This document shows positions 1 through 64,000 of a stretch of DNA of 64,000 nt, in pieces. Below the pieces are notes generated by a model, which was not told where the DNA came from, searched no databases, and saw nothing but the letters and a program-made list of their open reading frames with translations. The DNA comes from Acetobacter lovaniensis (lineage in GTDB: Bacteria > Pseudomonadota > Alphaproteobacteria > Acetobacterales > Acetobacteraceae). The stretch is from the NCBI RefSeq assembly GCF_014207635.1, contig NZ_JACHIE010000004.1, forward strand, positions 62,001 through 126,000. The letters are read 5' to 3'. The translations under genes and the position numbers were made by a program. Numbering within the stretch: position 1 is the first letter of the stretch; the number at the start of each line of letters is the position of its first letter.

Positions 1-178
1 GCAGCGCCATTCACCCCACTGGCCGCCACTCCCACAGATAAGGGTGGGGTTTTAACCTCTTGCGCCTTCACCTTGCAGGGAAGAGCCATCACCAGCAGAA
101 CAAGCCCAAAAGCTGCATGAGCTTTTGGCAGGAAACAGAAGATATTACACCGCAAAGCATAAACTTTGCAGCTATCAT
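1..178 (-). CDS. N-terminal part of a putative exported protein, cut by the left edge
   Basis: An open frame runs from an ATG at 178 (alternative ATG at 160) off the left edge, giving about 59 residues. The N-terminal part contains a hydrophobic core (AAFGLVLLVMALPC) followed by KVKAQ, which looks like a Sec signal peptide with cleavage after VKA. The mature start (EVKTPPLSVGVAASG) gives no family. The ribosome site is weak and the frame stays open upstream of 178, so the start is uncertain. Nothing about function can be said. Confidence 0.35.
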
Positions 179-577
179 CCCAAAATGTGGGCATGGCTTT
201 ATCCAAAGCTGTAAGCCTCCCTTCCAATCCATACTGGAATAGAGGCACAACATTCCTGAATTTGAAGAATAAGGGCGCGTTTACGGCTTGCGTACGGCAG
301 ACAAGCCCACGGTCACTTTACTCTGCTGTTTCAGGTCCGGAAGAGCATGGGACATCATTTTATCAGACATTTTTTCTTTTTCTTATGACTGCTTTTTTAC
401 AAAATAAACCGGATTTTAAAAATTTTCAATTCACATTTTTGTCGCTTATTTGTAATAACAACCAGATATCATTCAGTCATTCATTTTTCATGACCAAAGA
501 TATAATCCCCGTCACGCACTGACATATCTCAAATTAATTCCTCCTAATTCGTGTAATATTTTCTGCACATTCCATTC
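179..577. other. Intergenic stretch, no recognised gene
   Basis: About 400 bases lie between the partial exported-protein frame and the end of the chemoreceptor gene. The part from about 350 to 560 is AT-rich. It presumably holds the promoter of the leftmost gene and the 3' end of the chemoreceptor transcript. A 29-codon minus-strand frame (281-370) is too short to trust. No clear terminator hairpin was seen. Confidence 0.4.
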
Positions 578-2068
578 TTATGAGAGATGAAACCCATCCA
601 GCAGCAGCCGTAACTGCCTCGTCTCTTGCACCATGCCTTCGCTCGCCGTGGAAGTCCGTTCTGCCATGGCAGCGTTCTGTCGTGTACCTTCATCAATAGT
701 TGCTACAGCGCCATTAACACTTTGCAATGCCGCAGCCTGCTCCCGTGCCGCGTCCTCTATTGCTTTGAGACGAGAACGAATTTCAAAAATACCAGAAATA
801 ATGAACTTCATATCCTCTCTCGCCTCTTTCATAATGGAAGCCCCCTGACTTACCTGCACCTGAGAAGCACTGGCCAACCCACGAACATCTCTGGAGGCCA
901 CCCCCGCGCGGTTCGCCAGTTCACGAATCTGCTGTGCAAGCACTTTAAACCCATTCCCTGCACCTGCTGCGCGAGCAGCTTCAACAGCCGTGTTGAGTGC
1001 AAGAATATTAGTCTGAATGGCAACCGCATCCATAATATCCGTAATTTTGTTAATAGCTTCAGTCGAACGTTCAATTTCCGCCATGGACTCATTCGCCCGA
1101 TCAATCATGCCACCAAAGTGCTGGATGCTCTCCAGACAGTTTGCGACAAAATTATTGGCTTCAGACACACGGCTCGCCGTGGAACTGACCGTAGCAGTAA
1201 TCTGCTCGACAGCAGCAGCGGTTTTCTCTACCGATGCCGACTGCCGTTCGGTACGCTGCGCCAGTTCGCCTGATGCAGCGCTGATTTCCTGTGTAACAAC
1301 ATCTATATTGTAAGCCGTATCACTTGCTACCTTCAAAGTAGTACGAAGAGCATGCAGGGCTGCATTCAAATTATCCCGTAATGGCAGATAAGGCTCCGGC
1401 ACATTACTCTTCATATCCCGGGTCAGATTCTGCTCTGCAATCTCCTGAAGAACAGAACCAAAACTTTCAGCGACAAACACCTGTTCCTTGGATATGGCTT
1501 CATCCCGCAATGTTGCTCTCGATTTTTCAGCTTCAGCCAGATAAACTGAAATGGTCAGATCCATTTCAAAAAGTACTGCCTTACATAAACTGCTTATCTG
1601 GTGGGAAAGTTTTTTGGGAACCATCTTTTTTTTGTCAAACAGACCACCTCCAGGCAAAGCGCTGGCAACAATGGCATGAATAAGATGATCAAGGACAAGA
1701 GCATACCCACCAATGTACCATCTGGGTTCAAGTCCAATTCTTGCATGAATACTGCCAATCTGCCCCACATTCTGAGCATATTCCAGCCCGAAACTGGCCG
1801 ATGAGATGTTTTTCCAGTGTTCCTGTTGCGCTGCCTTGGCCTGTTCAATATGTGTCTCGGACGAAAAAAACGTACTGGTTTGCGGAGTACGACGTACCTG
1901 CGTATAAAACCCGTCCAATGCCTGCGGAAGTTCCCTATCAATAATGGTTTTTATAGAACGAATAGCCTCACAGTCAGCTTCTGTCAGTCCCATGAACTGC
2001 CGACGGCACTCCAGATCGGAAAGGTTTTGTCCATCACTGACATGTGTGGTTGGAGTAATGATGGTCAT
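578..2068 (-). CDS. Globin-coupled methyl-accepting chemotaxis protein (HemAT-like aerotaxis sensor)
   Basis: This is a predicted soluble oxygen-sensing chemoreceptor of 496 residues. Residues of about 20-185 form a protoglobin sensor domain; His108, in SIHARIGLEPRWY, sits where the proximal heme ligand is found in globin-coupled sensors. The C-terminal half is a receptor signalling domain with the conserved hairpin core (residues like ILALNTAVEAARAG-type). There is no transmembrane segment or periplasmic domain, so it should act in the cytoplasm and signal to CheA/CheW. No che genes are in this window. It starts 68 bases after the stop of the upstream heme-PAS GGDEF/EAL gene on the same strand, so the two are probably cotranscribed. 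The family is clear; the ligand (O2) is inferred. Confidence 0.9.
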   Translation of the reverse strand: MTIITPTTHVSDGQNLSDLECRRQFMGLTEADCEAIRSIKTIIDRELPQALDGFYTQVRRTPQTSTFFSSETHIEQAKAAQQEHWKNISSASFGLEYAQNVGQIGSIHARIGLEPRWYIGGYALVLDHLIHAIVASALPGGGLFDKKKMVPKKLSHQISSLCKAVLFEMDLTISVYLAEAEKSRATLRDEAISKEQVFVAESFGSVLQEIAEQNLTRDMKSNVPEPYLPLRDNLNAALHALRTTLKVASDTAYNIDVVTQEISAASGELAQRTERQSASVEKTAAAVEQITATVSSTASRVSEANNFVANCLESIQHFGGMIDRANESMAEIERSTEAINKITDIMDAVAIQTNILALNTAVEAARAAGAGNGFKVLAQQIRELANRAGVASRDVRGLASASQVQVSQGASIMKEAREDMKFIISGIFEIRSRLKAIEDAAREQAAALQSVNGAVATIDEGTRQNAAMAERTSTASEGMVQETRQLRLLLDGFHLS

Positions 2069-2136
2069 GTTGTTTCCCCTATCCAGAAAAGGGTGGCTAT
2101 TAAATCTCTACAGGAAGATAAAACTTGAAAAATATT

Positions 2137-4347
2137 TCACACTATTTTTCGATAGTGTTTATCCTCTCCTGACGGATGCTCCATAATCCAGGTATTAAGG
2201 GCTGCGGGAGGCATAGGTCTGCCAAACAGATATCCCTGCATGACATCACACCCCATTGAGCGCAGCATTTCTTCCTGAGAGCCCTCTTCCACACCTTCGG
2301 TCACAATTCTCACACCAAGTCTTTTACCAATGGTAATTGCCGCCTCTGTTACGATGAGAGAACTGATATTTTCTTCAAAATCCATAACAAAACTACGGTC
2401 AATCTTGAGTTCCGTCAGCGGCAGGGTGCTCAGACGTGACAGGGAGGAAAACCCCGTACCAAAATCATCCAACGAAAGCCCAACGCCAATCCCGCGTAGT
2501 GCAGACAATGTCGCCAGCGCTTCCGAACTCTGGCGCATCATTACACTTTCTGTAATTTCAATTGTCAGACGCTCCGGGGCCAGATGATAGGTGTCCAGTA
2601 CATCCACAATCTGTTGCAATAGTTCGGAACTGGCAAAATGCCCGGCTGAAATGTTGACACTAACAACAGGCACCATAATCCCCTGCCGGTCCCATTGAGC
2701 AAGCTGCTGACACGCCTGAGTAATAGACCACCGACCGATCGCCTCAATCTGCCCGGTTTCCTCCGCTATTGGAATGAATCGGGAAGGAGGCACCGCGCCC
2801 AGAACCGGATGCTGCCAACGCGCCAGCGCCTCAACACCATGTAATCTACCGGTTATAACGCAGATCTGCGGTTGGTAAAATAATGATAACTCCGAATTCT
2901 GGATGGCTTTACGCAAAGCTGAACCCACGATAAGCCTAGACTGTACTTCACTGTCAGAAGCATTATCCAGAATACGGAAACTGCCGCGTGCCGTTTTTTT
3001 GGCCTCCAACATTGCCACTTCCGCGCGGTTGAGCACCTGCTCCACATCCCTGCTTTCATCCGGATACAGGCTTATCCCCGTGCTGACAGATACAATCAGT
3101 TCATGCCCGTTTATAATAATCGGTTCCTGCATGATCTCGATTAATGTTTCTGCAAAATTTCTGGCGGTATTCCTGTCTCCCCCGGGGATGATGATAACAA
3201 AGTCATCTCCCCCCAAACGTCCGGTTACAAAATTGCTCCGGCATTGCGCGGCCAGACGTTGCGCTACAATCTGAAGTAACAGATCCCCCTGATCGTAGCC
3301 CAGAAGGTTGTTAATATCCTGAAACAGATCAATATCCAGAACAAGCAGCGCAAATGGCCAACCGGCTGGCTGTGCCATCATGTTTTTAAGAATAATGGTT
3401 ACTGCATTGCGGTTGAGCAAACCTGTTAGCGAGTCATACCGGTCCAGGCGATGCAACTTCTGTCTCGTTTTTCCGCGCTCAATAATCGCGGCACATGACG
3501 GAACACACCCCGAAACAATTTTTTGCGGCCAGTTGGTAATTTTGTCCTTATTCCGTGAGTAGAGCGCAAAAATACCAATTGGAGAGCCCCCGCCGTCACA
3601 CACAGCTGAAGCCCAGCAATCCAGCAACCCGACTTCCTGCTCCACGGTACTGGCGTTTTGCCAGACAACCGTTCTGGCTTCCTCCGGGTGCGTGCGCAGG
3701 GCGATCATATCCGCCTCGGACAATGTCATGCGTGTTAACATTCTACCCTTACGCCGTGGCAGACTTTCACCAGACAATATCTCAAGACCACGCTCCGGCG
3801 TGATCTGCAACAGCACAGCCACGCTGTTGAGCACCAGCTTTTCGGCCTCGGCACAAAGCATGTCGGCAATATCCTGCTCTGTCGCTTTTCCTACCAGTTC
3901 CGTAAAAACCTTGTTCTGTATGTTTATAAGCTTTTTACGATGGCTCTCTTCCGTAACTCCCTTTACAATCGCCATATAATAACGCTTATGCGTAGGCGCG
4001 AAAGTAATGGCTGAAACAGACATCTCGGCCACCGCATAATCACCGGCACTGCGTGTAAAGGTAATCTCGCGCGACGTACCGACAATACGGTCAAGACCTG
4101 TTGCACGATTATGGGCAATATAGTCATCATGTCTGGCGCGATGTTCGAGTGGCACCAGACATTTAACATTCTGCCCCATGACCTCCGCAGCTTCATACCC
4201 CCATAGACGCTCGGCTGCGGTATTAAAAAAAATGATGTTATTTTCATCATTGATGATAATAACACCGTCAGCCGCCTGCTTGAGTATTTCGTAATACATA
4301 TTTCCACAATGTTCGACGGGCAGGATATCTGATTTTGTTTCGATCAT
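2137..4347 (-). CDS. Heme-PAS / GAF / GGDEF / EAL protein, probable oxygen-regulated c-di-GMP phosphodiesterase
   Basis: 736 residues. The N-terminal PAS domain (about 15-135) resembles the heme PAS of E. coli DosP and acetobacterial PdeA1. His73, in RARHDDYIAHN, aligns with the DosP heme ligand His77. The distal Met95 position of DosP is Thr91 here. A GAF-like segment (about 145-295) follows. The GGDEF domain has GGDDF at 379-383 and lacks the RxxD inhibitory site. The EAL domain has EAL at 506-508, LDDFGTG, a KIDRSF lysine and VTEGVE, so the c-di-GMP hydrolysis residues look intact. I infer net phosphodiesterase activity with a degenerate or GTP-sensing GGDEF. A close paralogue sits at 51762-53966. 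The gene is probably cotranscribed with the globin chemoreceptor downstream. Confidence 0.88.
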   Translation of the reverse strand: MIETKSDILPVEHCGNMYYEILKQAADGVIIINDENNIIFFNTAAERLWGYEAAEVMGQNVKCLVPLEHRARHDDYIAHNRATGLDRIVGTSREITFTRSAGDYAVAEMSVSAITFAPTHKRYYMAIVKGVTEESHRKKLINIQNKVFTELVGKATEQDIADMLCAEAEKLVLNSVAVLLQITPERGLEILSGESLPRRKGRMLTRMTLSEADMIALRTHPEEARTVVWQNASTVEQEVGLLDCWASAVCDGGGSPIGIFALYSRNKDKITNWPQKIVSGCVPSCAAIIERGKTRQKLHRLDRYDSLTGLLNRNAVTIILKNMMAQPAGWPFALLVLDIDLFQDINNLLGYDQGDLLLQIVAQRLAAQCRSNFVTGRLGGDDFVIIIPGGDRNTARNFAETLIEIMQEPIIINGHELIVSVSTGISLYPDESRDVEQVLNRAEVAMLEAKKTARGSFRILDNASDSEVQSRLIVGSALRKAIQNSELSLFYQPQICVITGRLHGVEALARWQHPVLGAVPPSRFIPIAEETGQIEAIGRWSITQACQQLAQWDRQGIMVPVVSVNISAGHFASSELLQQIVDVLDTYHLAPERLTIEITESVMMRQSSEALATLSALRGIGVGLSLDDFGTGFSSLSRLSTLPLTELKIDRSFVMDFEENISSLIVTEAAITIGKRLGVRIVTEGVEEGSQEEMLRSMGCDVMQGYLFGRPMPPAALNTWIMEHPSGEDKHYRKIV

Positions 4348-4576
4348 GAAAAATATCCACCATTAACACTTGCAGGAACGCACTCAACACCGGCTCCGTT
4401 ATACTTCCTTTATTTGGAAAAATTATTATCCCTTACAACAGAATTGGATTCTGTCATGGATAAATACTCCCCAGACAATTCTATAATCTTAAAATAAGAC
4501 GCAAAAATGATGCCATAGTGTGTTTTATCTTAACATTGCTTTCCATGATTGTTCATTCAATACACTCATCAATCCT

Positions 4577-5443
4577 TCAATGATCACATTTGGAGGAAAG
4601 AGGCCGTATCAACACCTGAATATCCCGTGGTTTCGCAAAATAAGGATGGGACGTGACCAGAATACTTGCTCCGGCCCGCACATAATCTGCCGCATTATCG
4701 GGCCCTACCGCTCCCGCAGCCGCCAACAATGGCACGGGCTGGTTTGGGGCCAAACCATTGAGGAAGGTCCTGAGCTTTTTAACATCCTGCAACGAGAATT
4801 TTTCCAGTTGCAGAATATCTGCTCCAGTTTCCAGAAAAACCATAGCTTCCTCGACCGAGGTCACCTCCACAACAATCTTGCGTTCTGGCAAACTCTGCTT
4901 GAGGTGCTTCACGGCTTCGCGTCCATCTTCGGGCAGAAAAGCACGATGCTCGGGAAATACCAGAACAGTTTCTGACAAACCCGCACGGTGTACAACCGCG
5001 CCACCCGCCATAATGGAACGTATAGCAAGTCCGCGCATACCTGGCGGGGCTTTACGGGTGCAGGCTACAACCACATCGGGCCTTACCGCCCGTGCTGCCT
5101 GCACAATATCATGGGTATCACTTGCAAGCCCTCCAGCCCATTCCATAAGTGTCTGGGCCTGCTTCCAGGCCAGAAACAAAGCATCTGCTGATCCTTCTAC
5201 CTGCAAAATCTGTTCCCCCGCAGGCATCCATTGCCCTGAGGGGGCACTAAAACAGACATGTCCCCCAACGTGGCGGAAGAGTGCGGCAGCCACCTCGCTA
5301 CAGGCAACAACCTGTGGCATCCGTGCGGTAAAGCTGATCCGTGCCCCTTGCCCGCCAAAGCCCAGAGCGCGGGTTGTCAGGTCTCCGCACGGAGCATCCT
5401 CTGCCAATATTGCATCCAGCAGACTTGTTGGCACATGGAACAT
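4577..5443 (-). CDS. modD: ModD, NadC-like molybdenum-associated pyrophosphorylase
   Basis: 288 residues, about the length of quinolinate phosphoribosyltransferase and the ModD family. The NadC-like fold is visible in ACTRKAPPGMRGLAIRS and in the C-terminal barrel segment ILVTSHPYFAKPRDIQV. It differs from the true NadC at 56096, which has the standard CTRKTLPGLR and IKDNHI motifs. ModD proteins are repeatedly found with molybdate transport or nitrogenase genes, but their reaction is not established. The gene starts 3 bases after the fixX stop, so it is the last cistron of fixABCX. This places a molybdenum-linked gene inside the electron-supply operon, away from modABC. Confidence 0.85.
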   Translation of the reverse strand: MFHVPTSLLDAILAEDAPCGDLTTRALGFGGQGARISFTARMPQVVACSEVAAALFRHVGGHVCFSAPSGQWMPAGEQILQVEGSADALFLAWKQAQTLMEWAGGLASDTHDIVQAARAVRPDVVVACTRKAPPGMRGLAIRSIMAGGAVVHRAGLSETVLVFPEHRAFLPEDGREAVKHLKQSLPERKIVVEVTSVEEAMVFLETGADILQLEKFSLQDVKKLRTFLNGLAPNQPVPLLAAAGAVGPDNAADYVRAGASILVTSHPYFAKPRDIQVLIRPLSSKCDH

Positions 5444-5446
5444 TGG

Positions 5447-5737
5447 TCACCCAAACTTGAAGAGTACGCCAAACCCACCACGCGGATAATTCCACTCGAT
5501 CTCGCCCGTGTTCTGGCACACAACACGGCATGTCCCGCACTCCATGCAGCCATCCGCTACAATTTCCACCTGTCCGTGTTCATTCTGACTGTAACAGCCA
5601 GCTGGACAGACATGCACCATGGCTTTCAGTTCTTCCGATGGTGTTTCATGCGGGACGACATGAATATGTGGCTTCCCTGTATCAACCACATAGCGGTTCT
5701 GAAACAGTCTGTTTTCAACATCGTCGCTCATCGCCAT
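5447..5737 (-). CDS. fixX: FixX ferredoxin-like protein
   Basis: 96 residues, normal for FixX. The C-terminal half carries a [4Fe-4S] cysteine set ([20 protein letters not shown]) and a further cysteine in VCPAGCY. FixX is the ferredoxin subunit of the electron-bifurcating FixABCX complex, thought to accept the low-potential electron via FixC for delivery toward nitrogenase. Its start overlaps the fixC stop by 10 bases, indicating translational coupling. The order fixA-fixB-fixC-fixX is the usual one. No membrane segment is visible; the complex associates peripherally with the membrane in known cases. Confidence 0.95.
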
Positions 5738-7035
5738 GCCCTCGCCAGTTTAACAGCATCACCCAAAAGCCCAAGGCCACGCACACGCCAGGCCGATTTT
5801 ACAATCTCGTTTTCCTTGGTCTTCTTGTCCCGCCCATCAACACGGAACCATGTCTGAGCGGCTCCGTTCATCAGGCGGGGATACGTATCCATGATCGTGC
5901 TCCCCTGCTTTTCCAGCATTCTGGGAACATCCTTGTATTTTTTCATGTCTTTCATGACAAACGAGTCATCAAGCCTCTGCCGGTAGGCTCCAAGGGCCTT
6001 TTTGGTACAGGCCTGCCCGCGTTTGTTAAGCATAATAATGGTTTCTGCCGCAAACCGCCCTGTTGTCATGGCAAGGTTTGAACCTTCCCTATGCACGGCG
6101 TTTACAAAATGCCCGGCATCACCCACGCAAATCCAGCCATCTCCCACCAGGTCCGGAATAGCCCTGTATCCACCTTCTGGAATCAGATGTGCGGCATATT
6201 CCTTCATTTCCGAGCCTTCCAGCAACCCCCGGATGGAAGGATGCGCCTTGAACCGATCCAGAAGCTGGTATGGTGAATCCTTGCCAATGCGGCTCAACTC
6301 ACTCACCAGACACCCGATCCCAATGGAAATGGACTCCCTGTTGGTGTACAAAAACGCGGTGCCGATCATGCCATCGGTAATCGTGCCCATGGCCTCAATA
6401 ACGACACCTTCATCTCCTGTAATATTGAAACGGCTTTCAATCGTCTCCTGGGGTAGAAAATGCATTTCCTTGACCGCCAGCGCCACGTCTTCTGGACGCA
6501 GTTCCGAGCGCAACCCTGATCTTTGCCCGACCAGACCATTCACACCTTCGGCCAGCACGACCACATTGGCGTAAAAACCCTCGCCCTCACGGTCAGTCTG
6601 TACGCCTATCACCTGCCCGCCCGGATCACGCAGCAGACTTGTGGCAGTCGTTTCGTACAGGACCGTAGCCCCCGCATCTCGCACCTGACGATTGAACCAC
6701 TTATCAAACTGGGCGCGGATGATGGTATAACGATTTGGCAGATCCTCATTATAATCATCGCTTCTATGATGCATGCCCGTATGGCCACGATCATCCATCA
6801 TCCATATCCGCTGCTCAACGATATGCCGTTCCAATGGCGCTTCCTCGCGGAAGTCGGGAATCATCTGTTCCAGCGCGTCCGAGTATAGAATGGCACCTTG
6901 CACGTTTTTGGAACCAGAATATTCCCCACGCTCAATCTGGAGCACATTCAGCCCTGCATTCGCCATGGTATATGCGGCGGAATTTCCCGCAGGGCCTGCT
7001 CCGACCACAATGGCGTCAAATACAACTTTACTCAT
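5728..7035 (-). CDS. fixC: FixC, electron-transfer flavoprotein-quinone oxidoreductase homologue
   Basis: 435 residues. The N-terminus has the FAD-binding Rossmann motif ([19 protein letters not shown]), and the C-terminal half carries a second flavin segment with [17 protein letters not shown]. The family is related to the ETF:quinone oxidoreductase. In FixABCX it takes electrons from the FixAB flavoprotein, passing the high-potential one to quinone and the other to FixX. Third cistron of the fix operon, 16 bases after fixB. Confidence 0.96.
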
Positions 7036-7051
7036 GGCTGTCTTATCTCCC

Positions 7052-8152
7052 TCAACCAGCTAAGCGGTTGACAAGCAGACGCTGGCGAAAAGCCTCGGTC
7101 AGCAATGGCAAAAGAGTAACCGCATCCGCGACAACTCCAAGATGGGCAAAATCAAAAATCGGGGCATTAGGGTCCGTATTGATCGCGACAATCATGTCCG
7201 CGCCTTCCACACCAACCCGATGCTGAATGGCCCCCGAAATTCCAGCGGCAATGTACAGCTTGGGCCGGATGGTCTTGCCGGTCTGCCCGATCTGACGGTC
7301 AGCCCCGATCCAGCCTTTTTGCACAAGAGGACGTGAGCCACCCCAGTCCCCCCCCAGAACTGCCGCGAGCTTGCGCACAAGTTGAATGTTCTCTTCCGAG
7401 CGCAGGCCCATCCCCCCCGCGACCACAATATCCGCAAAGGCTAGCCCGGACGCTTCCGAAGCATCATCGGGCAGAAAACTCAGCACCTTGGTAACAATGC
7501 TGTCTTCCTGCAGGTCTGGCGTATAGGGCACAACCCGGCCCTCGCGCCCTTCTACGGGTTTGGGCATGGCCATGACACGAGGGCGGATGGTTGCCATTTG
7601 TGGTCGATAATTCAGCGTATGAATGGTGCAAAGGAGGGAGCCGCCAAATGTTGGCCGTGTGGCTGCCAATGAGCGTTCATCATCAATTGCCAGTTCCGTA
7701 CAATCCGCCGTCAAGCCGGTTTTGAGTGTGGTGGCCACAGACCCGGCCAGATCGCGCCCCAGAACGGTCGCACCCAGCAACATGATCTCGGGCTGGTACT
7801 TCAGCACCAGTTCGGTCATGACTTTTGTGTAAGGCTGGTTACGGTACTGCGCGAGAACGGGATGGTCGACCAGATAAACAAGGTCCGCCCCATAGGCAAA
7901 GCAGCTTCCGGTCGCGTCATTCAGCCCATGCTCACCACTACCAAGCAGCACACCCGCCAGTTCCACACCAAGCTGGTCAGCCAGTTTCCGGCCCTCACCC
8001 AGCAGTTCGAGAGAAACAGGGTGAATACGCCCGAGCTCAAATTCGATAAAAACCCAGACATGCTTGTAAGACCGGAAATGTTCCGGCAGTTCTTTTTTCA
8101 TGCCAGCGCGCGAGCCTGAAGCGCCAGCGACCGGGGTTTGTGAAGTATTCAT
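7052..8152 (-). CDS. fixB: FixB, electron-transfer flavoprotein alpha-type subunit
   Basis: 366 residues. The C-terminal FAD-binding part has the ETF-alpha signature region ([19 protein letters not shown], then [16 protein letters not shown]). With FixA it forms the flavin heterodimer where NADH-driven electron bifurcation occurs in FixABCX. The N-terminal extension of about 30 residues before the conserved [19 protein letters not shown] is rich in small residues and probably disordered. The gene lies 34 bases after fixA on the same strand. Confidence 0.96.
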
Positions 8153-8186
8153 GGTCGCCCTTTTCCTTTCACGGCGTCAGCGCCGC

Positions 8187-9038
8187 TCAATACCCGCCAG
8201 CTGCGCTGATCAGGTCTTCCTCCAGTGCTGGCTGCCGCGCAAAAATGGCGTCAATCAACGCCGCGGCTGTGGCACTGCCACCACCTGTTGCGGGAATCAT
8301 GTCTGCTTTTTCGGATCGGGCCGCAGGCGCAAATACCCGCTTGACCACTGTGGGTGAACCACGCAGACCACATAGGGACAGATCCGTAATACCAACGGCT
8401 GCCGCGTTCCACTGGGTGATCTTTGCCTGTGCGGCGCGTAGCACGTCAGACTGGGTACCCCGGCGGATATGGTTGCTCCCTTCAAGCATGGTAATCATGG
8501 CTGGCAGACGGGAGGTCAGCACCTGCACACCATGATCCGCCCGGCGACGCACCGTAATGCTGCCTTTTTCCGGATCAATCTCATCAATGGCAGACACGTA
8601 GGTTAATTGAGAAAGCCCCAGACGCTGGGCTATACCCGGGCCGACCTGAGCTGTATCACCATCAATGGTCTGCTTGCCACAAAACACGATCTGGGGCATG
8701 CCCTCTTCTTCAGCGGCTTTTTCAATCAGCCTGGCCAAAGCATAGCTTGTCGCCAGTGTATCGGACCCTGCAAAAAAACGGTCTGTCAGCAGCAGGCCAC
8801 GGTCTGCGCCATAACCGAGTGCTTTACGCAAACTTTCGGACGCCATGGGCGGCCCCATGGTCAGCACTGTCACCGTGCCCCCAAAACGGTCACGCAAACG
8901 TAGCGCTTCTTCCAGCCCGAACAGGTCATAGGGGTTTATAATTGTCGGCACACCTTGCCGCATGATGGTGTTTGTAACCGGGTGCACACGAATTTGTGCG
9001 CTATCCGGAACCTGTTTAATGCAGACAAAGATACGCAT
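8187..9038 (-). CDS. fixA: FixA, electron-transfer flavoprotein beta-type subunit
   Basis: 283 residues from ATG at 9038, which begins the conserved MRIFVCIKQVPDSAQIRV and is preceded by AGGAAG eight bases upstream. A longer open frame upstream is not used: it crosses the sigma-54 promoter at 9078-9092, whose predicted start site is near 9066. The ETF-beta fold is clear (CGKQTIDGDTAQVGPGIAQRLG). It binds FAD/AMP and receives electrons from NADH in the FixABCX bifurcating complex. First gene of fixABCX-modD. Confidence 0.95.
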   Translation of the reverse strand: MRIFVCIKQVPDSAQIRVHPVTNTIMRQGVPTIINPYDLFGLEEALRLRDRFGGTVTVLTMGPPMASESLRKALGYGADRGLLLTDRFFAGSDTLATSYALARLIEKAAEEEGMPQIVFCGKQTIDGDTAQVGPGIAQRLGLSQLTYVSAIDEIDPEKGSITVRRRADHGVQVLTSRLPAMITMLEGSNHIRRGTQSDVLRAAQAKITQWNAAAVGITDLSLCGLRGSPTVVKRVFAPAARSEKADMIPATGGGSATAAALIDAIFARQPALEEDLISAAGGY

Positions 9039-9077
9039 CGCCCTACTTCCTTTTATCTGTCCTTCCCCGTGATCCCC

Positions 9078-9092
9078 GCAAGCCGCATGCCA
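9078..9092 (-). promoter_or_regulatory. Sigma-54 promoter of fixABCX-modD
   Basis: On the minus strand the sequence reads TGGCAT-GCGGC-TTGC, with GG and GC spaced as the -24/-12 elements. The predicted start is near 9066, 28 bases before the fixA ATG. A perfect NifA site lies about 75-90 bases upstream. Confidence 0.88.
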
Positions 9093-9166
9093 TTCCGATG
9101 CCATGCGCCAGAAAAACCACCTTTTTGATCCAAGATACCAACAGAGGAAATATTCACCTTCCTCCA

Positions 9167-9182
9167 TGTCGGAAAAACGACA
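9167..9182. promoter_or_regulatory. NifA upstream activator site for the fix operon
   Basis: TGT-CGGAAAAACG-ACA is a perfect match to the TGT-N10-ACA NifA binding consensus. It is placed roughly 90-105 bases upstream of the predicted fixA transcription start. It is the only perfect match I found close to any of the six sigma-54 promoters in this window. Confidence 0.78.
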
Positions 9183-9197
9183 AATAAGGTCTTATTT
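9182..9197 (-). terminator. Possible weak terminator after nifW
   Basis: AAATAAGGTCTTATTT is a perfect 16-bp palindrome 15 bases past the nifW stop, and partly overlaps the NifA site of fixA. The stem is AT-rich, so termination is likely weak. It could equally be fortuitous. Confidence 0.3.
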
Positions 9198-9212
9198 TTT
9201 CACACTTCCAGA

Positions 9213-9563
9213 TTATGTCTTACTGCCTTCCGTCAGTTCCGCCACAACAGTCAGATCTTCCAGCCCCACCATGATCTGACGGGACGGACGTATGGCATCG
9301 CGATGTACCTTGAACGAACGTTCGGCTATGGGCGTGGATACGACAAAGTCCTGATAGGCACGCGACAAAAGCGTACGGCACCGTTCGCGTACCATTGCTT
9401 CATCCAGTTCCGTGTCCAGTCCCTGTTCATCCAGATAGGAGCGCATGCGCCGCAGAATATGCAGCCGTGCCACATTCAGCACGGTAGGGTCATAGGGAAC
9501 ACCAAGCTGCTCGAAAAATTCCTCGGCGGCTGAAAGACGACGGAGTTCTTGTAAAACCTGCAT
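9213..9563 (-). CDS. nifW: NifW nitrogenase-stabilising/protective protein
   Basis: 116 residues, usual NifW length, with the family's N-terminal helix segment (LSAAEEFFEQLGVPYDP) and an arginine-rich middle (RLHILRRMRSYL). NifW associates with MoFe protein maturation and is linked to protection of nitrogenase under oxygen stress; its exact mechanism is unsettled. Last gene of iscA-nifU-nifS-nifV-nifW, 29 bases after nifV. Confidence 0.93.
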   Translation of the reverse strand: MQVLQELRRLSAAEEFFEQLGVPYDPTVLNVARLHILRRMRSYLDEQGLDTELDEAMVRERCRTLLSRAYQDFVVSTPIAERSFKVHRDAIRPSRQIMVGLEDLTVVAELTEGSKT

Positions 9564-9592
9564 TGTTCACTTTTCCTTCTAACATCGACGCT

Positions 9593-10747
9593 TCAGGCCG
9601 CACGGCATTGTAAGCCTGAGAACAAAAGTGCGATTTCATCCAAAGTGATGGCTCTTTTGCGTTGTTCGGCCAGATGGCGCACGGCCTGTAGCAATTGTGT
9701 GGCGGCACCATCGCACGCTTGCAGGCCTAAACAGGCCAGTGCATGCTTGATGGCCGCCCGCCCGGAGTGCTTGCCAAAAACAATCTCGCGTTCACGGCCT
9801 AGCTGTACGGGGTCCAGAGCTTCGTAGGTATTCACATCACGCAGCAGGCCCGACACATGAATACCGGATTCATGGCGAAATACCGATGAGCCCACTACGG
9901 CCTTGCCTTCGGGAATACAACGGCCAGACGCCTGTGCCACAAGCTGCGCCAGAGCCGTCAGGCGCAGCAGGTCCACACGCGTCTCACACCCAAGAAAACG
10001 GGGGGCAGCCAATACCAACTCTTCCAGTGGGGCATTCCCTGCCCTTTCCCCCAGACCCAGAACAGTCACACTTGCAACATCTGCCCCCGCCCTGAGAGCC
10101 GCAAGCGTATTGGCCGTCGCCAGACCGTAATCATCATGACCATGAAATTCTATTTCCAGCTCCGTCTGCTCACGAAGCCGGGTTATGGCTGCAAAGGCTG
10201 CAAAGGGGTCCAGAACACCCAATGTATCAGCGTAACGGAAACGCATGGCACCTGCCTGCCCGAGCATTCCAACAAAATCAGCCAGAAAGCCCGGTTCAGC
10301 CCGGCTGGCGTCCTCCCCCCCCACCGACACCATGAGCCCCATATCCACTGCCCGCGCAACAATATCGCGCGTCATATCCAGCACATGCGCAGGTGTTGTG
10401 CGGTACTTTGCCGCAATCTGCATTGGAGACGTAGAAGCCGAAAGATGTACACTGCCGAGCCCCGTCGCCCGCGCCAGAGCAAGATCCCCTGACACCATCC
10501 GGCACCAGGGAATAACCCGCGCGCGGGTAACGGAACGCCCGATCTGTTCCAGAATTGCCTGTTCTTCAGGCCCCATGGCAGGGGTGCCAGCCTCAATCTC
10601 ATCCACCCCTGCCTCATCCAGCAGACAGGCTATTGCCAATTTCTCAGCCGGAGTAAACGCAACACCCGGCGCCTGTTCGCCATCACGCAGGGTGCTGTCA
10701 TTCAGTTTCAGGCGGCATGAAGACCGTTTGAGCGGCTTGGCTGTCAT
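9593..10747 (-). CDS. nifV: NifV homocitrate synthase
   Basis: 384 residues. It shows the DRE-TIM (HMGL-like) start motif [16 protein letters not shown] and the metal-binding [10 protein letters not shown] segment with the following [14 protein letters not shown]. It condenses acetyl-CoA with 2-oxoglutarate to make (R)-homocitrate, the organic ligand of FeMo-co. Its position between nifS and nifW supports NifV rather than an isopropylmalate or lysine-pathway homologue. Confidence 0.95.
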
Positions 10748-10777
10748 GTCTCGCGCCCTTTATCTCATTAAGAAAAA

Positions 10778-11980
10778 TCAGGCATAGCTGGGCGTAAATG
10801 CACTTCGTGTTGCTGACGCGCCATCCCAGAATGGGGACATGCCACGCAAGGTCTCGACAATGCCGGGCATGACCTCCAGCACATGCTCGACATCCTCCGG
10901 CGTATTCTCCCGGGACAGGGAGAAGCGGATTGCACCATGCGCGGCCGTATAAGGCACTTTCATTGCCCGCAGAACATGCGAAGGCTCCAAGGACCCGGAC
11001 GTACAGGCAGACCCCGAAGACGCCGCGATACCTGCCTTGTTGAGCAGTAGTAGAATACCTTCGCCCTCTATGTATTCAAACGCGATATTGCTTGTATTGG
11101 GCAAGCGGCGTTCGGGATCACCCGTAACCATTGCGTGCGATATCCGCTGGAGCAGGCCACTTTCCAACCTGTCGCGCAGGGCACGCACTCGCGTATTTTC
11201 CTCATCCAGATGCGTGCGAGCCAGTTCGGCGGCAACACCCAGTCCGATAATGGAGGGTGCATTTTCCGTTCCCGCGCGCCGTCCCCGTTCCTGATGACCA
11301 CCCCGGATCATGGGGCGCAGCCGCACACCACGGCGCACATACAGTGCGCCAATGCCTTTGGGTGCATGAAATTTGTGACCAGAAAGCGAAAGCATGTCGA
11401 TTTCGGACGTTTTCAGATCCATGGGCACCTTACCCACAGCCTGCACCGCATCCGTATGGAACAACGCCCCTGCCTCGTGCGCAAGTTCAGCCAGTGTTTC
11501 CACATCGAACAGATTGCCGGTTTCGTTATTGGCCCACATGATGGAAGCAATGGCTGTGCGTGGCCCCAGCGCTTTGCGGTAAGCATCCATATCCAGCCGC
11601 CCGCGAGAATCCACGCCAATATAATGAACTTTTACACCCCGTGCTTTTTCAAGCCATGCGCAAAGTGCCAAAATGGCGGGGTGTTCCACGGCGGATGTCA
11701 CAATTTCGTTGCGACCAGCCTGAGTTTCCAGCGCGGAAAGGAGAGCCATATTATCCGCCTCCGTTCCACAGCCTGTATAAACAATCTCATGATCAAATTC
11801 CGTACCCAGCAATGCCTGAAGCTGACGCCGCGCGTGTCTGATGGCCGTTCCAACATCGGCACCAAATGCATGAATTGATGAGGCATTGCCAAACTGCTCG
11901 GTAAAATAAGGCAGCATGGCGTCCACCACACGCGGGTCAACCCGCGTAGTCGCATTATTGTCGAGATAGACCGGCTTCAT
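10778..11980 (-). CDS. nifS: NifS cysteine desulfurase
   Basis: 400 residues, class-V aminotransferase fold, beginning MKPVYLDNNATTRVDP. The PLP lysine lies in SLSGHKFHAPKGIGALYVR, and the catalytic loop cysteine in SSGSACTSGSLEPSHVL. It takes sulfur from cysteine and passes it as persulfide to NifU for nitrogenase Fe-S cluster assembly. The gene follows nifU by 75 bases and precedes nifV by 30. Confidence 0.96.
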   Translation of the reverse strand: MKPVYLDNNATTRVDPRVVDAMLPYFTEQFGNASSIHAFGADVGTAIRHARRQLQALLGTEFDHEIVYTGCGTEADNMALLSALETQAGRNEIVTSAVEHPAILALCAWLEKARGVKVHYIGVDSRGRLDMDAYRKALGPRTAIASIMWANNETGNLFDVETLAELAHEAGALFHTDAVQAVGKVPMDLKTSEIDMLSLSGHKFHAPKGIGALYVRRGVRLRPMIRGGHQERGRRAGTENAPSIIGLGVAAELARTHLDEENTRVRALRDRLESGLLQRISHAMVTGDPERRLPNTSNIAFEYIEGEGILLLLNKAGIAASSGSACTSGSLEPSHVLRAMKVPYTAAHGAIRFSLSRENTPEDVEHVLEVMPGIVETLRGMSPFWDGASATRSAFTPSYA

Positions 11981-12055
11981 CTGCTTTCCCCCACTCGTGG
12001 CCGGTGACCCTCCGGCGCATTTTTTGTCATCACCTCATGGAACACATGGCAAACA

Positions 12056-12991
12056 TCAATGACCGGCTGGCACCGGAATAACCCGAACCGGCTCACCCAG
12101 CCGCTCGGCCAGACGCTGCTGAATGCCCTGCACCGTAACGGATGCAAGCTGGCAGTTCACACAGGCACCACTAAGCCGGACCATCACCTTGTTGCCGTCC
12201 ACATCCACCAGTTCACAATCCCCGCCATCGCCTTGGAGAACCGGACGCAATTCGGTCAGCACCTCCTCCACCGCACGGATACGCTGCACTGTGGTCAATC
12301 TGGCGGGAGCTGTCGGTGTGCTCAGTTCAACAAGGGGAGAAGTCTTGCGCGCCGCGCGCCGCGTAGGGGGCAGCGCCCCTGCCACAAAGGCATCCCGCGC
12401 ATCCAGCACACCCTCGCTCACCATTGCCGCGTTAATACGCTCCAGAGCCTCCTCAACCGTCTCTGCACAGGTGGAGCAACTTGCCGTTGCCTTGGTGTAC
12501 TGGGCGACCTGCTCCATGCTGGTCAGATTATTGTTGCGTACCGCACGCTCAAGCATGCCTTCATCAACACCAAAGCATTTGCACAGCAGAGCGCCTTCTT
12601 CATGGTCATCCTCCCATGTTTCGCCCCGATAATTGGCAACGGCGGCACGCAGGGCCTCATACCCCATGACCGAACAGTGCATTTTTTCCGGCGGCAGACC
12701 ACCCAGAAAATCGGCAATGTCCTGGTTCGTAATCTTCAGAGCCTCATCAACCGTTTTGCCGACGATAATTTCCGTCAGGGCTGAGGAGGACGCAATGGCG
12801 GACCCGCACCCGAATGTCTGGAACCGTGCACTGGTAATACGGTCCGTGTCGGGATCAACCTGAATCATCAGTTTTAGCGCATCCCCGCAGGCAATGGCTC
12901 CGACCTCACCCACACCATTGGCGTCCTCTATGACCCCAACATTCTTTGGGTTGAAAAAATATTCTTTAACCTTATCGGAATATTCCCACAT
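12056..12991 (-). CDS. nifU: NifU Fe-S cluster scaffold
   Basis: 311 residues with all three NifU parts. The IscU-like N-terminal domain has its three cysteines in [20 protein letters not shown] and [10 protein letters not shown]. The middle holds the permanent [2Fe-2S] ferredoxin-like segment ([10 protein letters not shown] then ASCSTCAE). The C-terminal Nfu domain has the CxxC in [13 protein letters not shown]. It builds clusters with sulfur from NifS and hands them to nitrogenase and NifB/NifEN. A low-complexity linker rich in Ala, Arg and Thr separates the last two domains. Confidence 0.96.
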
Positions 12992-13027
12992 GACCCCTTA
13001 CTCCCGTTCCCCCCGCCAACAGGGATT

Positions 13028-13348
13028 TTAATTAAAAGACTTCCCACAGGAGCATTTGGATGCCGCGTTCGGGTTATCGAATGAAAATCCGGATTGCTCG
13101 AGGGAGACCACAAAATCAACCGTTGTGCCCTCAAGGTGCGGACTGCTCTCGCGATCTACAAAAACCTTCACGTCATCACAAAGAACAACAATGTCGTCTT
13201 TCTCTGGCGCAGAGACCAGACCCATCATATATTTAAAGCCCGAGCACCCACCGGCTTCAACCATGATACGGATGCCTTCCGCCGGGTTACTTGAACCGGC
13301 AATGGCTGAGCGCACGGCATCGCGCGCTGCATTGGTCAACTGGATCAT
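13028..13348 (-). CDS. IscA/HesB-type Fe-S carrier of the nif operon
   Basis: 106 residues from ATG at 13348, preceded by GGAGGGG. It has the A-type carrier cysteines: one in EAGGCSGFKY and the C-terminal pair in SKCSCGKSF. Such proteins (often called nifIscA or HesB) carry clusters between scaffold and target. It is the first cistron of the iscA-nifUSVW unit, 36 bases before nifU. A longer upstream reading is ruled out by the sigma-54 promoter at 13389-13403, which would lie inside it. Confidence 0.93.
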   Translation of the reverse strand: MIQLTNAARDAVRSAIAGSSNPAEGIRIMVEAGGCSGFKYMMGLVSAPEKDDIVVLCDDVKVFVDRESSPHLEGTTVDFVVSLEQSGFSFDNPNAASKCSCGKSFN

Positions 13349-13388
13349 TTTCCCCTCCGCCTCAATTCTTTTCCTCAAAAGAAATGTC

Positions 13389-13403
13389 GCAAGGATCGTG
13401 CCA
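13389..13403 (-). promoter_or_regulatory. Sigma-54 promoter of iscA-nifUSVW
   Basis: On the minus strand: TGGCACG-ATCC-TTGC, a perfect -24/-12 consensus. The predicted start is near 13377, 29 bases before iscA. The rest of the 300-base nifQ-iscA gap holds no gene I can support. The best activator-like site there is an imperfect TGT-N9-ACA near 13549. Confidence 0.9.
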
Positions 13404-13648
13404 GAACCGCCTGCCTGCATGGCAAAAAATAATATGTGCTGTGCGACCATGAGAACAGCCCGTGCATACGACAAACACAGACTACGGGAATATATATCAG
13501 AATGAAAAAGACGTTTATTTTTATGGAAGTAAACAACGCTGTTCCGTTTGTAACGTGAGTACACGCGTTATGAGCGGAATGCGACACAAAGCGCCATCAG
13601 GGGAAACACCGGATGATTATATGAGAGCGACGAACCAGCCTGAACAAC

Positions 13649-14257
13649 TCAATCGGTCCCTTTTCGGATGCGCGCCATGCGGCTTTCACCGCTTTCATCC
13701 CCGAAACAGTCCTCAAAATCATCGCATTCCGCACAGACCGGAACACTACACAGCCGAAACCCTTCATCACGGCAGATCATACGAAAAAGAAATTTTTTCC
13801 ATTTCATGTCTCCCGTGTTGCGGCTGGCCAATGGTTCAAAATGCCGTTCCATAAGCCAGGACAATTCCCGCCGTGAGCGTAGCCCCAGATCCTGCCATAA
13901 ATGGTTGGGCGCCATGGCGCGCCTCGCCACCATATCGGCCAACAGCAGCTCGCGCTCCTCCCCCGTGGTGGCTCTGCGCAAAAGATCGCGCAGGCAGCTT
14001 TCATCTTCATCCAGTATGGGCTCGACCTGACTTTCAAAAGATTCAAAAAGCGCATGAACGGATGGAAACACCTGTCCTACCAGCTGGCTCAGGCGCACCC
14101 CGCCAACTCCCAGCGTTTCCGATGGCAGACAGTTACGCTCTCTGGCATCCGCCAGACCAACAGCCAATATGGAAGCCAGAACATGCGCATCAAATCCTTC
14201 GCACATGTCCCCATGAACAGCCGCCATCAACCAGGCATGAATATCTGCTGCTCCCAT
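13649..14257 (-). CDS. nifQ: NifQ, molybdenum donor for FeMo-co synthesis
   Basis: 202 residues from ATG at 14257, chosen because GGAGGA lies 7 bases upstream and just after the fdxB stop; in-frame starts further upstream would overlap fdxB and lack this site. The C-terminus carries the NifQ signature Cx4Cx2Cx5C (CSVPVCAECDDFEDC). NifQ holds a Mo-Fe-S cluster and delivers molybdenum to NifEN/NifH. Last gene of the nifH operon. Confidence 0.94.
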   Translation of the reverse strand: MGAADIHAWLMAAVHGDMCEGFDAHVLASILAVGLADARERNCLPSETLGVGGVRLSQLVGQVFPSVHALFESFESQVEPILDEDESCLRDLLRRATTGEERELLLADMVARRAMAPNHLWQDLGLRSRRELSWLMERHFEPLASRNTGDMKWKKFLFRMICRDEGFRLCSVPVCAECDDFEDCFGDESGESRMARIRKGTD

Positions 14258-14277
14258 AACCAGTTCCTCCGGGCTTA

Positions 14278-14565
14278 TCAGGCTGCTATGTGAGTCTGGC
14301 AATTCGTGGGGCATACTCTGGCGCAGGCACCACACCCCACACACGCACCAGCATCCTCCATGGCCATGACGCGACGATCAATATCGTCTTCATCTTCCTC
14401 GTCATCAACAATTTCGCCCTCGTCATTTACACCACGCAGGGTCATGACACCGCGACCACACACCTTGTAGCAGCGGCCACAGCCAATACACACCGCAGGG
14501 TCTATGGCGTCCAGATAGGAAGGACTCCAACTACGGCCGTCCCGGGTTGTTGCACTCATATTCAA
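14278..14565 (-). CDS. fdxB: FdxB, nif-type ferredoxin III
   Basis: 95 residues with two [4Fe-4S] motifs: CIGCGRCYKVCGRG and CVGCGACARVCPTNC. They are separated by a long acidic insert (DEGEIVDDEEDEDD) typical of nif-cluster ferredoxin III. Proposed to donate electrons in FeMo-co biosynthesis or to nitrogenase. Its start overlaps the stop of the DUF683 gene by 4 bases. Confidence 0.93.
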   Translation of the reverse strand: MNMSATTRDGRSWSPSYLDAIDPAVCIGCGRCYKVCGRGVMTLRGVNDEGEIVDDEEDEDDIDRRVMAMEDAGACVGCGACARVCPTNCQTHIAA

Positions 14566-14768
14566 ACCCCTTTTTCTTCCAGCGCACGTAATGCCGTGCG
14601 GCGCGCCTCCAACATGGCGTAGGCATCGTGCGCACGGGCAGCCACCTCGGGAATATTGGTCCAGCCGACAGGCAGGTCTTCTGACAGATCATGCAGATCC
14701 ATTTTCGCCTTGACTGCCCGTGACGAAAGTTTTTTTATTTCCGCACGAAGTTCTTCAATATCATCCAT
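14562..14768 (-). CDS. Small nif-associated protein, DUF683/CCE_0567 family
   Basis: 68 residues, largely two predicted helices (IEELRAEIKKLSSRAVKAKM; EVAARAHDAYAMLEARRTAL) joined by SEDLPVGWTNIPE. This matches the small helical-hairpin family regularly found between the nifX-associated DUF269 gene and a ferredoxin in diazotrophs. Its role is not established; a metal-binding role has been proposed for family members. Confidence 0.88.
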   Translation of the reverse strand: MDDIEELRAEIKKLSSRAVKAKMDLHDLSEDLPVGWTNIPEVAARAHDAYAMLEARRTALRALEEKGV

Positions 14769-14783
14769 TATAATACCCTCTTC

Positions 14784-15263
14784 TCACGCTTTGGCGACTT
14801 CGGGATATTCCCTGATAATATCAAGAGCCATCTGCACGGCTTTCGTACCCTCCCGCGCAAGGACGCCAAGATTCTCAAAACCGAAGCGATGCACATCACG
14901 CAGTGTTTTTGAAAAAATGACCAGCCTGCCAGTCGTCAGGATCACACGGCCAAAACCTTCATGGCTCATTTTCATCATGGGAGAGGCCATCAGACCACAC
15001 TCCTGTTCCACAGCAAGACCAACGGCCTGATAAAAGTGCTCCACACGAGAGACAACATCCGGATCAGGATCGCTGATGATAGGCATGGCGCGTTTTTCTT
15101 CCCGGCTGACAACATAATCACGCAGCAGCCATTCATCCGGCTTGTTTTCCCATGCGCCAAAGGAATCTTCTGCACGGATACGTCCGATTAACGCCTTCAA
15201 AAAGGGACTTTTCATTGGGTCTTCTTCCTGCACCAACGTTGCAGGTGACACTTGGTGAGACAT
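14784..15263 (-). CDS. NifX-associated protein, DUF269 family
   Basis: 159 residues from ATG at 15263, which has GAGG 9 bases upstream; the ATG at 15272 sits directly on that site and is less likely. The family segments SFGAWENKPDEWLLRDYVV and MMKMSHEGFGRVILTTGRL are clear. DUF269 proteins nearly always follow nifX, sometimes fused to it, and probably act in FeMo-co trafficking. The start overlaps the window of the nifX stop, suggesting coupled translation. Confidence 0.92.
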   Translation of the reverse strand: MSHQVSPATLVQEEDPMKSPFLKALIGRIRAEDSFGAWENKPDEWLLRDYVVSREEKRAMPIISDPDPDVVSRVEHFYQAVGLAVEQECGLMASPMMKMSHEGFGRVILTTGRLVIFSKTLRDVHRFGFENLGVLAREGTKAVQMALDIIREYPEVAKA

Positions 15264-15264
15264 A

Positions 15265-15756
15265 TCAATCATCCTCGTCCAGAAAATCCATTGACCGTTT
15301 AACGCCCATGGCCTTGCGCAACCACGGTGGAGGATTGCCCACCATCATGGCCTGTACCCGCTCAATGACCGAAGAAATGCTTTCGGGGTTCAAAAGCTTG
15401 ACCGGGTGAATATGCGCCCGCACGACCTTGGCTGCTGCCGGACCACCGATTGCGAGCACAAACAGCAGGTTACACCCGGCCAGCGCTTCCACCTTGGGGC
15501 CAATGCGGTCATCCCCTTCGGTCTGGTGCGCTCCACTTTCGTCCGAAACATCATCAAACGCCACGGCTTCCACAAAGCGTGCGTTGTGTGGCGTAACATC
15601 CCATATTGCAAAGCGCTGGGCCGAACCGAAATGCGCATTCAGGGACTTCATGTCCCGCGTGGCAATGGCAATCCGCAGGCGTGGAGCGTCCTGCGGCAGA
15701 TCGTCCTGCGGGCCGTTCTGTGCTGTTTCAATGAGTTGCAAATGTACCGCTGGCAT
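15265..15756 (-). CDS. nifX: NifX, FeMo-co precursor carrier
   Basis: 163 residues from ATG at 15756, preceded by GAGGAGG; it overlaps the end of nifN. The NifX/NafY-type fold is seen in LRIAIATRDMKSLNAHFGSA and LFVLAIGGPAAAKVVRA. It binds NifB-co and the NifEN-bound precursor during cofactor assembly. The C-terminal domain of NifB in this window is a homologue of the same fold. Confidence 0.94.
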   Translation of the reverse strand: MPAVHLQLIETAQNGPQDDLPQDAPRLRIAIATRDMKSLNAHFGSAQRFAIWDVTPHNARFVEAVAFDDVSDESGAHQTEGDDRIGPKVEALAGCNLLFVLAIGGPAAAKVVRAHIHPVKLLNPESISSVIERVQAMMVGNPPPWLRKAMGVKRSMDFLDEDD

Positions 15757-17128
15757 GACGCCCCTCCTCAGTAATAATGACTGGTGCTGGAATGGCACTT
15801 TCAAAATCTTCCGGCCCGCACGCATGGCTCTCATCAAGGAACTGATTGGCCACCCGGAAGATCAGTGAACGCGTGCCGCGATAACCCACTGTTTCCTCAT
15901 GCGAGACACCAAGCCGGTCAAAGATTGGAAAGCCAACGCGCATAAGCGGAACTCCAAGCCGGGCCGCTGCCTGTCGGCCGTGGCTATGCGTCACCAGAAG
16001 ATCCGCACCCGCCTGCGCGGCACCATCTTCCAGATCCACAAGATCACCCACAACAACAGTCTCAACAGGGATGTGCTGAAGGCTGCGATTCCCCCCCGTG
16101 GACGCAATGGCTGTGACGATCGATGCGCCCATGCCTGAAAAAAACTGCGCAAGGCTGAACAGAAGGTCCGGATCAGCAGCAATAGCCACCCTCTTGCCGC
16201 CAAAATGAAAATGCCCATCCAGCATGGCGTCAACCAGTTGCGCGCGCTGCCTGCGCAACCGACCCGGCACGGGCCTGAGCGAAAGACGCGCCAGCAAAGA
16301 AACCAGACGGTCTGATGGCTCCAGACCCGTGAGTGTTGGAAACACCGTTGCAGGCACACCGGTTACGGCTGTCAGAGTATCTGCTGGCGCACGCATATGC
16401 TCGCCAATAGCAATGGTATGTACCGCGCGCGCCATATTCGCAATTTCCGACAACGATGTGCCACCAAGGGAGGTCGGCACCCAGCTTTCGGCGATATGAC
16501 CATCAAGCGAATAGGAAATATCGGGCAGAATAACCGGATAAAATCCAAAACTTTCAATAATTTCACGCAGGGCTTCAATATCAGCCGGAGTCTGGTGCAC
16601 ACCGGGCAAGACATTGATCTGCTGAAATGCACGGATGGAAGGAGACCACGGTTCGACCAGACTGTTAATGATCGCGGTGGTCGCGCTTGCCCAGCCTTCC
16701 TCCAGCGCGCCAGCATAATCGGGGGTGGAGGCCAGAACCACCTTTGTCTCCGCCAGTTCAGGATTCCGCTCCATAATCAGGCGTAGATCACCCTCACTAT
16801 CCTCCCCGCGCGTTTCCACCAACGCCGTGGTGGCAACCCCGATAAAACCAGGCTTCATCCGCCGGACCAGCGTTAGAAGAGCCTCCTCCAGATTGGAAGC
16901 TCCCCCCAGAACCGTGGCCACCTCATCCATGGCTGTTGTCTGAAGGGGAATGGCTTCCTTGAAGTGCCTTACCGACAGAACCAACGCAAAAGAGGTACAT
17001 CCCTGCGCGCCATGGAACAGAGGGATGCCCTTTTCAATACCCAGGTAAGCAAGGGCGGCCCCCAGAGGAGCTGATGATTTGAGCGGGTTGAGAGAAGCCG
17101 CCTTACGGCGCTGGATAATGGTCGCCAT
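15728..17128 (-). CDS. nifN: NifN, FeMo-co scaffold subunit
   Basis: 466 residues, related to NifK. The N-terminal block KSSAPLGAALAYLGIEKGI and HGAQGCTSFALVLSVRHFKE is typical of NifN, with the cluster-binding cysteine in GCTSF. With NifE it forms the tetramer on which NifB-co is converted to FeMo-co. It starts 11 bases after nifE and overlaps nifX by 29 bases. Confidence 0.95.
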   Translation of the reverse strand: MATIIQRRKAASLNPLKSSAPLGAALAYLGIEKGIPLFHGAQGCTSFALVLSVRHFKEAIPLQTTAMDEVATVLGGASNLEEALLTLVRRMKPGFIGVATTALVETRGEDSEGDLRLIMERNPELAETKVVLASTPDYAGALEEGWASATTAIINSLVEPWSPSIRAFQQINVLPGVHQTPADIEALREIIESFGFYPVILPDISYSLDGHIAESWVPTSLGGTSLSEIANMARAVHTIAIGEHMRAPADTLTAVTGVPATVFPTLTGLEPSDRLVSLLARLSLRPVPGRLRRQRAQLVDAMLDGHFHFGGKRVAIAADPDLLFSLAQFFSGMGASIVTAIASTGGNRSLQHIPVETVVVGDLVDLEDGAAQAGADLLVTHSHGRQAAARLGVPLMRVGFPIFDRLGVSHEETVGYRGTRSLIFRVANQFLDESHACGPEDFESAIPAPVIITEEGRHASGTFATH

Positions 17129-17139
17129 TGTTTTCTCCC

Positions 17140-18585
17140 TTATCCGATGGGTACGAGGGCGGGTACACCCTCATCATCAAATCCTGTCTCGCCGTCTTCC
17201 TGCTCCCATGGAGCCAGTCGCCTGACATCCTTCCAGACCGGGTTGGACAGCGATGCATCCAGTTGGCGCACAAGAGTGACCATGCCATCGTACCCGGCAA
17301 AGGCATGGTGGCGTTCCTGATTAATATCCAGCCATGGAGTGCGCGCTTTAAGCGCAACAAATTGCGTTCTTCCGCCCGAAAGAAGAATATCCGCATCCCC
17401 CCTGCGCAGTTGGGCATACATCTCACGCGGGGGAATGGAGTTCACCATATGCGCGTCTCCACCCATAAGGTCTTTTATTTTCTGTTTGTCATTATCGGTA
17501 GATTTACGAACAGAAGTGCTGACAATCACCATCCCCATTTCCTGCAGGGCAGAGACGATTGACCAGGATTTAACCCCACCCGTATAAAGTAGGACCCGCT
17601 TGCCTGCCAGCCGAGAGCGATAAGCATCCAGCCTGCTCCAGGCTCTTTTTTCTTCCGCTTCAATCAGGTTCTCGGCACGCACAATCAGTCCGGCATCTGC
17701 CCCCTGTGCAACCAGCAGCCGAGCCAGAGTGCGCAAAGCCTCCGATGTATCGCTAATTCCATAAAAAGAGCCTTCAAAATAGGGAATTCCCCATCGCTCT
17801 TCCATTTTGCGGGCGACATTGATCAAAGCCGTGGAGCAGACCATCATGTTTACCCGTGCACGATGCGCGGTGGCGACCTCACGGTAACGGGCATCCCCCG
17901 TAATACAGGCATTTAACCGAATACCCAGTTGCTCCAGAAGGGGTTTGACCTGCCACAACTCCCCTGAAAGATTATAGTCTCCTAAAATATTGATGTCCGT
18001 TGGCGTCGTAACCTCGGGCTCCATGGTCCCGATCACATGGTCAAGCAAAGCCTCACCAGCCAGTTTATTCCCAAGATTTTTAGAACCAACAAAACCCGGT
18101 GCGTTAACAGGAATACAGGGAATACCAAACTTCTCTGTCGCGTGGCGGCACACGGCGTTAATATCGTCACCAATCAGGGCCGTCACACAGGTTGAATAGA
18201 CAAAAATGGCGGGAGGAGCATAACGCTCCACAACCTCACGCATGGCGCGATAAAGCCGCTTTTCGCCATTGCCCATAATAATATCGGTTTCTGTAATATC
18301 AGTTGTCGCACCAATACGGTACAACGTCGGGCCAGACGACGCTGCATGGCGGTTATCCCAGCCATTCCCCTCACAGGCCAATGGGCCATGCACCAGATGC
18401 ACAACATCCGTTATAGGCTGGAGTGCAATTTTGGCACCGTCAAACGCACATCCCCCGGCCGCAGCTCCGGGCTGAAGCGGCTTGGAGCATCCCTTTTTAC
18501 GCGCCTTCTCACCTTTGGCGACGTTCGTGTTGCAACCTGGCTCATCAAAGAGCGCGGTTATCTTCGCGTTCAGGGACTCCGCCAT
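17140..18585 (-). CDS. nifE: NifE, FeMo-co scaffold subunit
   Basis: 481 residues from the second of two close ATGs (18585), since GGAG is properly spaced for it and too close to the first (18591). Characteristic segments are DEPGCNTN, GCAFDGAKIALQPITDV and HLVHGPLACEGNGWDNRH. It pairs with NifN as the scaffold for cofactor assembly. It is related to NifD, the nitrogenase alpha subunit. The gene lies 60 bases after nifK in the nifH operon. Confidence 0.95.
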   Translation of the reverse strand: MAESLNAKITALFDEPGCNTNVAKGEKARKKGCSKPLQPGAAAGGCAFDGAKIALQPITDVVHLVHGPLACEGNGWDNRHAASSGPTLYRIGATTDITETDIIMGNGEKRLYRAMREVVERYAPPAIFVYSTCVTALIGDDINAVCRHATEKFGIPCIPVNAPGFVGSKNLGNKLAGEALLDHVIGTMEPEVTTPTDINILGDYNLSGELWQVKPLLEQLGIRLNACITGDARYREVATAHRARVNMMVCSTALINVARKMEERWGIPYFEGSFYGISDTSEALRTLARLLVAQGADAGLIVRAENLIEAEEKRAWSRLDAYRSRLAGKRVLLYTGGVKSWSIVSALQEMGMVIVSTSVRKSTDNDKQKIKDLMGGDAHMVNSIPPREMYAQLRRGDADILLSGGRTQFVALKARTPWLDINQERHHAFAGYDGMVTLVRQLDASLSNPVWKDVRRLAPWEQEDGETGFDDEGVPALVPIG

Positions 18586-18645
18586 GCCCATTCTCCTATG
18601 AGAGCTGCCCCATTCAGACTGAACGGGGCAGGATAAAAGACATTT

Positions 18646-20181
18646 TTAACGCGTCAGGTCGAATGAGTAGTCCGTAACACCCGGTTCGATCGTATCCTGA
18701 TCCAGACAATCAAAGATTTTATCAAGGATTGTTACCAGAACACGCAAACCACCCTGATAACCCCATACCGGGAAACGGTGATGATGATGACGATCAAAAA
18801 TCGGGAACATCAGCCGGATCAGAGGTGTTTTTGTATCGCGCTCCAGATACTTGCCATAGGAGTTACCAATCAGCAGATCGACCTCCTCCGTAGCCAGAAG
18901 CGAACGCATATGCCAAAGGTCACGCCCGCCCCAGGCTTTGCATCCTGCACCAAATGGCGAACTGTCAAACAGTTCCTGCATCTGGGCTTCCCATGCCTTG
19001 GAACCGTTTGTTGCAAGGCAGTGCTTGGGCTCACCACCCGTTTCGAGCACAAAGCGGGCCATGCCATAAACAAAATCCGGATCACCGTAGATGGCGTAGG
19101 TCTTTCCATGCAGCCAGGCCTGACTATCGGCCATGGCATCCACCAGACGCCCACGTTCAAGCTCCAGAGCTTCGGGCACAGGTTTGCCGGTCAGTTCGGA
19201 AATGCTGCCCAGCAGGTCATCTGTACCGCCAACACCTATGGGATAATGCAGGGATTTTGTTTTCTGGCCAAAGCTTGCGGCATAATCAAGCGTCTTGGGA
19301 GTGCAATATTCCTGCAAGGACAGTGTGGCCGAAGCATTGACCGCATTTTTGGTCGCTTCAATCGGGGTGCCGCCATCATACATGCGGAATTCACCATCCG
19401 AGGGCGTGTCAAACTGGTCAGACACATCTGAAAGGATCGTGTAATCCACGCCCATCAGATCCAGAACCCGTTTGAGTTCACGGTTATTACCAACAGCAAA
19501 CCCATCAAAACCCGGAATAATGTTCAAAGAGCCGTTGGGGGTGGCTGTCTTGCCTTTCCAGAAATGCTCAAGAATTCCTTTGAGCATGTTGTCATAGCCG
19601 GTCACATGGCTACCAACAAAAGCCGGTGTATGAGCAAAAGGAACGTCAAAATCTGCCGGGACCGACTCTTTTTCCTTGGCTGTGGCAATAAAGGCATTCA
19701 GGTCATCGCCGATCACTTCTGCCATGCATGTTGTGGAGACAGCAATCATCTTGGGCGAATAAAGCTTGTAAGTATTCGCCAGCCCATCAACCATATTGTT
19801 CAGGCCACCAAACACAGCCGCGTCTTCCGTCATGGACGAGGAGACAGCCGAGGATGGTTCCTTGAAATGCCGGGACAGATGCGAGCGATAATATGCCACG
19901 CAGCCTTGCGAGCCATGCACAAAGCTCATGGTGCGCTCGAAACCCGAGGCCACAAACACAGCACCAAGCGGCTGGCATGCCTTGGCAGGATTGACGCTCA
20001 ATGACTCACGGGCAAAGTTCTTTTCCCGGTAATCCCAGCTTTTTGTCCAGTCAGCAATCTGTGTAACCTGCTCGACCGGAGGCATGTTCTCGAACTCGGC
20101 CTTGCGAGCGAGCATTTCCTTATATTCAGGTTCCCGAAACAGTGGCGCATGGTCGAGAATTTTATCAACGGACTGTGGCAT
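18646..20181 (-). CDS. nifK: NifK, nitrogenase MoFe protein beta subunit
   Basis: 511 residues, normal for NifK. P-cluster cysteines lie in [31 protein letters not shown] and [14 protein letters not shown] histidine run ([15 protein letters not shown]) near the C-terminus is the conserved HRFP region. With NifD it forms the alpha2-beta2 catalytic component. GAGGAG precedes the start and the nifD stop is 77 bases upstream. Confidence 0.97.
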
Positions 20182-20258
20182 TGTCCTTGCTCCTCTTCAG
20201 GTCGCGGGTGCGCCAGACGGCACCACACGCCTGTTCAGTTCATTTTGAAGAAGCAGCG

Positions 20259-21749
20259 TCAGGCTGCTTCTTTTTTCCAGGGTGCCTTAAACAGGCCCCA
20301 GACCGGGTTGTTGATGGCCAGGTCCATGTCACGCGCGAAAATCGCAAAGCCGTCGTAACCATGATAAGGGCCGGAATAATCCCACGAGTGCATCTGGCGG
20401 AACGGAATACCCATTTTCTGCACAGGGTATTTTTCCTTAATTCCAGACCCGACAAGGTCAGGACGCATGCCTTCAATAAAACGCTCGAGCTCGTAGCCAG
20501 TCACGTCATCATAGATCAGCGTGCCTTCACGCACGTAGTGACCGGTGCGTTGGTAGTCATCGCTATGTGCAAATTCGTACCCTGTGCCGGTAATCACCAT
20601 ACCCAGATCATCATAGGCATTCACCACATGGCGCGGTCGCAGACCACCCACGTAGAGCATGACTGTCTTGCCTTCGAGCCGCGGCTTGTATTTGGCCAGA
20701 ATTGCATCAACCAGAGGCTGGTACTTGGCAATCACACGCTCTGCGTTCGCCTGAATGGTCTCGTCAAACAGAGCCGCAATCTTGCGCAGGGAGGCTGCGA
20801 TCTGCGACGGACCAAAGAAGTTATATTCCACCCAGGGAATGTTGTACTTCTCTTCCATATAACGACAGATGTAGTTCATGGACCGATAGCAGTGGATAAG
20901 ATTGAGCTTGGCCTTGGGGGCGCGCTCCATCTCGGCCAATGTGGCATCACCCGACCAGTTGCCGACTACCCTCAGCCCGATTTCTTCAAGCAGAATGCGG
21001 GAAGACCAGGCATCGCCGCCAATGTTGTAATCTCCGATAACGTTGACATCGTAAGGAGTTGTTTCAAATTTATCTTCCGCACCCTCCTGGTTGAACACCC
21101 AGTCACGAATGGCGTCATTCGCAATGTGATGGCCAAGAGACTGCGAAACACCGCGAAAACCTTCACACCTTACAGGCACGATTGTTTTGCCGGTTTCTTT
21201 CTTTTTCTTGCGCGAAACCGCTTCAATGTCATCACCAATCAGACCGATCGGACACTCGGACTGAATGGAGATCCCTTTTGCCAGCGGGAAAAGTTCATCA
21301 ATTTCATCAATGATCTTTTCGAGCTTCTTGTCACCACCAAAAACAATGTCACGTTCCTGAAAATCAGATGTGAACTGCATTGTTACAAATGAATCCACGC
21401 CGGTATTGCCAATGTAGTAATTCCGACGCTGCGACCAGGAATACTGACCACACCCGACAGGCCCATGGCTGATATGCACCATGTCCTTGACCGGCCCCCA
21501 GACCACGCCTTTCGAACCGGCATAAGCACAGCCGCGAATGGTCATGACACCGGGAATAGACTTGATGTTGGATTTGACGTCACATTCGCTTAGCGCACCA
21601 TCCGCCTTTTCTTCGGCATCAGGGGTTGTAGAAACGCTCAGATGCTTCTGGCGACGCTTGCGGGATTTGTCCGGATACGCTTCCAGAACCTCTGCTATCA
21701 GGCGTTCAGGCAGCGTGGGGTCGTTGATGGTCCCTTCATCGAGGCTCAT
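20259..21749 (-). CDS. nifD: NifD, nitrogenase MoFe protein alpha subunit
   Basis: 496 residues. P-cluster cysteine regions are [29 protein letters not shown] and [12 protein letters not shown]. FeMo-co ligands are the cysteine in [12 protein letters not shown] and the histidine in [16 protein letters not shown]. The motif set ([16 protein letters not shown]) marks Mo-type NifD rather than AnfD/VnfD; no anf or vnf delta subunit gene is nearby. AGGAGA precedes the ATG. Confidence 0.98.
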
Positions 21750-21821
21750 CGTCTTTCTCCTGGGTTTCGAGAGCGAAAAGCCTGACGGGTACGGAACAAA
21801 CCCGACCCGCCCGGCTCAGGA

Positions 21822-22853
<1,032 letters not shown>

Positions 22854-22948
22854 TTATCCGGACGAATCCGTTTCAAAATATCTCTATGAAAAAATTATAT
22901 TTTTATAATGACACCCCAAAAACCAGTACCCCCTCCATCAACCTGCCC

Positions 22949-23824
22949 TTATGCAAGATTGTGGACATAATCTGCCCCGACAAGAGGAAGATCGAGCCGG
23001 GTAATCTGCATTTCGTCCAGAAAACGCCTTTCATTCCGTGTCAGTTCAACATCTGGCAGAATCGCGTAATGTGGCCCGCTCGAACGCTTCATGATCTGAC
23101 GTGCATATGAACGCAGCATCTGGTCATCAAACCTGCATCCCAGAAACAAAAATCCGACCTGTGTACGGCGCTTTTGCACAATGTCAGGAATCGGCGTCTG
23201 AATGTCGAGTTCTGTCAGCACTTCGACATAATCTGAATCAGCGACCAGATAATGATGTGCCGGGGAAACGGAACCATGCGGTTTGTAAAGTACTGTTTTC
23301 CAGTCCGTTGCATTCTGCATGGTCACGGCATCGCCCTGTGCATCGTAGGCACAATACCAGGTAAAGTCCCGCACACCTGTCCGTGGAGTGCCCTGCACTT
23401 CTCCCCAGCGGTTACCGGCGACACAACCAAGAGCAACCCGCATGATCCCATCATACCATGTATCGACAATCATGGAGGGGGCACTCGCCGCCAGACTGAA
23501 ATGTAGGGGAGAAGGGGCAATGGGAAGGGAAAATGCGCGGTCCATCAGGGCATCGAGTGTCTGGCGGTAGCGTTTGCTTTCAATATACTGTGCCGCAGCC
23601 CACGGATTACCCCTGGCACGCTTTGGCAACGCCACATGCCGTGCAAAAAAATCAGCCAGTTCCTTTGTATTGGACGGAACAGGGCTGTCCGTTTCCTTAC
23701 TCTGTCCCGCAGCCTGTGCAGACTGTTTTTGTAGATCGAGAGCAACCGCCGTCATGCCGGGGCCAAGATAGGGTACCAGATGTCCTGCACTGATCCGTGC
23801 AAAAAGATGATCCCAGCTGATCAT
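22949..23824 (-). CDS. SIR2-like domain protein at the end of the nifB operon
   Basis: 291 residues. The N-terminus (HLFARISAGHLVPYLGPGMT) aligns with the nucleotide-binding start of SIR2-like proteins, where GAGxS is usual; here it is GPGMT. Further family features are YKPHGSVSP, matching the conserved (K)-x-HG-S strand, and FLFLGCRFDDQMLRSYARQI near the C-terminus. It is probably cytoplasmic; no signal or membrane segment is visible. Its start overlaps the nifT stop by 4 bases, so it is in the nifB-fdxN-LRV-nifZ-nifT unit and very likely coexpressed with nitrogenase. SIR2-like folds bind NAD or ADP-ribose, but no function in nitrogen fixation is known to me. Whether it is an NAD-using enzyme or a ligand sensor is open. 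Confidence 0.75.
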   Translation of the reverse strand: MISWDHLFARISAGHLVPYLGPGMTAVALDLQKQSAQAAGQSKETDSPVPSNTKELADFFARHVALPKRARGNPWAAAQYIESKRYRQTLDALMDRAFSLPIAPSPLHFSLAASAPSMIVDTWYDGIMRVALGCVAGNRWGEVQGTPRTGVRDFTWYCAYDAQGDAVTMQNATDWKTVLYKPHGSVSPAHHYLVADSDYVEVLTELDIQTPIPDIVQKRRTQVGFLFLGCRFDDQMLRSYARQIMKRSSGPHYAILPDVELTRNERRFLDEMQITRLDLPLVGADYVHNLA

Positions 23825-24039
23825 AAACCCCCCTCCTCGCCAATACGACGCGCATTGACCGTTACCGGCAATTTTGTTTCGTGTTCCATGGAAGGAAGTT
23901 CAAGCACCCAGCCGTTTTTAAGCCGGACCCACCCACCCCACAACGTTTCTTTTTCCTGGGCGACCACCGGCTGCTCCAGATCTTTTTTGGGTACATAAAC
24001 CGACAAACCCCGGTCATTCCGGCGCAACATCACCTTCAT
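23821..24039 (-). CDS. nifT: NifT/FixU family protein
   Basis: 72 residues, usual NifT length. Family segments are MKVMLRRNDRGLSVYVPKKD, LWGGWVRLKNGWVLELP and the C-terminal LPVTVNARRIGEE. Small predicted beta-rich protein with no assigned role; knockouts elsewhere have mild effects. It overlaps nifZ and the SIR2-like gene by 4 bases each. Confidence 0.92.
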   Translation of the reverse strand: MKVMLRRNDRGLSVYVPKKDLEQPVVAQEKETLWGGWVRLKNGWVLELPSMEHETKLPVTVNARRIGEEGGL

Positions 24040-24320
24040 GGCATTTTCCTATTCTCAGTTTCCGCATGAAGTTCGCGAGCGCGCATGCCAACAATGGTGC
24101 CGCGTTCTACAAACTCGACCGCGTAAATATAGTAACGCTGCAAGAACACACCGATATCCCGCACGTACCCGACATCACCTTTGTGAACGAGCATTTCTCC
24201 AATTTCACGACCAGCAAAAGTTCCGTCATTCTTGACATATCGTGTTGCCCGGACTTTAGCGCCGGGCATGAAAACAGGCTTGCCGCGTGTTTCTACTTCT
24301 TCCTCACGTCCCAATCCCAT
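24036..24320 (-). CDS. nifZ: NifZ
   Basis: 94 residues from ATG at 24320, chosen for AAGGGGAAG just upstream; it overlaps the end of the LRV gene by 17 bases. Conserved parts are PGAKVRATRYVKNDGTFAG, GEMLVHKGDVGYVRDIGVFL and YAVEFVERGTIVGMR. NifZ acts with NifW-type accessory proteins in maturing the second P-cluster pair of MoFe protein. Confidence 0.93.
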   Translation of the reverse strand: MGLGREEEVETRGKPVFMPGAKVRATRYVKNDGTFAGREIGEMLVHKGDVGYVRDIGVFLQRYYIYAVEFVERGTIVGMRARELHAETENRKMP

Positions 24321-25137
24321 GATCTTCCCCTTCTGGATGACCTGTCTGCTTTTCCTCGGCGAGACGACGCGCAACCAGATCACGAATGATTTTTTCCTCA
24401 TCATTTTCCAGCGCTGCAAGCATCGGGTATGGCAATCTTTCAATTGACGTAAACCGGACCCGAATATCGGGATCATGTGCGAGCTGGTGCAACAACCCCT
24501 CCTGCGCACGCGTAGCAACAATCTGACGCACGGTTGGTTCAGGGTCGGATGCAAGGGCTGGCAGATATTTCAGGTCAATGCCCCGCGCCACCCAACGGCG
24601 TACGTCAGGCTCAGGATCATGCACCGCACCAACAAGGCAACTCGCTGACAGACGTCTTACGACAATAAGACGTACAAACCAGTCCTCATCAGCCAGCATT
24701 TTCATCAGGGCTTTACCGCCAAGGCGGCTTGCCACCGCAATGCGCACCCGCCTGTCCGGATCGTTTGCCAATGCTTCAATCCGCGCTACAGGCAGGCGCA
24801 GAGCAACACCTGCCCGGACTTCGGCATCGGGATCGTTAATCAGTGCTGGCAGACGGAATACGGATGCAAACCGCACTGCCAATGTCCGCACTTCAAAATA
24901 GGGATGATCAAGATAATCATTAGCCCCTGAGGGATTTTCACGGAAAAATCTCTCTATCCGGCGTGCGCGTGCATCACGCACACAGACACGCCCGCGACGG
25001 CACCGGCCATCACGGTGCAACTGTTCATGGCGGCAACCCTGACATTGCAGTTTATGGCCGAGCCAGTCATGCGGTTCGGCTGTCTCCCAGGCGGAAATAT
25101 CCCTGAGCTGATCGTCTCCGCTGGCATGATCTGGCAC
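24304..25137 (-). CDS. Leucine-rich-repeat-variant (LRV) protein with N-terminal Fe-S cysteines
   Basis: 277 residues from GTG at 25137 (TGAGGA upstream, after the fdxN stop); an ATG at 25197 is possible but overlaps fdxN and lacks a ribosome site. The N-terminal part has four cysteines, C-x2-C-x10-C-x5-C (residues 32, 35, 46, 52), matching the [4Fe-4S] domain of the Azotobacter LRV protein. The rest is about seven repeats of roughly 24 residues containing DPDxxVRxxVAxRL-type units, a right-handed helical solenoid. LRV proteins are known next to nifB/nif genes but have no assigned function. A protein-interaction or Fe-S sensing role is inference. Confidence 0.85.
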   Translation of the reverse strand: MPDHASGDDQLRDISAWETAEPHDWLGHKLQCQGCRHEQLHRDGRCRRGRVCVRDARARRIERFFRENPSGANDYLDHPYFEVRTLAVRFASVFRLPALINDPDAEVRAGVALRLPVARIEALANDPDRRVRIAVASRLGGKALMKMLADEDWFVRLIVVRRLSASCLVGAVHDPEPDVRRWVARGIDLKYLPALASDPEPTVRQIVATRAQEGLLHQLAHDPDIRVRFTSIERLPYPMLAALENDEEKIIRDLVARRLAEEKQTGHPEGEDHGIGT

Positions 25138-25151
25138 GGCCGCTGGAGTCC

Positions 25152-25346
25152 TCAGGCTGGAATGCAGGTCTTTGGAACAGGGCAGACCGCAGCACATTGC
25201 GGTGTATCAAACTGCCCCTCGCATTCAGTGCATTTTTTGGCGTTGATCACATACAGATCATTCTTGAGAGAAATTGCCGCATTGGGGCATTCAAATTCGC
25301 AAGCGCCACATACAGTGCATTGAGACGTAACAATTTTATAAGCCAT
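25152..25346 (-). CDS. fdxN: FdxN, 2[4Fe-4S] ferredoxin
   Basis: 64 residues with [16 protein letters not shown] and [19 protein letters not shown], the typical bacterial nif ferredoxin with an insertion in the second motif. FdxN ferredoxins donate electrons to nitrogenase Fe protein or to NifB. It directly follows nifB (32 bases), which supports service to NifB as well. Confidence 0.94.
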
Positions 25347-25378
25347 GACTTCAACCTTTCATAAAAACTACTGTTAGA

Positions 25379-26854
25379 TCAAGCGCTCTGGCGCTGTTCC
25401 TGTTGCCCGTTCAGCTGTTCGTACCAATGACCTATCCCCTCTTCAATCCATTCAAGGGCATAGACATCCGTTGCAACAATTCCTGCCGCCGCCAGAGATT
25501 CCTTGGGGCAGTCACCAATTTTTCCGCAAAGCACAGCGCTTACTCCCTCCAGAGCGGCTATGACCCCGTCCAGAGTTGCATCCTCTCCCCAACCGCCCTC
25601 ACAGTACTGTTCGGTTTTGCGGTGCCCGACAAACTTGATTCCCTGACTGGAGACTTCATAAATCTGGAATTCCGTAGCATGACCAAAATGCTGGTTAATG
25701 CGCCCACCACCTTTTGTCGCTATTGCGACCAGCGCGACCGGAGCCTGTTGAACTTCCACCAGAGATTCACTTGCTGCACGTTTGGCCGCTTCATGTTCTC
25801 CGCGCATTTCCGCAACAAGGGCACGATAATTCCCCCGACGGGATGGATCATAGGCAACAGCCTCTTCCAGCTGATCCAGCGTAAACTCCTGACCACGGTC
25901 CTCGCCCAGCAGCCCTACGGCATCAGCCCGGCACTGCCTGCAATGCCGCATAAGCTTTGCGCCATCCTCCAACTGATCCTGCAAAGCCTTGAGTTCAGCA
26001 GGCGTGGGGCCGCGCTGACCGGTCAATCCATAATGGGTGCCATGCGCCGGGTCGGAAATAAGTGGCATGATATTGTGCAAGAATGCGCCTTTTTCCTTAA
26101 CAACCCTGTTGACCTCCATCAGATGCGTATCATTCACTCCCGGGATCATGACTGAGTTGATCTTGGTGAGAATACCACGCGCGGTCAGCATCTCCAGACC
26201 GAGCATCTGCCGTTCATGCAGGATTTTTGAGGCGTCCAGCCCTGTCCAGCGTCGATTTTTATAAAAAATCCAGGGGTAAATCTGCACACCGATCTCAGGA
26301 TTAACCATGTTGATGGTAATTGTGACATGATCAATGTTCATGTCCGCAATTTCGTCCACATGATCAGGCAGAGCCAGACCATTGGTGGAAAGACACAGTT
26401 TAATATCTGGAATATCCGCCGCGATCAGCCCAAATGTGTCGCGTGTTTTTTTCCAGTCATAACAGGCGTCTCCTGGTCCTGCGATCCCAAGCACAGAAAG
26501 CTGCGGAACCTCATTGGCGACGGTAATCACCTTGCGCTGCGCTTGCTCTGGTGTCAGTTTTTCCGAGACAACACCGGGCCGACTTTCGTTTGCGCAGTCA
26601 TATTTTCGGTTACAGTAGTTACACTGAATGTTACATGCAGGAGCCACAGCCACATGCATCCGCGCAAAATAATGATGCGCTTCCTCCGAGTAGCATGGAT
26701 GATCCTTGATTTTTGCCCATACTTCGTCAGGCATGGAATCCGGTTTGTCTGAGCTCCCGCACTGAGACGACGAGCACCCGCCCGAGAGCGCTGCACGCAT
26801 GGTTTCTGCATCACTACCTGCAAAATTCTGCAGGCCGATCAACTGCCCGGCCAT
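25379..26854 (-). CDS. nifB: NifB, radical-SAM FeMo-co core synthase
   Basis: 491 residues. The radical-SAM cysteines are in APACNIQCNYCNRKYDC. Extra cluster ligands include the cysteine in HPCYSEEAHHYFARMH and the pair in RHCRQCRADAVG. The last 120 residues are a NifX-like domain (VAIATKGGGRINQHFGHA). It makes the carbide-containing NifB-co from two [4Fe-4S] clusters and SAM. This is the full two-domain form. First gene of the nifB-fdxN-LRV-nifZ-nifT-SIR2 unit. Confidence 0.97.
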   Translation of the reverse strand: MAGQLIGLQNFAGSDAETMRAALSGGCSSSQCGSSDKPDSMPDEVWAKIKDHPCYSEEAHHYFARMHVAVAPACNIQCNYCNRKYDCANESRPGVVSEKLTPEQAQRKVITVANEVPQLSVLGIAGPGDACYDWKKTRDTFGLIAADIPDIKLCLSTNGLALPDHVDEIADMNIDHVTITINMVNPEIGVQIYPWIFYKNRRWTGLDASKILHERQMLGLEMLTARGILTKINSVMIPGVNDTHLMEVNRVVKEKGAFLHNIMPLISDPAHGTHYGLTGQRGPTPAELKALQDQLEDGAKLMRHCRQCRADAVGLLGEDRGQEFTLDQLEEAVAYDPSRRGNYRALVAEMRGEHEAAKRAASESLVEVQQAPVALVAIATKGGGRINQHFGHATEFQIYEVSSQGIKFVGHRKTEQYCEGGWGEDATLDGVIAALEGVSAVLCGKIGDCPKESLAAAGIVATDVYALEWIEEGIGHWYEQLNGQQEQRQSA

Positions 26855-26890
26855 CTGCCCTTCTCCCCTTTGTTGCTTAGCAGAAAAGCC

Positions 26891-26905
26891 GCAAAATTCG
26901 TGCCA
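26891..26905 (-). promoter_or_regulatory. Sigma-54 promoter of the nifB operon
   Basis: On the minus strand: TGGCACG-AATT-TTGC, perfect consensus; start predicted near 26879, 25 bases before nifB. I found no perfect NifA site between here and the nifA stop. Confidence 0.9.
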
Positions 26906-27038
26906 AACTGCACAGTGGCTTTAAATAAAGGGGGGATGAATTTACCGGGGATAATCCCTGCAAGGCATGCTGCGCACAACCATGACAGCGCCACATAAAA
27001 ACGGATTAGTTTAAAAAAACAAATCCTGACGTTCTGAT

Positions 27039-28715
27039 TCAGAACTTTTTGATCGAGATTCCATTTTTACGCAGAGCATATCCAACCTGCCGTGGAGTCA
27101 GACCAAGGATACGTGCCGCTTTGGCCTGAACCCACCCCGCTTTTTCCATGGCATCTTCAAGCATTTCCTTCTCCGAACGTCCGGGCGCTGTCGTATCGAC
27201 CGAAGCGGATGGCGCAGACTCTTCGCGCATGGGAAGCAGAAGGGATTGCTTGGCAGAAGAGGATAGAACACTCTCCGCCCCACCAACCTGCCACAACACA
27301 GAAGAGAGACAGCCATCGCTATGACAGGCAAAATCATCCTCGCCAATAACGCTCCCGCGTGACAGGGTCGCCGTACGCCGGATACAGTTTTCCAGCTCAC
27401 GCACATTCCCCGGGAAATAACAGCCACTTAAAACGGCAAGCCCATTGGAATCAATCTGCAATTCAGTACCATTTTCCTGATTGAAACGATCCAGAAACTC
27501 CTTTGCCAGCAAAGGGATATCTGTTGGACGTTCCCGCAGGGAAGGTAGAAAAACAGGGATGACGCTGAGCCTGTAATAAAGATCGGCACGGAATTTGCCT
27601 TTGGTTACCGCGTCTTCCAGGTCCCGGTTGGTCGCTGCGACAATACGCACATTCACCTTTAAGGTGCGTGTGCCCCCGACCCTTTCAAATTCACCTTCTT
27701 GCAGAACACGCAAAAGCTTTGCCTGAAAAGATGCTGAAATCTCACCAATTTCATCAAGAAACAATGTACCGCTGTCGGCCAGCTCAAAACGGCCTTTTCT
27801 AGCCGCAACTGCTCCGGTAAATGCTCCTTTCTCATGCCCGAACAACTCAGATTCAAGAACCGTTTCGGGCAGGGCTGCGCAATTGAGCTTGACGAATGGC
27901 GCCTTGGAACGCGGTGAAAACTGATGCAACGCACGGGCAAAGACCTCTTTGCCGGTTCCAGACTCCCCCCGTAGAAGCACCGTGGCGTTACTGCGCGCAA
28001 CAATGCGGATTTTTTCCACAATCGCTGTAATGGCAGGGCTTTCCCCCACAATACGGACATCTGCCGTGTCGGCATGCACTGCGGCCCCCAGCTTGGCCAC
28101 CTCGGTCCGGCGATCCAGATCGCCCATAAGCCTTTCGCGGTCACGCTCAACCAGCCTGTGCAGACGCACGGTCTGCCCGATCAGGTGCCCAACCATGGCC
28201 AGCAGACGTGTATTCAGTGCGACAACCGGAGAGTCTGAAGAAAAAGCCTTACAATCCACGACCAGAATACCAATAATGCTATCCCGTCCGGGAATGGGCA
28301 CACCAATCAGGCCCACCTGCCGGGGATTGACGGCCCACGCAGGTTTTGCCCGAAAACCGATAGTCTGGTCATTGGCAATGTCCGGTATAATCAGGGGGGC
28401 TTTGTGCGTAACGATATGACCGAGAACCCGCTCCGGCATGGACATGAAATAATCACGGGAAATAACAGGATCTCCGTGTGAGCCTACAATCCGCTCCACC
28501 CGGTCTCCTTCACCAAGCAGCACACACACGCACGCGTTCATATCAAGAAAATTCTCAAGCGTTGCAAACACCTGAACAAGCATAACGCCCAGTTCAATGG
28601 GGGAGCACAGTATCCGGGAAATTTCATATAACCCGGACAAAGCAACTTCAGCGCTTGTCTCCGTTATGCCAGTGGCACCAGACATAATGCCCTGACTTTC
28701 TTTTCGTAGCGTCAT
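27039..28715 (-). CDS. nifA: NifA, sigma-54-dependent nif activator (oxygen-sensitive type)
   Basis: 558 residues. Domains: GAF (about 30-185), AAA+ (about 220-455) with Walker A GESGTGKE near 250 and the sigma-54 contact loop GAFTGA at 297-302, and a C-terminal Fis-type helix-turn-helix (KAARILGLTPRQVGYALRK). Between the last two are four cysteines, Cys432-x11-Cys444-x19-Cys464-x4-Cys469. This is the metal/redox motif of NifA proteins that sense oxygen directly, so no NifL is needed and none is seen. The 217 bases upstream have no sigma-54 promoter; nifA is probably driven by another sigma factor. Confidence 0.97.
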   Translation of the reverse strand: MTLRKESQGIMSGATGITETSAEVALSGLYEISRILCSPIELGVMLVQVFATLENFLDMNACVCVLLGEGDRVERIVGSHGDPVISRDYFMSMPERVLGHIVTHKAPLIIPDIANDQTIGFRAKPAWAVNPRQVGLIGVPIPGRDSIIGILVVDCKAFSSDSPVVALNTRLLAMVGHLIGQTVRLHRLVERDRERLMGDLDRRTEVAKLGAAVHADTADVRIVGESPAITAIVEKIRIVARSNATVLLRGESGTGKEVFARALHQFSPRSKAPFVKLNCAALPETVLESELFGHEKGAFTGAVAARKGRFELADSGTLFLDEIGEISASFQAKLLRVLQEGEFERVGGTRTLKVNVRIVAATNRDLEDAVTKGKFRADLYYRLSVIPVFLPSLRERPTDIPLLAKEFLDRFNQENGTELQIDSNGLAVLSGCYFPGNVRELENCIRRTATLSRGSVIGEDDFACHSDGCLSSVLWQVGGAESVLSSSAKQSLLLPMREESAPSASVDTTAPGRSEKEMLEDAMEKAGWVQAKAARILGLTPRQVGYALRKNGISIKKF

Positions 28716-28932
28716 GTCATTTTTCCCGCAACCGCATGATCACCCAACTGACCCTGTGGGCCTCCGACATCGCCCCCTACAGCACACCATGAAACGATTC
28801 CGAAACGAATAGACTTATCAATATACTTTTTTCTGATCCAATAGTTGAAAAAATATCCCTTGATCTCATAAATTTTTATAATGATTTTCAAGTCTTTTTG
28901 AATGGTTATGGCAGAATACAACCGTGTATCGC

Positions 28933-30300
28933 CTAAGCGCCTCTTCCACGTAATAAATTTTTCCGCTTTCTTATAAAAGATGGCGCAATATTCAAAATAT
29001 CCCGATATTTTGCGACCGTCCTGCGCGCAATAACAATCCCTCGTTCACGAAGCTGGCGTACAAGATCATCATCCGAAAAAACCGCTTTTGGTCCTTCATC
29101 CGCCACCAGACGGCGGATAATCTCTCTCACGGCTTCAGCACTATGTGCCTGCTGTGTGTTCCCGGCCAGAACGGATGAGAAGAAAAACCTCAGGGCAAAA
29201 AGCCCCTGTGGCGTTGCAACAGCTTTACCCATAACCGCCCGGCTGACAGTGCTTTCATGCACGCCAACGCCCTCCGCCACATCCTTGAGCGTAAGGGGCA
29301 CAAGCCCCGATGCACCATGAACCAGAAAAGCTTCCTGCCGCCGGAAAATCTCCCGCGCCACGCGCAGAAGCGTATTGCAACGCAATTCCATGCCACGGAC
29401 AAGCCAGTGCGCCTGCGTGCGCCACTGCTCCAGAAAGCCGGAAACTTGACGATCCTGCGGCCGTATGCCCTGCCCGCGCAGGCTCACCCGTGTCTGCAGG
29501 TCATGAGCCAGCATAACTCGTGGCAACGTCTGGGCATTCAGTTCCACCACCCAATCGCCATGCCCATCAGCACTCACAACGAGATCGGACACCCGCACGG
29601 GTACCATATCGGCCCCGGCATCAAACCCCGGCTTGGGATTAAGCCGCTTAAGCTCAGCCACCATGCTGTCCAGCGTAACCTGATCCACATTGCACTGCCG
29701 CGCAAGACGCAGCATCTCACCACGGGCCAGCATATCCATATGGTCCAGCAACTTTTCCATCGCATGATCCAGACTACCACGTTCCTGAAGCTGTACAGCC
29801 AGGCATTCACGCAAGGAGCGGGCAAAAATGCCTACGGGCTCAAACCGCATCATATTCTGGCGTACCCGCTCTATGTCCTCCGCCGATTGCCCCGTGCGCT
29901 GCACAAGTACATCCAGACTGTCCGTAAGGCGACCTGCGGCATCCAGAGCTTCGATCAGATAAGCACCAATCAGCATATCCTGCTGGCTGGCTGTGGACAG
30001 ACGGAGTTGCTCATACAATTGATCCGTCAGGGAAAGTGGAACATCAGGCAAGCGGGCCGTACCGTCATCATCTCTTTGCCCGCTCTGGACAAACATATCC
30101 GCCCGCCCGCGTTCAAACCGTGCGGGAGAAGAAATGGCAGGGTCAACGGAAGGAAGCTCAAGAAACGGATTGGAGGCTGCCTGTTCCTCCAGATAAGCCT
30201 GCAGGTCCGCATTGGTAAGGTGAAGCAAATGGAGCGCCTGACGCATCTGCCCGTTCATGAACAGACCCTGGCCTTGCCGCATTTCCTGACCTTGCAACAT
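28933..30300 (-). CDS. rpoN: RpoN, sigma-54 factor
   Basis: 455 residues from ATG at 30300 (AGGA upstream). A longer open frame reaches 30423 but would begin upstream of the sigma-54 start site predicted near 30408, so it is rejected. The N-terminal activator-interacting helix (LFMNGQMRQALHLLHLTN), the core-binding region and the C-terminal RpoN box (IARRTVAKYRDILNI) are present. It directs RNA polymerase to -24/-12 promoters. Its location inside the nif island and its own sigma-54 promoter suggest a nitrogen-fixation-induced copy. Whether the genome has a second rpoN cannot be seen here. Confidence 0.95.
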   Translation of the reverse strand: MLQGQEMRQGQGLFMNGQMRQALHLLHLTNADLQAYLEEQAASNPFLELPSVDPAISSPARFERGRADMFVQSGQRDDDGTARLPDVPLSLTDQLYEQLRLSTASQQDMLIGAYLIEALDAAGRLTDSLDVLVQRTGQSAEDIERVRQNMMRFEPVGIFARSLRECLAVQLQERGSLDHAMEKLLDHMDMLARGEMLRLARQCNVDQVTLDSMVAELKRLNPKPGFDAGADMVPVRVSDLVVSADGHGDWVVELNAQTLPRVMLAHDLQTRVSLRGQGIRPQDRQVSGFLEQWRTQAHWLVRGMELRCNTLLRVAREIFRRQEAFLVHGASGLVPLTLKDVAEGVGVHESTVSRAVMGKAVATPQGLFALRFFFSSVLAGNTQQAHSAEAVREIIRRLVADEGPKAVFSDDDLVRQLRERGIVIARRTVAKYRDILNIAPSFIRKRKNLLRGRGA

Positions 30301-30377
30301 CAGCCTGCATCCTGCCCGGTCATTTGTATCCGGCAGAGAAGATATCTTCCCATGGACATCAGCTGTCCTCCCCGTTG

Positions 30378-30414
30378 TTTCATGAAACGTTGCTAGGAAA
30401 AACGTTTCATGAAA
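30378..30414. repeat. Perfect 14-bp inverted repeat at the rpoN transcription start
   Basis: The arms TTTCATGAAACGTT (30378-30391) and AACGTTTCATGAAA (30401-30414) are exact reverse complements with a 9-base spacer. Each arm also contains a TTTCATGAAA palindrome. The element covers about -6 to +31 relative to the predicted rpoN start. It could be an operator for a dimeric regulator or an RNA hairpin in the leader. Confidence 0.8.
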
Positions 30415-30419
30415 ACCAC

Positions 30420-30434
30420 GCAAAAACCGTGCCA
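30420..30434 (-). promoter_or_regulatory. Sigma-54 promoter of rpoN
   Basis: On the minus strand: TGGCACG-GTTT-TTGC, perfect consensus, about 120 bases upstream of the rpoN ATG. It implies autoregulation of sigma-54 through NifA or another enhancer-binding protein. No perfect TGT-N10-ACA was found upstream. Confidence 0.87.
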
Positions 30435-30495
30435 GATTTTACGGTATTGTAAAAAACTCCTCCTTACAGGGTACAGTGCCACCAGTGGTATCTGA

Positions 30496-30705
30496 TCAGG
30501 CGACACCCACCATAACGTCAGAGGCCTTGATAACGGCATAAACAGCCTCACCATCCTTCAGCCCGAGTTCTGCCACGGCTTCGTTGGTAATGGCGGCCAT
30601 GACAATGACACCACCGGCAATTTCGATACTAACGTGAGACGTGGTCGCACCTTTTTCAATTTTACTGACTGTACCTTTGATCTGGTTGCGTGCGCTGATT
30701 TTCAT
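30496..30705 (-). CDS. mop: Molbindin (Mop), small molybdate-binding protein
   Basis: 69 residues forming a single Mop domain: MKISARNQIKGTVSKIEKG, ATTSHVSIEIAGG and VYAVIKASDVMVGV are family hallmarks. Molbindins assemble as hexamers that bind molybdate or tungstate and are thought to buffer Mo for nitrogenase and molybdoenzymes. It is divergent from modABC, sharing a 237-base control region. Since the neighbouring ModC lacks its own Mop-like domain, this free protein may take part of that role. Confidence 0.93.
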   Translation of the reverse strand: MKISARNQIKGTVSKIEKGATTSHVSIEIAGGVIVMAAITNEAVAELGLKDGEAVYAVIKASDVMVGVA

Positions 30706-30732
30706 GATTTTTTCTCCAAAAATTTTTATCGG

Positions 30733-30760
30733 ATATCTATTCCCATTTGGATATAGATAT
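30733..30760. promoter_or_regulatory. Candidate molybdate-responsive operator between mop and modA
   Basis: ATATCTAT (30733-30740) and ATAGATAT (30753-30760) form an exact inverted repeat with a 12-base spacer. It is just upstream of mop, between divergent molybdenum genes. It resembles Mo-boxes bound by ModE/MopA-type regulators in being AT-rich and dyadic, but does not match the E. coli ModE consensus exactly. No modE gene is in the window. Confidence 0.45.
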
Positions 30761-30854
30761 AGTATTCAAGGGACTTTCCGCTCCCTTTTCGTATCATGCC
30801 ATTTCCTGATCGCAATGACATACAAAAATTTCCTGTGCACAAACGGAATATTTT

Positions 30855-30869
30855 TGGCACGTTTTTTGC
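30855..30869 (+). promoter_or_regulatory. Sigma-54 promoter of modABC
   Basis: TGGCAC-GTTTT-TTGC is a perfect -24/-12 match on the plus strand. The predicted start is near 30881, 26-62 bases before the candidate modA starts. It puts high-affinity molybdate uptake under the same sigma factor as nitrogenase. Confidence 0.87.
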
Positions 30870-30942
30870 TGTTGTCACGGATACAGGCTGTTCTTGGAAT
30901 GATGTCATGAACTCACCTCGTTATTATAACGACACGAATGGT

Positions 30943-31704
30943 ATGAACCTGACATTCCCACCGCCCCGCCTTCTGCTGGCCTGCTGTGTGATTCTGGGGC
31001 TTTTCCTGCCCATCATGGCTCGGGCGGAACAGGCCCGCATTGCCATTGCCGCGAACTTTATTGGCCCGTCCAAAGAACTGATCGCGGATTTCATGCACAA
31101 AACGGGCGATGTGATTATTCCCAGTTTTGGCTCAAGCGGCCAGTTCATGATCCAGATTGAACAGGGTGCCGACTACGATGTCTTTTTGTCGGCCGATGAA
31201 GCCAAACCCGCAAAACTGCTCAGGGATGGGTTTGGCGTTGATAAAAGCCAGTTCACCTACGCCATTGGCAAGCTGGCGCTCTGGAGCAATACCCCCGCCT
31301 ACCCGGCAAACGAAAACACATTACGCGCCGCCCGTTACAGCCATCTGGCCCTTTGCAAGCCCGACATTGCCCCTTACGGCGCTGCGGCCGTAGCCACACT
31401 CGCGCAGTTGCATCTGGAGCAGTCCCTCCAGTCCCGTATTGTCATGGGTATGGACATTGCCCAAGCGTACCAGTTCGTCCAGAGCGGCAATGCGGAGTTG
31501 GGGTTTATCGCACTCTCGCAACTGCACAACCAGCCTTCGGGCACAGTCTGGGTTGTTCCGTCCACACTTTATCCCCCCATCCGCCAGAACGCGCTTTTAC
31601 TCAGGCAGGGGGAGCAGAACCCTGCGGCACGCGCTTTTCTGGCCTATCTGCGAAGCAAACCCGCACAGGCCATTATCGCCAGCTATGGGTATGACGTACC
31701 ATGA
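30943..31704 (+). CDS. modA: ModA, periplasmic molybdate-binding protein
   Basis: 253 residues from ATG at 30943, which puts a clean signal peptide (LLLACCVILGLFLPIMARA) at the N-terminus. An in-frame ATG at 30907 has a better GGAA site and would add 12 residues. The mature protein is a type-II binding protein with the ModA start ARIAIAANFIGPSKELIADF and the oxyanion contacts PSFGSSGQF and QGADYDVFLSADEAKPAKL. It captures molybdate for ModBC. The stop overlaps the modB ATG (ATGA). Confidence 0.94.
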   Translation: MNLTFPPPRLLLACCVILGLFLPIMARAEQARIAIAANFIGPSKELIADFMHKTGDVIIPSFGSSGQFMIQIEQGADYDVFLSADEAKPAKLLRDGFGVDKSQFTYAIGKLALWSNTPAYPANENTLRAARYSHLALCKPDIAPYGAAAVATLAQLHLEQSLQSRIVMGMDIAQAYQFVQSGNAELGFIALSQLHNQPSGTVWVVPSTLYPPIRQNALLLRQGEQNPAARAFLAYLRSKPAQAIIASYGYDVP

Positions 31705-32402
31705 TGGGAACAAACACCCTGTTTGACCCCAACAGTATTTTTACAGCATTGCGCCTGAGTGTTACGCTTGCCTGTGTTACAACGGTCATGGCACTCGGTA
31801 TTGGTGTGCCTCTGGCATGGTGGCTGGCTAACCGGCGCAACTGGTGGCGCGATGTGTGTTCCAGCATCATCACACTTCCTCTGGTACTGCCCCCAACGGT
31901 TCTGGGCTTTTATCTGCTCCTTGCTCTTGGACCATCAGGACTTGGCGCGCTGGCTGCCCACATAACCGGCAGATCAACCTTTGCGTTCAGTTTTGCCGGT
32001 TTAACTGTGGGCTCAGTTATTGCCGCCCTGCCCTACATTGTACAATCCACACAAGCCGCTTTTGAAACCACTGGCCGCAAACCGCTTGAAATCGCCTACA
32101 CGCTGCGCACTCCACCATTCCGTGCATTCCTGAGTGTTGCGCTGCCTTTGGCCGCTCCGGGTATTATCGCCGGGGCTGTTATTGCCTTTGCCCATACAAT
32201 AGGCGAATTCGGTCTGGTATTGATGATTGGGGGGGATATACCCGGCCAGACGCGCCTTTTATCCATCATGCTCTTCGATAATGTGGAAACCGGAGACTGG
32301 GCCTCTGCCCATGCCATAGCGGGAGGCATGGTGGCATTTGCCTTCGTGACCATTCTGATCCTGCGCCTGACACAAAAACGCCTGACTGCACGCCCCTCAT
32401 GA
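31701..32402 (+). CDS. modB: ModB, molybdate ABC transporter permease
   Basis: 233 residues with five to six hydrophobic spans. ModB-type features are SIITLPLVLPPTVLGFYLLL and the EAA loop around LEIAYTLRTPPFRAFLSVAL, which couples to ModC. Inner membrane. Overlaps modA and modC by 4 bases each, so the three proteins are translationally coupled. Confidence 0.95.
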   Translation: MMGTNTLFDPNSIFTALRLSVTLACVTTVMALGIGVPLAWWLANRRNWWRDVCSSIITLPLVLPPTVLGFYLLLALGPSGLGALAAHITGRSTFAFSFAGLTVGSVIAALPYIVQSTQAAFETTGRKPLEIAYTLRTPPFRAFLSVALPLAAPGIIAGAVIAFAHTIGEFGLVLMIGGDIPGQTRLLSIMLFDNVETGDWASAHAIAGGMVAFAFVTILILRLTQKRLTARPS

Positions 32403-33064
32403 TACCCCCTTCTCTCCTGCAATCAGGGCTGTCGGTCCATTTTAACGGTCCTATCAACCAGCTTGCCATAAATATCCGCTTCGATATTGCCACGCCTGGC
32501 ATAACAGGAATTAAAGGCCCGTCGGGGTGCGGAAAAACCAGCCTGCTGCGCGCCATTGCGGGCCTGCATCATTTTCCACAAGGCTACTGCCGTCTGGCTG
32601 AGGAAATCTGGCAGGACGACACTGTTTTTCTGCCCCCATGGAAACGCCCGATCGGCTACGTGCCTCAGGATGGCGGGTTATTTTCCCATCTGAGCGTGAA
32701 AAAAAACCTGCTCTTTGGGATGCGTCTTATCCCCGAAAAAGAGCCATTTTTTACGGAGATTGTTGACGCCCTTCACCTCCAGCCCTTGCTTGACCGCAAT
32801 ACGCATGCCCTCTCTGGGGGAGAGCGCCAGCGCGTGGCCATAGGTCGCGCCTTGCTGACACAACCCAGACTACTGCTCATGGATGAACCTCTGTCTGCTC
32901 TGGATCTGGATATAAAAACTGATATTCTTTTTTACATAAAAGATTTTTTAGAAAAATGTAAAATACATACACTCTACGTCTCGCATGATGCGGAGGAACT
33001 GCGCATGATTACCACCCATATTCTTGACTGGCGATCAATCCAGAATACGGTCCTGAAGAAATGA
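32399..33064 (+). CDS. modC: ModC, molybdate ABC transporter ATPase (short form without C-terminal Mop/TOBE domain)
   Basis: 221 residues. Walker A (GPSGCGKTS), signature (LSGGERQRVAIGRAL), Walker B (LLLMDEPLSALDLD) and the switch histidine (YVSHDAEEL) are all present, so the ATPase is complete. Classical ModC is about 350 residues because of a C-terminal molybdate-binding regulatory domain; here the protein ends at LDWRSIQNTVLKK. The frame is clean, so this is a short family form and not an obvious truncation. Loss of the regulatory domain may remove molybdate trans-inhibition, or the separate Mop protein may compensate. Confidence 0.92.
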   Translation: MIPPSLLQSGLSVHFNGPINQLAINIRFDIATPGITGIKGPSGCGKTSLLRAIAGLHHFPQGYCRLAEEIWQDDTVFLPPWKRPIGYVPQDGGLFSHLSVKKNLLFGMRLIPEKEPFFTEIVDALHLQPLLDRNTHALSGGERQRVAIGRALLTQPRLLLMDEPLSALDLDIKTDILFYIKDFLEKCKIHTLYVSHDAEELRMITTHILDWRSIQNTVLKK

Positions 33065-33165
33065 GACCGTCTGATAGGCATCAAAAGCATCCTGCAAACA
33101 GGAAATGAGACCTTTTCCACCCAACCATACAGGACCGCACAGAAGTGCAGCCCTATGCGCATGGT

Positions 33166-36100
33166 CTATTTGCCCGTTTGTGGAGGTTCCACCAGAGACA
33201 AACGATCTTTATTGGTTCGGGCTATTCTTTCAACCAACCAGTCTATGAATTTGCGGGAAGCCTCCGCCGGATCATCTCCGTAATGGCATTGTTCATGCCA
33301 TTGCTCCACCTCCGAGCCTTCCAGCCCCTGCGCGACCAGCCAATGCGTTATAAGACTATGCCGCAATGAATGTCGGCTTGCACTCTGCCCACCCCGCGTG
33401 GACATCCAGTGGTAAGCCAGTACACCCAGATCACTCATCAGTTCCCTGACGTAACTGCAAGAATGGGTTTTTACGCGGTAATCGGCATACCATTTTGTAA
33501 AATATTCGGGAGACATGGGAGGAGAAATACCATATCCCTGACCATAACGGCAGCCCAGATGGTAGATGGCCTCGATCATGTCATCATCCTCCAGACCTTC
33601 CACGATAACCAGTTCATGAAAATCAACGCCCATATCCAACACGGACTTGACCATGCTGAATGTCTGGAGAGGCGCTGTACGGATATTCCGCAAAAGCCCC
33701 TGATCAACCTTGATAATATCAAATGGCAGGGAGGAAAGGCGGAGCAGGTTACTATACCCTGACCCCAGATCATCAATGGCAATCTTGACCCCTATCGCCT
33801 TGAATTTCTGGATGGCTATATCCTGCAATGTCGGATCGATCATCTGTGTTTCCAGCAGTTCGACCGTTAACTGCTCGGGTCGGATATTATAACGCTGCAA
33901 GGCGCTCTCGACCCACAAGGGACCATCTTCATTCAAAAGATAAGTGGGCGGCATATTCACGGCGAGGTTGATGATCTGTCCAGCATTCTGCCACTGCTGC
34001 AACAGGCTCAGAGACTCCTCAAGCCCCATGTGGAACAGCCTGTCGAGTTCATTCTGCCCGAGCAGAGACAAAAAACTCCCCGGCTCGATAATGATTCCGT
34101 TTGTATCCTGAATGCGAACAAGTGCTTCAACTTCCAGCAATTTTCCCGTACGCAGGTTCACAATCGGCTGAACGTACATACGCAGCCCATCGCTGAACAG
34201 CCTGTCCCTCAGATGGCAGGACTGTTCTTCCGTCACGGCGGAACCACGGGGAAAACAGCACCGCATCCACATCTGTTCCCAGCGATGTTGCAGACTGCGG
34301 GCAAACTGCTGCATCCGCTGTGTTTCAAACTGGTTTGGACATGCCCCAAACAGAGTCAGCACAACCGCCACCTGCTCCTCTTCCACAGAAACAGGGATGC
34401 TGATGGACGAAGAGATGCCCAGAGCCTGCATCATATCACGCCATGGCGCCGCATTGGGGTTTGTGAAATAAGAGGCGCAGCTCTGCTTCTGTCGTGTCCG
34501 CCATGCCAGGCCGGTAACAGTATTACCAAATACCGACTGTGCATTCACAACAGGCTGGCTGATTCTCTCCTTGAGTTTTTGAGTCAGTCGTGCGCCAGCA
34601 CTGCCCCCACTATGCTCCACAACCAGTTCACCAGCCGGGTTCATCCGGAATAGCAGGACAGCCTGAATACCCGGCAGGTTGCCCAAAACCTCCACACCCT
34701 GCGCGCTCACATCCGGCCAGATACACCCTGCGGCGGGCAAACGGTCTGCAAGAAGAGCAAAATATTTTTCCTCAACCTTTTGCCCGGCTTCAAGCTGCGC
34801 GCCTTTATCATCTTGCAAGCGCATTTCGGTGGTCAGGAGAATATGGTACCTGTCATATGCGCGTAACAGGGCTTTATCCAGACCATCAATCAGCAAACGT
34901 CTGTAAATACTGTAAGCTTCCCCCAACAGGGCAGGAGGAATGCCACAGAGCAGGTGAATGGCGCCCAGCTCTGCCGCCTGTTGCAGAATATCCTGTCGTT
35001 GCGTTTCTGCTCCCAGCAAAAAATCCAGATGTGCGGCCTGTTTCTGCTTCAGATGCTCAAGCTGCTCTGGTGTCAGGGCAGACAGAATGAAGCGCGCCTC
35101 GCTCATTGTTGCCAGACTGTCGTAAAAACATTCGATAAAACTCTGCCGTATCCGGACCAGAAATGTTTTGGCGCGTGTCAGCAATTCCGCAGATTCTGGC
35201 CCATATGGGTTAAAAGCCGCCTGTTCCACGACTTCCTCAGCCGGTAACTGCCGGGTGCTGTCGGCCATGCACCACCAGTTCTGACGGCTGGGCTTGTTCT
35301 GTTTGGACAAATACAAGGCCGCATCGGCGCGACGTAAAAGCGTGTCGGGGTCTGCACCATCAACCGGATACAGGGCCAGCCCCAGAGTCATGCCGACCAT
35401 GACAAACGCATTCTGTGCAATGGCAAATGGTGTTTCTACAGCCTTGTGCAGATTATCCAGAATTTTCGTAGCCTGGGTTACCCGTAACAGCGGGTCCAGA
35501 TTGTCCAGCACAATGACAAATTCGTCGCCGCCCAGACGGGCAACATAATCCGTATGCCTAACATGCTCCTGCAAACGACGCCCAAGGGCCTGCAAAAGGC
35601 GATCCCCCGCCTCATGCCCATAATCGTCATTCACCTGTTTGAAATCATCCAGATCCAGTATGCCTACTGCAAACGAACTACCCTGCCGGACCGCACGGGC
35701 CATGACCTGTGGCATGTATTCTTCCAGCGCCAGCCGGTTGGGCAGACCTGTTAACGGGTCATGCCGTGTGCGCCTTGCTTCCTCATTCTGGAGTTTTTCC
35801 AGTCTTTTCTGGCCATCCAGTTTATCCAGCGCATGACCCAGCAGGTCCGATACCTTCTGGCACAGGCCAATGCACTGTTCATCGAACATATCTGTTCTGG
35901 CCGACACGAACGAAATAACGGCCCAGCGCTCTCCTCCCCGCCAGATCGGGACCGCCAGCACCGCACGCCACTGATTGCGATACAGAAAATCGTACCACGG
36001 AGTGTTTTTCTGCTCTTCCAGTTCATCGTTACTGCAAACCAGAGTCTGGCTGTCCCATGCCTCCACAGCGACAGGAAACCGGGGCAAGCTCTCATGGAAG

Positions 36101-36339
36101 CCAAACTTCAGGTTGGCGATTCCTTGCGCACCAGCTCCCATGCAGGAGAGGATATGCAACGTGTCGGACTCATCCTTCCGACCAATCCAGACCGCATGGA
36201 AAAGCGCATCAGATACCAGATCAGCACATATTTTATCGCACATCTCGCTTTCGGAGGAAGCCTGCAACACGGCGTCGGCCGCGTTGAGAAGCGCACGATA
36301 CAGTCTCTGCACTAAATCCAGATTTGTTGCATTCTCCAT
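33166..36339 (-). CDS. GAF-GGDEF-globin-GAF-EAL hybrid c-di-GMP enzyme
   Basis: 1057 residues from ATG at 36339. Order: GAF (about 1-180), GGDEF (195-360; GGDEF at 270-274 and an RHTD inhibitory site at 261-264), a protoglobin-like domain (about 385-530; putative proximal His462 in IHLLCGIPPALLGEAY), a second GAF-like region (535-690) and EAL (715-970; EAL at 738-740, IDDLGSGYSNL, IVEGLE). A C-terminal tail of about 90 residues is unassigned. Both catalytic domains keep their key residues, so it could make and degrade c-di-GMP with control by heme ligand. A globin between GGDEF and EAL is an unusual arrangement. Its N-terminal GAF-GGDEF half is paralogous to the C-terminal half of the protein at 46980. 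No transmembrane segments. Confidence 0.85.
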   Translation of the reverse strand: MENATNLDLVQRLYRALLNAADAVLQASSESEMCDKICADLVSDALFHAVWIGRKDESDTLHILSCMGAGAQGIANLKFGFHESLPRFPVAVEAWDSQTLVCSNDELEEQKNTPWYDFLYRNQWRAVLAVPIWRGGERWAVISFVSARTDMFDEQCIGLCQKVSDLLGHALDKLDGQKRLEKLQNEEARRTRHDPLTGLPNRLALEEYMPQVMARAVRQGSSFAVGILDLDDFKQVNDDYGHEAGDRLLQALGRRLQEHVRHTDYVARLGGDEFVIVLDNLDPLLRVTQATKILDNLHKAVETPFAIAQNAFVMVGMTLGLALYPVDGADPDTLLRRADAALYLSKQNKPSRQNWWCMADSTRQLPAEEVVEQAAFNPYGPESAELLTRAKTFLVRIRQSFIECFYDSLATMSEARFILSALTPEQLEHLKQKQAAHLDFLLGAETQRQDILQQAAELGAIHLLCGIPPALLGEAYSIYRRLLIDGLDKALLRAYDRYHILLTTEMRLQDDKGAQLEAGQKVEEKYFALLADRLPAAGCIWPDVSAQGVEVLGNLPGIQAVLLFRMNPAGELVVEHSGGSAGARLTQKLKERISQPVVNAQSVFGNTVTGLAWRTRQKQSCASYFTNPNAAPWRDMMQALGISSSISIPVSVEEEQVAVVLTLFGACPNQFETQRMQQFARSLQHRWEQMWMRCCFPRGSAVTEEQSCHLRDRLFSDGLRMYVQPIVNLRTGKLLEVEALVRIQDTNGIIIEPGSFLSLLGQNELDRLFHMGLEESLSLLQQWQNAGQIINLAVNMPPTYLLNEDGPLWVESALQRYNIRPEQLTVELLETQMIDPTLQDIAIQKFKAIGVKIAIDDLGSGYSNLLRLSSLPFDIIKVDQGLLRNIRTAPLQTFSMVKSVLDMGVDFHELVIVEGLEDDDMIEAIYHLGCRYGQGYGISPPMSPEYFTKWYADYRVKTHSCSYVRELMSDLGVLAYHWMSTRGGQSASRHSLRHSLITHWLVAQGLEGSEVEQWHEQCHYGDDPAEASRKFIDWLVERIARTNKDRLSLVEPPQTGK

Positions 36340-36477
36340 AAAGCAGCCTAGAACCTTCCTGAAAACGCATGCATTGCGCAAAAGCAAAAGTACACAATAC
36401 CAAAATATGTTTACAATTCGTAACCATCATAAAAAATAAACAAACACATAAAGAAATAATGTTATTATTCACATACT

Positions 36478-36500
36478 ATGTATTTAATAATTAAATACAT
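36478..36500. repeat. Perfect 23-bp AT-rich palindrome
   Basis: ATGTATTTAAT-A-ATTAAATACAT has exact 11-bp arms around one central base. It lies about 140 bases upstream of the GGDEF/EAL hybrid and downstream of the unknown gene at 36672. Operator is the simplest reading; there is no GC stem or T-run to suggest a terminator. Confidence 0.6.
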
Positions 36501-36671
36501 TATCATACAAAAAACCGTACTCTCCTGTGCAAACAGGCAGACTCCCACGTGTTTTTAAATACCAAAGATCACTCCACACTCACATCTATGCCAGAGCGGC
36601 ACGCCCCGGCACCCTGCTCCTCAAACCTGCCCAGACCCCACGCACTTCAGCCTCTACAGACAACCACAAGA

Positions 36672-37238
36672 TCAGGCATCTGGTTCCTTTTCTTTCGGCA
36701 TTTCCATAACTTTGATGCAACTGGCGAAAATTTTCCCGTTCAAAAAACTGTCACGCACAAACCGACGGGACACATCTGCGGGTTTGTGCTGGCCATCGGA
36801 CCTGTTTTTATTATCGTCCAGCACAACAGCGCCTGTTTTGGGATCAAAATACCCGAAATCGCATAAATGCGGATTTCTGATATCCGCCATAATATCGAAC
36901 AGATGGCATTTATACTCCCCAATCCAGATTTCCGTTCCCTTGCGGTTGGAAATATCGGGGTAATTGAACGTCAGTCCACGTGCATGGAAAAAGTCAAAAA
37001 TACCTCCCATAAGACACTGGGTTGCCTTGACCTCACGCGGGTTGAACTCAAAACCATAATAAAAATGCTTCTGATAACGGATTTCGTCTGTGGGCAGGTA
37101 CTTCTGGTTAAACAGACCCATAAATTTCTGCAGGCCGTTAGGGTTCGCCCTTACCTTGACAGGATCCTCATGAAAGAGGGCTGTTCCACGGTAATTGAAG
37201 AACACGGGAACGATAATATGTTTTGGGTTTTCCCACAT
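36672..37238 (-). CDS. Unknown protein
   Basis: 188 residues from ATG at 37238 with AGGAG seven bases upstream, so translation is credible. The sequence is soluble, rich in aromatic residues, and ends in a charged tail (MPKEKEPDA). Notable runs are YYGFEFNPREVKATQCLMGG, WIGEYKCHLFDIMADIRN and DFGYFDPKTGAVVLDDNKNR. The clustered acidic and lysine residues in the last part are reminiscent of a nuclease-like or ligand-binding fold, but I do not recognise a family and make no functional claim. It is separated by large gaps on both sides, so it is probably monocistronic. Confidence 0.65.
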   Translation of the reverse strand: MWENPKHIIVPVFFNYRGTALFHEDPVKVRANPNGLQKFMGLFNQKYLPTDEIRYQKHFYYGFEFNPREVKATQCLMGGIFDFFHARGLTFNYPDISNRKGTEIWIGEYKCHLFDIMADIRNPHLCDFGYFDPKTGAVVLDDNKNRSDGQHKPADVSRRFVRDSFLNGKIFASCIKVMEMPKEKEPDA

Positions 37239-37765
37239 GGGAAATCTCCTAAAGACCTGACCACACAATACATAATTCCAGTTTGTTACGATTCTGTCAG
37301 CTCTGGCAAGCTGCCTGCACTCGTAACCCCCAAACCAAAATCATCAACACCCAATATCGCCGAGAGAGGCCGCAACATGCAAGCAACCTTACGACCGCAC
37401 AACCGGCTTTGATAGCTTTACCTTAACACCTGACCGGACAAGGTATGACACCACACGCCTCCAATTACCTTCTTATACTATTTTCGTATAGAGCATTCCT
37501 CCTCGTACCCAAACGCATTCTACCCTGGCCGCCTCCATAACTGGACGGTAACGGGGCAGACTTTATGGACCTCCGTCGCACCCTCCGGGTCGGGCATTTT
37601 TGCTGCACGGCTTATCCGCCACCCTTATAGGCACTCTGGTGGCGTAGATTTGGCGACCACCACCCCCAGCGCAGCGGCTGCGGATATGATACCAGAACAG
37701 GATACAAAAACCTGAAACAGCTCTGTGCGGCAAAACAGGCAAAGCCAGACCGGAGCTGTATGTGT
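37239..37765. other. Long intergenic region with a GC-rich block
   Basis: 527 bases without a convincing gene. Positions 37500-37765 are GC-rich and contain a 7-bp stem, CGCCACC (37617-37623) with GGTGGCG (37638-37644). On the minus strand one frame here reads coherent peptide (SGIISAAAALGVVVAKSTPP) and then meets a stop, so a decayed gene fragment is possible. A small dyad TATAC/GTATA lies near 37475-37491. Confidence 0.4.
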
Positions 37766-40513
37766 TTAAAAGCGCACGGTTACACTTCCATGCGCACCAC
37801 TACTTTCGGCCGGGCCACCGTACTGCCCCACATAAGACACTCCGATATCAATTCTGTCTGTCAGTCTGACACTCCCCCCCACATCCATGACCACCGCGTC
37901 CGGGCTGAGAGATATACCCGCAACCTCCATGCCATATGCGCCAGCCCCAATGGCAAACACCTCATGCGTTGTGGCTGTCAGTATACCAAAGGCATGCCGG
38001 TAGCCCAACAGGGCATGCGGGGTAACCCATACCCCATGTGTCTGGAAAGACGCTGAAGCCCGCACCCCGAATGTTGCAAACGTAACCCCACTGGCCATTG
38101 CCCGCCCACGCAGTGCCGCAACACCCCCCTGCTCCCGAAAGGAACTGGTATGCTGGTTTACGTATGCCACGTTGCCGAACGGTACCAGAACTGCCCGGCC
38201 CATATGGAACCGATAGCCCAGTTCACCCGTACCCTGTGCGGTGCCACCATCATAATGGCTCGACAGGGAATTACCAAAACCCGCAAACGTCACCTGACGT
38301 GAAAGGGAAAGCAGGTTCCATGCGTAGTCCGCCTCCACATGCAGACGCCACCCGCCCCAGCGAGCCCCCACATACCCCCCCAGCGTTATGTTGTTGCTCC
38401 GGCCGGACGCGCTGCGCCCTCCGCCGTCCACCATGGAACGGCCATAACTGACCAGCCCCCCGATCCGCCACCGGGCCTCCTCCCCCAGAGGCGTATCCGC
38501 CCCCACGATCAATCCAGAGGTAGAGTGGCGCAGGCTGGCCGCATTGCCATCACCGCTATTGTTGCCAAAACCACCATAGGCCTGGCTCCACAACGCGGCG
38601 CGATCTGCCACACACCCCTCATCCGTACCGCGCACGAGCCGCACGCCCATCCCCCGTGCGCTTTGCCCTGCTGGCCCGTTATCGCACCAGGCTCCGGCCA
38701 GCCGGTCAGAAACAGCCTGCCGCACATACATGGAATCCTGCAGGAGAAGTGTGCGCATGGACGCATGGATTTCGCCCGACAAGGCATCCAGAGCCCCATC
38801 CACCACACGGGTGCCACCAAGCTGCACCACTGCACGCACAACGGAGCTGTCCACAGCCATCCCCTGCAACCCGTTCCCTGCGGCCCGCTGGTTCCGTGTC
38901 TGCGCCACGGCGGCAAAAGGTACGGCATTACGCAACAACTGCAGGTTTACCGTATTTGCCGTATAAAGCAGGGAAGGCGACAAAAATGGATAGGCGCCCG
39001 CCTGTTCAAAACTCACCCCCTCATACTGCCCGCTCACCCCCTGAGCGGCGGATAACAGGGTATATTGCTCCCCGTAATGCAGGTTTTGCTCGACTCCCAG
39101 CAGACGCACGGTACCGCCGGACAGGCTCGCACTCCCCGTAACCTGCACCAGCCCCTGCGTAGTGGACAGGCTATTAACCAACAGGGAAGAGCCCTGATTC
39201 ATGCTCAGATTCCCCACCACATGCAACGCTCCCCCCGTACTGCCCATACCGGGAGACAGACCCCCACCAGAAGCCACCGTTGTTGTACCAACGCTGCCCA
39301 CCCCGGCCAGAATCGCCCCGTCATACACATTCACCGGACTGACCACCCCACCATCAACCTCCAGCACCCCGGACTGCACATCCGTCCCCCCGGTATAGGT
39401 ATTGGCCCCGGATAAAATCAGTGTTCCCTCCCCGAGCTTGGCCAGCCCGCCATTGCCCGTGAGCATGCCGGACAACACCGCCGTTCTGCCATTCGTATCA
39501 AAGGTAGACTGCACACCACCGGTCAGTTGCATGGTCATGTCCGTGTTCAGGCCGGAATTGATCAGCCTGATGCCCCCACCAGCCAAAATCAGATGCGATT
39601 GTCCCCCGCCCCCCTCCTGATCCACCAGCGCACTGAGCGTTTGACCATTGGCAGTCCTGTCCCCCAACACCAGCATGCCACCGGACTGCAGAATAAGGCT
39701 GCCATCTCCATCTACCCTGTCACCACCAAAATAGACCTGCCCGCCCACGACCAGCGTACCGCCATTGCTGACCTGTGTGGTGCCCGTGCCTCCGACTATC
39801 CCCGTGCCACCATTGACGTAATAATCACTGCTTGCCTGCAAAAGAGAATTGGCACCATCAACCGTTACAGTGCCCACACCATCACCATACAGACCAGCAG
39901 CGACTGTGCCCGCCAGAACCTGCCCGCCACTGGTGATGTTAAGAGTGCCGTAGGTTTTATTTGTCGTGCCGAAGAACGGACTGCCATAATTGCCATTATC
40001 GCCCGTTCCCACCACCAGAATGCTCTCTGGCGATGTCACAATCCGGGAACCCGCACCAGAAACATTGACAAGACCATTCCCCCCGCTCCAGCCAACCTGC
40101 ATCACCGCGTGGTTGAGAAGCAGGCCCCCTCCCCCCTGAATGGACAGGGAGCTGGTACCCGAAGTTTTAAAGCCAACATAAACCTGTGCGGTGGACTCGA
40201 CCGTAGCCCCTGCCCCCACAATCTCCAGCGTAGCGCCCCCATCCACGCAGAGCGGGGAAGGGGCTATCGTGTCCGAACAGTTCCCGACCGGAACAAAAAA
40301 GTTTTCCTGACCACTCACCCTATATGTTGTCTGGCTCCCGGTCAGATACAGAGTATTCTCTGCGTGGGCAGCTTTCTGGAACGCCACGCTCAGCACGACC
40401 AGAAGACCCGGAACCAGACCTGTCACAACGAACAGACGAACCTTGGGACAAGAAAACAGTACAAATACAGTGCTATTTTTCCTTATGGAAACACCTGCAC
40501 GATCAAATTTCAT
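37766..40513 (-). CDS. Type Va autotransporter outer-membrane protein
   Basis: 915 residues. An N-terminal extended signal peptide (charged n-region, then LFVVTGLVPGLLVVLSVAFQ, cleavage after AHA) is followed by a Gly/Thr/Ser/Val-rich beta-helix passenger to about residue 560. It contains a passenger-associated repeat (LAKLGEGTLILSGANTYTGG). The last 280 residues form an autotransporter barrel ending in the outer-membrane signature VTVRF. No protease triad (GDSGSP-type) or other enzyme motif is visible, so adhesion or self-association is the likeliest role. Codon use and GC are higher than in the flanking AT-rich DNA. AGGA precedes the ATG. Confidence 0.9.
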   Translation of the reverse strand: MKFDRAGVSIRKNSTVFVLFSCPKVRLFVVTGLVPGLLVVLSVAFQKAAHAENTLYLTGSQTTYRVSGQENFFVPVGNCSDTIAPSPLCVDGGATLEIVGAGATVESTAQVYVGFKTSGTSSLSIQGGGGLLLNHAVMQVGWSGGNGLVNVSGAGSRIVTSPESILVVGTGDNGNYGSPFFGTTNKTYGTLNITSGGQVLAGTVAAGLYGDGVGTVTVDGANSLLQASSDYYVNGGTGIVGGTGTTQVSNGGTLVVGGQVYFGGDRVDGDGSLILQSGGMLVLGDRTANGQTLSALVDQEGGGGQSHLILAGGGIRLINSGLNTDMTMQLTGGVQSTFDTNGRTAVLSGMLTGNGGLAKLGEGTLILSGANTYTGGTDVQSGVLEVDGGVVSPVNVYDGAILAGVGSVGTTTVASGGGLSPGMGSTGGALHVVGNLSMNQGSSLLVNSLSTTQGLVQVTGSASLSGGTVRLLGVEQNLHYGEQYTLLSAAQGVSGQYEGVSFEQAGAYPFLSPSLLYTANTVNLQLLRNAVPFAAVAQTRNQRAAGNGLQGMAVDSSVVRAVVQLGGTRVVDGALDALSGEIHASMRTLLLQDSMYVRQAVSDRLAGAWCDNGPAGQSARGMGVRLVRGTDEGCVADRAALWSQAYGGFGNNSGDGNAASLRHSTSGLIVGADTPLGEEARWRIGGLVSYGRSMVDGGGRSASGRSNNITLGGYVGARWGGWRLHVEADYAWNLLSLSRQVTFAGFGNSLSSHYDGGTAQGTGELGYRFHMGRAVLVPFGNVAYVNQHTSSFREQGGVAALRGRAMASGVTFATFGVRASASFQTHGVWVTPHALLGYRHAFGILTATTHEVFAIGAGAYGMEVAGISLSPDAVVMDVGGSVRLTDRIDIGVSYVGQYGGPAESSGAHGSVTVRF

Positions 40514-40870
40514 GCGCCTGTATTCCTTATCAGGTTAATACCGCTATTCAGGAATTTGTCTCAACAATAAAAACAAACAAAAATATATTAATCGTTAAAA
40601 AAACGGTTATTTACATTCATTTTGTAAATTCTATATTTTTTTAATTTCTCACAAATACTTATGTTTAAAATTTATTGACTGCATGTTTTTGTTTTTATTA
40701 TTTTAACTTGATATATTCTTCACTCTAATGTCAGATGACCACGTTCCAGCCATTCCAATCTCTGGCAGCCCTTTCCCCTACCGGGAAACGCAGCCATGCA
40801 ACAGAAAACCTTTCCACCCGCGTATCTCTGACGGCATCAGAAAACGGAAACACCAAAAAGGACTCTTCCC
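40514..40870. other. AT-rich intergenic region
   Basis: 357 bases between divergent autotransporter and DedA genes. Positions 40560-40720 are very AT-rich and probably hold both promoters. A 69-codon frame at 40728-40937 overlaps the DedA start in another frame and has no family resemblance. No hairpin terminator or RNA seen. Confidence 0.4.
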
Positions 40871-41506
40871 CTGTTACATCATCTGGATAGTCTGCTTCAG
40901 CATTACGGGTACGGTATCGTCACCCTGCTTGTCCTGATGGAGAGCATGGGTCTGCCTGTTCCGGCCGAAACCTGCATTATCACCGCATCGCTGTACTGCC
41001 TCAAAACCCACCATCTGGCCATTCAGGGTGTTGCTCTGGCGGCCATTGCCGGGGCGATCATCGGAGATAATCTCGGCTATCTGATCGGACGGCATTTTGG
41101 GCTTCCGCTCCTGCAAAAACATGGAAGCAGGGTTGGCCTGACCCCCGAGCGGCTTGTGCTTGGCCAGTATCTGTTTCGCCACCACGGTAGCGCCATTGTT
41201 TTTCTGGGGCGGTTTGTTTCTGTCCTGCGCGTTTTTGTCGCCCTGCTGGCCGGAGCATGTAACATGCACTGGAAGCGCTTCATGCTTTTTAATGCGCTGG
41301 GCGGCACATGCTGGGCAGGCGGGTACGCAATGGGCACCTACCTGCTGGGACGTAAAATATCGGAAGTTTCTGGTCCGACCGGCATAGCCATAGGGGTGTT
41401 GACCGTGATTGGCCTGCTTGGCTCGGGTCTTTTTTTACGCAAGAACGAAACACGTCTGACACAACTGGCCCTTGCGGAAGAAAAGCGCATCGCATCCCCG
41501 GCGTAA
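40871..41506 (+). CDS. DedA-family membrane protein, probable CTG start
   Basis: 211 residues if it begins at CTG 40871, which has AAAAAGGA eight bases upstream and gives the typical DedA opening (LHHLDSLLQHYGYGIVTLLV then ESMGLPVPAET). The first ATG in frame (40937) would delete this first helix. The family motifs GDNLGYLIGRHFG and FLGRFVSVLRVFVALLAGAC are intact. DedA/SNARE-associated proteins are inner-membrane proteins linked to lipid flipping and membrane potential. The reading frame is closed upstream by a TGA without any ATG, GTG or TTG, so a CUG start is the best explanation; a sequencing error is the alternative. Confidence 0.82.
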   Translation: MLHHLDSLLQHYGYGIVTLLVLMESMGLPVPAETCIITASLYCLKTHHLAIQGVALAAIAGAIIGDNLGYLIGRHFGLPLLQKHGSRVGLTPERLVLGQYLFRHHGSAIVFLGRFVSVLRVFVALLAGACNMHWKRFMLFNALGGTCWAGGYAMGTYLLGRKISEVSGPTGIAIGVLTVIGLLGSGLFLRKNETRLTQLALAEEKRIASPA

Positions 41507-41701
41507 AGCATGGCCGCCGCAGTACAAAAGGTCGGCCCAGCCCTACCGTAATGGTCTGCACCTGATGCTGTTGCGAAACGGTTCCGTTTCGTTTATTTAG
41601 GAATCAACCATAACCCCATCATCACGACAGCAAGGATTGACCGGTATGGGAGGAAGACATCATGAACCAGACCGTCGGCCCGGCACCTTGCTGCCGCCTG
41701 A

Positions 41702-42406
41702 ATGGTAACCAATCCCGTGCCGTACACGCGCTCACTGCATAATCCGGAGCATTCTGGCCACCACACTCCGGGTTCTCCACATGCGCGTATGGCGGCGGCA
41801 CGCACGGCTCTGGAGCGCATTGGCTGCGATCTGAAAAAACCTGCAAAAAATGTTGTGTTCCGGCAAGGTGAAAATGCCGATTTTATCTATTTCCTACAAT
41901 CCGGAGCAATCCGACTGGATTACCAGCTTGAGAATGGCCGTAGTCTGGTGCTCGATTTTTTGTGGCCTGGCAGGTTTTTCGGCATTATGGAAGACGCAGT
42001 TTACGCATGGTCGGCCATTACACTGGTGGATGTGCACCTCAAGTGCCTGCGCCGGAGTGCTGTACAAACCCTTGCCCGGAATTATCCGGATATAACGGAC
42101 TTACTGCTCAAACAGAAAACAGCCGCCCTCATGGCGGCCAAAAACCATATCGTTCTTATGTCCCACCCAACGGCAACAAGCAAACTGATCGGTTTTTTAC
42201 TCGCTTACAGCAAACAGCCGGAATACTTCAATCAAACGACACAGGTGTTAACACTGATTATGAGCCGCAAGGATATTGCCGATTATCTGGGCATGACATT
42301 TGAGACAGCCAGCAGAATTTTCAAATATCTGGAAACCAGGAATTACATCAAAAAAATCAATCACCGGCAGATACAACTCAACATGCACATGCTGCGGAAG
42401 CCATAA
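41702..42406 (+). CDS. Crp/Fnr-family transcription regulator (FixK-like)
   Basis: 234 residues. The N-terminal cyclic-nucleotide-type beta barrel has NVVFRQGENADFIYFLQSGA, followed by a long dimer helix and a winged helix with recognition region SRKDIADYLGMTFETASRIF. The E-x2-SR pattern (ETASR) is that of FNR/FixK proteins reading TTGA-N6-TCAA sites. It lacks the N-terminal cysteine cluster of FNR, so it would not sense oxygen through Fe-S, as with FixK. The first 30 residues are atypical; an internal Met (residue 30) could be the true start. Target genes cannot be assigned. Confidence 0.85.
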   Translation: MVTNPVPYTRSLHNPEHSGHHTPGSPHARMAAARTALERIGCDLKKPAKNVVFRQGENADFIYFLQSGAIRLDYQLENGRSLVLDFLWPGRFFGIMEDAVYAWSAITLVDVHLKCLRRSAVQTLARNYPDITDLLLKQKTAALMAAKNHIVLMSHPTATSKLIGFLLAYSKQPEYFNQTTQVLTLIMSRKDIADYLGMTFETASRIFKYLETRNYIKKINHRQIQLNMHMLRKP

Positions 42407-42416
42407 CGCGCACGGA

Positions 42417-43010
42417 TCAGGGCAGAAGTAACCGCTGGGATGCCTGCCAGGTCTTGTCAAACGGCTGGGAGCGGTGCGTAATCTTGACCATCAGGGTCGC
42501 ACCAAGCCAGAGCTGGTATAAAGCTCCCGCCAGCGCCTGAGCTTCCATACCGCGCTGCACCGAGCCCTCCGCCTGCCCTTCTGCAATAGTGCGGGCAATG
42601 CGGTCTATGGCTTTGGCTGTACCGGTATCCAGAATTCTGCGCATACGCTCGGACAGGTCAGATACTTCGGCCGCCAGTTTAACAATCAGGCATTTATCGC
42701 CTGTTTTTCCGTCCACATGCGTTTCCTGCCAGAAGCGGAAATACGCAAATAACTGGTCCGCCGCGTTGCCGACATCGGGTGAGAACAGAGTGTCCATTTT
42801 CTGCAGATAATCATCCATGTAAATCCGCAAAAGTTCTTCACCAAAAGCTTCCTTCGAATCAAAATAATGGTAAAATGATCCTTTAGGAATACTTGCAGCC
42901 TCCAGTATCTGGGAAATGCCTACAGCAGAAAAACCACGTTCCCCAACAATAGATCGCGCGGCTTCTACAATACGCCTTTTGGCTGCATTATGCTTTTCTA
43001 CAACATTCAT
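42417..43010 (-). CDS. TetR-family repressor of the adjacent MFS gene
   Basis: 197 residues. The N-terminal helix-turn-helix reads GFSAVGISQILEAASIPKGS followed by FYHYFDSKEAFGEELL, typical of TetR. The C-terminal ligand domain contains three cysteine-free helices plus one Cys near GDKCLIVK, so no redox claim is made. The gene is divergent from an MFS transporter and an ideal TetR operator lies 42 bases upstream of its ATG, so it very likely represses itself and the transporter. Confidence 0.9.
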   Translation of the reverse strand: MNVVEKHNAAKRRIVEAARSIVGERGFSAVGISQILEAASIPKGSFYHYFDSKEAFGEELLRIYMDDYLQKMDTLFSPDVGNAADQLFAYFRFWQETHVDGKTGDKCLIVKLAAEVSDLSERMRRILDTGTAKAIDRIARTIAEGQAEGSVQRGMEAQALAGALYQLWLGATLMVKITHRSQPFDKTWQASQRLLLP

Positions 43011-43051
43011 GCGTATTCAATAGAGTATCCACAGAGCCCAGTCAATACAAC

Positions 43052-43067
43052 TAGACCGATTGGTCTA
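43052..43067. promoter_or_regulatory. TetR operator between the repressor and MFS genes
   Basis: TAGACC-GATT-GGTCTA has perfect 6-bp arms. It matches the TAGACC/GGTCTA dyad bound by NemR-like TetR proteins. It is placed to block the repressor promoter and possibly the divergent MFS promoter. Confidence 0.82.
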
Positions 43068-43215
43068 CAAAATTCCGTTTTTACTCTGCCGTATTCTTTA
43101 GCGCCATCCATGCAACAGGCAGCCCCTCTCTCTTCAGGTTCCACATGCCCGTCGCATTGCTGCTCATACGCTTAACTTGCTGTGCAAAGAGCACAGAATC
43201 TGTTCCAATTACAGC

Positions 43216-44415
43216 ATGGCCATTGCACAGACATCCACGACATCCCCGATCAGGAAGGTTTTGACCGTCGTTCTGTTCAACCTGCTTGTCTATATTGTTA
43301 TAGGCATGCCCAACGCAGTCCTGACAATTTTTGTGCATACAACACTGGGCTACAGCACAACGCTGGCCGGCCTGACCTTTGCTCTGCAATATCTGGCCAC
43401 CTTTGCCGCCCGCTCCTCCGCCGGGCGTCTGGTAGACAGAATAGGCCCAAAACCCGTGGTTATTGGCGGATTGCTGAGCTGTGTCTGTTCCGGCCTGCTC
43501 TTGGGGTGGGCTGGCCTGCTGCACAACACTCCGCCTGCCTCCCTTGGTATTGTGCTGATCAGCCGCCTTTTTCTGGGCTGGGCAGAAAGCTGGACAGCAA
43601 CAGGTGTCATCATATGGAACATCCACCGCGTGGGCGCTGAAAACACGGCACTGGCCATATCGTGGAACGGAATCTGCTCTTACGGGGGCATTGCTCTGGG
43701 GGCTCCGGTTGGTGCCGTACTTGCTCTTCTGCCTGCCCCGTATGGGGGACTTGTCTCGGTTGGCGCCCTTTCTGCCGCATTGCCGCTGGTCGGGCTTGCC
43801 CTTATTGGCTTTTACCACGGAGCCCAGCCCCACCCCTCCACTGAAACACCCATTGCCTTCAGCAAGGCGTTACATCTGGTTCTGTGGCATGGTGCGGCCC
43901 TTGCCGCAGGCTCCATTGGGTTTGCGGCCATCTCGTCTTTTCTGGCCCTATATTATGCGGCCCATCAATGGAACGGAGCCGCTACGGCACTTGCTGTTTT
44001 TGGCACGGTGTTTGTGTGCATCCGGTTTTTCTTTGCAGCACAGATCAAACGGCGCGGGGGTGTGCTTGTCTCCATTGTTTCCCTACTGGTCGAGGCCATA
44101 GGGCTTGTTGTCATTGGTGTTTTTCCGTCCCATACCTGTGCGCTGCTGGGGGCGGCTTTAACGGGAGCAGGTTTTTCACTCCTGTTCCCCGCACTGGGAG
44201 TTCTCGCGGTTAACAAGGCTGGCCCTCATAACCGCGGTGCTGCGTTAAGCGCTTATTCCATCTTTCTGGACCTGGCCATTGCGTGCTCAGGCTTTACACT
44301 GGGGCCGATTATTGAACTTGCTGGCTATCCTGCCATGTTCCTCGCCAGTGCCACCTGCTGCCTGATCGGAGCCGTCATCAGCCACCTGTTAGCACGCGCA
44401 CCAGACCACGCCTGA
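43216..44415 (+). CDS. MFS transporter
   Basis: 399 residues from ATG at 43216 (an upstream start at 43177 would add 13 residues; both have weak ribosome sites). About twelve hydrophobic spans, and the MFS loop motif RSSAGRLVDRIGPKPVVIGG between helices 2 and 3. Overall pattern resembles the YhhS/YfcJ-type efflux group. Substrate unknown. Divergent TetR regulator and operator suggest induction by a toxic or aldehyde-like compound, which is inference. Confidence 0.88.
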   Translation: MAIAQTSTTSPIRKVLTVVLFNLLVYIVIGMPNAVLTIFVHTTLGYSTTLAGLTFALQYLATFAARSSAGRLVDRIGPKPVVIGGLLSCVCSGLLLGWAGLLHNTPPASLGIVLISRLFLGWAESWTATGVIIWNIHRVGAENTALAISWNGICSYGGIALGAPVGAVLALLPAPYGGLVSVGALSAALPLVGLALIGFYHGAQPHPSTETPIAFSKALHLVLWHGAALAAGSIGFAAISSFLALYYAAHQWNGAATALAVFGTVFVCIRFFFAAQIKRRGGVLVSIVSLLVEAIGLVVIGVFPSHTCALLGAALTGAGFSLLFPALGVLAVNKAGPHNRGAALSAYSIFLDLAIACSGFTLGPIIELAGYPAMFLASATCCLIGAVISHLLARAPDHA

Positions 44416-44432
44416 AGGCTTACACCCAGACA

Positions 44433-44460
44433 TAAAAAAAGCCGCCCCGAGAGGCGGCTT
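44433..44460 (-). terminator. Rho-independent terminator of the cold-shock gene
   Basis: On the minus strand the stem AAGCCGCC/GGCGGCTT with loop TCTCGG is followed by a run of T. It begins about 27 bases past the cold-shock stop codon. The opposite strand lacks a T-run, so it serves the minus-strand gene only. Confidence 0.9.
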
Positions 44461-44486
44461 CAGACAGCATTTCTGCTAATCTGGTC

Positions 44487-44693
44487 TTAAACTGCCTTGA
44501 GATTGACAGCAGACTTTTTGCCGTTACGGCCAGCTTCGATTTCGTAAGAAATCTGCTGCCCTTCGCTAAGCGAAGCCATACCTGCACGTTCGAGAGCAGT
44601 AATGTGAACGAACACGTCCTGCGCACCATCCTCAGGCTGGATAAAACCGAAACCCTTGGTCGAATTAAACCATTTTACGGTGCCTGTTGTCAT
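44487..44693 (-). CDS. Cold-shock domain protein (CspA family)
   Basis: 68 residues from ATG at 44693 with AGGAGC upstream; the longer open frame is not used. RNP motifs KGFGFI and VFVHI are exact, and the protein starts with the standard TGTVKWFNSTKGFGF. Single-stranded RNA/DNA chaperone. A leader of at least 60 bases precedes it, common in csp genes, but I could not define a thermosensor structure. Confidence 0.95.
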   Translation of the reverse strand: MTTGTVKWFNSTKGFGFIQPEDGAQDVFVHITALERAGMASLSEGQQISYEIEAGRNGKKSAVNLKAV

Positions 44694-45005
44694 AACTAGG
44701 CTCCTTTTTAACGTCGTGGTCGCGCACAGAACACGTGCGCAATCGTAACTTCTAACAGGACAATGCTGGCACAACGCGCACCAACCCGCCTCATAAGAGC
44801 ATCCACTTTTTTCTTCTCTCATATCCCTCAGAAAAAGGCAAGTTATAATTTTCATAATGCTCAATTTTTATTTTATGAGATAAATCAAACCCCTCACATT
44901 ATTGAATTTTTTATGGGATATTCATTTAAAAACTATTCCGATTTATTTTTCACATATCCCGTTTTATAATTTTTTAAATATCAATTGACTTCGCTTCCAC
45001 GCTGG
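44694..45005. other. AT-rich intergenic region
   Basis: 312 bases between the divergent cold-shock gene and the unknown gene at 45006. Positions 44830-44980 are strongly AT-rich and likely hold both promoters. No RNA gene or repeat was recognised. Confidence 0.4.
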
Positions 45006-45806
45006 ATGGAAGCCGCTGTTCACGTTATGGAACGCTCTGCTCCACACACAATGCCAAGGCCTGTCTGCATGCCCCACTCTCCCCCACAACAAAACCAGAC
45101 AACAGGTTCTGATGGCGTTGTCTGGAAAGATTTTCCTCAGGCTGCCCTTCTTAATCTCGTGACAACTGAAATCGTGCGCAACTTCCCGCGTCCCTTGCAG
45201 GATGATCACCGGCGCGTACATGCACCTACCCTGTTTGCCGCCTTGGGGAGTGTCTGTGGGTTTGCCACCCAGACCAGCCTGCTTGCGCTCATAAAATCAG
45301 GATTACGGCCAGAGCAGGATATAATGGCCCACACACTGGCAGGGGGACTGACCTTCCTGTTTGGCGAGCCGCTCAACCAGTTTCTGATGCAGGGCGACGC
45401 CAGTGTACACAACCCCGGCCTCTGGCCCTGCCTGAGCGGCCCTGCGCTACAGAACGGATGCTCCGCACAGGACTTGCCGGACCTGAACACCCAGTTCGCA
45501 AGCGTTGCCAGCCGACTTGGCACAGCGGAAGAAGGTATGCTTGATGTTGACGCCCATTTCCGCCCTCTGATTGCCACGGACACCCTGCGTGAAGCCATGT
45601 GGGCTTACATGGAACCTATTTTCCAGCAGGACTACCCCGATCAACCCGGAGCATATGGCCCGCTCCCCAAGCCGCTCTGGGGCTCCGCGATGACCGTTGC
45701 CACAGGAATGCTGTTCAATACCATGTTCAGGGTCATGGACGTTCGCATCGCCATGACGATTATCCTGCAATCGGCCATTTTTGGTTCAAAAATTATCGAA
45801 ACCTGA
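45006..45806 (+). CDS. Unknown soluble protein
   Basis: 266 residues if it starts at ATG 45006; other in-frame starts are TTG 44985, ATG 45027 and ATG 45051, and none has a good ribosome site. The conserved-looking part begins at VVWKDFPQAALLNLVTTEIV. Mixed helices with hydrophobic stretches (LFAALGSVCGFATQTSLLAL, LAGGLTFLFGEPLNQFL) look like a globular alpha-helical fold, not membrane spans. Cysteine residues are few. I do not recognise a family. It is monocistronic, tail-to-tail with the EamA gene. Confidence 0.6.
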   Translation: MEAAVHVMERSAPHTMPRPVCMPHSPPQQNQTTGSDGVVWKDFPQAALLNLVTTEIVRNFPRPLQDDHRRVHAPTLFAALGSVCGFATQTSLLALIKSGLRPEQDIMAHTLAGGLTFLFGEPLNQFLMQGDASVHNPGLWPCLSGPALQNGCSAQDLPDLNTQFASVASRLGTAEEGMLDVDAHFRPLIATDTLREAMWAYMEPIFQQDYPDQPGAYGPLPKPLWGSAMTVATGMLFNTMFRVMDVRIAMTIILQSAIFGSKIIET

Positions 45807-45832
45807 ACCATTACCCCAAAAATCCAGCCCAT

Positions 45833-45856
45833 CCGGTCAACGCACGAGTTGACCGG
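45833..45856. terminator. Strong hairpin between converging genes
   Basis: CCGGTCAAC-GCACGA-GTTGACCGG is a perfect 9-bp stem with a 6-base loop, overlapping the stop of the EamA gene and 27 bases past the stop of the unknown plus-strand gene. T-runs are weak on either side. A transcription end or mRNA-stabilising 3' structure is likely. Confidence 0.6.
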
Positions 45857-46778
45857 CCCTGCCCGCCTTACGGGCTTTGCGGCGGGCAAGGAGTTCCTTC
45901 ACGGCCATCCGCTCATAACGAATTTTCTGACGCACCCAATTCAGGACACCAGAGGACATCAGCACAATAATACCCACAAATGTCCACACATCCAGCGATT
46001 GGTGAAAGACAAGATAACTCAGGGCCACGCCCCACACCATCTGGCTATACTGCGGCAGCGCGACACGGTTGGCTGGGGCTCTGGCTGTCGCCATCATCAT
46101 CATCAACTGCCCCAAGGCCGCGAGGAACCCATAGCCGAACAGGTAAACCCACGCCGTCAGGGTTGCAGGCCATTGGGCATGCAACCCCATAAGCAGCCCA
46201 TTACCAACCAGAGGACCAATCAGACTTGAACCGAACAGGGACAGACGCGTACGCTCCTGATCCGCAAGACGATAGGCAATAACACTCCCCGCATTGGCAA
46301 AAGCTGCGACCAGCGCGCACAGATGCCCCCAGTGCAACTCCCTGAACCCGGGACGCAGGACAATAAGAACCCCGGCAAACCCCAGCACAACCGCCAGCCA
46401 GGCCCAGAATGTCACTTTTTCCTTAAGCAGCAGCACCGATAGAATTGTCACAAACAACGGCATAAGAAACATAAGCGAAAAAGCTTCCGGCATGGGAAGC
46501 AGCATAAAAGCTTCCACACTTGCTGCCGTAGCTACGAACACACACCCTGCACGCAGTAGCCACATACCCCATTTTTGCGGCCTGACGATATCCAGATAGG
46601 ACTCACCGGACCTGCGGATAAAGGGAAGAATAAGGAAACCAAAAAGCCCGCCAGAAAAAGCCACTTCAAATGGATCAAGCTGGCCAGCCAGCAATTTGGA
46701 AAACGCATCACTTATCGAAAAAGACGCATATGCGCCAAACGCCAGAGCCATGCCGGAAAAAAGAGTCTTGGTGTCCAT
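45837..46778 (-). CDS. EamA-family (DMT superfamily) transporter
   Basis: 313 residues from ATG at 46778, where the first membrane helix begins (LFSGMALAFGAYASFSISDA). Ten hydrophobic spans in two EamA repeats; the second includes LPQYSQMVWGVALSYLVFHQ. Such proteins export or import small metabolites. Substrate unknown. A longer frame upstream to 46901 has no family similarity. The C-terminal tail is strongly basic (RRKARKAGRAG) and should face the cytoplasm. Confidence 0.85.
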   Translation of the reverse strand: MDTKTLFSGMALAFGAYASFSISDAFSKLLAGQLDPFEVAFSGGLFGFLILPFIRRSGESYLDIVRPQKWGMWLLRAGCVFVATAASVEAFMLLPMPEAFSLMFLMPLFVTILSVLLLKEKVTFWAWLAVVLGFAGVLIVLRPGFRELHWGHLCALVAAFANAGSVIAYRLADQERTRLSLFGSSLIGPLVGNGLLMGLHAQWPATLTAWVYLFGYGFLAALGQLMMMMATARAPANRVALPQYSQMVWGVALSYLVFHQSLDVWTFVGIIVLMSSGVLNWVRQKIRYERMAVKELLARRKARKAGRAGQLVR

Positions 46779-46979
46779 CGAAGCCGCTATATCTGTGAGG
46801 AATATCCTGTATTCAGGACAGTATTTAGCAGTAATAACGGCCAGCCGACACAAAGTAAAATGGTAATTTTTGCGCTGTATTGCTGGTATCAGGTTTTTCA
46901 ATCAATCCTACAGCATGCAGGTGGCATACTCAGACAGACTGCAAATCTCCCCTCTCTGACCATAAAAAATACAGAACTC

Positions 46980-49856
46980 TCAGGGCAGAGGAGCATCTGG
47001 TGCTTCTTCCGCAAGATCCTTTGCCAAGAACCACCATTTTTCACGCGTTTTTTTATTCTGTTTTGCATGATACATGGCTTTGTCAGCCCGTTTGAGCAAA
47101 TACTCGGCATCCAGACCATCCTGTGGGTACAAAGCCACGCCCAGAGTCATGCCCACTGTTGCTGTCTCATCCGCCGTAACGGGGAAAGGCTTTTCAACCG
47201 AAGCATGGAGTGTAGTCAACACAACTTCCACCTGCTCAACGGCCTGCGCTGTTGTCAGCCCTTCAAACACCACAACAAACTCATCCCCTCCCAACCGGGC
47301 AACGTAATCTGTCTGGCGTAGCCGGGCTTGCAGGCTTTGCCCTAGCTGTTGCAAAAGCCTGTCCCCCGCTTCGTGCCCATATGTATCATTCACCAGTTTA
47401 AAACCATCCAGATCAATCAGACCCACGGCAACGCTGGTCGCCTGCCGCTGTGCACGGGCAAGTGCTTGCGGCAGATATTCCGTAAGCGCCAGACGGTTGG
47501 GCAGACCGGTCAGCACATCATGCCGGGCACGGGCGGCCTCCTGCTCCTGCAAACCTTCAATCCGTCGATTAACGTCAAGCTTGTCCAATGCATGCCCCAA
47601 AAGGCTGGTAACCCGTTTGCACAACGCGATGCTCGACTCATCAAATACCTGCATCTGAGGAGAGGCAAAGGTCATAATCGCCCATATCTGCCCATCACGC
47701 CGGATAGGAGCAGACAAGACCGCACGCCAGTTATTGGTGCGTATAAACTCAAAACAGGGGCTGTCAGCCTGTTCGGCCAACTCATCGTTACTGTAAACAA
47801 CGTCTTTTTCCCGCCATGCCCGCGTGACTACAAGAGGCGGAGACAAAGAACAATATCCATCCAGACACGTGTTGATCTGCTCTATACCTTCTGTACCCTC
47901 CCCGGCATGGGCCAAAACCTCCAGTTGCCCCAACTCGCTTACACGACCAATCCACACCGCATGGAACAACGTATCCCGCACCAGATCCTGGCAGGCACGG
48001 CTACACATCTCGTTTTCATTCGTCGCCAGCAGCACGGCATCGGCAGTATTCACCAGCGCATGGTACAGACGCCTTGCCACCTCCCTGCTGGTGACGTCTT
48101 CCAACGTCCAGACAGAAATGTCATTTTGCAGATCAGACAATTTCACGCCTGAAAAATCGACAATCAGCATCTGACCATCAGAACGGGCAAGGCGTACCCC
48201 GGTTACCCGTACCGTACGATTTTGTGCAATCTGCTCATAACCCTCGGTTATACGATCGAACTCGCTTCTCTCCGCATAGATAATTTCGGTTGGTTTACCA
48301 ACAAGAGCATCAGGCTCCAAGCCAAGCATATAAGTGGCATATGAGTTGTTCATCTGAACAACTCTGTTTTTTACAAGTAAAATTCCAACAAGAGAATTAT
48401 CCAGCAAGGCGGCTCTTAACTGCTGGCTGTAAATTCTGTCCAGCCCCATGGAAATATTAATACAGACTTCCTTGAGCAAAATCTGAAGCTGGTCATCAAA
48501 AATATCCACTTTTTCATGATAAACGCTAAAAACAGCCCAGACTTTTCCATCCCTGTAAATCGGCAATGCGGTATTGGAGCGTAGCCCCAGCCTGAGCGCA
48601 CGCTCTTTCCATGGTGCGAGAGTAGCATTCTTTGAAAAAGACACATTGAAAAGAGGCAGACCCGTACGCCAGACTTGCCCAATAGTGCCCTGCCCTTCCG
48701 GCAGGTCCGCGCGCGCAGAGATCGCAATATTATCCAGATATGCCCGCGCACCACTCATAGCTAGCATCTGAAACCACTGCGCCTCATCCGGCCGGGCGAT
48801 CAGGGCAATTTTAAAATGGGTATAGCGTATGGCCATGTCGCAGATTTCCTGCAAAAGACCTGCTTCATCATTTGCCTGACTGGCACATTGGCTGGCCTGC
48901 GCCATAAACGTGTTGAAAGCGGTCAGCCTGCGCAAATGCGCCATCTGCTCATGATCACGCCGACGGATTAAAAACTCACTGAAAAGCAGCAGCAGGACAA
49001 GCAGCAGAACCTCCGCACTCCAGCGCGCGGGGGCCTGCTGGGTGTAGGTGTGCCACACGCGCGAGGAAGACACCGGTGTTTGCACCACAAACGGATAACC
49101 CGGCACAGGAGCCAGCACGACCATTTCCTGCCTGGCAGATAAGGGAGGGTGGACCTGCCCCTGCATATGCAACAACTGCGTCAGGGATTGCCCGCTTCGG
49201 GTGTCAATAACCGTAAAATCCCGGTTCCGATAATCTGGCGGCAGCTCCTGCTCATCCAGAAATCTGCTGATCCGGTAAGGAGACCCTAAAAAATACCCTG
49301 CACTCCCACTGTCTTTCTCACGCACCCGCATGGACAGCACAACAGTCCCCAGAGTTTCCGAATAATGCACAGGCCCCAAAAAATGATAGGGCATTTTGGG
49401 AACGGGGGAAAAATCCCGCAAAGGTTCATCCCGAGTTTTTTTCTGGTCCGATGTGGACCATTGTATGCTCTCACCATCAGCCCCCAACACGTTGAACGTC
49501 GAATACGCCGGGCGTGAAAGCAGATAATGCCGGAGCGACATCTCAACCTGAGGAGAAAGCGGGGGATCAAGCCTGTTCTCCGAGCCACGCAGCGCTGCCA
49601 GAGCCATATCCAGTTCGGTAAAGCGGGTATCCAGCCGCTCCATAATCAGATTGGCATAAACCTGACTATCCCGACGCGCAGCCTCGTTAATCTTGGCAAC
49701 GACGTGCTGATACTCGTCAAACTCGACGGCTGTAGCGCAGATTGCCACAACCAGAACCGGAAGACCGTAACCCATCACCGCACTTGCCGGCTTTTTTATG
49801 GCGTTAAAAGCCTGATAAACAACAGCAAAGAAGGATGAAAATGGACTCACGCGCAT
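46980..49856 (-). CDS. Membrane-anchored sensor diguanylate cyclase (dCache-like/GAF/PAS/GAF/GGDEF)
   Basis: 958 residues. An N-terminal membrane helix (VMGYGLPVLVVAICATAV), a periplasmic sensor of about 230 residues, and a second helix (WSAEVLLLVLLLLFSEFLI) frame a dCache/CHASE-like input. Then come GAF (about 320-470), PAS (475-590), GAF (595-770) and GGDEF (790-940). The active site GGDEF and the inhibitory site RQTD are intact; there is no EAL, so it should make c-di-GMP. The last 370 residues are paralogous to the first half of the globin hybrid at 33166. No clear operon partner; terminator not seen. Confidence 0.88.
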   Translation of the reverse strand: MRVSPFSSFFAVVYQAFNAIKKPASAVMGYGLPVLVVAICATAVEFDEYQHVVAKINEAARRDSQVYANLIMERLDTRFTELDMALAALRGSENRLDPPLSPQVEMSLRHYLLSRPAYSTFNVLGADGESIQWSTSDQKKTRDEPLRDFSPVPKMPYHFLGPVHYSETLGTVVLSMRVREKDSGSAGYFLGSPYRISRFLDEQELPPDYRNRDFTVIDTRSGQSLTQLLHMQGQVHPPLSARQEMVVLAPVPGYPFVVQTPVSSSRVWHTYTQQAPARWSAEVLLLVLLLLFSEFLIRRRDHEQMAHLRRLTAFNTFMAQASQCASQANDEAGLLQEICDMAIRYTHFKIALIARPDEAQWFQMLAMSGARAYLDNIAISARADLPEGQGTIGQVWRTGLPLFNVSFSKNATLAPWKERALRLGLRSNTALPIYRDGKVWAVFSVYHEKVDIFDDQLQILLKEVCINISMGLDRIYSQQLRAALLDNSLVGILLVKNRVVQMNNSYATYMLGLEPDALVGKPTEIIYAERSEFDRITEGYEQIAQNRTVRVTGVRLARSDGQMLIVDFSGVKLSDLQNDISVWTLEDVTSREVARRLYHALVNTADAVLLATNENEMCSRACQDLVRDTLFHAVWIGRVSELGQLEVLAHAGEGTEGIEQINTCLDGYCSLSPPLVVTRAWREKDVVYSNDELAEQADSPCFEFIRTNNWRAVLSAPIRRDGQIWAIMTFASPQMQVFDESSIALCKRVTSLLGHALDKLDVNRRIEGLQEQEAARARHDVLTGLPNRLALTEYLPQALARAQRQATSVAVGLIDLDGFKLVNDTYGHEAGDRLLQQLGQSLQARLRQTDYVARLGGDEFVVVFEGLTTAQAVEQVEVVLTTLHASVEKPFPVTADETATVGMTLGVALYPQDGLDAEYLLKRADKAMYHAKQNKKTREKWWFLAKDLAEEAPDAPLP

Positions 49857-50013
49857 AACCGTATGCTGGATTTTATAACAGGTTCAAAACCAATATATAC
49901 GATGACCTCTCGGACATTCTATATTTTTTAAGTAATGAATACAAATATTTTAAAGATTTTTTACAAGAGCCAACGCACCCGCCAAATTTGCAAAAAGTCA
50001 AACCAAATATAGA

Positions 50014-50685
50014 TTAAACTTCCCGGCTACCCGCATGTGTTGCATTGAGCCTCCGCAAAATCCAGATATGTTCAAACCCCGGCTCTTTTCCTTTTATACC
50101 TCCGGGCACAGTCTGGCGATCAATGCTCGCAATATTATAAACCTGCCCATAATACTGTTCCACATCATACGCCATAATGGCGTAGGGCGGGCCGGACAAA
50201 CGTGACTGATCATATTCAACACAAATCAAAAACTGTTCTGCTGAACAGGAAATCTCCATCACATGGTGCGTATAGCGTATGCGCATCTCTTCCGGCAAAG
50301 CCACCAGAGCCGCCCGGTCATAAACTGCATCAACCGGACCAAGCAGGGCGTGTGTCAGCACAAAAAAATCTGCTACGAAAATTTTTATATGAGGCCCTTC
50401 AAACACCTCAATGTCTGGAGACAGAGAGAACACAACGGGCTCAATACCCAACTCAGCAAAAAGCTGCTCAACCGCCAAACGGCTCAGTTCCACACCAACA
50501 ACATTGTACCCTTCTGCCATGAGCCAGTGGATATCAAGCGTTTTTCCACACAATGGCACAAAAACCCTGCTCCTTGGAGCCAGACCAAGGATGGAAAAAT
50601 ACTCCACAAGAGCATGATGTGGGCATGGGGTATGAAACCCGATCTCGTTTTGACGCCATTTTGCAAGCCAGAACTCTGCGTTCAT
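50014..50685 (-). CDS. tpm: Thiopurine S-methyltransferase family protein
   Basis: 223 residues from ATG at 50685 (GGAGG upstream; a TTG two codons earlier is less likely). TPMT features: WLAKWRQNEIGFHTP at the start, the SAM site RVFVPLCGKTLDIHWLMAEG, and YDRAALVALPEEMR. Bacterial TPMTs methylate thiols and can methylate selenium and tellurium compounds. The physiological substrate here is unknown. The gene lies just after the YnfA-family gene on the same strand (34 bases), so cotranscription is likely. Confidence 0.92.
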   Translation of the reverse strand: MNAEFWLAKWRQNEIGFHTPCPHHALVEYFSILGLAPRSRVFVPLCGKTLDIHWLMAEGYNVVGVELSRLAVEQLFAELGIEPVVFSLSPDIEVFEGPHIKIFVADFFVLTHALLGPVDAVYDRAALVALPEEMRIRYTHHVMEISCSAEQFLICVEYDQSRLSGPPYAIMAYDVEQYYGQVYNIASIDRQTVPGGIKGKEPGFEHIWILRRLNATHAGSREV

Positions 50686-50719
50686 GAACAACCATGCCTC
50701 CGCCAGAACAAATCATCAC

Positions 50720-51046
50720 TCACCGTGTATGTGGTGCCAGCAGAATGACGACTGCCCCTAGCAAACACAGACCCGCACCAAGAAAATCCCACCGATCTGG
50801 TTGCATACCTTCTGCAAACCACATCCACAGAACCGCAACCAGAATATAGATACCCCCATACGCAGCATAGGCGCGACCCGCTACGGATGTATCGATCAAC
50901 GTCAAAAGATACGCGAACAAAAGCAGGCAACAACAACCCGGCACAAGCCAGACAGGCGTTTTTCCCAGACGCAGCCACATCCAGAATGCAAAACACCCTC
51001 CAATTTCGGCTATTGCGGCAGCCAGAAAAATCAAGCCCGTCTTCAT
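50720..51046 (-). CDS. YnfA/UPF0060-family inner-membrane protein
   Basis: 108 residues with four membrane spans: [20 protein letters not shown], a [19 protein letters not shown] span, [18 protein letters not shown] and [16 protein letters not shown]. The [10 protein letters not shown] and [12 protein letters not shown] motifs are those of UPF0060. The family belongs to the drug/metabolite transporter group, but transport by it is not firmly shown. Probably in one unit with tpm. Confidence 0.9.
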
Positions 51047-51761
51047 GCCTTACTTGTCACAAACACACATCTGATCCCTCACGCACCACACAATAAACCC
51101 GAGAGACGGATCGTTGTGCATATCACGCCTGGAGGTAGAAACCTGAGATTAAAATTCGGCCATTTAAAACCGAATCAAACAATACCGTCCCCCATGATTT
51201 TGTGGCGAAAAACCACTCTCCCCGTCAAAAACAGACTTGGGGAATTTCCCGTTAACACACTGTAAAATTATATTTTTTTACCAAATGTTAACAAATATGT
51301 GTCCCCCCTACCCTTATAACGCCAATGTGATAATGATGATACGAAAATCACGATAAACTTGAGGGAAAGGTTTTTTACTACAGCGCAATCTCAAAAAATC
51401 CTGAAACATTTTTTAACACACGTAATAAAAATAGAAACATCATCCATGTCATCACAAGGGAATATATGTGGCATGCGTTTGTATATTTTGAACGTTATTT
51501 TTGAAACCAACTTAAAAACACTGATATTGTATTCTGTTTATCTTATTTTTCCTTGCATGTTAATCCAGTTGTTGAAAAATGAACTTTCATTCTCTCTTGC
51601 CTACAGAAAAATTTATTTGACTTACCCCTTTCCCGTATATTCAAACTTCAAAAGATGCTCCATAACAAATCATGCCTTCCCCGTGCCTGCTCTTTTATCT
51701 GGCATGAGTGTCATGGGGTCGACATCCCTCTGGTTTAGCCTTCTGCCTAAAGATTGAGTCC
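51047..51761. other. AT-rich intergenic region, no convincing gene
   Basis: 715 bases between divergent ynfA-like and GGDEF/EAL genes. AT content is high from about 51240 to 51660. A 132-codon frame at 51359-51757 has no ribosome site, no family and a composition dictated by the AT-rich DNA. It should contain the promoter of the GGDEF/EAL gene. No hairpin or RNA family was recognised. Confidence 0.4.
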
Positions 51762-53966
51762 ATGCCAGACCCTACAAACCCGTTCACATTCTTGAACCAT
51801 GTCGATAAATTTTACGCAGCCATACTTGAGCAGGCGACTGATGGTGTCGTCATCATTGATGACCAGAACAGAATTGTTTTTTTCAATGCCGCGGCAGAGC
51901 ATCTGTGGGGGTGTCCAGCCTCCGCGGTTTTAGGGAACCATGTTGATCAGCTGGTTCCAATGGAACACCGCAAGCACCATGATGACTACATCGAGCGTCA
52001 TCGCCTGACGGGTCTTCACCGCGTTGTCAACACATCGCGCGAGGTTACGTTTGTACGAAGCAACGGAGATTATGTTGCTGCGGAACTCTCACTGTCCACG
52101 GCCCTGATCGGAGCAGACAACAAACGCTATTATATGGCTTTTATCAAAGGGGTAACCGAAGAGGTCCACCGTCGCACGCTACTGGAACTGCAAAGTCAGG
52201 TTTTTGCGGCTCTGGCAGACTACACAACCATCCAGGATGTTGCGGATATGCTGTGTGGCAAGGTGGAGCAGCTTGTTCCCAACAGCATAGCCACACTCCT
52301 GCATATTACCACACAGGGTGGGCTTTCCATCCTTTCCGGGAAAAGTCTGCCCAGCAGCAAGATCAACAAGCTGGACAATCTGATTCTGACCGCTTCTGAT
52401 ATTCAGGACCTGCGCACAAACCCGCACCACGCCTGCGCCCTGATCTGGACCCCAAAACAGGGGCAGAACCAGCACAGCGACCTGCATGACTGCTGGGCAT
52501 CCGCCATATGCAACGCCGCGGGTGAACTGATCGGTATTTTTGCGCTTTTTTCGCGCAACAAGGAAAAAATTACTGACTGGCCACAGAAAATTGTCACAGG
52601 TTGCATACCATCCTGCGCATCTATTATTGGCCATGAAAAAACACTCGATAGAATCAATAATTTCAACAATATTGATCCTCTTACCGGGCTTTTGAACAGA
52701 ACAGCCCTGGCCACCCGCCTGAGGCAGATGCTAGCGCAGCCCGAACAGGCTCCCTTTGCTATTCTGATGCTTGACGTTGATCTTTTGCAAGATGTCAACA
52801 ACGTCATGGGGTACAATAGCGGTGACATCCTGCTCCAGACCATTGCCCGCCGCATTGCCGCCTTCTGTCGGGGTCACAATCTGGTTGCCCGGTTGGGTGG
52901 AGATGATTTTGTCGTTGTCATGCCAGATACGGATCGCAACAAGGCCTGCAAACTGGCCCATGAACTGAATTGCATATCCCGCGAACCCATAGAGGTGAAA
53001 GGCCGCGATCTGGTTGCCTCCCTGAGCATAGGAATCAGCCTTTACCCTGATGATGGCACGGAAATAGAGGAAATACTCGGCGCGTCGGAAACTGCCATGC
53101 GACAGACCAAAAAACAGGCACGGGGTGGGTTCCGGTTTTTTGGCAAAGGAGGCAACAGCAATGTGCGCGAACGCCTTATCATTGGCTCCGCTCTGCGCGA
53201 TGCGTTGCAAAAGACACAGCTCCATCTGGTCTATCAGCCCCAGATCTGTGCTTTGACGGGCACCCTGTGCGGGGTTGAGGCACTCAGCCGCTGGCAACAC
53301 CCCACACTTGGTTTTATTCCACCCTCCACCTTTATCCCCATCGCCGAGGAAACCGGGCAGATCGAAGCCATAGGTCTGTGGTCACTGGATAAATCCTGCC
53401 AGCAGGTCATAGAATGGGAGCTGAATGATGTTTATGTTCCCGTTGTCAGTGTGAATATGTCAGCCGTTCATTTTTGCAGCATGGACCTGCCAGACCAGAT
53501 CCTGTCCGTATTGCAGAAGTACAATCTGGCCCCGCAGCGCCTGACCATAGAAATTACCGAAAGTGTGGCCATGCGGCAGGACCCCGAAACAGCCGCCAAC
53601 CTGACAGCCATCCGCGACATTGGCGTTGGCCTGTCCATGGATGATTTTGGCACGGGTTTTTCGTCCCTGTCACGGCTTGCCCAGCTTCCCCTGACAGAAA
53701 TCAAGATCGACCGCAGTTTTATTGAAAATTTTGAAAACGACATCAGTTCCCTTGTTGTTGCCGAAGCGGCAATCAACATTGGCAAACGTCTTGGTATCAA
53801 GGTTGTCACCGAAGGTGTCGAGCACGAAGCGCAGGAGACCAAGTTGCAGCAACTGGGCTGTGATATCCTGCAAGGCTATTTTTACAGCAGGCCTCTACCC
53901 GCCAATGACATGTCACTCTGGCTGGACGCATTCCCCACCAGACGGGCAGCCTCCCCTCTGTCCTGA
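51762..53966 (+). CDS. Heme-PAS / GAF / GGDEF / EAL protein, second copy
   Basis: 734 residues from ATG at 51762, giving an N-terminus collinear with the paralogue at 2137. PAS His73 (RKHHDDYIERH) and distal-side Thr91 fall at exactly the same residue numbers as in the other copy. The GGDDF motif lacks an RxxD site. The EAL domain is complete: GVEALSRWQHP, the asparagine in SVNMSA, LSMDDFGTGFSS, KIDRSF and VTEGVE. Probably an oxygen- or redox-regulated c-di-GMP phosphodiesterase of the PdeA1/DosP type. The two genes look like an old duplication. Here it stands alone between an AT-rich promoter region and nrtR. Confidence 0.88.
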   Translation: MPDPTNPFTFLNHVDKFYAAILEQATDGVVIIDDQNRIVFFNAAAEHLWGCPASAVLGNHVDQLVPMEHRKHHDDYIERHRLTGLHRVVNTSREVTFVRSNGDYVAAELSLSTALIGADNKRYYMAFIKGVTEEVHRRTLLELQSQVFAALADYTTIQDVADMLCGKVEQLVPNSIATLLHITTQGGLSILSGKSLPSSKINKLDNLILTASDIQDLRTNPHHACALIWTPKQGQNQHSDLHDCWASAICNAAGELIGIFALFSRNKEKITDWPQKIVTGCIPSCASIIGHEKTLDRINNFNNIDPLTGLLNRTALATRLRQMLAQPEQAPFAILMLDVDLLQDVNNVMGYNSGDILLQTIARRIAAFCRGHNLVARLGGDDFVVVMPDTDRNKACKLAHELNCISREPIEVKGRDLVASLSIGISLYPDDGTEIEEILGASETAMRQTKKQARGGFRFFGKGGNSNVRERLIIGSALRDALQKTQLHLVYQPQICALTGTLCGVEALSRWQHPTLGFIPPSTFIPIAEETGQIEAIGLWSLDKSCQQVIEWELNDVYVPVVSVNMSAVHFCSMDLPDQILSVLQKYNLAPQRLTIEITESVAMRQDPETAANLTAIRDIGVGLSMDDFGTGFSSLSRLAQLPLTEIKIDRSFIENFENDISSLVVAEAAINIGKRLGIKVVTEGVEHEAQETKLQQLGCDILQGYFYSRPLPANDMSLWLDAFPTRRAASPLS

Positions 53967-54089
53967 GCCAGCCTGTCCTATGCTCCCATCTCGCTCTACC
54001 GGAGCAAAACCGGCCATTCCAGCGCGTCCTCATGCACCCTGATGGTATGACACTTGCCAGACACCAAACGTTCAGACACTTTGCCAACC

Positions 54090-55007
54090 ATGATCAGTCC
54101 TTTGGCCACTTCCATACCCCAAAACGCACAGCCGGTATTATGTGAAGCCGAACTGGTGGCTGTTCTGGTCAGCATCAGCAACAATACGCCGCACATTCTG
54201 ACACTGGAGCATGGCCACTCCTTTCCGTCCGGCCCACTTATGGTGGAGCATCGCTCCTTGCAAAAAGGGATGCGCAACTGGGTGGAACACCAGACCGGCC
54301 TCAAGCTTGGTCATACAGAACAGCTTTATACCTTCGCCGACCCATTGCATGGGCACGGCCACCAGAGGGTACAGATTTCCTATATGGCGTTCATCCGCCA
54401 GAACTGCGACCACAGTCTGGCCGAACGTTCCATTTACGACTACTTCCCGTGGGAAGACCGGCGGGATGCAACGTCCTGCCCATTGCTGCACACCATTGCC
54501 ACGCGCCTCAAACAGTGGGCGGCAGATAACATGCAGCTCTGGCAAAGATGTACCACTGTTTTTGGCCTTGAGAACCACGTCTGGAACGATGAACTCAGCC
54601 TCCAGCGTTATGAACTGCTGTGGGAGGCCGGGCTTGTGCCCGAATCCTCGTGGCAGAATGGCGCGCACCTGCCGGGCCTGAGCATGCACCGCGACTACCG
54701 GCGTATTCTGGCTACAGCGCTCTCACGTATGCGGGCAAAAATCCGCTACACCCCGGCAGTGTTCGACCTACTGCCCCGGCAGTTTACCCTGTTACAGCTT
54801 CAGCAGGCCATGGAGGCTCTGGCAGGGCGCGCCATGCACAAACAGAACTTCCGACGGCTTGTGCAGCAGCAGAAACTGGTCAGCCGCACTGAGGAATACG
54901 ATTCTCCCCCGCAGGGCCGACCAGCACAACTGTATCAATTCGCACCCGAAACAGCCGAACACTGCTATCTGGCGGGGGCCAAACTTCCTTTACCTGCCAT
55001 CTCCTGA
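54090..55007 (+). CDS. nrtR: NrtR, Nudix-type repressor of NAD biosynthesis
   Basis: 305 residues from ATG at 54090 (a TTG at 54054 is also possible). The N-terminal Nudix-like domain lacks the full Nudix box (no GX5EX7REUXEEXGU), as expected for a regulator that binds ADP-ribose or NAD derivatives without hydrolysis. The C-terminal winged helix includes LLPRQFTLLQLQQAMEAL and FRRLVQQQKLV. It stands 86 bases before nadA, and a long inverted repeat lies between them. It likely represses nadA-nadC when NAD metabolites signal sufficiency. Confidence 0.88.
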   Translation: MISPLATSIPQNAQPVLCEAELVAVLVSISNNTPHILTLEHGHSFPSGPLMVEHRSLQKGMRNWVEHQTGLKLGHTEQLYTFADPLHGHGHQRVQISYMAFIRQNCDHSLAERSIYDYFPWEDRRDATSCPLLHTIATRLKQWAADNMQLWQRCTTVFGLENHVWNDELSLQRYELLWEAGLVPESSWQNGAHLPGLSMHRDYRRILATALSRMRAKIRYTPAVFDLLPRQFTLLQLQQAMEALAGRAMHKQNFRRLVQQQKLVSRTEEYDSPPQGRPAQLYQFAPETAEHCYLAGAKLPLPAIS

Positions 55008-55041
55008 AAAAGTGTTTGGTTCGACCCTTGCAATTTCTGAA

Positions 55042-55074
55042 TGCTATATATACTCAATAAGAGCATATATAGCA
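55042..55074. promoter_or_regulatory. Candidate NrtR operator upstream of nadA
   Basis: GCTATATATACTC (55043-55055), a 5-base spacer, then GAGCATATATAGC (55061-55073) form an inverted repeat with one mismatch; the flanking T/A pair extends it to 14 bases per arm. It ends 20 bases before the nadA ATG, so bound protein would block transcription or translation. Confidence 0.75.
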
Positions 55075-55093
55075 CGGGAAACGGAACACAACC

Positions 55094-56074
55094 ATGTCTG
55101 CCTCTCTCATGCCCAGCAGGGATGAATTATACCACCCTGTTGCCCACATTATGCTGCGGGACCAATGGGAAGCCAATTACGCGGCGGATATCGAAGCCAT
55201 CCTGCGCCTGAAGCAGGAAAAAAACGCCGTCATTCTGGCCCATAATTACCAAACGCCGGAAATCTTCCATTGCGTGGCAGATATCCGGGGCGACAGTCTG
55301 GCTCTGGCCCGTGCGGCACAAACGGTGGATGCCTCCACCATGGTGATGGCGGGCGTGCATTTTATGGCCGAAACAGCAAAACTGCTGAACCCGGAAAAAA
55401 CTGTTCTGATCCCGGATGCCACGGCAGGATGCTCTCTGGCCGAAGGCATTACCGCAGACAACGTAAGAACGCTCAAAAAGCGCTACCCCGGTGTGCCCGT
55501 TGTAACCTACGTCAACAGCACAGCCGATGTAAAAGCGGAAAGCGATGTCTGCTGCACATCGGGCAATGCACGCCGCATTGTGGAAAGTCTGGGTGTTCCC
55601 CGCGTGATTATGATCCCCGATGAGTTTCTGGCCCGTAACATCGAAGCCGAAACCGGCATAGAAATGCTGACATGGCCAGCCCACTGCGAGGTGCATGAAC
55701 GCTTTACCCCGCAGGAAATCCGCCAGTACCGCCGCCTGCACCCAGGTGTAAGCGTCATTGCGCACCCCGAATGCCCACCCGACGTGGTTGCAGAGGCCGA
55801 CCATGCAGGGTCCACTGCACAGATGATCAGCTTTATTGACCAGACAAAACCGCAAAAAGTCCTGCTGGTTACAGAATGTTCCATGAGCGACAACCTTGCG
55901 GCACTCTACCCGCAAACGCAGTTTGTGCGTCCGTGCAACCTATGCCCACACATGAAGCGGATTACCCTGTCCAATATCCGTCAGGCGCTGGAAACCATGC
56001 AGACGGAAGTAACCATCCCTGAACACCTGCAACACCCCGCTCGTATGGCGGTTGAGCGGATGCTGGCAATTTAA
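55094..56074 (+). CDS. nadA: NadA, quinolinate synthase
   Basis: 326 residues. It condenses iminoaspartate with dihydroxyacetone phosphate to quinolinate using a [4Fe-4S] cluster. Cluster and active-site regions: ILAHNYQTPEIFHCVADIRG, DATAGCSLAEGI, SDVCCTSGNARRIVE and the C-terminal NLCPHMKRITL. GGAA lies upstream. The next gene is nadC, 21 bases away. The iminoaspartate source (nadB oxidase or aspartate dehydrogenase) is not in this cluster. Confidence 0.96.
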   Translation: MSASLMPSRDELYHPVAHIMLRDQWEANYAADIEAILRLKQEKNAVILAHNYQTPEIFHCVADIRGDSLALARAAQTVDASTMVMAGVHFMAETAKLLNPEKTVLIPDATAGCSLAEGITADNVRTLKKRYPGVPVVTYVNSTADVKAESDVCCTSGNARRIVESLGVPRVIMIPDEFLARNIEAETGIEMLTWPAHCEVHERFTPQEIRQYRRLHPGVSVIAHPECPPDVVAEADHAGSTAQMISFIDQTKPQKVLLVTECSMSDNLAALYPQTQFVRPCNLCPHMKRITLSNIRQALETMQTEVTIPEHLQHPARMAVERMLAI

Positions 56075-56095
56075 GCCCCCAGACCGGAGCCTGAC

Positions 56096-56959
56096 ATGAC
56101 CACAAACCTGCATCTTCCCACCCTTTTATGGGAGCCCATTGTGCGCACCGCACTCATGGAAGATCTGGGAATTGGGGGAGATGTCACCACGCAGGCGCTG
56201 GCCCAGCCGGGGCAGCAGTTGCATGCCATCTTCCGCAGCCGCCAGAATGGTGTTCTGTGCGGGCTGGAAGGAGCCCGGCAGGCTTTTGCCATACTGGACC
56301 CGAGCGTGCGCTTCAGCCAGATGAAGCAAGATGGCAGCCAGATTGCACAAGGTGACGTTCTGGCCACCGTGGAAGGTAACGCGACTACCCTGCTGGCTGG
56401 GGAGCGCACGGCATTGAACCTGCTGTCGCACCTGAGCGGTATCGCCACGCATACGCACCATATTGTACAGGCGGTGGCAGGCACCAAAGCCCGCGTGGCC
56501 TGCACCCGCAAAACCCTGCCGGGTTTAAGAAGCCTGCAAAAATACGCGGTGCGGGCCGGGGGCGGGAGCAGCCACAGGCTCCGGCTGGACGATGCCATTC
56601 TGATCAAGGACAACCATATTGCCCTATGCGGTGGCAACATACAAAAAGCCCTGCTTTCTGCCCGTACCTACGCAGGACACCTGATGAAGGTGGAACTGGA
56701 AGTCGATACCCTTGAACAGCTTGAGGAAGCCCTGTCCGGCCCGGGGGCGGACGTTTATCTGCTGGATAACATGTCCGTACCCCAGCTTGAACAGGCCGTA
56801 CGCATGATTAACGGGCGCGCACTGGCCGAAGCCTCTGGCGGTATCACGCTCAAGACGGCCCGCGCTATTGCCCAGACCGGAGTGGATGTGCTCTCGCTCG
56901 GCTGGCTGACCCACAGTGTGCAGGCACTCGATATTGGTCTGGATATTGTGCAGAGCTAG
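56096..56959 (+). CDS. nadC: NadC, quinolinate phosphoribosyltransferase
   Basis: 287 residues, standard length. Motifs: EDLGIGGDVTTQAL, ARVACTRKTLPGLRSLQKYA, GGGSSHRLRLDDAILIKDNH and EASGGITLKTARAIAQTGVD. It converts quinolinate and PRPP to nicotinate mononucleotide. Cotranscribed with nadA. It is the catalytic NadC, distinct from its paralogue ModD at 4577. Confidence 0.97.
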   Translation: MTTNLHLPTLLWEPIVRTALMEDLGIGGDVTTQALAQPGQQLHAIFRSRQNGVLCGLEGARQAFAILDPSVRFSQMKQDGSQIAQGDVLATVEGNATTLLAGERTALNLLSHLSGIATHTHHIVQAVAGTKARVACTRKTLPGLRSLQKYAVRAGGGSSHRLRLDDAILIKDNHIALCGGNIQKALLSARTYAGHLMKVELEVDTLEQLEEALSGPGADVYLLDNMSVPQLEQAVRMINGRALAEASGGITLKTARAIAQTGVDVLSLGWLTHSVQALDIGLDIVQS

Positions 56960-57146
56960 GCACCAGCTCCCGCCCTTCCGGCGTCCATAAAACCCGTAAA
57001 ACCACGTTTTGCAGGCAGGAACACACCACAGGAACCCAGAGAGCGGGCTTTCCGCTTGAGATACGAGTGCCATCCTCCTAATATGCGGTACGTAGAAGCA
57101 CTGGTATTTTGCCAGCCCGCCATGCAATGCTCAAAGGTGCCTGTTA

Positions 57147-57758
57147 ATGGAGTGGTCCGAAGAAATAATCGCCCAGCTTAAGGACCTCTGGGCGGAAGGT
57201 CTTTCAACGGCGGAAATCGGCAGGCGTCTTTCCATTACCAAAAACGCAGTGGTCGGCAAGGCGCACAGGCTTGGCCTGCCGCCGCGCCCCTCCCCCATCC
57301 GGCGGAACGGCAGCAAACCCAAGGCGGCGGCCGACAAAGCCGAGCAGCCCACGCTTACCCCTCCCGCATCGGAAGCGCCTGCCAGCCGCATTACTGCTCC
57401 GGCTCCATCCGCGGCACCTGCTCCGGTTGCAGCAACCGCGCCAGCACCGGTTGCAGGGCCATCCCCGGTCCTTGCTGCAGCGACCGAAGCGAGCATGGTG
57501 GATGATAAAACTGCCAGAAAAGAAAAAGCCGCACCTGCCGCGCGCCCCAGTACCAAACCCAAAACACTGCTGCGCAGCATTTCGGACCCCGAACCGCAAA
57601 AGCGTCGCGGCCCATCCTGCTGTTGGCCTATTGGCGACCCCGGCACACCGGGCTTTCATTTTTGTGGCGCAACGCCCATTCCGGGCAAACCCTATTGCGA
57701 GGAACACGCCCAGATCGCCTATGTGCGTCTGCGTGACCGCCGCGACAGTATGGCCTGA
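57147..57758 (+). CDS. gcrA: GcrA cell-cycle regulator
   Basis: 203 residues. The N-terminal DNA-binding part (EWSEEIIAQLKDLWAEGLST, NAVVGKAHRLGLPPRPSPIR) and the C-terminal sigma-70-binding part (CCWPIGDPGTPGFHFCGATP) match alphaproteobacterial GcrA. Between them is an Ala/Pro-rich disordered linker of about 80 residues. GcrA binds methylated GANTC sites with RNA polymerase to drive S-phase genes. AGGTG precedes the ATG. Confidence 0.94.
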   Translation: MEWSEEIIAQLKDLWAEGLSTAEIGRRLSITKNAVVGKAHRLGLPPRPSPIRRNGSKPKAAADKAEQPTLTPPASEAPASRITAPAPSAAPAPVAATAPAPVAGPSPVLAAATEASMVDDKTARKEKAAPAARPSTKPKTLLRSISDPEPQKRRGPSCCWPIGDPGTPGFHFCGATPIPGKPYCEEHAQIAYVRLRDRRDSMA

Positions 57759-57779
57759 TCAGCCACACCCAACCATCAT

Positions 57780-57811
57780 GCCTGATGGCGGCGCAAACGC
57801 CACCATCAGGC
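57780..57811. terminator. Bidirectional hairpin between gcrA and bactofilin
   Basis: GCCTGATGG (57780-57788) pairs with CCATCAGGC (57803-57811), with an inner GGCG-CAAA-CGCC stem after one mismatch. It sits between the ends of converging genes, 21 bases after gcrA and 14 after the bactofilin stop. It lacks a long T-run, so it may be a moderate terminator. Confidence 0.65.
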
Positions 57812-57825
57812 TAACAGGCAGATAA

Positions 57826-58515
57826 TCAGCCTTCAATCGCCTTAACCGGCTCAGCCTCGCTATCAGCCGTTTTGGTTGTGACACTGCCTTCGGCCAGCAT
57901 TTCCAGTTGACCGGTAATCTGGCCGCCGTCTTCCACTTTCAGGCGATGGCAGGCAGCCTTACCCAGCAGGCGGCCACTGCCACGTACGGTCAGGCTACCA
58001 CGTGCGGTCAGGGAACCATCCACCGTACCGGCGATTTCCGCATTTTCCACTTCCACACCACCACGGAACAGGCCACCTGGCATAACAACCAGTTCCTTGG
58101 CCGTGATCATGCTGGATTCAACCGTTCCTTCAACCACCAGACGCTCTGCATCCTGTACTGTACCCTGTACGCTAATGCCACGCCCGACGACCAGAGTACG
58201 CTGCTCCGGCCCTTCCTTTTTAGGCTGGATCTGCGTAGGCAGGCCACGGGCGACAGCCACTCCGGGCATAGGCGGAATGCCAGCACCTGCGGGAAGAGAA
58301 GAACCGGACGGAAAAGGTGCACGACCCATAGGTGAAGTTTCCTTTGAATTATCAGAATGCGATACGGGAGCCTCAGGCGCGGAACTCCCCTGAGCGGCCG
58401 CATTGGACGGAAGAACAGTGCCAGATACCTCTGCCGGACGCGCAGAGCCCTGCTGCACGGTAGAGGGTGCCTGTGTGTTTGGCTGACTATCTTCAGGCTT
58501 ACGTCTTTTGAACAA
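57826..58515 (-). CDS. Bactofilin (polymer-forming cytoskeletal protein)
   Basis: 229 residues, starting with TTG at 58515 behind GGGGG (no ATG or GTG fits). The C-terminal half is the DUF583/bactofilin beta-helix: VVGRGISVQGTVQDAERLVV, EGTVESSMITAKELVVMPGG and similar turns. The first 100 residues are low complexity (Ser/Pro/Ala). Bactofilins self-assemble at the membrane and organise cell shape or polar structures. Divergent from the kinase gene. Confidence 0.92.
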   Translation of the reverse strand: MFKRRKPEDSQPNTQAPSTVQQGSARPAEVSGTVLPSNAAAQGSSAPEAPVSHSDNSKETSPMGRAPFPSGSSLPAGAGIPPMPGVAVARGLPTQIQPKKEGPEQRTLVVGRGISVQGTVQDAERLVVEGTVESSMITAKELVVMPGGLFRGGVEVENAEIAGTVDGSLTARGSLTVRGSGRLLGKAACHRLKVEDGGQITGQLEMLAEGSVTTKTADSEAEPVKAIEG

Positions 58516-58610
58516 GAAAATCCCCCGCCTTTCTGGCCACCTGCGTTCAGGCAGCAGTCCACGTTAACAAGCGGCTCCAAAACCAGCCCGGCTTCCTTCA
58601 GAACATTTTC

Positions 58611-58733
58611 ATGCCCGGAGCCGTCGGTAAGCAGCGCATGTTGCTTAAGCCTTACTGTTGCCCTTTTTGTGGCAGCGCGCTAGCCAAACAACCACACAGA
58701 TCATTTTTTCAGGAAAAAATTTTATCGCCATGA
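58611..58733 (+). CDS. Possible 40-residue zinc-ribbon-like leader peptide overlapping the kinase start
   Basis: A frame from ATG 58611 to TGA 58731-58733 whose stop overlaps the kinase ATG (ATGA). It contains CCPFCGSAL, a CPxCG knuckle. No good ribosome site is seen and no family is known, so it may be chance. If real, translation would be coupled to the kinase. Confidence 0.25.
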   Translation: MPGAVGKQRMLLKPYCCPFCGSALAKQPHRSFFQEKILSP

Positions 58734-59728
58734 CCGGTCAGGACACACAATACGACATTCTCGGTATTGGAAATGCCATTACCGATATTCTCGCCCGCAC
58801 GGATGCAGCCTTCCTGCAAAGTCAGGGGCTCACCCCTGGCAGCATGACACTGATCGACGTAAACCGGGCCAACGCACTGGAGGCCTCTCTGGCTCCCGAA
58901 CAGATCATGGGTGGTGGTTCCGCTGCCAATACCTGCGTTGTTGCGGCACAGTTTGGCGCGCGCGTTGCCTACCTTGGCAAGGTCTCGCGCGATGATGCGG
59001 GGCTCAAGTTCACGCAGGACCTGCGCGATAACGGAGTGCAGTTCCCATCCGCTCCGCTGAATACGCAGGTGTTTGACAACCTGCCCACAGCGCGGTGCGT
59101 GGTCATGATCACACCCGATGGGCAGCGCACCATGGCAACCTATCTGGGTGCCTGCACCTGCTTTACCCCCGAAGACGTGCTGCCGGACATGATTGCCGCA
59201 TCCAGCATTATCTATCTGGAAGGTTATCTGTTCGATCCTCCGCATGCGCAGGAGGCATTCCGCCGTGCCGCGGCTCTGGCCCACAAGAATGGCCGTCAGG
59301 TTGCTCTTTCCCTCTCCGACCCGTTCTGCGTTGGCCGCCACCGGGCTGCATTCCTTGATCTGGTCAAGAACCACGTCGATATCCTGTTCGCCAATGAAGA
59401 CGAAATCTGTGCCTTGTACGAAACAGAAAACTTTGACACAGCCGCCCGCCGCACCGCGCAGGACACAACCTTTGCGGCCCTGACGCGCTCAGGCCTTGGC
59501 AGCGTTATTGTGCATGATGGCCAGATGACACCCGTAGCCCCGGTTCCAACACAGGTTGTGGATACAACAGGGGCGGGTGATGCCTATGCCGCAGGCTTTC
59601 TGGCAGGGCTGACATCCGGCCGCAGTCTGCCCGAATGTGGGCGTCTTGCCTCTGTTGCCGCGTCAGAAATCATCTCGCACTACGGTGCGCGCCCGCTTTC
59701 CAACCTGTGGGAAGAAATGGGCTTTTAA
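58730..59728 (+). CDS. PfkB-family carbohydrate/adenosine kinase
   Basis: 332 residues from ATG at 58730. PfkB signatures: the substrate-binding GGGSAANTCVVAAQFG and the ATP/anion hole VDTTGAGDAYAAGFLAGL near the C-terminus. The overall sequence is the alphaproteobacterial type annotated as adenosine kinase; the sugar specificity cannot be fixed from sequence. AGGA lies about 14 bases upstream, slightly far. Confidence 0.9.
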   Translation: MTGQDTQYDILGIGNAITDILARTDAAFLQSQGLTPGSMTLIDVNRANALEASLAPEQIMGGGSAANTCVVAAQFGARVAYLGKVSRDDAGLKFTQDLRDNGVQFPSAPLNTQVFDNLPTARCVVMITPDGQRTMATYLGACTCFTPEDVLPDMIAASSIIYLEGYLFDPPHAQEAFRRAAALAHKNGRQVALSLSDPFCVGRHRAAFLDLVKNHVDILFANEDEICALYETENFDTAARRTAQDTTFAALTRSGLGSVIVHDGQMTPVAPVPTQVVDTTGAGDAYAAGFLAGLTSGRSLPECGRLASVAASEIISHYGARPLSNLWEEMGF

Positions 59729-59764
59729 AACAGGTACCCAGTCCGGCGGGCGCGCGTCACTCCC

Positions 59765-60967
59765 TCAGGAGGCCGCGTTTTCGCCGGGCACGCTGATCAC
59801 CCGCCCACCCTTGACCTGCAACGCTACCCGCCCTTCACACAAAGCCTGCGCGACATCCCCGAATACTCTGCCCCGCCAGCCCGACAGTAATGTGGGGGCC
59901 TGTGCCGGGTCCAGCGCCAAAGCCTCCAGTTCATCCATGGAGGCAACCAGACGTGGCGCCACATCGTGCTCCTCGCAACAGGCGGTCAGCAGCACCTTGA
60001 GCAAAGCCACCAGAGATGCAGGTGCTTTTGCGTTATCCTTTCCCTTGCCCCGTGCGGGACGTGGCAGTTCCGACTCCGGCAAGGCCTGCGCCTGCCTGAC
60101 CGCTTCCAGCAGCGCCATGCCCGTACGGCCTTCGGCCAGCCCACGGGATACCCCGCGCACGCGGGCAAGCGCATCTATCGTCCCCGGTGTTGTTGCCGCG
60201 ATTTCCAGCAGGCTTTCGTCCTTCAGCAAACGCTGACGGGGCACATTCACGCGCTGGGCCTCACGCTCGCGCAGGGCGGCAACCGCACGCAGCACACCCA
60301 GCATACGGCGGTTGCCTGTGCGCGCCTTAAGCCGTTCCCACTGCTTTTCCGGATCAGGGCGGAATGTTGCCGGGTCTTCCAGCTCTGCCATTTCGGCAGC
60401 AACCCAGCTTATCCGCTTGTCCTGCTCAAGCTTACGCACCAGTTTTTCATAAACCAGTCGCAGCCATGTCACATCACCTGCTGCATAATTCAGCTGGGCT
60501 TCAGAGAGCGGGCGCGCTGACCAGTCCGTAAAGCGGTGGCTTTTATCAATCATGTGGCCGGTCAGGGAGCCAACCAGACTGTCATACCCGACCTGATCCC
60601 CAAAGCCCGCCACCATGGCAGCAACCTGCGTATCAAACACAGGTGTCGGCAGGGCATCGAACTCATGCAGGAAAATTTCCAGATCCTGCCGCGCGGCATG
60701 AAACACTTTCAGCACCGAGGCATTGGCCATCAGTTCTGCCAGAGGGGTCAGGTCAATCCCTTCCGCCTGCGCATCAATCAGCACAACAGCCTGTGCGCTG
60801 CCCACCTGCACCAGACACAGTTCCGGCCAGTACGTGCGCTCACGCATGAACTCCGTATCAACCGTTACAAAACGTTCGGCATGAAACGGTTTAAGAGCTT
60901 CCGCCAGGTCCTGGGTAGAGGACACAAGCTGGGGCTGGGGAAAGACGGGAGTGGGTAATTTAGCCAT
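59765..60967 (-). CDS. rnd: Ribonuclease D
   Basis: 400 residues from ATG at 60967 behind GGAGGAAAC; a longer frame to 61120 is an artefact. The DEDD exonuclease motifs are present ([53 protein letters not shown]). The HRDC-type C-terminal region contains the [20 protein letters not shown] segment. It trims the 3' ends of tRNA and other structured RNAs. Divergent from queF. Confidence 0.95.
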
Positions 60968-61089
60968 GTTTCCTCCATACACCAGCCAACCAGAAAGAGA
61001 CAGCCAGAACCCATATGCCCCATACGAAACTTGACGAACGCGCCGACAAGCCGGACACCCAAGAAAACCATAGCTGCATGGAGAAAACG

Positions 61090-61560
61090 ATGAACACGGC
61101 AGATGATGGACGCCACGCACTTACCCAGCTTGGCCGCCAGATTGCTCCCCCCAACAGCCCGGAAGAGGCCGTGCTGGAGCGTGTGCCAGCCCCCAACCCG
61201 GACAAACGCTATATGGTGCGCTTTACCGCGCCGGAATTTACGTCCCTATGCCCTATTACCGGCCAGCCGGATTTTGCCCATATTGTGCTAGATTATGTGC
61301 CGGACCAGTGGATTGTGGAGAGCAAGTCCCTCAAGCTGTTCCTGACCAGTTTTCGCAATCACGGCGCGTTTCACGAAGCCTGCTCCGTGCAGATCGCAAG
61401 CACTCTGGTTGACCTGCTCAACCCGATCTGGCTGCGTATTGGTGCCTACTGGTACCCACGCGGTGGTATTCCCATTGATGTTTTCTGGCAGACAGGGGAC
61501 GCTCCCGCAGGTGTGTGGATTCCCGCACAGGATGTCCCGTCCTACAGAGGACGCGGCTGA
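61090..61560 (+). CDS. queF: QueF, NADPH-dependent preQ0 reductase
   Basis: 156 residues from ATG at 61090 with GGAG seven bases upstream; earlier in-frame ATGs at 61015 and 61078 have poorer sites. The nucleophilic cysteine lies in [15 protein letters not shown], and the signature [20 protein letters not shown] is exact. It reduces 7-cyano-7-deazaguanine to preQ1 for tRNA queuosine. This is the short (single-domain) form like that of Bacillus subtilis. Confidence 0.95.
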
Positions 61561-61570
61561 ATCCGGACAC

Positions 61571-61601
61571 AAAAAAAGCCACCCGAACGGTGGCTTTTTT
61601 T
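61571..61601. terminator. Bidirectional rho-independent terminator between queF and atpC
   Basis: AAAAAAA-GCCACC-CGAAC-GGTGGC-TTTTTTT: a perfect 6-bp GC-rich stem with A and T runs on opposite sides, so it ends transcripts from both strands. Confidence 0.93.
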
Positions 61602-61622
61602 AAATCTGGCTTAACAGAAACC

Positions 61623-62030
61623 CTAGCTGCCGCTGCCTGCTTCAATTTCTGCCCGTACTGCCTGAATCTGATCCTGCAGCACAACAAGACGGGACATATC
61701 GGTCTTGTCGGCCTTGTCCCATGCTTCAGACAGGGCTTCCAGCTGTGCTGTGGCCATATCAATGGAAATATCGCTGACCGGCACAGCCTTGTCGGCCAGC
61801 ACTGTGCATCGTGCGGGGGTAATGTCGGCAAAACCTCCCCCCACAAAATAGCGATCGGTCACCTTGTCCCCTTCGTAAAGGGCAACAACGCCACCACGCA
61901 GAAGAAGCATCATGGGCGAATGTTCCGGCATGGCGGCAATATCACCCTCCATGCCCGGAAGAACGGCCATATCTACCTCACGCGACACCAGAACCTTTTC
62001 AGGGCTGATTATCTCAATCTGGATTGGCAT
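61623..62030 (-). CDS. atpC: F1 ATP synthase epsilon subunit
   Basis: 135 residues. The start PIQIEIISPEKVLVSREVDM and the segment LPGMEGDIAAMPEHSPMMLL are characteristic. The C-terminal helices that can inhibit the enzyme are present. Last gene of the atp operon, 28 bases after atpD. Confidence 0.96.
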   Translation of the reverse strand: MPIQIEIISPEKVLVSREVDMAVLPGMEGDIAAMPEHSPMMLLLRGGVVALYEGDKVTDRYFVGGGFADITPARCTVLADKAVPVSDISIDMATAQLEALSEAWDKADKTDMSRLVVLQDQIQAVRAEIEAGSGS

Positions 62031-62058
62031 GACTGGTGCTCCCTCCAGAAGCCGGCTG

Positions 62059-63534
<1,476 letters not shown>

Positions 63535-63562
63535 TCAGCTCCTGCGGGGCATACGATCGGGC

Positions 63563-64000
63563 TCAGACAGCCTGTGCGCCCGAAATGATTTCGATCAGCT
63601 CGTTAGTAATATTGGTCTGGCGGGTCCGGTTATAGACCTGCGTCAGACTATCGATAGTGCGGCCTGCATTGCGCGTGGCGTTATCCATGGCCGTCATACG
63701 GGCACCGTTTTCGCCCGCAACCGTTTCCAGCAGCGACGCATAAATCTGAACCTGCAGATTGCGCGGCAGCAGCATGGCCAGCAGCGTTGCCTCATCAGGT
63801 TCAAACTCATACTGGGCCACATCGTTGGAGGCTTCCAGCTTACCGCCTGCCTCTTCCACGACCATGGGAACCAGTTGCTGGCATGTCGGCACCTGTGTCA
63901 TCGCATTGCGAAACTTGTTGAACACAAGTGTGCAGACATCAATCTCGCCTGCTTCAAGCAGGGCATTGATCTTGTCACCCAGATCACTGGCGACGGAAAA
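63563..64000 (-). CDS. atpG: F1 ATP synthase gamma subunit, C-terminal part (cut by the right edge)
   Basis: The open frame enters from the right edge and ends at 63563, giving the last about 145 residues of AtpG. The family C-terminus NGARMTAMDNATRNAGRTID and SLTQVYNRTRQTNITNELIE is clear. It forms the central rotor shaft. The reading frame runs in phase to base 64000, so the missing N-terminus lies outside the window. Confidence 0.96.
   Translation of the reverse strand, partial: FSVASDLGDKINALLEAGEIDVCTLVFNKFRNAMTQVPTCQQLVPMVVEEAGGKLEASNDVAQYEFEPDEATLLAMLLPRNLQVQIYASLLETVAGENGARMTAMDNATRNAGRTIDSLTQVYNRTRQTNITNELIEIISGAQAV

Follow-up and report, generated by a model that had tools for sequence, protein, structure and literature searches.

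The locus analysed here raises the question of why a gene for a SIR2-like protein should close a nitrogen fixation operon. In the window, i.e., the whole 64-kb stretch of DNA that was analysed, this gene occupies positions 22949..23824 of the minus strand and, according to the list of open reading frames, its translation and the Pfam search, encodes a protein of 291 aa with an ATG start and no internal stop codons. The product matched the Pfam family SIR2_2 (PF13289) with an E-value of 1.9e-22 and 80.3 bits, exceeding the curated cut-off of 24.5. Its genome contained no other match at E ≤ 0.001, and neither a second Pfam domain nor an NCBIfam match was found for the product at E ≤ 1.

The gene is the last in the order nifB-fdx-LRV-nifZ-nifT-SIR2, and all genes of this operon lie on the minus strand. 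The first is nifB (25379..26854), the product of which matched the annotated nifB of the Methylococcus sp. EFPC2 plasmid at 61%. It is followed by genes for a 4Fe-4S ferredoxin (fdxN-like, 25152..25346; Fer4, 7.7e-7) and an LRV/FeS4 protein (24304..25197; PF01816, 1.1e-25; PF05484, 1.2e-20), the real start of which may lie further downstream, and then by nifZ (24036..24320; PF04319, 1.1e-31) and nifT (23821..24039; PF06988, 6.6e-30; TIGR02934, 1.4e-31). The stop codon of nifT (23823-23821) and the start codon of the SIR2 gene (23824-23822) share the letters ATGA. Both the 4-base overlap and the terminal position in the nifB series, which had been proposed in a sequence-only reading of this DNA, were thereby borne out, with the NifT, NifZ, LRV/LRV_FeS and ferredoxin products all matched by Pfam. 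The dN/dS values of the SIR2 gene against the two nearest Acetobacter relatives were 0.06–0.07, which falls inside the range of nifT, nifZ, nifB and the LRV gene in the same comparison (0.03–0.12); the dS against one relative (L004) was saturated. Because these values are low and within the range of the operon neighbours, the reading frame represents a selected protein and no chance ORF. The gene is real and conserved.

Upstream of nifB, on the same strand, lies nifA (27039..28715; TIGR01817, 5.7e-203), and 227 bases beyond the SIR2 stop codon begins nifH (21822..22721, minus strand), named by eye and by its position before nifD, which was confirmed by TIGR01282. A pattern search located a sigma-54 -24/-12 site upstream of nifB (TGGCACGAATTTTGC, 26891..26905, minus strand) and another between the SIR2 gene and nifH (TGGCACAGTATTTGC, 22788..22802, minus strand); the pattern TGGYAC-N5-TTGC occurs at five sites in the whole window, counting both strands. 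Given the second site, nifH probably has its own promoter and starts a separate transcription unit after the SIR2 gene. The activator motif TGT-N10-ACA was not found between 26855 and 27400 near nifB, nor between 22728 and 23100 in the gap before nifH. A terminator scan of 22700-24400 returned one site, on the plus strand, and none for the nifB-SIR2 operon. The gene is most likely an accessory nif gene under NifA/sigma-54 control via the nifB promoter.

A single scan of named genomes yielded 154 stretches, 136 of which were relatives; the best 80 of these 136 were kept, so that the set leans to close relatives (45–90% identical to the window protein). In all 80 loci, nifT lay immediately upstream on the same strand. 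Of these loci, 42 have nifB upstream and 37 have it downstream, and in one it is outside the stretch read; in the 37 loci with downstream nifB, nifZ was located elsewhere (34) or not found (3). Since the adjacency to nifT spans both operon layouts, the nifT-SIR2 pair evidently stays together as its neighbours move. The 4-base overlap, a count that depends on the scripted rule used for choosing start codons, was present in 11/80 loci, including 8/8 of Acetobacter, Gluconacetobacter and Komagataeibacter. The fixed operon place is shared by more than 20 named genera. The proposed check on whether orthologues follow nif genes in other diazotrophs thus had a clear outcome, a nif operon in 80/80 loci examined; relatives had already been noted in such operons earlier. 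In an independent sample of 48 nifD-bearing genomes the arrangement was less strict: 9 of 14 close relatives adjoined nifT, and the remaining five, also on its strand, were 1.2–2.1 kb away.

Several loci deviate in detail. On the Methylococcus sp. EFPC2 plasmid (L103, 6727-9843), four genes separate nifT from the SIR2 gene, namely a short hypothetical gene, a DegT/DnrJ-type aminotransferase gene, a 2Fe-2S ferredoxin gene and a second short hypothetical gene; in the other loci where the two are apart, the gap is 0.6–2.1 kb. In Komagataeibacter swingsii (L006, 8765-11740), the SIR2 gene is about 3 kb from nifH, possibly owing to an insertion, as compared with 0.2–0.35 kb in the other Acetobacter, Gluconacetobacter and Komagataeibacter loci. 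In Mesorhizobium ciceri and M. neociceri (L075 and L076, 383-14534), the operon is flanked by two nifA-like genes on opposite strands. Many Rhizobium plasmids carry the SIR2 gene at two or three places, and partial extra copies were noted in genomes of the same class (G417:C1526, G417:C1537, G611:C47, G611:C54, G560:C107); the extra copies are perhaps debris of duplicated nif regions.

The SIR2 family is nearly confined to nif-bearing genomes in the sampled sets, which were drawn evenly, not randomly, and in which at most six candidates per genome were scored in the profile searches at class and phylum level. Among 385 alphaproteobacterial genomes, nifD was present in 13 and the SIR2 gene in 7, all of them within these 13 (Fisher p 7e-12, kinship ignored). 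Among 398 genomes of Pseudomonadota, nifD was present in 41, the SIR2 gene in 17 and both in 15 (p 1e-14, likewise ignoring kinship). The nif-bearing fraction of the latter SIR2 genomes is 15/17, or 16/17 if the broken assembly G611 is counted, in which nifA-nifB-fdx-nifZ-nifT-SIR2 is accompanied by a nifH fragment at the contig edge; in the SIR2-bearing genome G440, no nifH passed the cut-off, and the 14 kb read contained no nif match. Conversely, the gene was missing from 6 of the 13 alphaproteobacteria with nifD and from 30 of the 48 nifD-bearing genomes (18 with the gene; nifT in 46), and it is therefore no general requirement of nitrogenase.

Four of these 18 SIR2-bearing genomes hold a remote branch of the family (E 1.5e-30 to 1.5e-32). 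The window-family profile detects such proteins at 4e-29 to 2e-32; they are 25–28% identical to the window protein, and the four that were weighed have masses of 31.4–32.3 kDa. When 258 genomes from the same class as G711 (gammaproteobacteria) were searched with a query of this type, 19 matches were obtained, 12 close (57–66%, G711 included) and 7 remote (25–29%). In the 17 stretches read from this search, nif genes were visible in 15, and 9 of 11 close-type loci lay 0.4–1.7 kb from nifH and pointed away from it; no nif gene was visible in the stretches of the other two (L135 and L138). In the four loci with which this branch was first noticed (L110-L113), L110 is divergent from nifH at a distance of 4.5 kb, L112 has a nifH that is not divergent, and L111 and L113 had no nifH in the stretch read. 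The nine divergent loci agree in place and orientation with the published description of P. stutzeri A1501 pnfA (PST1325), a NifA-sigma54-dependent gene of the nif island that encodes a 31.7-kDa protein described from diazotrophs only (PMC2820453). PST_1325 is listed as a SIR2 family protein in later work (PMC11332353), and pnfA is also named in PMC5923616 and PMC9144888. The original report also describes ten hypothetical proteins as a second subfamily, at about 20% identity to PnfA (PMC2820453), which may be the group of the window protein. We infer from gene order, size, diazotroph specificity and name that PST1325 belongs to this PnfA-type clade. The window gene probably represents one branch of a family in which a single member has been characterised, and it is therefore not without precedent.

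This division was reflected in a quick tree of 109 rows with SH-aLRT support alone, built from the window protein, the best 80 relatives, the R. etli and Methylococcus sequences and those of 26 further genomes; some rows are near copies, and the alignment leaves aside L114, L115 and 72 other plasmid records. One branch (SH-aLRT 100) set off all 15 PnfA-type rows, and a second (SH-aLRT 99) set off the 82 nifT-adjacent rows. The other 12 rows, in which nifT is further off, stood between both groups, an arrangement that requires two changes. L109 and L141 formed long branches, and one stop was reported inside the matches of G891, G772 (PnfA type) and G945.

The loop GPGMT and the strand KPHGS of the window protein read exactly as first described, and the pocket is indeed modified, as had been suggested for an NAD/ADP-ribose site; a working cleaving site is not supported. 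The position of the catalytic Asn of ThsA (N112) is occupied by Trp123, and the catalytic His (ThsA H152, KomC H146) corresponds to H183. The NAD-cleaving Asn/His pair was intact in 0/109 aligned sequences: the Asn position is Trp in 94, and the remaining 15, which are the PnfA-type rows, keep the Asn (DINRD) and have lost the His. Overall, the His is kept in 80/109 rows and absent in 29; in R. etli it is replaced by Tyr at the same operon place. We had considered the HGS histidine a constant of the family (80/81 close relatives), a view dropped once wider relatives were added; it is characteristic of the window's own clade (80/82 rows), where some pocket chemistry may therefore survive. The protein has three Cys and no CxxC pair, and thus lacks the zinc-binding four-Cys module. 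One Cys, C230 in the motif GCRF, is kept in 81/81 close relatives and replaced in the PnfA type, L109 and L144. The AlphaFold model had a pLDDT of 89.8 and a pTM of 0.90, and was unsure at 202-209, within an invariant loop. This loop, SD(S/A)D(Y/F)V(E/D)xxTE...IP, and the helix after GCRF form a conserved acidic/basic face. The top-ranked solved folds were defence NADases, with ThsA, DSR2 and KomC closest and SIRT3 at rank 44. Owing to the broken pair across the family, the window protein is most likely a repurposed SIR2 fold and no NADase or deacetylase, as judged from its residues.

A role in nitrogenase activity, suggested by the sequence-only reading, is backed by the published mutant of the likely relative PnfA; the claim that SIR2-like domains have no recognised role there was out of date, as PnfA (2010) and Msi351 (2013) have been mutated, and ZMO1821 and Rcc03262 are listed as nif-cluster proteins. 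At 0.5% O2, the pnfA mutant is reported to show 23% of the wild-type nitrogenase activity, and with nitrate as acceptor fixation was lost; under anaerobic conditions without nitrate its activity was like that of the wild type, itself low. Transcription of nifH was unchanged, and complementation restored the activity (PMC2820453). In R. capsulatus, Rcc03262 is reported as not found in a nifA double mutant (PMC6925177), and Rhodovulum operons are described with a SIR2-like gene after nifT (PMC9412634).

Considering all of this, we lean towards an accessory nif protein of SIR2 fold that binds rather than cleaves and supports nitrogenase at the protein level under respiration. The SIR2 fold without its pair, production with the nif regulon, the need during respiration in a likely relative and the lack of a transcription effect jointly lead to this reading. 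The protein would be made from the nifB promoter by NifA and sigma-54 together with the nif regulon; having lost the NAD-cleaving pair (Asn to Trp, and in many relatives also the His), it would work by binding a partner or a nucleotide; and it would support nitrogenase, not its transcription, when electrons go to O2 or nitrate, the contact presumably running through the conserved acidic/basic face. The gene, its operon, the near-confinement to nif genomes, the fold and the loss of the dyad were observed in this analysis; NifA dependence and lowered activity under respiration come from published work on relatives or likely relatives. By analogy, the window protein may act as PnfA does, and NifT may be close to it in function. 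Several observations speak against this explanation. The M. loti R7A msi351::lacZ insertion mutant is described as fully effective on Lotus (PMC3538637), so that the expected effect of a deletion holds for P. stutzeri and not for M. loti symbiosis, and the pnfA mutant was still Nif+, growing on N-free semisolid medium (PMC2820453). Moreover, many nifD-bearing genomes lack the gene, H183 persists in the window's clade, the PnfA assignment of PST1325 comes from gene order, size, diazotroph specificity and name, among L110-L113 only L110 is divergent from nifH, L135 and L138 have no visible nif gene in their stretches, and at 25–28% identity the role of the PnfA type may differ. Phenolic aldehyde inhibitors reportedly raise ZMO1821 as well (PMC4578398), and therefore its expression is not purely linked to N2.

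A possible but clearly less probable explanation is that of a maturation factor, in which the SIR2 fold serves only as a scaffold, acts with NifT and NifZ to assemble the MoFe protein or its metal clusters, and binds no nucleotide. The persistence beside nifT through two operon layouts, the operon shared with nifB, nifZ and the LRV/FeS protein, and the conserved charged residues with the invariant loop are all consistent with it. However, a pure assembly factor does not predict the wild-type-like behaviour of the pnfA mutant in the absence of both oxygen and nitrate (PMC2820453), PnfA-type genes stand by nifH and not by nifT, and the M. loti fixU (nifT) mutant is reported to be no different in acetylene reduction (PMC3538637). 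A NifT-SIR2 read-through fusion model (pTM 0.78) had both parts well folded, the loop still low, and no sign of docking, which is weak evidence as only 16 paired rows (of 17 in-frame loci) were available.

Of similarly modest probability is the idea of a pseudo-sirtuin dedicated to nif, whose Asn-to-Trp pocket would read NAD(H), ADP-ribose or another nucleotide without cleavage and whose DYVE-TE-IP loop would signal respiration to the nitrogenase machinery. If true, alpha- and gammaproteobacteria would share a redox checkpoint that acts on nitrogen fixation post-translationally and is distinct from the established controls NifL and DraTG.

It is improbable that the protein is an NAD-dependent lysine deacylase with nitrogenase or NifA as its substrate. 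A role of this kind was proposed for ZMO1821, which lies in the nif cluster of Z. mobilis (PMC8594446). ZMO1821, guessed to be a deacetylase, is reported to rise under N2 fixation, when NifA and nitrogenase proteins are acetylated (PMC8600466), and His183 is kept in the window's clade; the Asn-to-Trp replacement, the loss of His in 29 rows, the missing CxxC pair and the low rank of SIRT3 behind the defence NADases all argue against deacylation.

Even less credible is the suggestion that the protein takes the place of DraT/DraG when the Fe protein is reversibly switched off. The claimed absence of draT (PF07357) was confirmed, as none was found in the window's genome, and switch-off is said to occur in P. 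stutzeri in the absence of DraT/DraG (PMC2820453). Across the 48 nifD-bearing genomes, draT was found in 30, namely in 6/18 with the SIR2 gene versus 24/30 without it (Fisher p 0.002, kinship ignored). This avoidance, however, follows lineage: in alphaproteobacteria alone the fractions were 3/12 versus 3/6 (p 0.34), and in the rest 3/6 versus 21/24 (p 0.08). Both genes also coexist in R. capsulatus (PMC6925177), and the SIR2_2 protein shows no homology to PF07357, with only SIR2_2 matches at E ≤ 1, and no sign of an enzyme site adding or removing ADP-ribose. Because lineage explains much of the difference and both genes coexist, the substitute idea is unsupported, and we dropped it after the 48-genome test. 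An anti-phage gene that hitch-hiked into the nif island, as its closest solved relatives and a weak PADLOC match to ThsA (5.9e-5) might suggest, is hardly conceivable in view of the operon place fixed in more than 20 named genera, the NifA dependence, the broken catalytic pair, the lack of a second Pfam domain (E ≤ 1) and the lack of a match in the phage collection.

Overall, our analysis brings together the “SIR2 family” genes noted here and there in nif operons, to which PnfA, known from a mutant, is added by inference. No aligned member of this single family has an intact NADase pair, which argues against the published deacetylase reading. As far as the literature was searched, no published account of the broken pair across the nif family or of the connection to PnfA was found. 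The nine-gene Paenibacillus nif set moved into E. coli is described without such a gene (PMC4761190), and the SIR2 gene may therefore prove of use as an additional part where nitrogen is to be fixed at low oxygen. The question raised is whether a sirtuin-shaped non-enzyme keeps nitrogenase working during respiration.

Compared with known systems, the likeness to DraT/DraG is limited to the idea of NAD-linked control of nitrogenase; the SIR2_2 protein has no DRAT-family match, and draT co-occurs with its gene. From sirtuin deacylases such as SIRT3 it differs in the absence of the zinc Cys module and in the Asn-to-Trp replacement. The SIR2 domain of ThsA (Thoeris), DSR2 and KomC are active NADases with Asn and His in a defence context, and ThsA and DSR2 carry further domains, unlike the single-domain window protein. 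PnfA (PST1325), reported from diazotrophs only, shares nif linkage and the SIR2 name with the window family (PMC2820453, PMC11332353), and the 15 PnfA-type rows likewise lack an intact Asn/His pair, whereas PnfA-type genes are mostly divergent from nifH and the window gene follows nifT; the PnfA-type rows keep the Asn and lose the His, and the window protein does the reverse. Msi351, which differs in that its mutant has no symbiotic defect, Rcc03262 and ZMO1821 are SIR2- or sirtuin-like nif-cluster genes already present in papers, and the first two stand directly after fixU/nifT.
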